37,826 nucleotides of DNA, from positions 1-37,826 of the forward strand of contig SKJG01000086.1 in NCBI GenBank assembly GCA_007116035.1, read 5' to 3'. Below, piece by piece: positions 1-37,826 of the stretch; within the stretch, counting starts at the first letter, position 1; each line of letters begins with the position of its first letter. The notes beneath the pieces were generated by a model. It made no database searches. It worked only from the letters and a program-made list of their open reading frames with translations, and was not told where the DNA came from. The DNA is from Thioalkalivibrio sp. Its GTDB lineage: Bacteria > Pseudomonadota > Gammaproteobacteria > Ectothiorhodospirales > Ectothiorhodospiraceae. Position numbers and translations under genes: made by a program.

Positions 1-75
1 CGCATGCCCACCGTGCGCATGGCCGTATCCATGTTCGCGGAGCAGACGTATCGGGAGGTGCTCCAGCAGGCTTGA
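1..75 (+). CDS. C-terminal tail of an unidentified protein (partial)
   Basis: An open frame runs in from the left edge and stops at TGA 73-75. Only 24 codons are visible, ending in AEQTYREVLQQA. That is too little to assign a family. It is followed by about 165 bases without a gene before the flavoprotein start. The frame could be a chance one, but the amphipathic end looks like a normal protein C-terminus. Confidence 0.45.
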   Translation, partial: RMPTVRMAVSMFAEQTYREVLQQA

Positions 76-240
76 CGCAGCACGCGCGCGCCATCATCCC
101 CTTCGGACAAGGCTGGGGCGTTGGGCAGTGCGCGTCAGGAAAACCCCCGACCGGTGCTTTCACCCCGGCCTGTTCGGTAGAATCGAACTCCCTCAATGAA
201 CATCCCGGATTCCGAAGATCCGGGATATGCGAGAAAATCC

Positions 241-1590
241 ATGGCAAACCGCAAACTGGTCGTCATCGGCGGCGATGCCGCTGGAATGAGCGCGGCATCC
301 AAGGTCCGGCGCGAACATCCGGACCGCGAGATCGTGGTGTTTGAACGCGGACGGCATACCTCCTATGCGGCCTGTGGCATGCCCTATTTGATCGCCGGCG
401 AGGTGGAATCCTCCGACCGCCTGATCACCCGCCGGCCCGAAGTGTTCCGCGAAAAACAGAACATCGATGTGCGCACGCTGCACGAGGTCCTGGAGATCGA
501 TACGGAGCAGAGACGGGTCAAGGTCAGAGATCTGCAGCAGGACACGACTTTCTGGGAGGGCTGGGACGACTTGCTGATCGCCACCGGCGCCTCCCCCATC
601 GTTCCCGACCTGTCCAACATCGACGCCGAGGGCATCTTCAGCCTCTCCACCCTGCAGAGCGGAATCGATGTCTTCGAGTACGTGGAGGCCCACCAACCTG
701 CGAAAGCCGTGATCGTTGGCGGCGGCTACATCGGCATCGAGATGGCGGAGGCGCTGTTCGAAAGGGGCATGGAGGTCGCATTGATCGACATGGCGCCGGA
801 GGTGATGGTCAGCATGGATGCCGATGTCGCCGAGTCGATCAGCGAGGCCATGCGGGATGCCGGGGTCAGCGTCTTTCTGCGCGAGAAACTCGAGCGCTTC
901 GAGACGGACTCGGACGGACGACTGCGCGCCGTGGTCACTGACCGGCAGACCCTGGAGGCCGACCTGGTCATCCTCGGCATCGGGGTGCGACCCAATGGCG
1001 AACTGGCGGAGGCCGCCGGGATCAGACTGGGTGCCAACGGTGCAGTCCAGGTGAACAAGCGCCTGGAAACCTCGGTGCCCCATGTCTGGGCGGCGGGCGA
1101 CTGCGCCGAGTCGTTTCATCTGGTGAAGGAGAGGCAGGTCTTCATCGCACTCGGGACGGTGGCCAACAAGCACGGACTGGTGGCGGGCATCAACATCAGC
1201 GGCGGAAGGATGGAGTTTCCCGGCGTGCTTGGTACCGCCATCACCCGGTTCCGCGACCTTGAGATTTCCCGCACGGGCCTGTCCGAGAAAGAAGCGGAAG
1301 AATCCGGGATTCCATTCAGGGTGAAGACCATCGACGCTTTGACCCGCTCCCACTACTTCCCGGGCAGCGCCAAGCTGAAGGTGAAACTCCTGGCGGAGGA
1401 AGGGACCGGTCGCCTGCTCGGCGGCCAGATCGTGGGTGGAAACGGCGCCGCCAAGCGGATCGACACCATCGCCGTGGCGATCACGGCCAAGCTCACGGCG
1501 GAGCAACTAGTCTACATGGACCTCTCCTATGCACCACCCTTCTCGCCGGTCTGGGATCCGGTACAGACGGCGGCCAGAACGCTGGTGTGA
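241..1590 (+). CDS. FAD/NAD(P)-dependent oxidoreductase, CoA-disulfide-reductase-like
   Basis: Class of pyridine-nucleotide-disulfide oxidoreductase using a single redox cysteine; relatives reduce CoA disulfide, per/polysulfide or O2. It has 449 residues, the usual length. An N-terminal FAD-binding fold (VVIGGDAAGMSAAS, residues 7-20) is followed by SYAACGMPYL with the single Cys45 typical of CoADR/Nox enzymes. An NAD(P)-binding fold (IVGGGYIGIEMAE) comes next, then the FAD motif VWAAGDCAE. The C-terminal dimerisation domain ends in YAPPFSPVWDPV, a signature of this family. The start at 241 gives a protein beginning directly before the FAD fold; an in-frame ATG at 196 adds 15 residues with no family likeness and has no good ribosome site. 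No partner gene is adjacent on the same strand, so the substrate cannot be settled from context. The family call is firm, the substrate open. Confidence 0.88.
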   Translation: MANRKLVVIGGDAAGMSAASKVRREHPDREIVVFERGRHTSYAACGMPYLIAGEVESSDRLITRRPEVFREKQNIDVRTLHEVLEIDTEQRRVKVRDLQQDTTFWEGWDDLLIATGASPIVPDLSNIDAEGIFSLSTLQSGIDVFEYVEAHQPAKAVIVGGGYIGIEMAEALFERGMEVALIDMAPEVMVSMDADVAESISEAMRDAGVSVFLREKLERFETDSDGRLRAVVTDRQTLEADLVILGIGVRPNGELAEAAGIRLGANGAVQVNKRLETSVPHVWAAGDCAESFHLVKERQVFIALGTVANKHGLVAGINISGGRMEFPGVLGTAITRFRDLEISRTGLSEKEAEESGIPFRVKTIDALTRSHYFPGSAKLKVKLLAEEGTGRLLGGQIVGGNGAAKRIDTIAVAITAKLTAEQLVYMDLSYAPPFSPVWDPVQTAARTLV

Positions 1591-1621
1591 ACGCCTGCCG
1601 GACTGCCCGAAACCGCGCCGA

Positions 1622-2230
1622 TCAATCGCTGCGGCCGAAGCTTCGCAGGACGACGAGCAGGCCCCGATGCGTCAGCCACCAAACTGACACACAAACGAAG
1701 ACGACGATCGCAAACCAGGCGTAGGGCGAGGTCCAGTCCTGCGCCTCGCCCCCCGGACCCCACACCCAGTTGATGTTCCGCTCCGGGGTGGAAAGCACGA
1801 AGGTCACCAGGAGGATCGCACAACCTGTCGGCACCCAGAAACGCCACGCCATGCTGTCGTAACCGAGTCTCCACACCATCCAGAACAGTACAAAGGGCAA
1901 CAGCAGGTGGTAGAGCGAAAGCAGGCGCACGTGTAACGCGATATCCGGGTTGTACATGTAGTCGACGATGCCCAGCGGCGTCGGCCCACGCAGCGCCAGG
2001 CTGAGCAGAAAATCGAAAACCCAGGCCATTTCCAGGAGCGCAACCGCCACCGCCATCATGCTCGCGACGCGCCGGCTCTCCAGCCATGCGGCCAGCAGCC
2101 CCCCGATCAGCGCCACGTTGGAGAACCAGAGAAAGTTCACCAGGCCGTGCTCCAGCGTATACGCTGGAATCAGCGCGGCCACGAAGACCAGATAGGACAA
2201 CTTGAACCACAGCGGGATCAATCGATTCAC
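1622..2230 (-). CDS. Small integral membrane protein of unknown function
   Basis: A 202-residue protein with about six hydrophobic segments, rich in Trp and aromatic residues, with a charged loop near residues 150-165 (TPERNINWVWGPGGEAQDW). It looks like an inner-membrane protein with the C-terminus (RSFGRSD) exposed. The start codon is GTG, preceded by GGGAA about 6 bases upstream. It lies 54 bases downstream of the DUF1028 gene on the same strand and may be co-transcribed with it and pfkB. I do not recognise the family. Confidence 0.7.
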   Translation of the reverse strand: MNRLIPLWFKLSYLVFVAALIPAYTLEHGLVNFLWFSNVALIGGLLAAWLESRRVASMMAVAVALLEMAWVFDFLLSLALRGPTPLGIVDYMYNPDIALHVRLLSLYHLLLPFVLFWMVWRLGYDSMAWRFWVPTGCAILLVTFVLSTPERNINWVWGPGGEAQDWTSPYAWFAIVVFVCVSVWWLTHRGLLVVLRSFGRSD

Positions 2231-2284
2231 TCCCCGTTCCCTTTGGCAAAACCCTCGCGTTCCCGCACCATCTCCAGAGCCATC

Positions 2285-3256
2285 TCAGCGTGCAAGGATC
2301 TCGTCCAGCGCGTGCGACCCCGCGGGCAGATACCGCGACTTGGCCACCCGTTCCGCCAGCAGCCGCCAGTTGCTGGAGGAGTCGAACAGCTCCCGAAACA
2401 GGGGCTCCGCCTCTTTACGGAATCCGGCGACCGCCATCGCCACGGCCTGCCAGAAGATCAGCTCCTCGTGGGCAGGCGCCATCGAAACCGCCATGGAGAA
2501 CTCCCGTAACGCGGCATCGACATCGCCGTTCCGCAGATGATGATCGCCGCGGCTGTTGTGATGAAAGGCCATCTTCAAAGTGACCAGTCGATTCAGCTCC
2601 TGCAGCGGTTGATCGTGGTCCTCGACCCGGAGATTGAACAAGACGTCCACCGCCGGATCTCCAGAGGACTCGGCATTGACGACGATGACGGCGGCAGACC
2701 GGCGGCCGCGCAGGTCGCCACCGGCCGCCTGTGCGGCCTCCAAGGAGACGATCAACCGATCAACGAGTTCGCCCTTCTCACTCTCGAAGGCTGCTCCCAT
2801 CCGCTTCCAGATTCCCGGTTCGAGTAGCATGTTACCCAGGCAGGCATACCCGTCGCCGGCGTGATGGCCCGCCTCAGGGATGCATCGTTCGCCCGTGTAG
2901 ACCGCAACGCGGCCCTGGGTGTCCACCATCGCCGATTGGCGATATTCTGCATGCTCGTCCCTACCCCGCAATGTCGCCAGCGCCTCATGCGCCGACGCAC
3001 CCTCCCGGATCAGGCGCAGGCCTTCCGTCCCATAGCTGGGCTTGGCGAAGGATTGGATGGTCACGGCAGCCACACCGGCATCCGCATGGGGGCTTACACT
3101 GCCGACCGAGAAGTAATGCGATTGCACGGCCACGCCGAGCTGGCCCGTTTCCGCAGCACGTGCAACGATCGAATACGTGGCGACCGGCAAGCCTCCTGGC
3201 CCGGCGCCGGGTTTGCTCGACGCCGGGCCAGGGCCGCTTCGACGGCGTGCTAACAT
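2285..3256 (-). CDS. DUF1028 family protein (Ntn-hydrolase-like) with C-terminal TPR-like region
   Basis: The block starting VATYSIVARAAETGQLGVAVQS matches the start of DUF1028 proteins, a family predicted to adopt an Ntn-hydrolase fold but without an established reaction. Residues to about 215 form the DUF1028 domain (GVAAVTIQSF, GNMLLEPGIW, SSGDPAVDVLFNLRVEDH). The last ~100 residues are helical, with alternating Ala and charged residues like tetratricopeptide repeats, an extension seen in some members. The start is uncertain. ATG at 3256 gives 323 residues, but its first ~25 are low-complexity Arg/Gly/Pro/Ser. A perfect AGGAGG (reverse of 3192-3197) lies 7 bases before a GTC codon where the family normally begins. 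It lies 55 bases downstream of pfkB. Confidence 0.75.
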   Translation of the reverse strand: MLARRRSGPGPASSKPGAGPGGLPVATYSIVARAAETGQLGVAVQSHYFSVGSVSPHADAGVAAVTIQSFAKPSYGTEGLRLIREGASAHEALATLRGRDEHAEYRQSAMVDTQGRVAVYTGERCIPEAGHHAGDGYACLGNMLLEPGIWKRMGAAFESEKGELVDRLIVSLEAAQAAGGDLRGRRSAAVIVVNAESSGDPAVDVLFNLRVEDHDQPLQELNRLVTLKMAFHHNSRGDHHLRNGDVDAALREFSMAVSMAPAHEELIFWQAVAMAVAGFRKEAEPLFRELFDSSSNWRLLAERVAKSRYLPAGSHALDEILAR

Positions 3257-3311
3257 GCTCGGCACCCGGCGCCGGCAACGATGCCTCCATCGTCAATGAT
3301 CTTGGGCTGTC

Positions 3312-4241
3312 TCAAGATTGCAACTCTTCGTACAACCGCTCGACGTCCTCCGCACGGCACATCTCGGTGCCCTCGCTCAGCAATGCGGCGGCCCCGGCAG
3401 CCACGGCGTAGCGAGCTGCATCTTCCAACGGCTTCCCGTCGGCCAGACGAAGCACCAGGGCCGCCACGAAGCTGTCACCTGCGCCCACTGCGCTTCTCGC
3501 CTCCACCTCTGGCGCCCCAATGTCAAAGACACCATCGGCCGACGCGAACAGCGCCCCGTCACCGCCCAGGCTCAGCGCGACGACCTCGGAGCCACCGTCT
3601 TCAACGATCTTCCGTAGCACCGCTTCCTGTTCCTCCCTCGTGTCGAGGTCGGAGCCGGTCAGATCGCTCAACTCGCGGCGGTTGGGCTTGATCAGGAAGA
3701 CGCTCTCCTCCAGGGACGCTTCGAGGGCCGCTCCGGACGCATCGACCACGCATCGGGCCTCGGCCTGCTTCGCCAGACGGGCCACCCGTCCCGGGAAATC
3801 GTCCGGCACCCCCTGGGGCAGGCTGCCGCTGACCACAACATAGGCGCCTGCCGAGAGCCTTTCCTCGATCAGATCCAACGCGCCTCGCCACTCCTTCTCC
3901 CGCCACTCGGGACCCTCCAGCACGAAGCGGTATTCCTCGCCGGTCGAGTTCTCGGATACGTTCAGACTCTGGCGGGTGTTGCCCTCGATCGCAATCCGGG
4001 TTGCGCCGTCCAGTTCCGCTTCGAGCAGCCCTTGATACACCTCGCCGAGCGGGCCTCCCACGGCATACAGCGCCGTGGCCTTACCCCCCAGGCGCTGGAT
4101 CACACGAGCGACGTTCACGCCACCTCCACCGGGGTCGAAGCGAATCCCGGAGCAACGGAGCTTGTGTTTGCTGACCACCTTGTCCACTGACGTACTGACG
4201 TCGAGTGCCGGATTCATCGTGAGCGTGAGAATCGATGCCAT
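3312..4241 (-). CDS. pfkB: PfkB-family hexose-phosphate kinase (6-phosphofructokinase II / 1-phosphofructokinase type)
   Basis: Phosphorylates a sugar phosphate, most likely fructose-6-phosphate, in the cytoplasm. It has 309 residues, the same as E. coli Pfk-2. It carries the PfkB features: substrate region NPALDVSTSVD (10-20), the Gly-rich GGGGVNVARV (38-47), KPNRREL with Lys185 and Asn187 as in Pfk-2, and the anion hole plus catalytic base GAGDSF with Asp256. The start at 4241 is chosen because AGGAGG lies 7 bases upstream; an in-frame upstream ATG (4295) adds 18 unrelated residues. It leads a probable three-gene minus-strand unit with the DUF1028 and membrane protein genes. 1-phosphofructokinase or tagatose-6-phosphate kinase activity cannot be excluded from sequence alone. 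Confidence 0.85.
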   Translation of the reverse strand: MASILTLTMNPALDVSTSVDKVVSKHKLRCSGIRFDPGGGGVNVARVIQRLGGKATALYAVGGPLGEVYQGLLEAELDGATRIAIEGNTRQSLNVSENSTGEEYRFVLEGPEWREKEWRGALDLIEERLSAGAYVVVSGSLPQGVPDDFPGRVARLAKQAEARCVVDASGAALEASLEESVFLIKPNRRELSDLTGSDLDTREEQEAVLRKIVEDGGSEVVALSLGGDGALFASADGVFDIGAPEVEARSAVGAGDSFVAALVLRLADGKPLEDAARYAVAAGAAALLSEGTEMCRAEDVERLYEELQS

Positions 4242-4593
4242 TGCCTGCCCTCCTGAATTTCGTGGCGGGGACTGAAACCACTCGCTTGTATTCAAAGCGC
4301 CTGGCTAACTTAACCTATCCGGGGTATCGGATGCCCATGGGGGATTTCCGGACTGTAAAGGCCCCGAACCGGTGTGCTACCGTAAAAACCGCAGGAAGAG
4401 GGACTCGGCCGGCAAGCCGCCGCGCTCCGTTGGACTGCGGGGAGGCGCATCCCTACTGGCTGGAGTGCAGGGCTGAATATCGCGTGGCAACCTCAATGCA
4501 CGGGCGACACACTGCCCATTGCTGGACTGGCCCGTTTCACACGTACGCAAAACTGCGCAGCATCACGCTAACGGTTGATAAAAGGAGATGTTC
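4242..4593. other. Divergent intergenic region, no gene seen
   Basis: 352 bases between the divergently read pfkB and a small lipoprotein gene. It should hold promoters for both, but I find no clear sigma-70 pair, operator palindrome or RNA structure. The end contains the AAAGGAG ribosome site of the lipoprotein (4581-4587). Confidence 0.5.
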
Positions 4594-4833
4594 ATGAGTT
4601 CGATTCTGAAGCTATGGATTCCCATCGGTCTCGCCTCTCTGATCCTGCTCGTTGGGTGCTCGGATCCCGGTCCGGCGGAAGAGATCGGCGAAGAGGTCGA
4701 TGAGACCGTACAGGAAGCACAGGATGCGATCGATCCGCCGGGACCCGCCGAACGTGCCGGCCGGGCGGTCGATGACGCCATCGAGGATGCAGGCGAAGCG
4801 ATCGACGACGCCACCAACAACGACGACGATTGA
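4594..4833 (+). CDS. Small acidic lipoprotein
   Basis: A 79-residue protein starting MSSILKLWIPIGLASLILL followed by the lipobox LLVGC, so it is probably lipidated at Cys22. The mature part is very acidic and repeats an amphipathic pattern (EEIGEEVDETVQEAQDAID, then AGRAVDDAIEDAGEAIDDA), resembling short helical heptads, and ends NNDDD. AAGGAG lies 6 bases before ATG 4594; the ATG at 4588 overlaps that site and is a poor choice. It converges on the cusF-like gene. Similar small acidic lipoproteins are usually annotated hypothetical; no function is claimed. Confidence 0.72.
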   Translation: MSSILKLWIPIGLASLILLVGCSDPGPAEEIGEEVDETVQEAQDAIDPPGPAERAGRAVDDAIEDAGEAIDDATNNDDD

Positions 4834-4916
4834 GCGCTAGCCCGCCCTCGGCTTGGTCACATTTGCCGGGGGCGGGATCGCGGCGTCATCGTCTTCCTGC
4901 CCGCAACCCGCGGTTG

Positions 4917-5315
4917 TTATTGCTTCGGCTCCACCGATAGCACCGTGTAGGCCCCATCGATCTGGTCGAATGTGGCCAGAATCTCGTCTCCGACAGCAAG
5001 CCCTTCCAGCAGGCTTGGATCCGATACATGGAACACCATCGTCATCGGTGGCATGTCGAGGTTGGGAATCTCGTCGTGTCGAAGTGAGACGGTATTTGCA
5101 CGCATGTTGATGCGGCGAACCTCCGATTCCACCTTCGGCAGTCCTCCTTGAACCGGCCCGGAGCCCGATCCGTGCATGCCCTGGGCTTGGTCGTGATGCT
5201 GCATGCCATCGTTAGCGCCAGTACCATGATGATGACGCTCCTGTGCGTGGCCACTGTTCAGCGCGACAACGCCAAAGACGGCGAGTAGTGTGAGGTACGG
5301 TAACGTTCTCTTCAT
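4917..5315 (-). CDS. cusF: CusF-like periplasmic copper-binding protein
   Basis: A 132-residue exported protein that probably carries Cu(I) or Ag(I) in the periplasm. A signal peptide (MKRTLPYLTLLAVFGVVALNSGHA) is followed by a His/Met-rich linker (residues 26-50: HHH, HH, MH). A CusF beta-barrel domain covers residues 62-132. The metal ligands align by spacing with E. coli CusF: His80, Met91 and Met93 in IPNLDMPPMTM. The Trp that caps the copper in E. coli CusF corresponds to Met88 here. ATG 5315 is preceded by GGAGAG; an upstream in-frame ATG at 5438 would bury the signal peptide. It is the last gene of the copper group, 126 bases beyond the oxidase gene. Confidence 0.85.
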   Translation of the reverse strand: MKRTLPYLTLLAVFGVVALNSGHAQERHHHGTGANDGMQHHDQAQGMHGSGSGPVQGGLPKVESEVRRINMRANTVSLRHDEIPNLDMPPMTMVFHVSDPSLLEGLAVGDEILATFDQIDGAYTVLSVEPKQ

Positions 5316-5441
5316 GAGCAGGTCTCTCCGCTTGTCCTGGTGAAACTTTGCGTTATCGCCTCCGCGCCCGTTCCCTTTGATGGGTCGAATCGGCGCATCG
5401 GCGAGTAAGTCATGCGACTCCCACCCCTCCCTGTTCACCCG

Positions 5442-6848
5442 TCAGTGATTGTGCGCACCCGAAACCGGCTTGCGCACCCGCATCTCCAAAGCGGGACGGT
5501 TCAGATCGGGAACCTCGCCTTGATGCAGGCGCTCCGACGCAAAACGCTGTGGCTCCGGCAGGGACCCAGTCCATTCATAGGCCTGCGTTCCGGACGGCTG
5601 CTCGTACCAGCCGGGGTCGGAATAATCGCCGGGCTTCTGGTCGTGGCGCACCTTGAGCATGGTGAACATGCCGCCCATGCCGATCGCCCCGTGCGGCCCG
5701 AAGCCCGACATCATGGCAAGGGTCTCCTCCGGCAGCATCATCTGCATGTCTTTCATGTCGGCCATACCCCGCTCACCCATGACCATGTATTCCGGAACGA
5801 GATTCTGGATTCGCCCCACAAGACCCCGATGATCGACACCGATCATCGTCGGCACGTCGTGGCCCATGGGGTTCATCACGTGATGGCTCTTATGACAATG
5901 GAAGGCCCAGTCACCCTCGGAATCGGCGATGAATTCGATCTGGCGCATCTGGCCCACCGCGATGTCGGAGGTGACTTCCGGCCACCGGGAGCCGGGGGGA
6001 GTCGGCCCGCCATCGGTCCCGGTGACCTCGAACTCGTGGCCGTGCAGATGGATCGGGTGGTTGGTCATCGTGAGATTGCCAACCCGGATGCGCACCCGGT
6101 CGCCCAGGCGGACATTGAAGGAATCGATACCCGGAAACGCCCGACTGTTGAAAGTCCACAGGTTAAAATCGAGCATGGTGTTGATCTTCGGCACCACGCT
6201 GCCCGGGTCGATATCGTACGCATTCAACAGGAAGCAGAAATCACGTTCTGCCTCGTTGATCCACTCGTGTTTCTGGCGTGGGTGGGTCACCCAGAAGCCC
6301 ATCATCCCCATTGCCATCTGGACCATTTCATCGGCGTGCGGGTGATACATGAAGGTACCCGGACGACGCGCCACGAATTCGTAGACAAAGGTCTTGCCCA
6401 CCGGGATGGCTTTCTGATTCAGTCCAGCGACTCCATCCATGCCGTTTGGCAGACGCTGGCCGTGCCAGTGAATCGTGGTCGGTTCGGGCAGGCGGTTGGT
6501 CACGAACAAGCGCACCCGATCGCCTTCGACCACCTCGATGGTCGGACCCGGACTCTGGCCGTTATAACCCCAAAGTCTGGCGATCATTCCGGGAGCGATC
6601 TCGCGTTCTACCGGTTCCGCAACCAGATGGAATTCCTTCACGCCATTGTTCATGCGCCAGGGTGCGGTCCAGCCATTCAGCGTGACCACCGGGTGGTACG
6701 GGCGACCCTTGTCGGGCATGCGTGGTGGCGCGGTCTCCGGCGAGGTCACGATGGCGGGCTCGGGCAAGGCGGCCAGTGCCACCTTGCTGACCCCGGCCGC
6801 GGCCACGGCACCCAGTGCTGCTCCGCTAATGAAATCCCGTCGATTCAT
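5442..6848 (-). CDS. Tat-exported two-domain multicopper oxidase (copper resistance)
   Basis: Probably oxidises Cu(I) to Cu(II) in the periplasm, reducing O2 to water. It has 468 residues. A twin-arginine signal (NRRDFISGAALGAVAAAG) starts the protein. Cupredoxin domain 1 holds HWHG (127-129) and YHPH (169-171). Domain 2 holds HPIHLHGH (264-271) and AFHCHKSHH with Cys318, His323 and Met328, so all four copper-site motifs are present. With only two cupredoxin domains, the layout is like two-domain laccases, which work as trimers, rather than three-domain CopA or CueO. Residues 353-396 are Met-rich (VMGERGMADMKDMQMM), probably extra copper-binding sites. AGGAGG lies about 11 bases before ATG 6848. 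The start is 4 bases after the TolC-family stop codon, so the two are co-translated. Confidence 0.88.
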   Translation of the reverse strand: MNRRDFISGAALGAVAAAGVSKVALAALPEPAIVTSPETAPPRMPDKGRPYHPVVTLNGWTAPWRMNNGVKEFHLVAEPVEREIAPGMIARLWGYNGQSPGPTIEVVEGDRVRLFVTNRLPEPTTIHWHGQRLPNGMDGVAGLNQKAIPVGKTFVYEFVARRPGTFMYHPHADEMVQMAMGMMGFWVTHPRQKHEWINEAERDFCFLLNAYDIDPGSVVPKINTMLDFNLWTFNSRAFPGIDSFNVRLGDRVRIRVGNLTMTNHPIHLHGHEFEVTGTDGGPTPPGSRWPEVTSDIAVGQMRQIEFIADSEGDWAFHCHKSHHVMNPMGHDVPTMIGVDHRGLVGRIQNLVPEYMVMGERGMADMKDMQMMLPEETLAMMSGFGPHGAIGMGGMFTMLKVRHDQKPGDYSDPGWYEQPSGTQAYEWTGSLPEPQRFASERLHQGEVPDLNRPALEMRVRKPVSGAHNH

Positions 6849-6852
6849 GATC

Positions 6853-8166
6853 TTAATGCCCTCCTGCGGCAGATTTTCGGCCCGTGGCGACCGCGCCGGC
6901 ATCGGCTCCGGGATACTTTGCACCGGCGAGCACGGCCTGCAGATTCGCGTGCGCCAGCCAGAAGTCACGCCTCGCCTGCACGGCGGCATCGGCCCGTTCC
7001 ACCCGATCGCGTGCGCTGGCAAGCAGGTCCCAGGTACTTTTCAGCATGCCGTTGTAGCGCAGCAGCATGTCGTCCTGGAGCTCCACACTCAGGCGGTGGT
7101 TCTCTTCAGCCCGTTGCGCAATCTCGTATGCGACGCGGTACTGGTGGTAGGCCTCACGCACCTGGGAACGGATCCGGACCGCGAGTGCAGCCGCCTCGGC
7201 CTGAGCCTTGGCGGCCCGGGCCGCCTCGTGACCAGGGGGCAGACGGCGCTGTTCCAGCACAGGGGCCGATGTGATGAGTGGATCCATGGATCCGTCCTCG
7301 ACAGGCGCGGAATCAAGCGCGTCAGAAAGCGCCCTCTCAGCGGCATCGTTCCACATGTCCCCGGTCCTGGACGGCAGTCCCCGCAGGGCGCGTTCGGCCT
7401 CGATCGCCAGAAGAGAGAGCGTGGGATGGTTCTTCAGCGCTGCAGCCTCCAGCCCGTCCCCGTTTTGGGGCGTAGCGGGCAAACTTGGCAACTCGTTCGG
7501 CAGAAGCAACGCGCTGATATCACCCCACAGACCAAGCTTGCGAATCAGCGCTTCGCGTGCACTCGCTGCAGCCTGACGCGCCTGCGCAAGATCCATCCCC
7601 GCATCGGAGAGGCCCAGTTGTTGGCGCAGGAGGCGGTCCTGCCCCCAATTCCCGACCCGCGTCATGCGCAGGGCGAGTTCCGTCGCAATCTCGGAGGCCT
7701 CGAATGCCTCCTGTACACGACGCAGCCCCTCCTCGGCCGCAACCGCCTGGATCCATGTCCTGTGAACCTCACGGACAAACTCCAAAGCCGCGATATCGGC
7801 CCGCGCGCGCTCCAGCCTGCCCATGTTTTCGGTGGCAAAGAGATCCGGCCGGTTCGACAGCGCGATCCTTACGGCATCGGTCAGTGACAGCGGTTCGCCT
7901 TCCGGCGAGACCTGGGCGGCTGGAACGGGTGGGTTCTCGGCCTCCCATCGGATGATGTCGATGTGCCCCCGTGTGAAGGCGCCGACCGTGTCATTGGCGG
8001 ACCGCCAATCGTCCTCCCCCATTGAGGCCTCCGGCAACAGGGGCGCTGGCAGTGGCGCGAAGGCCGGTTCGGGGACGGCAACGGCAGGGTCATAGGGCTG
8101 GGTTCCGGCCGCCGACGACGGAACCAGGCCTGAGGCGAGAAGCAGAAGGATGGCAATTCGATGCAT
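6853..8166 (-). CDS. TolC-family outer membrane protein in the copper operon
   Basis: A 437-residue exported protein (signal peptide to about residue 20, cut near SSAAG) of the outer-membrane-factor family, CusC/TolC type. Long alpha-helical stretches appear twice: LSLTDAVRIALSNRPDL at the start of the first repeat, and the coiled region AARAAKAQAEAAALAVRIRSQVREAYHQYRVAYEIAQRAEEN in the second, here quoted in two parts by position (about 305-350). GGAGAA precedes ATG 8166. There is no CusA pump or CusB adaptor in the window, so it may serve a pump elsewhere or act only with the neighbouring CopCD and oxidase. It is slightly shorter than E. coli CusC and lacks a lipobox. Confidence 0.82.
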   Translation of the reverse strand: MHRIAILLLLASGLVPSSAAGTQPYDPAVAVPEPAFAPLPAPLLPEASMGEDDWRSANDTVGAFTRGHIDIIRWEAENPPVPAAQVSPEGEPLSLTDAVRIALSNRPDLFATENMGRLERARADIAALEFVREVHRTWIQAVAAEEGLRRVQEAFEASEIATELALRMTRVGNWGQDRLLRQQLGLSDAGMDLAQARQAAASAREALIRKLGLWGDISALLLPNELPSLPATPQNGDGLEAAALKNHPTLSLLAIEAERALRGLPSRTGDMWNDAAERALSDALDSAPVEDGSMDPLITSAPVLEQRRLPPGHEAARAAKAQAEAAALAVRIRSQVREAYHQYRVAYEIAQRAEENHRLSVELQDDMLLRYNGMLKSTWDLLASARDRVERADAAVQARRDFWLAHANLQAVLAGAKYPGADAGAVATGRKSAAGGH

Positions 8167-8193
8167 CTAGGCGGTTCTCCTTTCCGTTCGATC

Positions 8194-9099
8194 TCACCCG
8201 TTGGGCGAAGTCGTGGTTGTCATCAGCGCGGTTACAAAGAGAATCAGTAACACCAGAAGACCTTCGATCAGAATACTTCCGCGCAAGCGCCCCGCAGCAC
8301 TCGGATCTCCACGTTCGAAGGCGGGAACCAGTCGCCACTTGTTCAACGCGGCGATGGCCAGGAGGAAGAGGACCAGAGTGATCTTGATCAGCAGGGTCTG
8401 CCCGTAAACGCTCTCAAAAAGCGGTGCAACCCCTCCGACCAACAACCACGACAGTCCAACTGCAGCCGCCACCAGGAGGCCGACCGTCACCGATGCGGTC
8501 TTGCCAAAGCGCGCGAGAGCCCGCGCAGCGACCGCAGCCGGGATGGCCGCTCCGGCCAATCGGTACAATGGAATCAATGCGCCGACCCAGAAAGCCACGG
8601 CGGCAAGATGAACGAAGAGCAGCATCGCCAGGAGCCAGCGGGGCTCGTCCTTCGTATGTCCGACCTGTGTAAAGGCCAGGAGCACCAGGATCACCCCGAC
8701 CGCACTCAGCCCGAGCCCCAGATACCGCCAGCGTCCCAAGCCGATCAGAATCCCATGCAACAGGAGGAGCCCGCTCGCCGCGAGGATCATTCGGGTCCCC
8801 TGGGCGCTCTCGAAGACGATACCGAGAAGCATCGGGTCGAGAGCAGCGGCAAGGGTAGCCCCGCCCAGAAATCCTGCCTGTAACGGCCATTGCAGCAATA
8901 GCAGCCCGACGGCAAGCAATGCCGAAGCGACCACGAGTGGCCCAAGTCCGATCCGATCCCAATCCTGCTCCTCGGGAGATGTCAGCCTGAAGAGGACCCC
9001 ACCCACCGCGACCAGAGAACTCGCGTAGAAGCCCGCGGCCGCAAACACGATGAGCAGCATCCACGGATCCAGACCACTAAGGGCTGCCGGCCAGAACAT
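8194..9099 (-). CDS. copD: CopD-family copper resistance membrane protein
   Basis: Inner-membrane protein thought to pass copper between periplasm and cytoplasm together with CopC. It has 301 residues with about eight membrane segments. The second half matches the CopD domain: helix LLAMLLFVHLAAVAFWVGALIPLYRL with the conserved His and Trp pattern HxxxxxFWVGA, then ALARFGKTASVTVGLLV and TLLIKITLVLFLLAIAALNKWRLVPA, quoted here as landmarks near residues 145-275. ATG 9099 lies 3 bases after the copC stop, so the two are translationally coupled. Confidence 0.87.
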   Translation of the reverse strand: MFWPAALSGLDPWMLLIVFAAAGFYASSLVAVGGVLFRLTSPEEQDWDRIGLGPLVVASALLAVGLLLLQWPLQAGFLGGATLAAALDPMLLGIVFESAQGTRMILAASGLLLLHGILIGLGRWRYLGLGLSAVGVILVLLAFTQVGHTKDEPRWLLAMLLFVHLAAVAFWVGALIPLYRLAGAAIPAAVAARALARFGKTASVTVGLLVAAAVGLSWLLVGGVAPLFESVYGQTLLIKITLVLFLLAIAALNKWRLVPAFERGDPSAAGRLRGSILIEGLLVLLILFVTALMTTTTSPNG

Positions 9100-9102
9100 C
9101 CG

Positions 9103-9462
9103 TTAGCGCACCGTGAAGTAGAACTCGTCAAACATCGCGTGCCCGTCCTCGGCCAGACCACGCCATCGGACGGTATACTCGCCGGGCGCCAAGGCATTGC
9201 TTGGGGCGGTCTCGAAACGGGAGACAGGGGTTCTACCCGGGCGTTCACGCAGATCGACCGGACCGTCGGGACCCGATACCTCGAAGAACGTCAATCGCAT
9301 TTCGTGGTCGAACCAGACGGCAATCTGTTCCGGACTGCCGCCTATTGTGGACTCGTGTGCTGGGTCTGAACCCTCCTGCTGCGCGTGAGCCAGAAGGCCA
9401 TGCGGCACCATCAACATCAGAGCCGCCATCACAGCCGGCACCGTCCCTATCAAACGGGTCAT
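9103..9462 (-). CDS. copC: CopC-family periplasmic copper-binding protein
   Basis: A 119-residue periplasmic protein with the CopC beta-sandwich pattern: DPAHESTIGGSPEQIAVWF near the N-terminus and EYTVRWRGLAEDGHAMFDEF at the C-terminus. If the signal peptide is cut after LLA, the mature protein starts His-Ala. That supplies the N-terminal His that, with the Asp and His of EDGH, makes the canonical CopC Cu(II) site. ATG 9462 has GAGG 7 bases upstream; an in-frame upstream ATG (9537) gives an N-terminus without a signal. It is the first gene of the minus-strand copper operon and is divergent from copR. Confidence 0.86.
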   Translation of the reverse strand: MTRLIGTVPAVMAALMLMVPHGLLAHAQQEGSDPAHESTIGGSPEQIAVWFDHEMRLTFFEVSGPDGPVDLRERPGRTPVSRFETAPSNALAPGEYTVRWRGLAEDGHAMFDEFYFTVR

Positions 9463-9576
9463 CGCGAATCCTCGATTGGTATTTGAAACGAAGCAGCCCG
9501 CATGGCCCACTCGTTGCTCGGCTGAAACTCGGCGCAATCATGCAGCAAACCACAGAACGCCAAGCTGACCGGTAGG

Positions 9577-9590
9577 TTACATCTTTGTCA
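9577..9590. promoter_or_regulatory. Putative CusR/CopR copper box
   Basis: The 14-mer TTACATCTTTGTCA matches the inverted-repeat core recognised by CusR/CopR-type regulators (TGACAA-N2-TTGTCA) at 10 of 12 fixed positions. It sits between the divergent copC (start 9462) and copR (start 9659), where it could serve both promoters. No convincing -10/-35 pair is visible, so the exact promoter positions are not called. Confidence 0.6.
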
Positions 9591-9658
9591 TCTTTCCGCC
9601 CGAGCCTCGACCCAGTGGCAGAATGCAGGGAGTTTCGAGGAGAGGTGAAGATAGCCGC

Positions 9659-10339
9659 ATGAAGATCCTGATCGTCGAGGACGAACCGAAAACTGGCGAG
9701 TACCTGCGCCAGGGCCTGAGCGAGGCCGGCTTCGTCGTCGATCTCGCTCGCGACGGACTCGATGGTCTGCACCTCGCGACCACCGGCGATTATGATCTGC
9801 TGGTGCTGGATGTGATGCTGCCGCGCATGGACGGCTGGGCGCTTCTGCAAGCCCTCAGACTCTCCGGGCACGAGGTCCCGGTTTTGTTTCTGACCGCGAG
9901 GGATCAGGTCGAGGATCGGGTTCGCGGGCTCGAACTCGGGGCCGATGACTACCTCGTGAAGCCTTTTGCCTTCGCCGAACTGCTTGCGCGGGTGCGCGGC
10001 CTGCTGCGTCGCGGCCGCAACAAGGAACCGGAAGTGTTGACCGCCGCCGACCTGGAAATCGACCTGCTGCGCCGCAGGGTGAAACGCGGCGGCGTCCGCA
10101 TCGATCTCACTGCTAAGGAATTCGCTTTGTTGGAACTTCTGGTCCGTCGCCAGGGAGAGGTCCTGCCCAGATCCCTGATCGCCTCGCAGGTCTGGGACAT
10201 GAACTTCGACAGTGACACCAACGTGATCGAAGTCGCCGTCCGTCGCCTGCGCGCCAAAGTCGACGAGCCATTCGAGCCGAAGCTCATCCGTACAATGCGT
10301 GGAATGGGATATGTGTTGGAAATCCCAGAGCTACCATGA
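9659..10339 (+). CDS. copR: Copper-responsive response regulator, OmpR/CusR family
   Basis: A 226-residue two-domain regulator. The receiver domain has the acidic pocket ([13 protein letters not shown]), the phospho-acceptor Asp51 in [12 protein letters not shown], and the conserved Lys in YLVKPF. The C-terminal winged helix ([20 protein letters not shown] to [14 protein letters not shown] and [10 protein letters not shown]) is of the heavy-metal CusR/CopR/IrlR type, here listed as three separate landmarks. ATG 9659 is preceded by GAGGAGAGG. It overlaps copS by four bases and is divergent from copC, so it very likely activates the copper genes through the box at 9577-9590 and its own operon. 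Confidence 0.9.
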
Positions 10340-11796
10340 GCGCCGCCCCGCCGCCCGCGCTGGCAAAGAAGGGCCATTCGCACCGCAGGCCTCTCTCGCT
10401 GACGACCCGGCTCGCCATCCTCTTCGCGCTGATGGCCGCGACTCTGCTGCTCGGGGTGGGTATCCTGCTGGAGCGGGCGGTCGATTCCCATTTCGACGAG
10501 CTCGATGCATACGATCTCGACGCCAAGATGGCGGTGATCGGTCATCTCATCGAGACCACAGACGATGAGGAGGCGCTTGAGCTCCTGCCACGGCGACTCA
10601 AGGACGCCTTCGCAGGCCACGAGAATCTCGCAGTATTGCTGCGCGACGCCGATCGCGTCGTGGTCTTCGGGACACGACTGTCCAGCTTCGAGCCCGAGCA
10701 GTTGACCGGGCCCGTCGTGGGCGGAACCGAGCGAGTCTGGGTGCGGGATGGGCGACACTTTGTCAGCCGCCTACGGGAGTTTCAGCTGCCGTTGCCCGAA
10801 GCCCCGACGCTGCACGCGGCGCTGGCTCTGGACATTACCCACCACGTCCACTTCCTGGATGAGTTGCGCATACGCCTCTGGTTCGGGGTCTCGGTGGCAG
10901 CGGCCTTTGCGGCGCTGCTGGGGTGGCTCGCGGCGCGCCAGGGTCTTGCGCCGCTCACGCGGGTCACCGCCACCGCGCGCCGACTCTCCGCCGAGCAGCT
11001 GGGACAGCGCATTTCTCTGCACGATGCCCCGGCCGAGGTTCGCGAACTGGCCGAGGCTTTCAACGAGATGCTGGACAGACTGGAGGCGTCCTTTCGTCGG
11101 CTCAGCGATTTCTCCGCGGACATTGCCCACGAACTGCGCACCCCGGTTTCGAACCTGATGACCGAAACCCAGGTGGCCCTGACGCGCGCGCGCAGCGCCG
11201 AGGATTACCGCGAGACCCTCCACTCGAACCTTGAAGAGTTCGACCGGCTCGCGCGCATGATCAGCGACATGCTCTTCCTGGCCAAAGCTGACAACGGGCT
11301 GCTTCCAAGGCCGGCCGAGGTCGTTACACTGAGGGCAGAGGCCCAGGCCCTGCTCGAATTCTACGAGGCCCTGGCGGAAGAGCAGGGCGTGCGATTGCGG
11401 CTGAGGGGAGAGGCAAGCGTCGTTGGCGATCGGCTGATGTTGCGCCAGGCCATCTCGAATCTGCTGTCGAACGCGCTCCGGCATACGGCCGCAGGGAACA
11501 CGGTGGAGATCGAGATCAGCCGGGGGAAAAATCAGGCCATCCTCAAGGTATGCAACCCGGGGGCAGTGATTCCGGCAGACCGGCTTCCCCTCCTCTTCGA
11601 CCGCTTTCACCGTGCGGACGATTCACGGTCAGGACGCGGTGAAGGCGCAGGTCTCGGCCTCGCCATCACCCGGTCTATCGTGGAGACACACGGAGGACAC
11701 GTCGAAGTGCAGTCCGCGGACGGGTTCACCACCTTCTCGCTGCACCTTCCGCTCGGTCCTTCCCTACCTTTCCACGGCCGACAAGGAGCCGGATGA
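10336..11796 (+). CDS. copS: Heavy-metal sensor histidine kinase, CusS/CopS family
   Basis: A 486-residue inner-membrane kinase that senses periplasmic copper and phosphorylates CopR. A short cytoplasmic N-terminus is followed by a membrane helix (about 26-48), a periplasmic sensor loop (about 49-175), a second helix (about 176-196) and a HAMP linker. The H-box [15 protein letters not shown] contains the phospho-accepting His265. The ATPase domain shows N-box [14 protein letters not shown], and [14 protein letters not shown] as the G-box. The ATG overlaps the copR stop (ATGA), and its own stop overlaps the next gene, so the three form one translational unit. The periplasmic loop has few Met/His compared with E. 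coli CusS, so the copper ligands cannot be picked out. Confidence 0.9.
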
Positions 11797-12263
11797 TGAT
11801 GAAACGAACAACCCTACCGATCGGAATGATTTGCCTTGCGCTGCTCAGCGGCTGCAGCGAGTCCACGAATGACGCAACCGGAGTGCAGGAGCGCGGTGCG
11901 TCGGACGCCACCCCTGCCTCTGCCGTACCGGAACGGACGGAAGCACCCCGAGCCGAGTTTCGCATCCCTCCAGAGGATTTCGAGGCGGTTCCCGCGCGAG
12001 GTGCCGATCTCTTCGCTACACATTGCGCCAGTTGCCACGGAACGGGCGCCCTCGGCTCGGACCAGGGTCCGCCGCTGGTCCACCGGATCTACGAACCGTC
12101 GCATCACTCCGATCTGGCCTTCTATCGCGCCGTGGCCCTTGGCGTCCATCAGCATCACTGGGAGTTCGGCCCGATGCCGCCGGTTGCGGGCGTGTCCGGA
12201 GAGGAAGCCGCGCACATCATTGCCTGGATCCGTCAGGAGCAGCGCGCCGCAGGCATCGAATGA
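11793..12263 (+). CDS. c-type cytochrome lipoprotein coupled to copRS
   Basis: A 156-residue protein with a lipoprotein signal (MICLALLSGC, lipidation at Cys21), a ~45-residue linker and one class-I cytochrome c domain. The haem motif is CASCH (78-82), and Met128 in FGPMPPV is the likely axial ligand. His-rich patches HH (104-105) and HQHH (119-122) lie between the haem motif and the Met, which could bind metal. Translation is coupled to copS by a 4-base overlap. In the periplasm it could move electrons to or from the copper oxidase or report redox state to CopS; that role is inferred only from position. Confidence 0.85.
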   Translation: MMMKRTTLPIGMICLALLSGCSESTNDATGVQERGASDATPASAVPERTEAPRAEFRIPPEDFEAVPARGADLFATHCASCHGTGALGSDQGPPLVHRIYEPSHHSDLAFYRAVALGVHQHHWEFGPMPPVAGVSGEEAAHIIAWIRQEQRAAGIE

Positions 12264-12306
12264 CCGGGAGCACTCGCGGTTACCGTGAAAGTCACGGCCC
12301 AGTTCC

Positions 12307-12443
12307 GTAGGTCGGGTTAGCGTAGCGTAACCCGACATCCTGGGGTGCCGGGGTGCCGGGGTGCCGGGGAGGATGCCGCTGTGCGGCCACGGGTGGGTGC
12401 GAGACCCGTCGGGTTACGCCCTTTGGACTAACCCGACCTACAG
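12307..12443. repeat. REP-type inverted pair around an 8-bp tandem repeat
   Basis: Two hairpin units face each other: 12307-12340, a stem of GTCGGGTTA and TAACCCGAC, and 12408-12443 with the same stems in opposite order. Between them GGGGTGCC is repeated three times in tandem (12342-12365), with a fourth degenerate unit. The GTAGGTCGGGTTAG core is common in intergenic DNA of many proteobacteria. The pair lies between the convergent cytochrome and coiled-coil genes and may act as a transcription barrier. Confidence 0.75.
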
Positions 12444-12477
12444 TTTGCCCCCAACGGTCCCCATGCCGACCATGCGG

Positions 12478-12553
12478 CACGACCGCACGGGCGCGGTCGT
12501 GGGTAGGTTTCGCCGGAATCCCACCTAGCAGCCGAAGTCCGACAGGCTGCTAG
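12478..12553. terminator. Two hairpins between convergent genes
   Basis: A perfect 9-bp stem CACGACCGC/GCGGTCGTG with a 6-base loop (12478-12501) is followed by a perfect 9-bp stem CTAGCAGCC/GGCTGCTAG with an 11-base loop (12525-12553). Neither has a T-run, so a factor-independent terminator is not proved. Their position 10 bases beyond the stop of the coiled-coil gene suits a bidirectional end. The second stem contains a copy of AAGTCCGACAGGCTGCT, which recurs elsewhere in the window. Confidence 0.45.
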
Positions 12554-12562
12554 CAACCGCCA

Positions 12563-12850
12563 TCACCGGAAGCGGTCAGCCGCGTCCCTGAATGCCTTGG
12601 CCATGTCGTCCCACGCCAGTTCCATCCCTTCCCGCAGCCGTTTCCAGGATTCGTCGCTGGCTTTCTGCAACTCGCGCAGACGCTCCTCGACCTGGTTGCG
12701 CTGCTCCCGCAACTCCTTGATCTGCTCGTCATACCGCAACCGCCACTCGGCCTCCGCCTCCCGGGACTGCGCTTCCAGCTTGTTCAGGTCGGCATTCCAC
12801 TCATCCAGCTTGGCCTTCATCTTCTCGGCATATTTTTCACGGTCGTTCAT
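12563..12850 (-). CDS. Small coiled-coil protein coupled to the CNNM-type gene
   Basis: A 95-residue, highly charged, all-helical protein (MNDREKYAEKMKAKLDEW to MAKAFRDAADRFR) with no Cys and a heptad pattern over nearly its whole length. It resembles short coiled-coil proteins often annotated hypothetical. The ATG lies inside the last codons of the upstream CNNM-type gene (14-base overlap), so it is translationally coupled and probably acts with that membrane protein. Confidence 0.8.
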   Translation of the reverse strand: MNDREKYAEKMKAKLDEWNADLNKLEAQSREAEAEWRLRYDEQIKELREQRNQVEERLRELQKASDESWKRLREGMELAWDDMAKAFRDAADRFR

Positions 12851-13868
12851 GGTTTACCCCTCTCCTCGTGGCAATTCCCCGTAACAGACGGCCAAGGATA
12901 TCCGTGCCGGTCAAGACGCGGGGCCGGTCATCCCACAACAGGACGACGTCATCTTCCACGATATCGTCGCCCTCAGGTCCGGAATATAGACGGAAATGCT
13001 GAATCAGCTCGCCCAGCTTGGTGTCACCGCGCCGCACCAGGATTGGGCGATGGCAATGTCGCAAGGGATTGAACCGGCCGGGATCGAACATCGCCTCACG
13101 CATGAAATCGTCGGTACTCAACACGAGTCGCGGCCGCTCTTCCTGGTCGAGAATAACCGCCCAGGTCTTGCCAGAGCGGTTGAGCGCCTGGAGGAACGGA
13201 TCCTCCGGGCTGGGCGAGATCACGGGAAATACCGGGTGTGGCCCATCGAATTCGAGCCGCATCAGACTCTCCCTGTCGACCAGCTCTCCCTCCTCGTCCA
13301 GGGGCACATCGTCGAGCTCAAGAAAATTGAGCGCGCCCTGCCCCTCCACACGCGCAATTTCCGACTCGGCAGACTCCATGTGCAACTGGATCAGTTGCCG
13401 CAGGTCCCGCTCGGGAAAATAACGGATGCTCTCGCCACCGAGCCACGCATCGAGCACCCAGGCCGTCGGCCGCGCCACCGGGTACAGAAGCACCTGGTAA
13501 AACCGCAGCACGGGGGTCAGCATGGACGCCATGCGCAGGGCATTGCGGGTGAAATAGGACTGCGGAATGATCTCCGCAAAGATCGTGATCACCACGGTCG
13601 AAAACAGGAACGCGGCCACGCCGGTCAGCACCGAGCCCGAAAGCAGTGCCAACAGGACATTCACGGCAACGTTCCCCCACAGGATCGTCACCAGCGCGAA
13701 GTTGGCGTCGTCGCGCAGCTTCAGCACCCGCGCGGCGCGCGCATCGCCCTTGCGTGCCGCGAGCTCGAGTTCGAGCTTCCCCAGCGAGAACAGGCCGAGA
13801 TTCAGCCCTGAAAGCATCGCCGATTGCGACAGGCAGAGCAGAATCCCGATCCAGGTCAGCAGGGTCAT
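12837..13868 (-). CDS. CNNM/DUF21 family membrane protein with CBS-like region
   Basis: A 343-residue protein of the CorC/HlyC/CNNM (DUF21) type, whose members are linked to magnesium or cobalt transport. Residues 1-150 hold about four membrane segments (LTWIGILLCLSQSAMLSGLN, then ALVTILWGNVAVNVLLALLS, and TVVITIFAEIIPQSYFTRNA, where the IFAEIIPQ block is characteristic). A cytoplasmic part follows with two CBS-like stretches (residues about 190-330), including DDVVLLWDDRPRVLTGTDIL. Start ATG 13868 has GAGGTGA upstream; upstream in-frame codons to 13970 lack likeness. It lacks the C-terminal CorC_HlyC transporter-associated domain seen in longer relatives. Its stop overlaps the start of a coiled-coil gene. 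Confidence 0.82.
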   Translation of the reverse strand: MTLLTWIGILLCLSQSAMLSGLNLGLFSLGKLELELAARKGDARAARVLKLRDDANFALVTILWGNVAVNVLLALLSGSVLTGVAAFLFSTVVITIFAEIIPQSYFTRNALRMASMLTPVLRFYQVLLYPVARPTAWVLDAWLGGESIRYFPERDLRQLIQLHMESAESEIARVEGQGALNFLELDDVPLDEEGELVDRESLMRLEFDGPHPVFPVISPSPEDPFLQALNRSGKTWAVILDQEERPRLVLSTDDFMREAMFDPGRFNPLRHCHRPILVRRGDTKLGELIQHFRLYSGPEGDDIVEDDVVLLWDDRPRVLTGTDILGRLLRGIATRRGVNHERP

Positions 13869-14199
13869 CCGGTCACCTCGGAATGCGCCCACAACTGGCG
13901 CGACAGAAAGGCCATCACGATACTGGCGGCGAGCCCCCCATCCTTCGGACGGCGCGCAGCCCATCCACACATCCGCAATTCACCGAAGGTCGTAACCGCG
14001 TTTAGGGCCCGCCAGGTAGGTGTCGCGCCTCCTCGTGGGATCCGTCACCCTGCCGAGCGACGGGCAACCCCCCAGTGAAACGCCCCGAGATTGGGCGAAG
14101 ATCACTAACTGTTGTTATAGAAATACATTTGCATTCTTGGTGGTCGTTTTCACATTAACTGTCATGGCCGGCGACCACCCCTGGCGATGAAAAGGCCCG

Positions 14200-14274
14200 C
14201 CACGGAAAACACGGAAGACGCGGAAAGGAGTTTGCATGCCCTTCATTTTCCGTGCTGTCCGTGCCATTGCGTGG
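14200..14274. repeat. Inverted repeat of the CACGGAAAA type
   Basis: Left arm 14200-14226 (CCACGGAAAACACGGA then AGACGCGGAAA) faces right arm 14246-14274 (TTTTCCGTGCTGTCCGTG, then GCGTGG). The motif CACGGAAAACACGGA and its complement occur as dispersed intergenic repeats in several proteobacterial genomes. It lies in the 633-base stretch between the CNNM-type gene and the hypothetical gene at 14502, a stretch without a convincing gene. Confidence 0.6.
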
Positions 14275-14389
14275 CTGCATTTTCACGCTAAACACCGTTT
14301 TTTCGCGCGCGAATGCTGCCCCAAGAAAACCGGCACCCCGGCGTGCACCGCCATTCCCGACTTCGTGACGCACGCCGCGCCTGGAAGCC

Positions 14390-14487
14390 CGTTTTTGGCT
14401 CCAAAAACACCCCGATAAGGCCAAAAAAAGCCGCCGAAAAAAACACTTTTTCATTTTATTTCAATCGCTTGGCTTGGTCCGACCCCG
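14390..14487. mobile_element. Truncated right end of a MITE-like element (copy C)
   Basis: This 98-base stretch matches the right end of two complete elements at 25938-26196 and 27569-27828: CGTTTTTGGCTCCAAAAA, then TAAGGCCAAAAAA, a T-rich run, and CTTGGTCCGACCCCG at the end. The left half and left terminal repeat are missing; the sequence to the left is unrelated. It ends 15 bases before the stop of the minus-strand gene at 14502. Confidence 0.65.
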
Positions 14488-14501
14488 CCCCGTAGATGGG
14501 G

Positions 14502-14855
14502 TCAGGTGGGTGTCATCCATGACCAGTCGAGTCGTTCGGGATGCTCGATGTACTGGTCGCTGTCCTCGACCACGTTTCTCAGGAAGGAACGTCGCAGCGT
14601 AAATCGGCTTTCCGGGTCGTACTCGCCCTCTTCCACGGGCCCGAATTGGCCGTCAACGAAGCGGGTGGTGTACCAGCCAATCGTCTGCTGCGAGTCGTCG
14701 ACCAGCTTCAGGGTGATGACCTGGTTCGACGTCGCCTTGACCACCAGCGACTCGACCAGGGTGATGACCGGGTTCGCATTCGGCGTCGCCAGGGCCGTAT
14801 TGCAGACGTTGAAGTACCACTTCACAAGATCGAGATCACTCAGTTCATCAGTCAT
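14502..14855 (-). CDS. Hypothetical protein
   Basis: A 117-residue soluble acidic protein (MTDELSDLDLVKWYFNVCNT to DQYIEHPERLDWSWMTPT) with alternating beta-type stretches (VITLVESLVVKA, VITLKLVDD, TIGWYTTRFVDGQFGP). No signal peptide or known motif is visible. ATG 14855 has CAGGAG 6 bases upstream, which supports a real gene. An imperfect 158-bp palindrome lies immediately upstream (14898-15055), where its promoter should be, and a MITE-like end lies just past its stop. I do not recognise the family. Confidence 0.7.
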   Translation of the reverse strand: MTDELSDLDLVKWYFNVCNTALATPNANPVITLVESLVVKATSNQVITLKLVDDSQQTIGWYTTRFVDGQFGPVEEGEYDPESRFTLRRSFLRNVVEDSDQYIEHPERLDWSWMTPT

Positions 14856-14880
14856 CGTTCGCTCCTGATAACGGCCGTTG

Positions 14881-14896
14881 AGCAGCCTGTCGGACT
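14881..14896 (-). repeat. Copy of the AGTCCGACAGGCTGCT motif
   Basis: AGCAGCCTGTCGGACT on the plus strand is the complement of the 16-17 nt motif also present at 12535-12551 and 16806-16822. It adjoins the left arm of the palindrome at 14898. Confidence 0.6.
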
Positions 14897-14897
14897 C

Positions 14898-15055
14898 GTG
14901 GGCCATGCGGGGAGTTCGGTGCCTATGGAGCACAGCCAGAGGCGCCGGAGCAAGGCGGGCAAGTGCAGGATTAGCCACCCTATTGCAAACTTGCCCAACG
15001 CAGCACCGGCGTCTCTGGCGAAGCGATCGGGTACCGAACTTTCCGCATGGCCCAC
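14898..15055. repeat. 158-bp imperfect palindrome
   Basis: Outer arms 14898-14923 and 15030-15055 match at 23 of 26 positions when inverted (GTGGGCCATGCGG then AGTTCGGTRCC). Inner arms 14936-14964 and 14989-15018 also pair (CCAGAG.CGCCGG.GC to GGGCAAGT), leaving a 24-base centre. The whole could fold into one long hairpin. It holds no gene and may be a MITE or a REP-like element. It lies between the hypothetical gene start (14855) and the PLD gene start (15280). Confidence 0.7.
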
Positions 15056-15279
15056 TTGGGCTACTCCTACTGCGCCGGCTGCCAAAATAGTCTGCAAGAC
15101 CGTGGACCGACCCATTTACGTCACGAGCATGCCCGGAAGATGCATACGCGCGCAAGCAGCCCACACGAGCAACAAAGCCAAAAACCAGCCCGTGAATCGC
15201 GGACTTCCGTCTGGACGCCGCGGTGTCGCATCGGCACCCTGTAGATCCGGATAGTCTCAAGGCTTTGGTGGACACAGGC

Positions 15280-16737
15280 ATGACCGCAAGGGTTTGGTTC
15301 CGCAAGAGACCGCACCGCGTGTTCCTGGTGGGGCTGCTCATGGCGTACGCGCTGACAGGCGTCTACCACGTCTACAAGCCGCTGCCTGACGGGCTCGATG
15401 TCGCGACTCCCTACCGAGCGGCCGAGGCCGTGGAATTCCTGGTCGACAGCACGTGGCTGGATACCCGCGGCGAACAGCACACCCACCATGAGATCTTCGA
15501 CGCTGCACTGGAGATGATTGCGCGGGCACAATCGCTGGTGGTCGCGGATTTCTTTCTTGTGAATCAGTTTGCCGGCACTGTCGATGACGGGCACCGCCCA
15601 CTCTCCAGCGAGCTCGTGGATGGCTTGACGGAGCGTCGCATGCAAGGACCCGAGAAGCTGGACGTGCTCCTGATCACTGACCCGTTCAATACCCTCTACG
15701 GCGGCGTGACGCAGCCAATGTTTTCGCGGCTGGAGGCGCATGGAATCCGCGTGATCGAGACCGACCTGCGGGTCTTGCGTGATTCCAACCCGCTGTGGTC
15801 CGCCGCCTGGCGCATCTGCTGTCAGTGGTTCGGTAACGATTCGAACGGGGGCTGGCTGCCAAACCCGGTAGGCGAGACGCCCGTCACCATCCGCACCTAT
15901 CTCGCGCTTCTGAACTTCAAGGCGAACCACCGCAAGACACTGGTTACGGTCGGGCCGGACGGCTGGACCGGCTTGGTGACCTCGGGCAATCCGCACGACG
16001 CCAGCAGCCGGCACGACAATATCGCTGTGCGCTTCCGAGGCGACGCGGCAATCGACCTGTTGCATACCGAACACGCGGTCGTCGCGTTCTCCGACGGTAC
16101 CCGAATCGCGTTTCCGGATCCCGTCCCGGACAACCGCGCTGTCGATGCAAAAACCCGGATCCGCATCCTGACGGAATCACAGATTCGGGATGCCGCTCTC
16201 GAGATGATTGCAGCCGCCGGGGACGGCGATCGGCTGGATCTGTGGATGTTCTATCTCTCGCACCGGGCCATCGTCCGGGCCTTGGTCGCCGCGCAGCAGC
16301 GCGGGGTCGAACTGCGGCTGCTCCTCGATCCGAACCGCGACGCGTTCGGTCGCGAAAAGCGGGGCATCCCCAACCGGCCGGTCGCCAGGGAGTTGCACGG
16401 AGCCGGCGTGCCGGTGCGCTGGTGCAACACCGAAGGCGAACAGTGCCACGCCAAGATGCTCTTGCACCGCACCGGCGATGGAGACGCCACGCTGCTCGCG
16501 GGCTCCGCCAACTTCACCCGGCGTAACCTCGACAACTTCAACCTGGAAACCAGCGTGCAGGTCCGGGCCGACGCGAGGACAGCGGTGATCGCCGATGCCG
16601 CAGACGTTTTCGATGCCCGCTGGAACAACGAGCCGAACCGCATCCACAGCCTTCCCTACCGCGAGCATGCCGATGACTCCCGCCTGCGCTACTGGCGCTA
16701 TCGGCTGATGGAGGCGACGGGCCTCTCGTCATTCTGA
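15280..16737 (+). CDS. Membrane-anchored phospholipase D superfamily protein
   Basis: A 485-residue protein with an N-terminal membrane helix (VFLVGLLMAYALTGVYHVY) and two PLD half-domains, so the active site faces the periplasm. Motif 1 is NHRKTL (His217, Lys219) followed by GLVTSGNPHDASS; motif 2 is CHAKMLLHRTGD (His390, Lys392) followed by GSANFTRRNL. The superfamily cleaves or exchanges phosphodiester bonds of lipids or nucleic acid; this protein is closer to lipid enzymes of cardiolipin-synthase type in having a membrane anchor, but the substrate is not shown. ATG 15280 is preferred; GTG 15223 in the same frame adds 19 residues and lacks a ribosome site. No same-strand partner is adjacent. 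Confidence 0.82.
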   Translation: MTARVWFRKRPHRVFLVGLLMAYALTGVYHVYKPLPDGLDVATPYRAAEAVEFLVDSTWLDTRGEQHTHHEIFDAALEMIARAQSLVVADFFLVNQFAGTVDDGHRPLSSELVDGLTERRMQGPEKLDVLLITDPFNTLYGGVTQPMFSRLEAHGIRVIETDLRVLRDSNPLWSAAWRICCQWFGNDSNGGWLPNPVGETPVTIRTYLALLNFKANHRKTLVTVGPDGWTGLVTSGNPHDASSRHDNIAVRFRGDAAIDLLHTEHAVVAFSDGTRIAFPDPVPDNRAVDAKTRIRILTESQIRDAALEMIAAAGDGDRLDLWMFYLSHRAIVRALVAAQQRGVELRLLLDPNRDAFGREKRGIPNRPVARELHGAGVPVRWCNTEGEQCHAKMLLHRTGDGDATLLAGSANFTRRNLDNFNLETSVQVRADARTAVIADAADVFDARWNNEPNRIHSLPYREHADDSRLRYWRYRLMEATGLSSF

Positions 16738-16782
16738 ACCGTTCCACGAGCGCAGTGACTCCAGCATCGCAGGCAGAAGCAG

Positions 16783-16822
16783 GCCAGGGTCGACCCTGGC
16801 AACCCAAGTCCGACAGGCTGCT
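16783..16822. repeat. 18-bp perfect palindrome and motif copy after the PLD gene
   Basis: GCCAGGGTCGACCCTGGC (16783-16800) is a perfect palindrome. It is followed by AAGTCCGACAGGCTGCT (16806-16822), the motif also found at 12535 and 14881, and a CTTTTT run at 16832-16837. The set could end the PLD transcript, but the T-run is not directly behind a stem. The rest of the interval to 17043 holds no gene I can support. Confidence 0.55.
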
Positions 16823-17043
16823 CGGTCAGGCCGCTTTTTCCTCACTCAGGCCCGGCTCGCGATCCGAGTCCAGGGCCCCGACGGTCTCTTCAAGGGATTC
16901 CGTGTTTCAGGACCACTCGCGGACGTCATCCTTCGATCGCGTGTCGCTTGACGTCATCTTGCACCGCCTGTGCATCAGGGAATTGGGTCGAGCCTAGCGA
17001 AGCCTCCTTGTAAACCCGAACGCGCGTGATTCGCAGTCCGCCG

Positions 17044-18282
17044 TCATGATCGGTCATCCAGCCTGCCTCTTCGCAAGAGACGGATCGTATAGACGCCGAC
17101 CAGGATCGAAGCCAGGCCCGAGACGACGAAGATGTGGCCCGGGGTGGCACCCAGCGGTCCGGTCAGGATCCAGAACAGCACGGGCGCCATGAGCATCGCG
17201 GAAAATGCCAAAAAATTGCTCGCAGCGATGAACCGGGCGCGCCGCTTGGCCGGACTTTCATTCTGGAGGTAGGCGGAAATCGGCACGATGAAAAAACCCG
17301 CGCCGACACCCAGCAGAAACGACAGGACGAGGGTCGCGACATAACTGCCGCCCGCGAAGAAAAGGAGAACGCTGAACACGCCCGCAGCAAGCATTCCGGC
17401 GGGTACGTGCCTCATCTCGATCCGGCCGCCGGCCAAGTGACCCGCGGCGATGCTGCCGACGCCGATCCCCACTGCCAGCAGGGTGAGGATGATGCCGGTA
17501 CGCATCTCGCCCACCTGTAGCTGGAACTCGGCGAACATCGGCACGTTCAGCTGATACAGGGTCCCCAGCGCCCAGAACCAGGCGATGCCCATCACGACCA
17601 GAAACAGCACGCGGAAGCGGTGAATCTCCCCAATCGCAGCCCCCACATCGGCGAACGCGTTCAGGCGGAAGGGTGCCGGATCCCCTTCGGCCTCGGTGCG
17701 GGTCACGAAAAAGCTCGAAATCAGGCCCAGGAGGGAAAAGGTCACGATCACCGTCGCAGGCATCCACAACGCGTCACCCGCCCATTCCATGATGAATCCA
17801 GCCAGCGCCGTGCCAAGGATGATCGCAAGAAAGGTCCACAGCTGCATGTGGCCATTCGCTCGCGACAGCTCCTCCTCACGAACGACCTCCGGCAGGATCC
17901 CGAACTTCACCGGGCTGAAGAACGCGCTTTGCACCCCCATCAGAAACAGGGCGATGAACAGACCCGGCATATTCTGCAGCACCAGCATCACCGCGGCCGT
18001 CATCAAAACCACGGCCTCGGCCGCCCGGGTGCTGACGATCACCGCCTTCTTGCTGTAACGATCACCGACATATCCCGCATAGGGGGAAAACAGCACGAAT
18101 GGAAGAAGGAAGATGAAGCCGATCAGGCTGTAGTAGAAGGTTCCTTCCCCGTCGGTTACATACACGCGTAGCGCGAGGAAGATGAAAACGAGCCGGAAGA
18201 AATTGTCGTTCAGGGCATTGATGAACACCGTGATCATCAATGCCACGAAGCCCTTTGTTCCGATGCCTGAGGAACCGCTCAT
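17044..18282 (-). CDS. MFS transporter, LplT-like
   Basis: A 412-residue major-facilitator protein with about 12 membrane segments. It most resembles lysophospholipid transporter LplT and relatives: N-terminal ALMITVFINALNDNFFRLVF, the loop GYVGDRYSKKAVIV after helix 2, GVQSAFFSPVKFGILPEVV (the PVKFGILPE block is typical of the family) and LSRANGHMQLWTFLAIILG, each quoted as a landmark. LplT flips lysophospholipids inward for re-acylation by Aas; no aas gene is in the window, so the cargo is inferred from likeness only. ATG 18282 has GAGGAG 8 bases upstream. It is divergent from the DUF302 gene. Confidence 0.83.
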   Translation of the reverse strand: MSGSSGIGTKGFVALMITVFINALNDNFFRLVFIFLALRVYVTDGEGTFYYSLIGFIFLLPFVLFSPYAGYVGDRYSKKAVIVSTRAAEAVVLMTAAVMLVLQNMPGLFIALFLMGVQSAFFSPVKFGILPEVVREEELSRANGHMQLWTFLAIILGTALAGFIMEWAGDALWMPATVIVTFSLLGLISSFFVTRTEAEGDPAPFRLNAFADVGAAIGEIHRFRVLFLVVMGIAWFWALGTLYQLNVPMFAEFQLQVGEMRTGIILTLLAVGIGVGSIAAGHLAGGRIEMRHVPAGMLAAGVFSVLLFFAGGSYVATLVLSFLLGVGAGFFIVPISAYLQNESPAKRRARFIAASNFLAFSAMLMAPVLFWILTGPLGATPGHIFVVSGLASILVGVYTIRLLRRGRLDDRS

Positions 18283-18755
18283 TCCAGTCGCTCCTCACCC
18301 TTTTCAGGGTTTCCGGGGGCCAGCGGTCACACGCCGACCGTTTCCCTCTCGGGAGGCGGGTGGCTCGCGAGGACACCGCAGTTGGGCATGACCGAGCTGC
18401 GGGAAATCGCCTTCTGGCCGCTTGAGGATGCCCGGAAGCCGCGGCCGGGTGCAACTGGGCGAGCGACTCAGGAATCCGCGCAGCGTCATTGGATAACCCA
18501 ACCCCAGTCTGTTATGGTTTTGGTCCGGATTGGCGCAAGGGACATGCTGCCTCCGACCTTTCGCGAGCGTTGCCCAGTTGCTGCCGAGTTGCCGCTCGAT
18601 ACTTCGTTGCGTCCAGCGCAAACTCCGGCTCCAGCGGAAAGGGTCGAACACGGCCGAAGTGGCTCAGGGGCTCCCCCGACACCACCCACCGGGGCCCGCT
18701 GCACAACCCACCAGAACCCATCCATGCACGAGCAAAACCCAAGGAGAATCCCAGC
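18283..18755. other. Divergent intergenic region, no gene seen
   Basis: 473 bases between the MFS and DUF302 starts, carrying only weak open frames. No clear palindromic operator or RNA element was found. AAGGAG at 18741-18746 is the ribosome site of the DUF302 gene. Confidence 0.5.
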
Positions 18756-19238
18756 ATGACTGCAAGAATTTCACTCGCCGCCGTGGGCGGCTTCATCCTG
18801 GGCATCATCGTCATGTCGCTCATCACCTTCACCGGCGCTCCCGAACTGATGGTCATCGAGGACGAGAGCCGTCACAGCTTCGATGAGACGATCGAGTTGG
18901 TCGAGAACAAAGCAGAAGAGAAGGGCTGGGAAGTGCCCAATGTGCACATGCTGCACGAGCCTGTGAGAGCGGAGGGTTACGACGTGCAGCGAGTCGCTGT
19001 GATCGAACTCTGCCAGCCGCATCACGCAGCCGAAATCCTGGCCGATGACCGTGCCAAGGTCGTCACTTCGATGATGCCCTGCCGGATATCCGTCTATGAG
19101 ACCGAGGACGATCGCGTGATCGTTTCACGCATGAATACCCGCATGATGGCAGAGATGTTCGGCGGCACGGTTGCTGAAGTCATGTCCGCAGCAACGGAGG
19201 AAGTGGAGGCGGTCCTGGCCGCCGTGCTGGGCGATTAG
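18756..19238 (+). CDS. DUF302 domain protein, membrane-anchored
   Basis: A 160-residue protein with an N-terminal helix (ISLAAVGGFILGIIVMSLITF) acting as a signal anchor, then a DUF302 domain. The family pattern is clear: the helix HSFDETIELVENKAEEKGW, the ELCQPHHAAEIL block with Cys86, and TSMMPCRISVYE with Cys109. DUF302 proteins are small alpha/beta dimers of unknown biochemical role, often found in sulfur- and heme-metabolising bacteria. The two conserved Cys could bind a metal or form a redox pair. ATG 18756 has AAGGAG 9 bases upstream. Confidence 0.82.
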   Translation: MTARISLAAVGGFILGIIVMSLITFTGAPELMVIEDESRHSFDETIELVENKAEEKGWEVPNVHMLHEPVRAEGYDVQRVAVIELCQPHHAAEILADDRAKVVTSMMPCRISVYETEDDRVIVSRMNTRMMAEMFGGTVAEVMSAATEEVEAVLAAVLGD

Positions 19239-19391
19239 ACGTTCCGCTCCACGGGCACCGGTCTCGCGCCGCAGGGTGCGTGAAGTTATCCTCATCTGCG
19301 ATCGATGGCGCCTTCGGGCGCACTTGCAGCACGGCCGCACACGCCTGCGATGCCGGTATTCCTGGGTGAGTTTGCACGGGAGGGAAGCACC

Positions 19392-20135
19392 ATGCCGCAG
19401 CTGATCCTTCTCCGCCATGGGGAGAGTTCATGGAACCGCTCCAATCGGTTCACCGGCTGGACTGACGTCGATCTGACCGACACCGGCCGACAACAGGCTG
19501 CTGACGCCGCCGCTGCGCTGGCGTCGGAGGCTCTGACGCCGGACCTTTGCTTCACCTCCGTGCAGATCCGAGCCATTCGAACACTGTGGATCGTTCTGGA
19601 CGAGATGCATCATGCCTGGCTACCGGTGGTTCGCGATTGGCGACTGAATGAACGCCACTACGGCGCGCTGCAAGGGTTCGACAAACAGGAGATGGCGGAT
19701 CTCGCAGGCGAGGAGCAGGTCCACGCCTGGCGTCGCTCCTGGGACGTCCGGCCACCGCTGCTCGATCCCGAAGACCCACGTTTTCCCGGCAAGGATCCAC
19801 GGTATGAGGAAGTACCCCGGAAGCAACTACCGCGCGGAGAGAGCCTCCAGGACACCGTGTCACGGATGAAACCCGCCTGGGAAGGCCCCGTGATGCAGGC
19901 CCTGAAAAAGGGCCGCACCCCGCTGGTTTCGGCACACGGCAATTCGATTCGCGGCATGGTCAAGCTGCTGGATGACATCCCGGACGAGGTCATCCCTCAC
20001 GTCGAAATCCCCGTGGGCGTTCCGCTCGTCTACGATCTCGACGGAGACTTGCGGCCGCGGTCGAGCCGCTACCTGGGCAAAGTTCCGGACGGTGTGGAAC
20101 TTCCGCGCGACATCGCCGAAAGAATGCGAGGCTGA
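19392..20135 (+). CDS. gpmA: 2,3-bisphosphoglycerate-dependent phosphoglycerate mutase
   Basis: Interconverts 3- and 2-phosphoglycerate in glycolysis and gluconeogenesis. It has 247 residues, matching E. coli GpmA (250). The phospho-histidine motif LLRHGES has His9, and NRFTGWTDVDLTDTG, RLNERHYGALQG (acid-base Glu87) and SAHGNSIRG (His182) are all in place. ATG 19392 follows GGGAGGG at 9 bases; the frame is open further upstream (from 19305) but without family likeness. It converges on the ATP-grasp gene, 40 bases away. This is an ordinary housekeeping enzyme. Confidence 0.93.
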   Translation: MPQLILLRHGESSWNRSNRFTGWTDVDLTDTGRQQAADAAAALASEALTPDLCFTSVQIRAIRTLWIVLDEMHHAWLPVVRDWRLNERHYGALQGFDKQEMADLAGEEQVHAWRRSWDVRPPLLDPEDPRFPGKDPRYEEVPRKQLPRGESLQDTVSRMKPAWEGPVMQALKKGRTPLVSAHGNSIRGMVKLLDDIPDEVIPHVEIPVGVPLVYDLDGDLRPRSSRYLGKVPDGVELPRDIAERMRG

Positions 20136-20175
20136 TCGATCCGTTTGCCAGTGCGGTCAGGACTCAGTCCGTGCC

Positions 20176-21501
20176 TCAGGATGTGATTTCCTCCACCTCC
20201 GGTGCCTTCAGCGATTCGTCGGGAACGGGGCCGAACTCGAAGTGCAGCGCCTGCAGGATACGGTTGTATTGTTCCAGCAGCGCCTTTTGGTCCCGGGCGC
20301 CCGTATGGACGTGTGCAATGTCGTAGCTGTAGCTGTCCTGCTCGAGCATCTCGGACAGACGTGTACCCTGTTTGACCTTGAGCTCGATCAGCGTCTCCGG
20401 AAACGCTTGCTGGATCCGCTCGATATCGGCGGAGTCGGGAACATGGGTGACGACGCCATCCTCGAACACTCGGACGTGAAACTTCGCGGCACACCCGAAG
20501 CGCCCGCGCCGCAACGGAAAGTCGGGTTCTCTTCCCAGTGCGAGTTCGAGCATGATCTGAAAATTGGAGGCCCCATCCACCTTTTCGAACATGTCGCTGT
20601 GCGATTGCGAAAGGCGTGGATTGATCTCCAGCAACATGAGCTTCTCGGTCTTCGGCTGGAAAAAATACTCCACGTTGTACGTTGCGTTGTCGTACCCGAG
20701 ATGAGGCAGGAGCGCGTCGGTCGCTTCGCGAATCCTCTCCTTCACCCGTTTCGGAAGAAACGACGGATACTGGTAGCGAAGAAAGGACGAGCGCTTGGGA
20801 TAGTTGATCGAATCGATGATCCCGTGATGTTTCGGTTCGCCGTCGAAGACATACCCCTCGATCGTGCACTGGCGGCCGCCTACCGATTCCTCGATGATGC
20901 AATGGTGCCCGCCGATACCGGCAATCTCTTCGGGAAGCTCGGCATGGGAAAGGATCTGGTCAAAAGGTCTTCCGATCCGGTCGATCCGTTCCCGGATCTT
21001 GCCGATGCTGTGCACCAGTTCGCGCCGGTTCCGCACCTTGAAGGCAAGCAGCGAGTCCGTCCCCTTTACCGGTTTGATCCAGAAGGGGAAAGGAATGTCG
21101 ATGCCGTCGACCGATGCATCATCGAACGGATCCACCGCACCGAATCGCGGGGTCATGTCAGGGATGACCTTGCGCTGCTCGATACGGCTCCAGTATTTGT
21201 GCTCGCAACGCAGGACGCTCTCGAGTGAAGGGGACGGAAGCCCGTGTTCCCGGCAGAGAATCGGGATCATCGCGGTGACCGGAAAGTCCCAATACCCGAG
21301 GATGGCATCGATCGATCCATCGAAGGCCTGAAGACGTTCCCGCGCCTTCTGAAGACATTGCTCCACCGGGTAGAAGCCTTTTCCCTTTACTTCATCAAAG
21401 CTGAGCAGCTCATGGAGTTGATAGTCGGCATCGATCTCAACATTTCTCATCTTCTGCATGTTGAAGGGATCGGCACCAACGATAAAGACGTTTTGTGACA
21501 C
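20176..21501 (-). CDS. ATP-grasp family ligase of unknown substrate
   Basis: A 441-residue protein with an N-terminal Rossmann-like lobe (VFIVGADPFNMQKMRN; LGYWDFPVTAMIPILCREHG) and an ATP-grasp lobe. ATP-binding residues appear in PFPFWIKPVKGTDSLLAFKV, the Mg-binding region in KLMLLEINPRLSQSHSDMFE, and an anchoring Tyr in NVEYFF; each is quoted separately. Such enzymes join a carboxylate to an amine or thiol using ATP. The start is GTG 21501, preceded by GGGAG at 5 bases; the frame remains open to 21735 but without likeness. No neighbour suggests the substrate. It could be a peptide or amino-acid ligase in secondary or storage metabolism. Confidence 0.82.
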   Translation of the reverse strand: MSQNVFIVGADPFNMQKMRNVEIDADYQLHELLSFDEVKGKGFYPVEQCLQKARERLQAFDGSIDAILGYWDFPVTAMIPILCREHGLPSPSLESVLRCEHKYWSRIEQRKVIPDMTPRFGAVDPFDDASVDGIDIPFPFWIKPVKGTDSLLAFKVRNRRELVHSIGKIRERIDRIGRPFDQILSHAELPEEIAGIGGHHCIIEESVGGRQCTIEGYVFDGEPKHHGIIDSINYPKRSSFLRYQYPSFLPKRVKERIREATDALLPHLGYDNATYNVEYFFQPKTEKLMLLEINPRLSQSHSDMFEKVDGASNFQIMLELALGREPDFPLRRGRFGCAAKFHVRVFEDGVVTHVPDSADIERIQQAFPETLIELKVKQGTRLSEMLEQDSYSYDIAHVHTGARDQKALLEQYNRILQALHFEFGPVPDESLKAPEVEEITS

Positions 21502-21856
21502 ATCGACTCCCGCGTCAGTTATGTTGGATCGTAACCGGGATTGGCAGTCTGCAGCGTGCCATGCGCCTGCGGCAGTACGCATTGGGCAGGCATGCGCAGA
21601 ACGGTTTCCATCAAGTATAGTAGGTTCGCACAGCGTCGTGAAACGACCCAACACTGCAGGCCTGAAAGCCGAATTTTTCTTTTTGTAAATAGGTAAGACT
21701 ACACCCCGCCGTGGAATGTTGAAGACCGGATGCATCCGGAAACGCGGGTGCGATGCGCTTGCGGAAAACCGACCACCCGGGAATGCATCGCGGCGCCACG
21801 AACAGGATCTGCGCAGGGATACCCGAGGCTGGGCGGCTGGGCGGGATATCCGGGAG
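21502..21856. other. Intergenic region, no gene seen
   Basis: 355 bases between the 6-phosphogluconolactonase stop and the ATP-grasp start, both on the minus strand. It should hold the promoter of the ATP-grasp gene and the end of the lactonase unit. An AT-rich run near 21670-21700 is the most promoter-like part, but no -10/-35 pair is called. Confidence 0.45.
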
Positions 21857-22615
21857 TCAGGCCTGCGCTCCGATCAGAGCGGCAGCCTCCCGATCCAGGT
21901 GCCACTCGACCTCGCCGTCCTTCGGCGTTACGAGTGAAGAGGGGAAGTCGCGCCGGGGACCGTCGGCAAGCACGCGGGCCAGGGTCGCCGCCTTCCCCGC
22001 GCCGGTCACCAGGAAGAGTACGTTGCGCGCGGCGTTCAGTACCGGCGGGGTTAGGCTCAGCCGCCAGCTGTCCAGGCGGGGAACGTACACCTCCGCGACG
22101 AGGCGTTCCTCGTCGAGAATTGGGGTATCGGGAAACAGCGAGGCTGTGTGGCCGTCGTCCCCCATGCCCAGCAGCACCACATCGAAGCGAGGCACCGGAT
22201 CTCTGTCGCCCGGGATCTCGCGAACCAGGCGGTCGGCATAGAGCCTGGCGGCCTCGGCCGGATCCGGATGCCCGCCGGGCATGGGATGGAACGCCGGAGC
22301 CTCCGGCAGATCGACCAGCAGCGATTCCCTGACCATGCGCTCGTTGCTGTCCGGATGGTCGGACGGCACGCAGCGTTCGTCGCCCAGGAACAGCTTGACG
22401 CGGCTCCAGGGAATGTCCAGATCAAGGGGCGGTGCGGACAGCAGCCGGTAGAGCTGTTTCGGGGTCGAGCCACCGGCAAGCGCCATGGTGGCGAAACCAC
22501 GCTGTGCGACCGCCGCGCTCAGCAGCGTCGCGATGCGCAGGCCCGCGCCGCGCATGGCCTCGCCGACATCGCTACCGACGATCACCGAAGGGCCACCGCG
22601 AATCGCGTTCATCAT
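21857..22615 (-). CDS. pgl: 6-phosphogluconolactonase
   Basis: Hydrolyses 6-phosphogluconolactone in the oxidative pentose phosphate pathway. It has about 252 residues, normal for the family. The NagB-like motifs are ALAGGSTPKQLYRLL, FLGDERCVPSDHPDSNERM and LLGMGDDGHTASLFPDT, quoted as separate landmarks; these supply the phosphate-binding and catalytic residues. Two adjacent ATGs (22615, 22612) could start it; no strong ribosome site separates them. It lies 43 bases behind slyD on the same strand and may share its transcript. Zwf and Edd are not in the window. Confidence 0.9.
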   Translation of the reverse strand: MMNAIRGGPSVIVGSDVGEAMRGAGLRIATLLSAAVAQRGFATMALAGGSTPKQLYRLLSAPPLDLDIPWSRVKLFLGDERCVPSDHPDSNERMVRESLLVDLPEAPAFHPMPGGHPDPAEAARLYADRLVREIPGDRDPVPRFDVVLLGMGDDGHTASLFPDTPILDEERLVAEVYVPRLDSWRLSLTPPVLNAARNVLFLVTGAGKAATLARVLADGPRRDFPSSLVTPKDGEVEWHLDREAAALIGAQA

Positions 22616-22658
22616 CGGACCGCGTCCACGACCGGTGACCGGCGCCCGCGCCGGGGTT

Positions 22659-23147
22659 TCAGTGGGCGTGGCCTTCGGGACCGTGTACGTGGCCGTGCGC
22701 CTGTTCCTCTTCAGAGGCATCGCGCACGTCGACCACGGTGACGTCGAAGGTCAACGTCTCGCCGGCCAGGGGATGGTTCGCGTCGATGGTCACGTGTTCC
22801 GAATCGACGCCGGTGACGGTGACGATCTGCGTGCCGCCCTGCTCGGACATCGTCTGGAACTGCATCCCCACGGTGACATTGTCCGCATCCTCGAACATCT
22901 TCCGGGGCACGGCCTGGCGCAGTGCGTCATCGCGTTCGCCGTAGGCTTCCGCCGGAGTCACTGTCACCTTCAGGCTGTCCCCGACGACCTTACCCTCGAG
23001 GGCCGATTCCAGACCGGGGATGATGTTCTGATACCCCTGCAGATAGGCCATGGGTCCACGGCCGGAGGAGCTGTCGATCACCTCACCCTTTGCATTGGTC
23101 AACGTGTAGTCGATCGATACAACCTTGTTTGGAGCAATTTGCATCAT
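22659..23147 (-). CDS. slyD: FKBP-type peptidyl-prolyl isomerase, SlyD-like
   Basis: A 162-residue prolyl isomerase and chaperone. The FKBP core is split by an insert-in-flap domain: VVSIDYTLTNAKGEVIDSS to YQNIIPGLESALEGKVVGD, the insert around PAEAYGERDDALRQAVPRKMF, and the return strand LTFDVTVVDVRDAS, given as landmarks. The tail is His-rich (HGHVHGPEGHAH), a feature SlyD uses to bind nickel and pass it to HypB for hydrogenase. It is shorter than E. coli SlyD (196), whose tail is longer and contains Cys. ATG 23147 (or 23144) starts it; GGGA is a weak ribosome site. It lies downstream of hypE on the same strand with a 247-base gap. Confidence 0.88.
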   Translation of the reverse strand: MMQIAPNKVVSIDYTLTNAKGEVIDSSSGRGPMAYLQGYQNIIPGLESALEGKVVGDSLKVTVTPAEAYGERDDALRQAVPRKMFEDADNVTVGMQFQTMSEQGGTQIVTVTGVDSEHVTIDANHPLAGETLTFDVTVVDVRDASEEEQAHGHVHGPEGHAH

Positions 23148-23394
23148 AAATCCCGGGATTTCGTTCAACGGCCGCGCAGTTTACGTGGATTGGATAAGCA
23201 AACCAAGAAACGGTCATCGTCGCGCAGGATGCCCTGCACCGGACCTCATCCGATTGAACGCCGCGTGCCACACCCCCGTTCACGCGCGAAGCGCGATCCT
23301 GCGGGCTTTGGCCCTTGTCGGAACTTGCGTTGCAGTTGAAGGGTAGCCGAAGGTATCGAATCAATGAGATAGCGGATGATTCGTGCAAATCAGA

Positions 23395-24456
23395 TCAGCA
23401 GATGCGCGGAAGCTGCTCGCCCGAGAGCCAGTCGACGTTGCGGCGGCCGCCGAAACTGGTTTCCATCTGCACGAAGCCGTGGCTGTCCTCGATCACCTCG
23501 CCGATGATCGCGGCGTCCAGGCCCAGCGGGTGGAGATGCATGGCCGCGAGCAGCGCATCGGCCGACGCCGCCGGACAGATCGCGACCACCTTGCCCTCGT
23601 TGGCTACGTACAGCGGGTCGAGCCCGAGCAGTTCGCAGGCGGCATCGACCTCCTCGCGAATCGGGATATCCTCCTCGCGGATGGCCATGCCGACGCCGGA
23701 CTGGCGGGCGATCTCGTTCAGCGTGGAAGCCAATCCGCCGCGGGTGGGGTCGCGCAGGCAATGGATGTCGGGTGCGGCCTGGAGCATCGCGGCAATCAGG
23801 TCGTGCAGCGCGGCGGAATCGGAGACGATATTGGTGCTGAAACTCAGGTTCTCGCGCAGCGACATGATCGCAACGCCGTGGTCCCCGAGGTAGCCACTGA
23901 CCAGGATCCGGTCTCCGGGACGGGCGCGGTCCCCGGAGATCTCGATGCCATCCGGCACCACGCCGACCCCGGTGGTGTTGATGAACACCCCATCACCCTT
24001 GCCCCGTTCCACCACCTTGGTGTCCCCGGTGACGATCGGTACCCTCGCCTTCTCCGCCGCTGTCGCCATCGAATCGACAATGCGCTTCAGGTCGGCGAGC
24101 GGGAAGCCCTCCTCGAGGATGAAACCCGCGGAAAGCCACAGCGGGCGTGCACCGCTGGTTGCGACGTCGTTGATCGTACCGTGTACCGACAGGCTGCCAA
24201 TGTCGCCACCGGGGAAGAACAGCGGCGACACCACGTGGCTGTCGGTCGCCATCACGATGCGACCCTCGGGCCGGGTGAGCAGGGCCTGGTCGTTGGCTTG
24301 GCGCAGCCAGGGATTGTCGAAGGCCTGCTGGAACAGTTCGTCGATCAGCTGTGCCATCGCGCGGCCCCCGCCGCCGTGGGACATCTCGACCTTGCCGTGC
24401 TTGAGATCCAGCGGACGAATGTAGCCGTGTTTGAGAGGCTTCGGGTTGGCGCTCAC
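23395..24456 (-). CDS. hypE: Hydrogenase maturation protein HypE
   Basis: Dehydrates the carbamoyl group on its own C-terminal Cys to cyanide for the NiFe-hydrogenase cofactor. It has 353 residues with the PurM/ThiL-like ATP-binding fold (MATDSHVVSPLFFPGGDIG, VNDV-type helix INDVATSGA, and VERGKGDGVFINTTGVG). The C-terminus ends in PRIC, with the essential terminal Cys preserved. The start is GTG 24456, whose GTGA overlaps the hypD stop by four bases, as expected for a coupled hyp operon; the longer open frame upstream is a shadow of hypD. Confidence 0.93.
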   Translation of the reverse strand: MSANPKPLKHGYIRPLDLKHGKVEMSHGGGGRAMAQLIDELFQQAFDNPWLRQANDQALLTRPEGRIVMATDSHVVSPLFFPGGDIGSLSVHGTINDVATSGARPLWLSAGFILEEGFPLADLKRIVDSMATAAEKARVPIVTGDTKVVERGKGDGVFINTTGVGVVPDGIEISGDRARPGDRILVSGYLGDHGVAIMSLRENLSFSTNIVSDSAALHDLIAAMLQAAPDIHCLRDPTRGGLASTLNEIARQSGVGMAIREEDIPIREEVDAACELLGLDPLYVANEGKVVAICPAASADALLAAMHLHPLGLDAAIIGEVIEDSHGFVQMETSFGGRRNVDWLSGEQLPRIC

Positions 24457-25598
24457 GAGGCCTCCGCAACCTCTGCGGAACCCTTGAACTGACCGTAGGT
24501 GTAATACGCGGCGCAGGCCCCCTCGGCGGAGACCATACAGGAGCCGAGCGGGTTGTCCGGCGTGCAGACCGTGCCGAAGACCTTGCAGTCCTGCGGCTGT
24601 TTGAGCCCGCGCAGGATCGTTCCGCACTCGCAGGCCTTGTGGTCGGGAACCGAGCGGTACGGCAGGTCGAAGCGCACTTCGGCGTCGAGGTCGCGGTAGG
24701 CCTCGCGGATGCGCAGCGCGCTGTAGGGCACCTCGCCCAACCCGCGCCACTCGAAGCGATCGCGCAGCTCGAAGACCTCGGCAACCAGGGCCTGCGCCTT
24801 GAGGTTGCCCTCGCGGGTCACCGCGCGGCTGAACTGGTTCTCGACCTCGGCCCTGCCCTCGTTCAGCTGGCGCACCAGCATCAACACCGACTGCAGCACG
24901 TCGAGCGGCTCAAAACCGGCGATCACCACCGGCTTCTGGAATTCCTCGGCAAAGAACTCGTAGGGCCGGCTGCCGATGATCGTGGACACGTGCGAGGGGC
25001 CGATGAAACCGTCCAGCGGGATGGTGCCGAGCTCGCGCACCTCGGGAGACTCAAGAATGTTCTGGATCGCCGACGGGGTCAGTACGTGGTTCGCAAACAC
25101 GCTGAAATTCTTCAGTCCCTCGGTACGCGCCTGACGCAACGCAACTGCGGTCGGAGGTGTGGTGGTCTCGAAGCCGATGGCGAAGAAGACGACCTCGCGC
25201 TCCGGGTTGTCGCGCGCAATCTTCAGCGCGTCGGCGCTGGAATATACCATGCGGATATCCGCGCCTTCGGCCTTCGCACGCAGCAGGCTCATGCGTTCGG
25301 ACGCCGGCACGCGCAGGGTGTCGCCGTAGCTGCACAGGATCACGCCATGGTCGCGCGCCAGCTCGATCGCGCTGTCGATGCGTCCGATGGGCAGTACGCA
25401 GACGGGGCAGCCGGGGCCATGGATGAAGCGGATCTCCGGCGGCAGCAGGTCGCGCAACCCGTAGCGCGAGATCGCGTGGGTGTGGCCACCGCAGAACTCC
25501 ATCAGGTGATAACGCCGTTCGGGCCGCACCTCGGCGGCGATCGTCTGCGCGAGACTCCTGGCGACCTTGCCGTCGCGGAACTCGTCGACGTACTTCAC
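24453..25598 (-). CDS. hypD: Hydrogenase maturation protein HypD
   Basis: Iron-sulfur protein that with HypC assembles the Fe(CN)2CO unit of NiFe-hydrogenase. It has 381 residues, the family length. Conserved motifs: FCGGHTHAISRYG (the CGGHTH Cys loop), IHGPGCPVCVLPIGRID, FFAIGFETTTPPTA, and the C-terminal [4Fe-4S] Cys set ACECGTIL, DCKVFGTVCTPDNPLGSCMV, each seen intact. ATG 25598 overlaps the hypC stop by four bases (ATGA), and its stop overlaps hypE. Confidence 0.94.
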   Translation of the reverse strand: MKYVDEFRDGKVARSLAQTIAAEVRPERRYHLMEFCGGHTHAISRYGLRDLLPPEIRFIHGPGCPVCVLPIGRIDSAIELARDHGVILCSYGDTLRVPASERMSLLRAKAEGADIRMVYSSADALKIARDNPEREVVFFAIGFETTTPPTAVALRQARTEGLKNFSVFANHVLTPSAIQNILESPEVRELGTIPLDGFIGPSHVSTIIGSRPYEFFAEEFQKPVVIAGFEPLDVLQSVLMLVRQLNEGRAEVENQFSRAVTREGNLKAQALVAEVFELRDRFEWRGLGEVPYSALRIREAYRDLDAEVRFDLPYRSVPDHKACECGTILRGLKQPQDCKVFGTVCTPDNPLGSCMVSAEGACAAYYTYGQFKGSAEVAEAS

Positions 25599-25828
25599 GC
25601 TGCCGCCTCGGGCTGTACGCCCATCTCGCGCAGCATCGCCAGCGTCTTCTGCGCCTCGGTTTCGTCCAGCCGGTTGATCGCGAAGCCCACGTGCAGGATC
25701 ACGTAGTCACCCGCCTGCACGCCGTCCACGAGGCTCACGTCGACCTCCTTGCGCACGCCGCCAACATCGACCAGGGCCTGTTCGGCCTCCAGCAGCTCAA
25801 TGACCTTCACGGGAATCGCCAGACACAT
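25595..25828 (-). CDS. hypC: Hydrogenase maturation chaperone HypC
   Basis: A 77-residue chaperone that binds HypD and the hydrogenase large-subunit precursor. The N-terminus MCLAIPVKVIE carries the essential Cys2, followed by GGVRKEVDVSLV and GDYVILHVGFAINRLDE, which are standard for HypC/HybG. It starts the hypC-hypD-hypE transcript. GGGGAG lies upstream at a long spacing (~14 bases). HypA, HypB and HypF are not in the window, so they must be elsewhere. Confidence 0.93.
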   Translation of the reverse strand: MCLAIPVKVIELLEAEQALVDVGGVRKEVDVSLVDGVQAGDYVILHVGFAINRLDETEAQKTLAMLREMGVQPEAAA

Positions 25829-25937
25829 GGGGCGATTGTCTTTTCTCCCCACCTGCAGTGCAAGAAACCGCGATCCCTCAGAGGGACAACCAACGCCCCA
25901 TATGGAGCGGGAACGCCCCACGATGGGGGCCACGATG

Positions 25938-26196
25938 GGGGTCGGACCAGTGCAAGCTTCTGTTTTTACTCCTCTGGAGGGATCATTTCTACCTCATTTC
26001 ATGCCTTAGAAGGGCAATTTTGGGGCCAAAAATGCCCTTCCAGGCAGAAACTCTGCGACCGCTGATACCGGGCAACCAAGGACAACCATCCTAGACCCTC
26101 GATTTTGGCCCCCAACTGGGGCCGACAAGGCCGAAAAAACCCCGGAATCAGGCCCTGTTTCGTTTTCGCTTCAGGGACTTGCCCTGGTCCGACCCC
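25938..26196. mobile_element. MITE-like element, copy A (259 bp)
   Basis: The ends are inverted copies of each other: GGGGTCGGACCAGTGCAAG at the left and CTTGCCCTGGTCCGACCCC at the right (18 of 19 matching). It has no coding frame. Inside, a hairpin GGCCCC-CAAC-TGGGGCC is followed by AAGGCCGAAAAAACCCC. It lies between hypC and the lipoprotein gene at 26342. Copy B at 27569 has the same length and order; copy C at 14390 is a fragment. No target duplication is evident. The rest of the interval 25829-26341 holds no gene. Confidence 0.75.
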
Positions 26197-26341
26197 GCGA
26201 GTCACCTTGTTTATTCTTCCGATATGCGGCAATGACAACAGCCGTTGAAGCTGGTAGAACACGGTCGCATCGCAGTTCCGGGTCGACATCTTCGGCGCGG
26301 CGCCGCCTCACGGACCAGCGGTCCATCCCAGGAGCTCAGCA

Positions 26342-27247
26342 GTGATCCGACTTCCGCACAACGGCGCCCGTCTTGCGCTTGCCGCGCTCATGCTCATCGT
26401 CGTCGGAGGCTGCGCCGGCCTCGACACGGCCCGAATTCCGCCCATCGATGCCGCCGATACGCAGCCCATGCCGGGCAAGGTCGTCTGGCACGACCTGCTG
26501 ACCGAGGATCCCACGGCCGCGCGGCGCTTCTATGCGGGGCTGTTCGGCTGGACCTTCCGCGAAGTGGGTCTCGGCCGCGGGCAGAGCTATACAGTCATCA
26601 AGCACGACGGCCGTATCATCGGCGGACTTGTCGACGCCCGCCGCATCGGTGGCGATGTCAACGTGTCACGCTGGATTCCCGTGCTGTCCGTTTCGGACAT
26701 GGCCGCGGCCGTGGCCGCGGTACGCGCTGCCGGCGGCACCGTCTACCAGGCCCCGTTGGATATCCCACAACGGGGCAGTGTGGCCGTGGTCGCGGATCCG
26801 CAGGGCGCCGTGCTGACGTTGCTCGAGCCCCGTGGCGGTGATCCGGGGGATCGCCCCGCCGAGCCTGGCGACTGGCTGTGGAATGAGATCTGGAGCTCGG
26901 ATCCGGACGCAACGCTGGCCTTCTACCAGTCTCTCGTGCCGGCTTACGAGGTTGAACCCCTGGGTGACGCCGAAAGCAACTACCACTACCTCAGTGCAGG
27001 CGGTACACCGCGGGTCGGCGTCATACCGAAGCCGGTGGATCGCATCGCGAACACCTGGATGGCTTACGTGAAGGTCTCGGATCCGGCAGCCACGGCCGCC
27101 GCCGCCGAGCACCTCGGCGGCGAGGTCCTGCTGCCACCCCGGAAGAACCCGCTCGGCGGCGAGGTTGCCATCCTGAACGATCCCACCGGTGCAGGTTTCC
27201 TGGTGCAGCGCTGGGAACCCGATCCCGAGCACAAGACTGCCCGCTGA
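26342..27247 (+). CDS. Lipoprotein with two VOC (glyoxalase-like) domains
   Basis: A 301-residue protein with a lipoprotein signal ending VVGGC (Cys24) and two vicinal-oxygen-chelate domains: first around residues 44-140 (WHDLLTEDPTAARRFYAGLF to VADPQGAVLTLLEP), second around 165-290 (WNEIWSSDPDATLAFYQSLV to NDPTGAGFLVQRWEP), as landmarks. VOC proteins bind a metal and include glyoxalases, dioxygenases and resistance proteins; anchoring to a membrane is unusual for the group. The start is GTG 26342 with AGGAG upstream at 26330. It pairs with a small lipoprotein gene 27 bases downstream. Both lie between two MITE-like elements. The function is not known. Confidence 0.82.
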   Translation: MIRLPHNGARLALAALMLIVVGGCAGLDTARIPPIDAADTQPMPGKVVWHDLLTEDPTAARRFYAGLFGWTFREVGLGRGQSYTVIKHDGRIIGGLVDARRIGGDVNVSRWIPVLSVSDMAAAVAAVRAAGGTVYQAPLDIPQRGSVAVVADPQGAVLTLLEPRGGDPGDRPAEPGDWLWNEIWSSDPDATLAFYQSLVPAYEVEPLGDAESNYHYLSAGGTPRVGVIPKPVDRIANTWMAYVKVSDPAATAAAAEHLGGEVLLPPRKNPLGGEVAILNDPTGAGFLVQRWEPDPEHKTAR

Positions 27248-27274
27248 AACCATGAAACCATGGAGAAAAAGCAC

Positions 27275-27487
27275 ATGCGACCCGTCACGGTTCTGACCAA
27301 CCTTTCCCGCATCAAGTCCAGCGCTTGGCGGCGCACCCTCCTCGCCGCCGGCTCCCTGTCGATCTGTCTTCTGCTCACCGGCTGCTCCGGCGGTGGCATC
27401 TACGCCAATATCGGCATCTCCGGGCCGAGCGTCGATCTCGGCCCCGTGTCGGTGCGCACAGGTGTGAGCCTCGGGCGCTGGCTCTGA
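27275..27487 (+). CDS. Small lipoprotein
   Basis: A 70-residue protein with an Arg-rich start, a hydrophobic signal (LLAAGSLSICLLLTGC, lipobox LLTGC) and a short Gly/Ser-rich mature part (SGGGIYANIGISGPSVDLGP). GGAG lies 9 bases before ATG 27275; ATG 27260 is in frame but has no ribosome site. It probably forms a pair with the VOC lipoprotein upstream. No family assigned. Confidence 0.7.
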   Translation: MRPVTVLTNLSRIKSSAWRRTLLAAGSLSICLLLTGCSGGGIYANIGISGPSVDLGPVSVRTGVSLGRWL

Positions 27488-27568
27488 ACCTCCGGCCGGC
27501 CGCGCACGTATCGGCCACGGATCAGGGACAATCGCATCGAAAACGCCCCCTATTGCGGATAGGCCGAT

Positions 27569-27828
27569 TGGGGCCGGACCCTCGCAAGCGTTTGTTTTTA
27601 AATACTAATAGCGATCATTTTACCCGGATTCCACACCTTGGACGGACCCTTTTTGGGCCCTAAAAGCCCGCCCAGTCACAAAACCCGCGACGGCTGAAAC
27701 CGGGCCACCGTGTACGATTGTCTTAGGCCGTCGTTTTTGGCCCCAAAATGGGGCCTCTAAGGCCAAAAAACCCCCGAAATAAGGTCTTTTTTACTTCTTT
27801 ATTCAGTCACTTGCCTTGGTCCGACCCC
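27569..27828. mobile_element. MITE-like element, copy B (260 bp)
   Basis: Left end GGGGCCGGACCCTCGCAAG and right end CTTGCCTTGGTCCGACCCC are inverted copies of one another with several changes. Inside, GGCCCC-AAAA-TGGGGCC is the counterpart of the hairpin in copy A, with a different loop. Same length and orientation as copy A. It ends 13 bases before the stop of the AraC-type gene, as copy C does for its neighbour, so the right end may work as a transcription end for leftward genes. The interval 27488-27840 holds nothing else. Confidence 0.7.
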
Positions 27829-27840
27829 GGGAGTGCGGGT

Positions 27841-28791
27841 TCAACCTTTCCGCTGACTGTCGAGTCGGGTCTTGCTGGGCGATTCGCCAAAAAGCCTGGC
27901 GTAGTCGATCGCAAATTGACCGGAGTGCCAGAACCCGAGGTCGAACCCGATTTCCTGCACGCAGCGTTCGTTTCTCCTGGCGAGAATGCGGCGCCGCGCA
28001 GCGTGCAGCCGGAGCACCTTCGCGTGTGCGTACGGCGACCGCCCCAGCAGTTCCTTGAACGCGTAAAAGAGCAGGCGCCGGCTTGCGTGCGTTGCTTCGC
28101 AGAGTTCGATCACGCTCGGCGGGTTGTCGAGTCGACTCCGTATCAACGCCTCGGCCCGACCGACGATGCGCCGGCGCTGGGCCAGGCTGGAGGGGGCATG
28201 TCGGACCTGTCGAGCTTTCTGGACCAGTGCGATGATCTTCCCCGCCAGATCGACGCTGGCTCTCGTTCTGGCATGGCCCGCGCTTGACTCGGACAGGAGC
28301 ATCTGGGCAATCCGGGCCACGTGGGTCGTGATGCGCGGATCCGATTTGACGCACCAGCGCTTCCACATGTCTTCCGCGGAGCTCAGGTGCTCGGCTTCCA
28401 AGATCCGTTCGGCGAGCGCCACGGGAATTGAGACGGCGTTCTGGCGATGACCCGCGGCCACCTGCTGGTACACGTCCCCACCCGGATTCAGCAGAAGAAG
28501 CTCTCCCTCATCCAGCTGCTGACCGCGATACCGGCTTCCGGTCCCGCTGCGGGTGATGGGCGAAATCGTCCAGAAATCGTCGGAGCGCTGCCCCGAACAC
28601 AACAGGGTCCGGTTGGCGCTGCCACCGTAGACGAGACAGTCGCCGACACGGGTGGCCGACACTACGATTTCGGTCGGGCCGGGATCGGACTGGGTGACCT
28701 CCACGTTCCAGATGTGCCCGAGCGCTTCCCGGAACTGCTCCACCGACTGGTAGTGGATGCGGTTGACTCCATCCAACACAGACTCTCCCAT
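27841..28791 (-). CDS. AraC-family transcriptional regulator
   Basis: A 316-residue regulator. The C-terminal ~100 residues are the AraC DNA-binding domain with two helix-turn-helix units: SVIELCEATHASRRLLFYAF and VQEIGFDLGFWHSGQFAIDYARLFGESPS, the second given as a landmark spanning about 280-308. The N-terminal part is a beta-rich ligand-binding region (GELLLLNPGGDVYQQVAAGH) resembling the sensor of AraC/EutR types. A 12-bp palindrome CGGAATATTCCG overlaps its ribosome site. Its neighbour on the other side of the promoter region is MscS, but the target is not known. Confidence 0.88.
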   Translation of the reverse strand: MGESVLDGVNRIHYQSVEQFREALGHIWNVEVTQSDPGPTEIVVSATRVGDCLVYGGSANRTLLCSGQRSDDFWTISPITRSGTGSRYRGQQLDEGELLLLNPGGDVYQQVAAGHRQNAVSIPVALAERILEAEHLSSAEDMWKRWCVKSDPRITTHVARIAQMLLSESSAGHARTRASVDLAGKIIALVQKARQVRHAPSSLAQRRRIVGRAEALIRSRLDNPPSVIELCEATHASRRLLFYAFKELLGRSPYAHAKVLRLHAARRRILARRNERCVQEIGFDLGFWHSGQFAIDYARLFGESPSKTRLDSQRKG

Positions 28792-28803
28792 CGGAATATT
28801 CCG
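28792..28803. promoter_or_regulatory. Palindrome CGGAATATTCCG at the AraC-type gene start
   Basis: A perfect 12-bp palindrome directly upstream of ATG 28791, covering the place of the ribosome site (the only purine-rich stretch there is GGAA). Could be a self-regulatory operator; it may also be chance. Confidence 0.35.
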
Positions 28804-28898
28804 TTCGCGTGATCAGCAGGTTACATAGACGATAGCAGAGCTCCCAAGCATTCGCGCCGGATTCAGGGAATGACCGCCGCCCGGCGCGCCTCCCCCAA

Positions 28899-28960
28899 TG
28901 CACTTTTCAGACTGTTTTGCCTGAGACGCCTTTCTATACTCGGGTGTCTATACTCGGGTG
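28899..28960. repeat. Dispersed repeat unit with a 14-bp tandem duplication
   Basis: 28899-28943 (TGCACTTTTCAGACTGTT then TTGCCTGAGACGCC and TCTATACT) matches 36545-36590 at about 38 of 46 positions. TCTATACTCGGGTG at 28933 is repeated at 28947. TATACT resembles a -10 box, but no -35 is in place. It lies in the 389-base gap between the AraC-type gene and mscS, otherwise without genes. Confidence 0.6.
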
Positions 28961-29180
28961 GTTGTCGGCGAAGGAATCCTGTCCGGGTCGGGGCCACGCC
29001 GGTCGACGCCTGATCGCCAGGAGCACCCCCTGCCGGCCCCCTCGTCGTGCCCGGTGAACCCGTTTCACGCCAGGCGTCGTGCCACCACGGCGGCACTCGA
29101 TCCAGCGGTGCCGAAAGGCGGCAGGGTCGGATCCTGCGGTTCTGCCCTTTTTCGGCCATTCTATGGAGTAAACGGACCTT

Positions 29181-30785
29181 ATGTATCGCTGGCTGAGTGT
29201 ACTGGTGCTGACCACCATGACGGGGGTGATATTCGCGCAGGAGCCCGCAGGAAATGGCAGCGGGACGACACCGCGGCTGGTCGAGCTCGAGGAGCGGATT
29301 GCACATCTCAGCGAGCTGCGGTCGATTGCGGGCGACCTGCAGCCATGGGATCGCGACGGATTCCATTTCCGCCTGGATCAATTGATGCTGGAGGCGCTCG
29401 CGAGGGTGGAGCCGGCGTGGCTCGAAATGCCGGCGCTGGAGACGATCCCGACGGTCCGAGGGCGTCTCGGAGACGCCACAGACTGGCTGCTCGAAGCGTC
29501 CCTGTCCCGTCTGGAGGGGATCTACGCCAGAACGAGCGAGGAGCGTGAGAAACACGACGAGTTTGAAAGCGGTTTACAGGCGAGCGTGTCCCGGGCCTTC
29601 ATCCAGGATCTGGAGACCCTCGGCTTGGAATACATGAGCGGACTAGGCTCCTTGCTCCGGGTGCGCGAGCGGCTGGGCCTGAGTGTCGAAAACGACTGGA
29701 GTGCGTTCGAGGAATTCGTCACGCGGAACGTCGAGCGCCTCCACGGCCAGATCCGGCTGGATGTCCAGACGCTGACGGAACTGCGGCGGTGGCTCAGCAC
29801 AGATCCCTCGAATGCAGACCTCGAGTCGGCACTGCGCGCAGTCAACCAGAAGCAGACACGGAACCTGACGAACATGGCTGCCTGGCTCGATGTCCTTCAG
29901 GGCCTCGACATCGACACGGCCGGCCACCGTGCACTGCTGATCCAGCAGCAGGGTCGGATCGGAACCGAAATCCTGCAACGGGAAGTCTTCGCGAACATCT
30001 GGCGCGAACAGACCCAAAGGCTCTGGCGCAATGCGGCCCGCAACGGTCCGAATCTCCTGCTTCGAGTTTTCACGTTCCTGGCTGTCCTGCTGTTGGCCTG
30101 GTTTGTCGCACATGCGATCCGCCGCCTGCTCAAGGCGATCATGGACACCCGGTTTGTGCGACTCAGCCAGTTGATGGAGGAGAGGCTACTGACTCTGTCA
30201 TTTGCATTCACGTTTCTTGCCGGGGTGATCGTGGCCCTGACGACCATAGGGTGGTCCGTGATGCCCATGCTTGCGGGGCTTGGGGTCGCCGGAATCGTGA
30301 TCGGATTTGCGTTGCAGGACTCTTTGAAAAGTTTCGTCGCGGGCTGGATGATCCTTCTCTACCACGCCTACGACGTGGGCGATTACGTTCAGGTGTCGGG
30401 CGCTGAAGGCAGGGTTCGGCAGATGACACTTAACAGCACCAGGATCGCCACCCCGAACAACACGATCAAGCTGGTGCCCAACCGGAAGATCTGGGATGAC
30501 ACGATCGTGAACCTGACGGCGAGCAGGGCCCGCCGGGTGGAACTCGAGATCGCCTGTGATCCGGATAACGACATGGACCGGGTGGAGAGCAGCCTCGACG
30601 CGCTTCTTGCCGAGCACCCGCACGTCCTTAAGAAACCGAAGCCAGAGGTGCACCTTGCCCGTATCGGCCCCTCGGAGATGGTCTTCGCGGTGCAGCCCTG
30701 GGTGCGAACGGAAAATTACTGGACGATGCAAAGATCCCTGCTGAGGGAAATCAGGCAGCGATTCGCGCGCGACGGAATAACCTGA
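29181..30785 (+). CDS. mscS: MscS-family mechanosensitive ion channel
   Basis: Opens under membrane tension to release solutes during hypo-osmotic shock. It has 534 residues, longer than E. coli MscS (286). A signal peptide (about 1-20) leads to a ~260-residue periplasmic, helical, coiled-coil region. Three membrane helices follow: VFTFLAVLLLAWFVAHAI, LSFAFTFLAGVIVALTTIG, and the pore helix LGVAGIVIGFALQDSLKSFV. The beta domain follows with DVGDYVQVSGAEGRVRQM and NKxIxxx-type PNRKIWDDTIVNLT, as landmarks. GGAG lies 12 bases before ATG 29181. The extra periplasmic domain is like that of larger MscS relatives such as YbdG/MscK types, but not closely matched. Confidence 0.88.
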   Translation: MYRWLSVLVLTTMTGVIFAQEPAGNGSGTTPRLVELEERIAHLSELRSIAGDLQPWDRDGFHFRLDQLMLEALARVEPAWLEMPALETIPTVRGRLGDATDWLLEASLSRLEGIYARTSEEREKHDEFESGLQASVSRAFIQDLETLGLEYMSGLGSLLRVRERLGLSVENDWSAFEEFVTRNVERLHGQIRLDVQTLTELRRWLSTDPSNADLESALRAVNQKQTRNLTNMAAWLDVLQGLDIDTAGHRALLIQQQGRIGTEILQREVFANIWREQTQRLWRNAARNGPNLLLRVFTFLAVLLLAWFVAHAIRRLLKAIMDTRFVRLSQLMEERLLTLSFAFTFLAGVIVALTTIGWSVMPMLAGLGVAGIVIGFALQDSLKSFVAGWMILLYHAYDVGDYVQVSGAEGRVRQMTLNSTRIATPNNTIKLVPNRKIWDDTIVNLTASRARRVELEIACDPDNDMDRVESSLDALLAEHPHVLKKPKPEVHLARIGPSEMVFAVQPWVRTENYWTMQRSLLREIRQRFARDGIT

Positions 30786-30801
30786 ACCTGGGACAGGGGC
30801 C

Positions 30802-30839
30802 GCGCGATCCGGCCCGTCAAGGCGAGAGAGGGATCGCGC
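30802..30839. terminator. Inverted repeat after mscS
   Basis: Stem GCGCGATCC/GGATCGCGC (9 bp, 30802-30810 and 30831-30839) with a 20-base loop, 17 bases past the mscS stop. No T-run follows, so a rho-independent terminator is doubtful. Confidence 0.35.
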
Positions 30840-31067
30840 CGGAACCGAACCCTATCCCATCCGACGCGCCTGGTCGCAGAAATCGGTGCCTGGCGGGACC
30901 ATCGCATGACAACAAGGGGAGGCGGAGCCGTGAAGGGTTTCCAGGATGTCTTTGCGGTAACCGTACCATCCGACTCACCCGTACGCGCAGCTCGGCCGTG
31001 AGCAGCGATGCGCAAAGGGCGGGGATCAACCGTTCGCAACCGCTCCGCACCGGGGCTCCGGCCAAGT

Positions 31068-32615
31068 TTAGAGAATCCACTCGATGGGCAGCCAGCTCAG
31101 GAAGCGAACCATCGCGCGCTCCAGAGCGCTGGTGTTCGGTTCCGTGGTGTGGGTCGCGGTCTCGCCGGACGACTGAGTTTCAATCCACGCGAGCAACCCG
31201 TCCCCGGTCTGCACCACCTCGTAAACCGCCTCGCGCCCATCGAGCGTGCGGGCCAGTGCCTTTGCGATACCCGGGCTGTCGATAAGGAAACCCATCTCCG
31301 TGTTGAGCGAGGCCGACCGGGGGTCGAAGTTGAACGAACCGATGAAGACCCGTTCCCCGTCGACCGTGAAGGTCTTGGCGTGGAGGCTGGAAACCGAGCC
31401 CATCAGGATGTTCGTCAACGTGTCCGAGGCCGACGGTTCGGGACGGGCACGAAGTTCGAGGACCGTGACACCGGCCGCGATCAACTCATCGCGGTAGCGC
31501 ATCCATGCGCTGTGCACCGGCGGGACATCGGTGGCCTCGAGGGAATTCGTCACCACCCGGACGGCGAGTCCATCACGAGCGTAGCCCTGGAGGAGATCGG
31601 TGCCGACCCTGCCGGGGATCAGGTAGGCCGAGACGAGATCGACGCTGCGTTCGGGTGACTCCAGGAGGCCCGGCATCTGGCCGACGAGAAGGTCGGTCTT
31701 TTCAGCCTGGCCAAGACCCTTCGCGGGATCGTCGCTGACGAGCGTCACCGTCGTCCATTCGAGGGCTGCTTCGCCCGCGAGCGCGCGCCGCAACAGCGGT
31801 GATTCACCGATGGCGGCGAGGTAATCTGACCCGCGCACGCTGCCGCGGGCGCACGTGGCGGCGGCGGCCAGTTCGGCGAGCCCGGTGTGCGAGGGCGGCA
31901 GGACCACCTGCGCCGGGTAGGCCGAGGCACTGGCCCAGTAGCGGTCGAAATCGACCGACACGTCTTCGGCCGCGGTCCCCACGGCCAGCACGTCGAGATC
32001 AAAGTATGCGGTACCGTCGCCGTAGGCAAAGTAGATGTCGCCGATGTTGCGCCCACCGATCACCGTGGCAATACCGTCCACGGTCATCGACTTGTTGTGC
32101 ATCCGGCGGTTGAGGCGTGGAAAGTCGAATGCGTAGGACAGAAGCTTCGGCCTGCGCATCGTGAAGGGATTGAAGATGCGGACCTCGACGGTCGCCAGCG
32201 CGTCCATTGCCGCGAGCACGCTGTCGAGGCCGGGGATGCCGTTGTCGTCTAGAAGGAGCCGCACGCGCACACCCCGCTCGGCCGCGGCCCGCAGTTCCTC
32301 CAGCAGCAGCCAGCCCGTGGTGTCGGTCTGCCAGATGTAATACTGCACGTCGATGGTCTCTTCCGCTGCGCGGGACATCAGGACGCGGGCAGCGAGCGCG
32401 TCGCGCCCGTCGGGAAGGGGGACGATGCCGCTGAGCCCCGGGTTCTCCGCCGCCCGCGGCAGGAGGGCGCGGCCAAGTGCGGTGTCGGGACTGGCCGGGA
32501 TCGCGACGCTGGGCGGTTCCGTCGGCAGGGGTGGCAGGGGGTGTGCAAGCCGCAGACCCAAGATCGCGACGCTCCCCAAAACAAGAAGAGCCAGGACCAC
32601 CTTGAGAAATCGCAC
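31068..32615 (-). CDS. Cardiolipin synthase-like phospholipase D protein (ClsC/YmdC type)
   Basis: A 515-residue membrane-anchored protein (helix FLKVVLALLVLGSVAILGL at the N-terminus). Two PLD motifs are intact: MHNKSMTVDG followed by IGGRNIGDIYF, and LHAKTFTVDGERVFIGSFNF followed by DPRSASLNTEMG. This pairing resembles ClsC, which makes cardiolipin from phosphatidylglycerol and phosphatidylethanolamine. The start is GTG 32615 with AAGGAGG 9 bases upstream; the frame is open to 32876 without likeness. ymdB, the usual ClsC partner, is not present. Divergent from the DUF4332 gene. The gap 32616-32904 has no gene. Confidence 0.87.
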   Translation of the reverse strand: MRFLKVVLALLVLGSVAILGLRLAHPLPPLPTEPPSVAIPASPDTALGRALLPRAAENPGLSGIVPLPDGRDALAARVLMSRAAEETIDVQYYIWQTDTTGWLLLEELRAAAERGVRVRLLLDDNGIPGLDSVLAAMDALATVEVRIFNPFTMRRPKLLSYAFDFPRLNRRMHNKSMTVDGIATVIGGRNIGDIYFAYGDGTAYFDLDVLAVGTAAEDVSVDFDRYWASASAYPAQVVLPPSHTGLAELAAAATCARGSVRGSDYLAAIGESPLLRRALAGEAALEWTTVTLVSDDPAKGLGQAEKTDLLVGQMPGLLESPERSVDLVSAYLIPGRVGTDLLQGYARDGLAVRVVTNSLEATDVPPVHSAWMRYRDELIAAGVTVLELRARPEPSASDTLTNILMGSVSSLHAKTFTVDGERVFIGSFNFDPRSASLNTEMGFLIDSPGIAKALARTLDGREAVYEVVQTGDGLLAWIETQSSGETATHTTEPNTSALERAMVRFLSWLPIEWIL

Positions 32616-32904
32616 GTCACCCCTCCTTCCCCTTCCGTCCGGAAGGGCTTCGACTGAACCCGCGGAAGTATACGGGGGACGCGCGGGAATTTCGTGCCGA
32701 CGCAGTGGATCCTTGCATTGCCTGTGGCCGCACGACCCTATCGCCATCAAAAGGTAAACGCCGGAACCGCTGCGCTCCGGTACCCCTTTGCACTGATCGC
32801 GCTGGCGCCGCAACTGGCGACAGTGTGATGAAACGGTTGCAAAATGCACGTTTCCCTCACATTCTCTATCGCGCACAATGTGTGCTCGAAAGGGAAATGC
32901 GCAA

Positions 32905-33312
32905 ATGAACTACAAGATCGAAGAAATCGAAGGCATCGGCAAGGCAAGGGCTGACAAGCTGGCGAAGGCCGGGATCAAGACGACGGGCGATCTGCTCGCC
33001 CAGGCGGCTTCGGCCAGGGGAAGAAGAGTGGTGGCCGAACAATGCGGCGTCAGCCCCGTGCGCCTGCTCAAGTGGGTGAACATGGCGGACCTTATGCGCA
33101 TCTCGGGCGTCGGGGAGGAGTACTCAGAGTTGCTGGAGGCCGCCAACTGCAACACCATCAAGCAGCTCCGGCGGCGCAACCCCACAAACCTGACCCAGCG
33201 CATGCTGGAAATCAACGCGGAGAAGAAGCTGGTTCGCTCGCCCCCGTCGGAAGCCCAGGTCACAAAGTGGGTGCAACAGGCCGGCAAACTCGAACCGATG
33301 CTGACCTACTGA
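32905..33312 (+). CDS. DUF4332-type helix-hairpin-helix protein
   Basis: A 135-residue soluble protein. IEEIEGIGKARADKLAKAGI and MADLMRISGVGEEYSELLEA, given as landmarks, are two helix-hairpin-helix repeats, like the ends of DNA polymerase or PolB-type DNA-binding domains; DUF4332 proteins share this pattern. The tail EAQVTKWVQQAGKLEPMLTY is Lys-rich. It may bind DNA, but no enzyme is attached. ATG 32905 is preceded by AAAGGGAA. Its end is followed by a strong hairpin at 33318-33362. Confidence 0.8.
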   Translation: MNYKIEEIEGIGKARADKLAKAGIKTTGDLLAQAASARGRRVVAEQCGVSPVRLLKWVNMADLMRISGVGEEYSELLEAANCNTIKQLRRRNPTNLTQRMLEINAEKKLVRSPPSEAQVTKWVQQAGKLEPMLTY

Positions 33313-33317
33313 AAACG

Positions 33318-33362
33318 GCGTCAGGGCGTGGCGACTTCTTCGGGACGGCCACGCGCTGACGC
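33318..33362 (+). terminator. Strong hairpin after the DUF4332 gene
   Basis: GCGTCAGGGCGTGGC (33318-33332) pairs with GCCACGCGCTGACGC (33348-33362) at 14 of 15 positions, loop 15 bases, 6 bases after the stop. No T-run follows immediately. Confidence 0.5.
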
Positions 33363-33882
33363 GAATCCACACGGCTGAGACTGACGCGAAATATCCGCTT
33401 CCGCCTGACCAGCCCGCAACCAAGGAAGCGCTGAATAAAGCCCTCCTGGCTTTCTCGGCGCAAGATGCACTTTTTCGACTTGTTTCCCGTTTCCAGTATC
33501 GTACCCTGAGCGTATAACGTCCCTGTCATGAGCGGGTCAGTCCCTTTGGAATTCTTCCAAAGCAATCTGCATCTCAGAGCGAAACACGACCGCCCAGAAA
33601 TGGTCCAAAATGATGCTTCACGGACGAATGATGCTTCAGAAAAGAAAGCAACCTCCCGGCGGCCGTTATTCAAAATGCTGGGCTCGGAAACCGCATCATT
33701 GCCCTTGCTGCGATTGGTGATGACCAGCGCGGACGCGATACCGGCGACCAAGGCTCTGAATGCAGCGGTCGACCTTGCCGCCTGACCCGGACGGGTCGTA
33801 GCCTTTCTTCGGTGGAAAAGGCTTCTTCGGGCTTGAAAACGGGCCGACGAGACCATCGCATTGCGCAAACGCAGGGGGCGCC
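33363..33882. other. 520-base stretch of lower GC without a supported gene; possible IS remnant
   Basis: The stretch 33420-33660 is lower in GC than its neighbours. It contains AAGGAAGCGCTGAATAA (33423-33439), which resembles sequence at the ends of some insertion sequences; a third, degenerate copy of TGCACTTTT(T)CGACT (33466) related to repeats at 28899 and 36545; and ATGATGCTTCA twice (33610, 33628). An open frame at 33528-33785 (85 residues) has no ribosome site or known likeness. It reads as debris of an inserted element rather than a gene. Confidence 0.4.
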
Positions 33883-35742
33883 GTGAGAGTCTTGCAGGAT
33901 GTCTTTGCGAGCTATCGCGCCTCGCTGCAGTTTCTCGCACCGTTCACCCTGATTCATCTGTCGGTCCGCCTGCTGGCGGCGGCGGTGATCGTGCCGGTGT
34001 CGGGTGTCGTGCTGGCCGCGGTCCTCGCGGCATCCGGCCAGAACGTGATCACCGACCAGGAGATCGCGCGATTCCTGCTGACACCGGCCGGGTTCGCCGG
34101 AGCGCTGGCGCTGATCAGCCTGTCGATCGTGGCCAGCGTCCTCGATGTCGCCGTGATGACCGACACCCTGCGCCGACAAGAGCACAGGGTGTCGCAGGCG
34201 TTGCTTTCGGGGTTCGCGCTCTTTCTCGGGCGGTTCGCCGGGCTGTTCGCCTTCGCGGTGCAGCTCGTGCTGCGCGTTCTGCTGATCGCTGCGCCATTCC
34301 TTCTGGTCGGCGCAGCGATCGCGTGGCTGGCGCTCGGCCGCTACGACATCAACTATTACCTGACCTACCGGCCGCCGGCCTTCCTTGCTGCCGCGGGGAT
34401 CGGCGCTGCGCTGCTGGCGGGGCTCGCCGTCGTCCTCGTGGCGCGGTTGTCGAGCTGGGCCATCGCCCTGCACCTGTTCCTGGTCGGAAACGTGCCGCCG
34501 CGACGGAGCTTCGCCGAAAGCGCGCGCCGGCTGCAGGGACAACGGATGCAGGTCGTTGGGCGGATCGTGATGTGGGCCCTTCTGCGCAGCCTGCTGTTCG
34601 TGCTGGTCGCCAGTATCGCCGCGCTGCTGGTCAGCGGAGCACAACAGCTCTTCGGGGCGAACCTTCGCGTGCTGGCGTTTTCGATCGTCGCACTGCTGCT
34701 TCTCTGGGGGCTTGCGAACGCCGTGGTATCCGCCTTTGCCAACGGCGCGCTCGCATCGCTGCTCGAACGGCTCTACCGTGAGGCGACGGGGGATATGCCG
34801 GAGCGCCCTCCGATCTTCGCCGGACGTCCCCTGGTGGTCGGGGCGCTTCCGGTTTCGCTTCTGCTCGGCGGCGTTGCGGTCGCACTGGGCGGGGGCCTCT
34901 ACCTGGGTGGCAGCCTGGCCGAACGCGTCAGCGCCGAACGCGAGGTCGAGATCATCGCCCATCGTGGCGCATCCGTGGCATGGCCCGAGAACACCATGGC
35001 CGCCTTCGAGCAGGCCCTGGTGGAAGGCGCAGACTGGATCGAGCTCGACGTGCAGGAGACCGCCGATGGCGAGATCGTGGTCGCCCACGACAGCGATTTC
35101 ATGAAGATGGCCGGGGTCGATCTGAAAATGTGGGACGCCACGATGGCCGATCTGGCCGAGATCGACATCGGCAGTTGGTTCGACCCCGCCTATGCCGGCG
35201 AGCGCACGCCAACCCTGCGCGAAGTCCTGCTCGCCGCCAAAGGCCGCGGCAAGGTCCTGATCGAGCTGAAATACTACGGTCGCGACGTCGCGCTCGAACC
35301 CCGTGTCGTGGAAATCGTCGAGGAAACGGGGATGTCGGCGGATGTCGCCGTCATGTCGCTCAAGATCGAGGGCGTGCGGAAGATCCAGGCGCTGCGGCCC
35401 GACTGGACCCACGGGATCCTGGCGGCCACCGCGGTCGGCGATCTTGCCGCCCTCGATGCCGACTTCCTGGCGGTCAACACCGGGCAGGTCTCTCTGGACC
35501 TGATCCGGCGGACCCACGCGCAGGGCAGGAAGCTGTACGTCTGGACGGTCAACGACCCGGTCACGATGGTGCGCCTGATCTCGATGGGTGTCGACGGACT
35601 GATCACCGATGAGCCGGCACTGGCTCGCCAGGTGATGGAGGCGCGCAACCAGTTGTCCGCGCCGGAACGCCTGCTCCTCTGGGCAAGCGACCGGTTCCGG
35701 CTGAAGAGCTTCGATCTCGTGGCGGAGGAAGCTGATGCCTGA
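33883..35742 (+). CDS. Membrane glycerophosphodiester phosphodiesterase
   Basis: Hydrolyses glycerophosphodiesters (deacylated phospholipids) to glycerol-3-phosphate and an alcohol. It has 619 residues. An N-terminal region with about eight to ten membrane helices (residues 15-345) resembles the GPDPase_memb domain. A catalytic GDPD domain (about 352-600) follows, with IIAHRGASVAWPENTMAAF (catalytic His), DWIELDVQETADGEIVVAHD (metal-binding Glu/Asp and second His), TPTLREVL and VLIELKYYG, as landmarks. The catalytic part probably faces outward. GTG 33883 follows AGGGGG. Its stop overlaps the PLA2-like gene by 8 bases, so the two are translationally coupled. Confidence 0.9.
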   Translation: MRVLQDVFASYRASLQFLAPFTLIHLSVRLLAAAVIVPVSGVVLAAVLAASGQNVITDQEIARFLLTPAGFAGALALISLSIVASVLDVAVMTDTLRRQEHRVSQALLSGFALFLGRFAGLFAFAVQLVLRVLLIAAPFLLVGAAIAWLALGRYDINYYLTYRPPAFLAAAGIGAALLAGLAVVLVARLSSWAIALHLFLVGNVPPRRSFAESARRLQGQRMQVVGRIVMWALLRSLLFVLVASIAALLVSGAQQLFGANLRVLAFSIVALLLLWGLANAVVSAFANGALASLLERLYREATGDMPERPPIFAGRPLVVGALPVSLLLGGVAVALGGGLYLGGSLAERVSAEREVEIIAHRGASVAWPENTMAAFEQALVEGADWIELDVQETADGEIVVAHDSDFMKMAGVDLKMWDATMADLAEIDIGSWFDPAYAGERTPTLREVLLAAKGRGKVLIELKYYGRDVALEPRVVEIVEETGMSADVAVMSLKIEGVRKIQALRPDWTHGILAATAVGDLAALDADFLAVNTGQVSLDLIRRTHAQGRKLYVWTVNDPVTMVRLISMGVDGLITDEPALARQVMEARNQLSAPERLLLWASDRFRLKSFDLVAEEADA

Positions 35743-36325
35743 GCACCGGGAAAAGGCCTTCGCTCTGTTGCTGGGGCTTTGCATCGCCGCCATCGCCCCG
35801 GCAAGCGCGCCCGCAGAGCCGGAACCCGGGGAATCCTTCGCAATGCGCCTTTCCATCGAGATGGCGGCACATCGCCGTCTTGTCGAGGTCATGGACAGGA
35901 CCGGGCATGCCCCCGCCGCCTTCGTCACTGATGGCTGCAGCGGCGGGCTGTCGATGGCCTGGGACCTGGTCGCGGATCTCCTGCCGGCCTTCGCCGAAAC
36001 CCACGAGAAGCACCCGCCCTGGGAAGCCTGCTGCGTAACCCATGACCGGGCGTATCACGCCGCGGGCGGTGCACGCGCCGCCGAAGAGAGCTACCGCACG
36101 CGGTTCACGGCCGACCAGGCTCTGCGGGAGTGCGTACTCGACACCGGCGCACGCCGAACACAATACCTGTCCGAAAGCTATGGCCTGACCGAACGGCAGA
36201 TCGCGGGCGCCTACCGATTGATCGCCGATGCCATGTTCGATGCGGTGCGGCTGGGCGGCGGACCCTGCAACGGCATGCCATGGCGCTGGGGTTACGGCTA
36301 TCCGGGTTGCCTGCTCGGCAGATGA
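35735..36325 (+). CDS. Secreted phospholipase A2-like protein
   Basis: A 196-residue exported protein (signal peptide to about residue 27). The core has DGCSGG (66-71, the calcium-loop position) and CCVTHDRAYHAAGG (99-112). The His103-Asp104 pair and Tyr107 match the HD-x-x-Y catalytic helix of phospholipase A2. The classic CCxxHxxC pattern has Ala where the last Cys would be. Six Cys in the mature part (68, 99, 100, 133, 178, 192) could form three disulfides. Its start overlaps the end of the GDPD gene, with GGAGGAAGCTG before ATG 35735. PLA-type deacylation followed by GDPD cleavage would release glycerol-3-phosphate. Activity itself is inferred; related bacterial proteins are mostly uncharacterised. 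Confidence 0.72.
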   Translation: MPEHREKAFALLLGLCIAAIAPASAPAEPEPGESFAMRLSIEMAAHRRLVEVMDRTGHAPAAFVTDGCSGGLSMAWDLVADLLPAFAETHEKHPPWEACCVTHDRAYHAAGGARAAEESYRTRFTADQALRECVLDTGARRTQYLSESYGLTERQIAGAYRLIADAMFDAVRLGGGPCNGMPWRWGYGYPGCLLGR

Positions 36326-36500
36326 GCGATCCCTCGGGGCCTCCGCCTCCGGGTCGCCTACAGCCCCTACGGCGCAGTAGGCGCCACCGAAGCCCAACAG
36401 CCTCCTAGGACACCAGCCTCTCGATCTGGGCCGTCACGACGAGCGCAGCGCCACGGGAGGTGGCAATGCATCCAGCGGGGGGGGTGATGGATGCGCCACC

Positions 36501-36535
36501 GCAAGGGTCGCAGCGCCAACCGGTGCGACCCTTGC
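36501..36535. terminator. Perfect 12-bp stem hairpin
   Basis: GCAAGGGTCGCA (36501-36512) pairs fully with TGCGACCCTTGC (36524-36535), loop 11 bases. A second, weaker stem CGCCTAC/GTAGGCG lies at 36355-36383. No T-run, so it may be a factor-dependent end, an attenuator or a relic of a mobile element. Confidence 0.45.
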
Positions 36536-36544
36536 CCTGCTCCG

Positions 36545-36590
36545 TGCACTTTTCAGACTGTTCTGCCTGGAATGCGTCTCTATACTGCGG
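36545..36590. repeat. Second copy of the dispersed repeat at 28899
   Basis: TGCACTTTTCAGACTGTT then CTGCCTGGAATGCG and TCTATACT: about 38 of 46 positions agree with 28899-28943. It directly follows the hairpin at 36501-36535. The remaining interval up to 36841 holds no gene I can support. Confidence 0.6.
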
Positions 36591-36841
36591 CCCTGGCACG
36601 ACCTACGGTGCTGACGGGCCCGAGCGCGACCTGCAGTGCGAACGGAACAGGGTCGCCGGCACAGATCATGGCACGGCACCGCTGCGGAGATGCAGGGAGC
36701 TTTTTTTGCCCATCGCGATCGCGGCCTAGAACCACGCCTGCAGTGTCCGCTCCCGGCCGGACCCATCAGAGACACACATCTTGCCCGACGCATATCTCGG
36801 ACCCGACGGGATGGGACTCGAAAAACAAGAGGAGCATAGGA

Positions 36842-37042
36842 ATGATTCGAAACACCCCACTGGCTACAGTGCCCTTTGTGTTCCGAGGACTTGTCCACAC
36901 CGTAAGGGCTGATATGCCACCGCGATTTGCAGGCCCCGGCGTGGAGACGCAGACCGGGCAGGCGGTCTATCAGCTGCCGCGCGACCATGCCTCGCACGGT
37001 GGCGCGAGAGCCCAAGCCGAAACCGGAACCCGAAAAATCTGA
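36842..37042 (+). pseudogene. Truncated duplicate of the downstream CrtC/AttH-like gene
   Basis: A 66-codon frame with a good ribosome site (GAGGAG, 7 bases before ATG 36842). Residues 25-54 (DMPPRFAGPGVETQTG and QAVYQLPRDHASHGG) match residues 47-75 of the next gene (DMPPLQGPGIETESA, QAVYSLPRDHAWHGG), but the frame then leaves the family (ARAQAETGTRKI) and stops. The first 24 residues differ from the Tat signal of the downstream gene. It reads as a broken paralogue, perhaps left by duplication and deletion, still potentially translated. Confidence 0.65.
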
Positions 37043-37179
37043 ATATGTTAGTGCACGGCCACTGCGCGCCGGCGCACTGACGCTGGGCGGGCCAATCCAC
37101 TTGATGGGCCCGCTCGATTTCATTGCAAGGGCAGATATCGTCCCTGCACTCTCAAAAAATGCAATTGGAGTAAAGAGAA

Positions 37180-37826
37180 ATGGATCGCAGAGTTCTGCTT
37201 AAACTGCTCGCCTCGGGAACTGCGCTTACGGCCGCACCGGCCACCCTTTTGGCACAGATGAAGAGCGAAAAGCCGTCATGGGCCGCTGTGCCTGCTGGAC
37301 AAGCTTCCGCCACAGATATGCCGCCGCTGCAAGGTCCCGGGATTGAGACGGAGTCCGCCCAGGCCGTCTACAGTCTGCCGCGCGACCACGCCTGGCATGG
37401 TGGCAAGTTCTACCAGACCAATGACTTCAACGAGTGGCACTACATCACGGTTCTCGGTCGTGACCTCGACACCGGCGAGCGCATCTCGGTGTTCTGGGTG
37501 CCGCTCAGCCAGGGCTGGATTGCCAGGGAGGGTCGGCCGCTGCATAACGTACTGTTTGCCTTTCACAATCTCGATACGGGCGAGTTTCACACGGCGCTTC
37601 TTTACATCACCGGGCCGATGACCACCGAAGGCTCGGCGCCGGACGCGGAGGACTTCCACTTCCGCTACGAGATCGACGACGGCAAGAGCGCCTTCACAAC
37701 CGCCTACGACCACGCCACCGAGACGTGGGAATTCGGTGGGTATACCACCGAGAAGGACGACTGGAACGAACCGTTCCGGCTGTCGATGACGTCGCAGGCC
37801 CAGGCACCGGGCTATGTGCCCATGGC
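37180..37826 (+). CDS. Tat-exported CrtC/AttH lipocalin-like protein (incomplete at right edge)
   Basis: A frame of 215 codons running off the right edge. The N-terminus MDRRVLLKLLASGTALTAAP is a twin-arginine-type signal. FYQTNDFNEWHYITVLGRDL matches the start of the hydroxyneurosporene synthase (CrtC)/AttH lipocalin-like domain, whose members act on hydrophobic compounds. The remaining ~100 residues (LHNVLFAFHNLDTGEFHTAL to FHFRYEIDDGKSAFTTAYDH) continue the beta-rich pattern. GGAG lies 9 bases before ATG 37180. Because the C-terminal half is missing, the choice between carotenoid hydratase-like and AttH-like function cannot be made. A truncated duplicate precedes it. Confidence 0.75.
   Translation, partial: MDRRVLLKLLASGTALTAAPATLLAQMKSEKPSWAAVPAGQASATDMPPLQGPGIETESAQAVYSLPRDHAWHGGKFYQTNDFNEWHYITVLGRDLDTGERISVFWVPLSQGWIAREGRPLHNVLFAFHNLDTGEFHTALLYITGPMTTEGSAPDAEDFHFRYEIDDGKSAFTTAYDHATETWEFGGYTTEKDDWNEPFRLSMTSQAQAPGYVPM

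Follow-up and report, generated by a model that had tools for sequence, protein, structure and literature searches.

The window analysed here, a 37,826-nucleotide stretch from Thioalkalivibrio sp., encodes a membrane-anchored glycerophosphodiester phosphodiesterase (GDPD) followed by an overlapping gene for a PLA2-like exported protein (PLA2L). The pair is co-inherited across many bacteria and therefore probably forms a small unit for dismantling or recycling membrane lipids. No description of the GDPD-PLA2L pair was seen among the listed results of the open-access literature searches, in line with the original prediction, whose author knew of none.

The overlapping genes and the recurrence of the pair

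The GDPD gene (33883..35742, + strand; 619 aa, GTG start) and the PLA2L gene (35735..36325, + strand; 196 aa, ATG start) share exactly 8 bases, ATGCCTGA (35735..35742, + strand). This overlap, noted in the original prediction, was confirmed, and the same length of 8 bases recurs in loci L010-L015. A GGAGG within the terminal part of the GDPD gene (35724..35728, + strand) is the likely ribosome-binding site of PLA2L and lies six bases ahead of the ATG. Probably equal production of the two proteins had been deduced from the overlap. This finds no support: PLA2L has a GGAGG of its own, and an overlap is evidence of coupling at most. The small PLA2L ORF is a real gene: of 30 genomes from the genus, 5 contain it, a search of a genome contig collection found 258 stretches encoding relatives, and dN/dS against six orthologs was 0.21-0.33. 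Purifying selection acts on the GDPD and PLA2L genes alike. A long antisense ORF (33670-35928) had no Pfam match and is ascribed to high GC content. A promoter scan returned no promoter-like site, Rfam gave no match, and the PLA2L family had no match in a phage collection.

We analysed the loci of the best 80 of the 258 stretches encoding PLA2L relatives. In 62 of these 80, from Alphaproteobacteria, Gammaproteobacteria and Thermodesulfobacteriota, PLA2L is immediately preceded by a GDPD gene; two of the 18 loci with no upstream GDPD are cut by a contig end. The genes overlap in 51 of the 62 paired loci under one start rule and in 46 of 60 under another, and GDPD and PLA2L co-diverge (r 0.84, 55 loci). 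In a set of 198 Rhodobacteraceae genomes, with each genus represented once, both proteins were encoded in 16 genomes, PLA2L alone in 5, GDPD alone in 3 and neither in 174 (Fisher p 1.3e-16). The genes were adjacent in all 16 genomes with both, on the same strand and with no more than 142 nt between the matches. The 62 paired loci and the Rhodobacteraceae co-occurrence rule out chance neighbours, and the search across genomes that had been suggested as a check thus bears out the belonging together of the two genes. The pairing is not obligate, as each gene also occurs alone: PLA2L lacks a GDPD in 5 of the 21 Rhodobacteraceae genomes that encode it, as well as in four of the six strong matches of the phylum sample, and GDPD lacks a PLA2L in 3 of 19 Rhodobacteraceae genomes and in one Thioalkalivibrio (G015). 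Behind the lone G015 GDPD, ATGCCTGAGC is identical to the opening ten bases of PLA2L; it was not accepted as evidence of a PLA2L fossil because eight of the ten are fixed by the GDPD end.

PLA2L and its kinship with phospholipases A2

PLA2L begins with a probable signal peptide (residues 1-28; 35735..35818, + strand) containing a hydrophobic stretch at residues 9-27. DGCSGG (residues 66-71; 35930..35947, + strand) is the presumed calcium loop, and DGCSG is found in 80/80 sequences of alignment A2, which holds PLA2L-family sequences from the best 80 of the 258 stretches. The segment WEACCVTHDRAY (36020..36055, + strand) is the presumed catalytic His103-Asp104 helix, with CC..HD..Y in 80/80 and the reading C99-C100-x-x-H103-D104-x-x-Y107 in PLA2L. 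Asp127 (36113..36115, + strand), invariant in alignments A1 and A2, is presumed, by analogy with group XIV PLA2s, to complete the His-Asp dyad as its second Asp. The loop Asp, His103, Asp104, Tyr107 and Asp127 are all invariant among the 80 homologs of A2, and DxC[ST] is present in every one, so that the sequence features of the PLA2 superfamily are found.

The classic signature of group I/II sPLA2s is CCxxHxxC, and PLA2L departs from it, with Ala106 in the place of the last Cys. The missing Cys had been read as a possible mark of a separate bacterial branch. It does not serve as one, since the solved bacterial PLA2 8k1w, which we take to be a group XIV prokaryotic/fungal secreted PLA2, also reads C-x-x-H-D-F-G-Y there. 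The separate branch itself stands: no Pfam or NCBIfam model matches PLA2L, and the family has none of its own.

The assignment of PLA2L as PLA2-like is upheld, and it very probably belongs to the PLA2 superfamily, to which it is linked through a bridge family of short relatives. Against the A2 profile the short relatives reach E 6.9e-31, and for five of seven the best Pfam match is a PLA2 model (best E 7.7e-4, all below cut-off); PF09056 gave at most 20.5 bits on them against a cut-off of 29.4. With a short-relative profile, 10 of the 11 matched PDB sequences were PLA2s (E 0.42-1.8). The DGCS of one short relative (L009) aligns with the DGCS of 8k1w (E 1.3), and in a short relative from G410 a single frame is matched by both A2 (E 2.3e-6) and PF09056 (E 0.0023). 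Compared with the short relatives PLA2L carries three insertions, of roughly 14, 7 and 21 residues; the first of them separates the DGCS loop from the CC..HD helix.

For the PLA2L of the window, Pfam gave no PLA2 match. PLA2-type Pfam matches were seen in 4 of the 80 A2 members (best E 0.0063, not significant), and the A2 profile had no match in the PDB. In the VIA list for the AF2 model of PLA2L, led by group XIV chains, PLA2s hold ranks 1, 4, 5 and 6 at Z 5.5-6.3, all Z lying below the trust level of 8 and unrelated chains scoring 5.4-5.9. The best Foldseek match of the model in the PDB (E 0.61) was not a PLA2, and the top BFVD match (E 0.33) was a phage entry named ‘Phospholipase A2 domain protein’. 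A sequence search of the PDB with PLA2L returned TAL-effector repeats, with E values from 2.4e-7 and every single stretch short of significance, and ribosomal L32 (E about 0.7); both were taken as artefacts. Four of four PLA2L-family proteins tried matched phrog_6098, of unknown function (E 7e-12 to 9e-6), and phrog_1158, a tail assembly chaperone (E 2e-5 to 0.03).

Group XIV PLA2s (PF09056; S. violaceoruber 1faz, Tuber borchii 4aup) share with PLA2L the DGCS loop, the C-x-x-H-D-x-x-Y helix and export. PLA2L differs from them in its insertions and in the Asn of YxN, which occurs in 11 of the 80 A2 sequences and is absent from the PLA2L of the window; PF09056 reached E 0.1, and its curated cut-off, for none of the 80. 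That model scored above cut-off in 1 of 398 phylum-sample genomes and 1 of 14 controls, and was not found in the genome of the window. TtaP (DUF1353, PF07087), of a PLA2 class described in 2024, is likewise reported to be a distant group XIV relative with a His-Asp dyad; it is said to carry no overt signal sequence, and the group XIV disulphide Cys is missing from it (PMC11525133). PF07087 was absent from the Pfam matches of GDPD, PLA2L, the 80 A2 members and the short relatives.

The membrane GDPD and its predicted topology

The GDPD domain matches PF03009 at E 2.3e-41 (143 bits against a curated cut-off of 23.6). The AF2 model (pLDDT 84.5) contains a TIM barrel (residues 356-590; 34948..35652, + strand) that matches 2pz0 with Z 32.9 over 233 residues (rmsd 1.4) and has HRG, ENT, E-x-D and HD intact. 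The GDPD catalytic set, H360, R361, G362, E369, N370, E387, D389, H402 and D403, is invariant in alignment A3 (56 GDPD sequences).

Upstream of the barrel, the AF2 model and loop charges predict seven transmembrane helices with the N-terminus inside (residues 18-350; 33934..34932, + strand). The modelled helices span residues 18-50, 68-98, 103-150, 165-191, 218-257, 261-302 and 324-350, and with this arrangement mean loop charges over the 56 sequences are +0.7 to +3.9 inside and -0.1 to -2.0 outside. If the seven predicted helices are right, the GlpQ-like barrel is predicted to face the periplasm, which agrees with the original placement of GDPD action outside the inner membrane. Hydropathy alone gave eight segments, and eight instead of seven would make the barrel cytoplasmic. 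Nine residues of the membrane domain are invariant in A3. On its predicted periplasmic face lies DINYY (34345..34359, + strand), in which D155, I156, N157 and Y159 are invariant.

The barrel is common to GDPDs with a PF10110 membrane domain and to GlpQ/UgpQ. The N-terminal helices resemble PF10110 weakly (23.1 bits over residues 21-278, below the cut-off of 29.6), and the UgpQ model PRK09454 scores 104 of 264 bits. Unlike PF10110 proteins and GlpQ/UgpQ, the GDPD studied here has a frequent partner gene.

Proposed function and surroundings of the pair

We consider it reasonably likely that the pair is a two-gene periplasmic phospholipid-dismantling module, in which PLA2L deacylates and GDPD cuts the headgroup bond. 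PLA2L, as a distant His-Asp calcium-type PLA2, would work from the periplasmic side and strip phospholipids of an acyl chain. The seven-helix GDPD with its periplasmic barrel would then cut the headgroup bond of the deacylated product. This would yield the headgroup alcohol and sn-glycerol-3-phosphate, or lysophosphatidic acid where one chain is still attached, for uptake or re-use. The conserved pairing, PLA2 kinship via the bridge, presumed active-site residues, GDPD fold and predicted topology are computed features; enzymatic activity, step order, complete deacylation and the purpose, be it lipid turnover or phosphorus/headgroup salvage, we infer. A PLA2 takes off one acyl chain and leaves the other on, and enzymes of the GlpQ-like type use fully deacylated glycerophosphodiesters. 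A second deacylation would therefore have to come from elsewhere, or GDPD would have to accept lysolipids. A more ambitious version is less likely and put forward only tentatively: a new PLA2 family and the seven-helix GDPD would form a dedicated envelope machine, in which the membrane domain holds or presents the lipid by its invariant DINYY face, phospholipids are converted to glycerol-3-phosphate and free headgroup wholly outside the cytoplasm, and the two genes spread as one cassette across classes and phyla.

The one-chain gap would be closed if PLA2L produced 1-acyl lysophospholipids and GDPD acted as a lysophospholipase D, yielding lysophosphatidic acid for re-acylation, a reading that we regard as unlikely. 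Its precedent is S. aureus LpgD, a lysophosphatidylglycerol phospholipase D of GDPD fold that is tethered to the membrane and acts on a membrane lipid, with a 17-residue alpha6 and a long loop L7 that form a hydrophobic groove (PMC10404611); 8ghh matches the GDPD barrel (Z 25.7). The nine invariant membrane-domain residues may also be more than simple anchoring would call for. Against this, the positions provisionally assigned to alpha6 and L7 in the GDPD model hold a helix of 9 residues (538-546) and a loop of 4 (555-558); they resemble SaGlpQ with its 8-residue alpha6, and the long alpha6 and L7 of LpgD are not seen in the model. LpgD has one helix and GDPD seven. The LpgD model NF053857 scored 44 bits on GDPD against a cut-off of 450.

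It appears improbable that PLA2L has lost catalysis or serves some other function, such as binding lipid or acting as a structural partner to feed the GDPD. Its weak fold similarity to solved PLA2s and the three insertions speak for lost catalysis, and we know of no activity for any member of the family; the invariant loop Asp, presumed catalytic residues and Tyr107 are, however, what catalysis predicts. It is most improbable that PLA2L is an exported antibacterial effector-like enzyme with GDPD as a linked lipid-repair or self-protection partner: PLA2 domains are known in polymorphic toxins, with the signature DxC[ST], CxxHxxxYxN (PMC3482391), and the pair is also found on plasmids, but PLA2L consists of one small domain that follows a signal-like stretch, its window member lacks the toxin signature for want of the Asn carried by just 11 of 80 sequences, and GDPD has intact enzyme residues and also occurs alone.

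Should the two-gene dismantling module hold, a ‘hypothetical’ protein of marine and alkaliphilic bacteria would gain an enzymatic role, the PLA2 superfamily a bacterial family outside the Pfam and NCBIfam models, and the poorly understood membrane GDPDs a partner. The Gram-negative envelope would contain a two-gene unit for phospholipid breakdown whose steps can be assayed.

Crude ORF clustering of L010-L089, in which antisense frames were also called, recovered the two known families in 51 and 49 loci and is weak evidence against a third conserved gene, other clusters covering at most 17 loci. The PLD-like (31068-32876) and DUF4332 genes next to the pair in the window were rejected as module parts: in L001-L089, with flanks up to 6 kb, tblastn matched neither at E 1e-6. 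Another phospholipase beside lone GDPDs (L155-L157) was likewise dismissed, the downstream genes being Gfo/Idh-like, UbiB-like and flagellar by eye. A UgpB search of the genome of the window, run without a positive control, gave no match. In favour of the module, ugp genes that match curated UgpB and UgpA, or make up a ugpBAEC set, are found near the pair in L054 and L072; these 2 of 62 loci compare with a roughly estimated 0.19 expected (p 0.017, chosen post hoc). Plasmid CP049029 also has ugp genes near the pair, with a UgpB that shares 99% identity with the L054 protein. The permease tested from the La 6 plasmid is not UgpE (91 of 297 bits), although the ATPase there passes UgpC (447 of 432).

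Arrangement and distribution of the gene pair

Both genes of the pair were read as open reading frames from the sequence. The gene for GDPD, a 619-aa membrane glycerophosphodiester phosphodiesterase (33883-35742, forward strand), ends within the start of the gene for PLA2L, a 196-aa predicted exported PLA2-like protein (35735-36325, forward strand), and the 8 bases common to both are ATGCCTGA. The original prediction held that this overlap probably leads to equal production of the two proteins. This was not borne out: a separate GGAGG for PLA2L lies at 35724-35728, 6 bases before its ATG, so translational coupling is likely but the overlap is no proof of equal output.

The window corresponds to contig 103 in a genome of 3.03 Mb. 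Close to the pair lies a phospholipase D-like protein (31068-32876, reverse strand) with two stretches matching PLDc_2; its gene was not found beside the pair in the other loci compared. A DUF4332 helix-hairpin-helix protein is encoded at 32902-33312 (E 1.7e-39). A 73-base direct repeat with 78% identity occupies 36931-37003 and 37332-37404. Judged by eye, the second copy falls inside a frame that apparently starts near 37181, carries a signal-like stretch and is open past the window end, and the first resembles a degenerate version of the 5' part of that frame.

Of 30 genomes of the genus, five carry PLA2L and six the long GDPD; in one of the six (G017) GDPD is present only as fragments at contig ends. 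GDPD adjoins PLA2L in all five genomes carrying PLA2L, and in genome G015 it has no PLA2L behind it. A scan of GTDB contigs gave 258 stretches encoding PLA2L relatives, the best 80 of which were used; the nearest named relative among these 80 is from Thioalkalivibrio MAG LCM1.Bin42 (97% identity), on which basis the host is taken to be Thioalkalivibrio. By tblastn, GDPD is directly upstream of PLA2L in 62 of the 80 loci, a list whose ranking by likeness to the window biases it towards pairs, and two of the remaining 18 (L076 and L085) stop at a contig edge. The genes overlap in 51 of the 62 loci when starts are picked by homology. If the start closest to the GDPD stop is used instead, which favours short gaps, they overlap in 46 of 60 and lie within 33 bases in the other 14, L036 and L082 being left out for a disrupted or partial GDPD. 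At L036 (Ruegeria intermedia, about 4132-5903) GDPD is split over two frames and PLA2L is open, reflecting decay or a sequencing error.

A less biased sample comprised one genome from each of 198 genera in the family of genome G480, taken as Rhodobacteraceae. At E <= 1e-20 for PLA2L and E <= 1e-60 for GDPD, PLA2L occurred in 21 genomes and GDPD in 19: both in 16, PLA2L alone in five, GDPD alone in three and neither in 174 (Fisher p 1.3e-16, a value inflated by common ancestry). In each of the 16 pairs the two genes are neighbours on a single strand, and their matched stretches are separated by <=142 nt. Among 398 genomes sampled from the phylum there were 15 PLA2L matches, nine weak and six strong (G000, G160, G207, G461, G480 and G482). 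GDPD exceeded 800 bits in three genomes (G000, G160 and G354), coinciding with a strong PLA2L in two, and nine more GDPDs at 228-367 bits came from genomes that belong to the window's class and lack a strong PLA2L match. Collectively, these counts show a strong but non-obligate association, with each family extending beyond the pair.

Probable relationship of PLA2L to phospholipases A2

PLA2L of the window gave no Pfam or NCBIfam match, and the commonest Pfam match among its 80 homologs, PLA2G12, was found in four, below cut-off (best E 0.0063). DGCSG and CC..HD..Y are present in all 80 homologs, in which Asp127 and six cysteines are invariant. The AF2 model covering residues 33-196 is of good quality (pLDDT 88.8, pTM 0.84). 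Foldseek against the PDB returned nothing significant (best E 0.61), with no PLA2 among the 50 matches listed. VIA-align, run on Foldseek's 1000 candidates, ranked the PLA2 4aup first (Z 6.3, 98 residues, rmsd 5.6, 24% identity) and the PLA2s 8k1w, 1faz and 7ygk fourth to sixth (Z 5.5-5.6), all of these Z scores being below 8 and accompanied by unrelated chains at 5.4-5.9. The top BFVD match of the model was a phage 'Phospholipase A2 domain protein' (E 0.33, prob 0.92). Separately, each of the four proteins tried (window PLA2L, L009, L062 and L064) is matched by phrog_1158, a family of phage tail assembly chaperones (E 2e-5 to 0.03).

The best evidence for PLA2 kinship is a bridge through short relatives of about 130-155 aa (one of eight aligned has 100 aa) with the motifs DGCS-x-FPDG ... 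CC..HD.AYWQGG ... RWGYGWPY, which match the 80-sequence PLA2L profile at E 6.9e-31 and probability 99.85. In genome G410, one reading frame of a short relative is matched by both this profile (E 2.3e-6) and PF09056, prokaryotic PLA2 (E 0.0023). Among seven short relatives scanned against Pfam, PF09056 was the best match in four (E 7.7e-4, 0.0024, 0.099 and 0.16) and PF00068 in one (E 0.14), all below cut-off, and two had no PLA2 match. Searched against the PDB with E up to 10, the short-relative profile gave 11 matches, the first ten PLA2s (E 0.42-1.8) and the eleventh a protease. The ten comprise 8k1w, 4aup and eight others, which by entry we take to be variants of one mammalian enzyme. The alignment to 8k1w sets DGCS over DGCS and C..HD..Y over C..HD..Y. 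Singly weak, these lines of evidence jointly point one way: PLA2L is very probably kin to PLA2s, and its putative hydrolytic activity is probable.

The short relatives belong to a second, shorter PLA2-like family in Proteobacteria (L103 at 1195-1662; also L009, L101, L105, L107, L108 and L109), with no Pfam model above cut-off in the seven scanned; phrog_6098, of unknown function, matches L009 (E 7e-12).

The nearest described classes are the group XIV PLA2s and TtaP, a DUF1353 class of PLA2 described in 2024 (PMC11525133). In polymorphic toxins, the PLA2 domains have the signature DxC[ST], CxxHxxxYxN (PMC3482391). The pair would combine known chemistry and an unnamed PLA2 family with a conserved PLA2-GDPD partnership for which no published description was found in the open-access literature searched.

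GDPD topology and the proposed pathway

GDPD matches PF03009 (E 2.3e-41), its barrel aligns with 2pz0 at Z 32.9, and its catalytic residues are invariant in 56 sequences. Ahead of the barrel the model has seven long helices. Hydropathy alone splits helix 103-150, a single helix in the model, giving eight segments, and the barrel would then be inside. With seven helices, net charges between the hydrophobic cores over the 56 sequences alternate as expected (inside +2.6, +0.7, +3.9 and +0.8; outside -1.7, -0.4, -0.1 and -2.0), so the N-terminus is predicted to be inside and the barrel periplasmic.

S. aureus LpgD is a GDPD-fold lysophospholipase D whose lipid groove is formed by an alpha6 of 17 residues together with a long L7; alpha6 of GlpQ has 8 residues (PMC10404611). 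The corresponding helix in the GDPD model is 538-546 and L7 is 555-558 (strand numbering ours), so the modelled barrel looks GlpQ-like. The membrane domain could still hold lipid. Its nine invariant residues, including D155, I156, N157 and Y159 on what is predicted to be its outer face, should exceed the needs of a mere anchor.

In the proposed pathway, PLA2L would remove an acyl chain from envelope phospholipids and GDPD would then cleave the headgroup bond of the remainder. As for the second acyl chain, PLA2L may strip both, another lipase may help, or GDPD may take lysolipids. Glycerol-3-phosphate as product fits the ugp neighbours of two loci. In L054 (Fluviibacterium), a LysR-like gene separates the pair from curated UgpB and UgpA, which run in the divergent direction; in L072 (Desulfobulbaceae MAG, PLA2L to ugp genes at 3298-8984), the pair is followed directly by a second GDPD gene, and a ugpBAEC set lies in convergent orientation. 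This link concerns 2 of 62 loci and was picked after seeing it (rough p 0.017); UgpB had no match in the window's own genome.

Inheritance of the pair

A tree of 81 PLA2Ls was built by a quick method that leaves 36 of 78 inner branches open. Solo PLA2Ls are scattered in it, the pair label requiring 11 changes vs 16.7 in shuffles (none of 500 that low). PLA2Ls of the window and four other Thioalkalivibrio group with those of a Chromatiaceae MAG and Rhodovulum (support 99), and this group nests in a set otherwise alphaproteobacterial. The GDPDs of L010, L013, L014 and L015 (93, 82, 71 and 66%) follow the order of the PLA2L tree, which together with the nesting suggests that the two genes were transferred as a unit. 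PLA2L and GDPD distances correlate over 55 loci (r 0.84), as any linked pair would. Six comparisons put dN/dS of PLA2L at 0.21-0.33, and four put that of GDPD at 0.25-0.27. Plasmid-borne pairs occur in D. shibae (pDSHI05), Rhodobacteraceae SC52 and Paracoccaceae La 6; that of pDSHI05 is annotated as GDPD and 'hypothetical protein', with a 4-base overlap.
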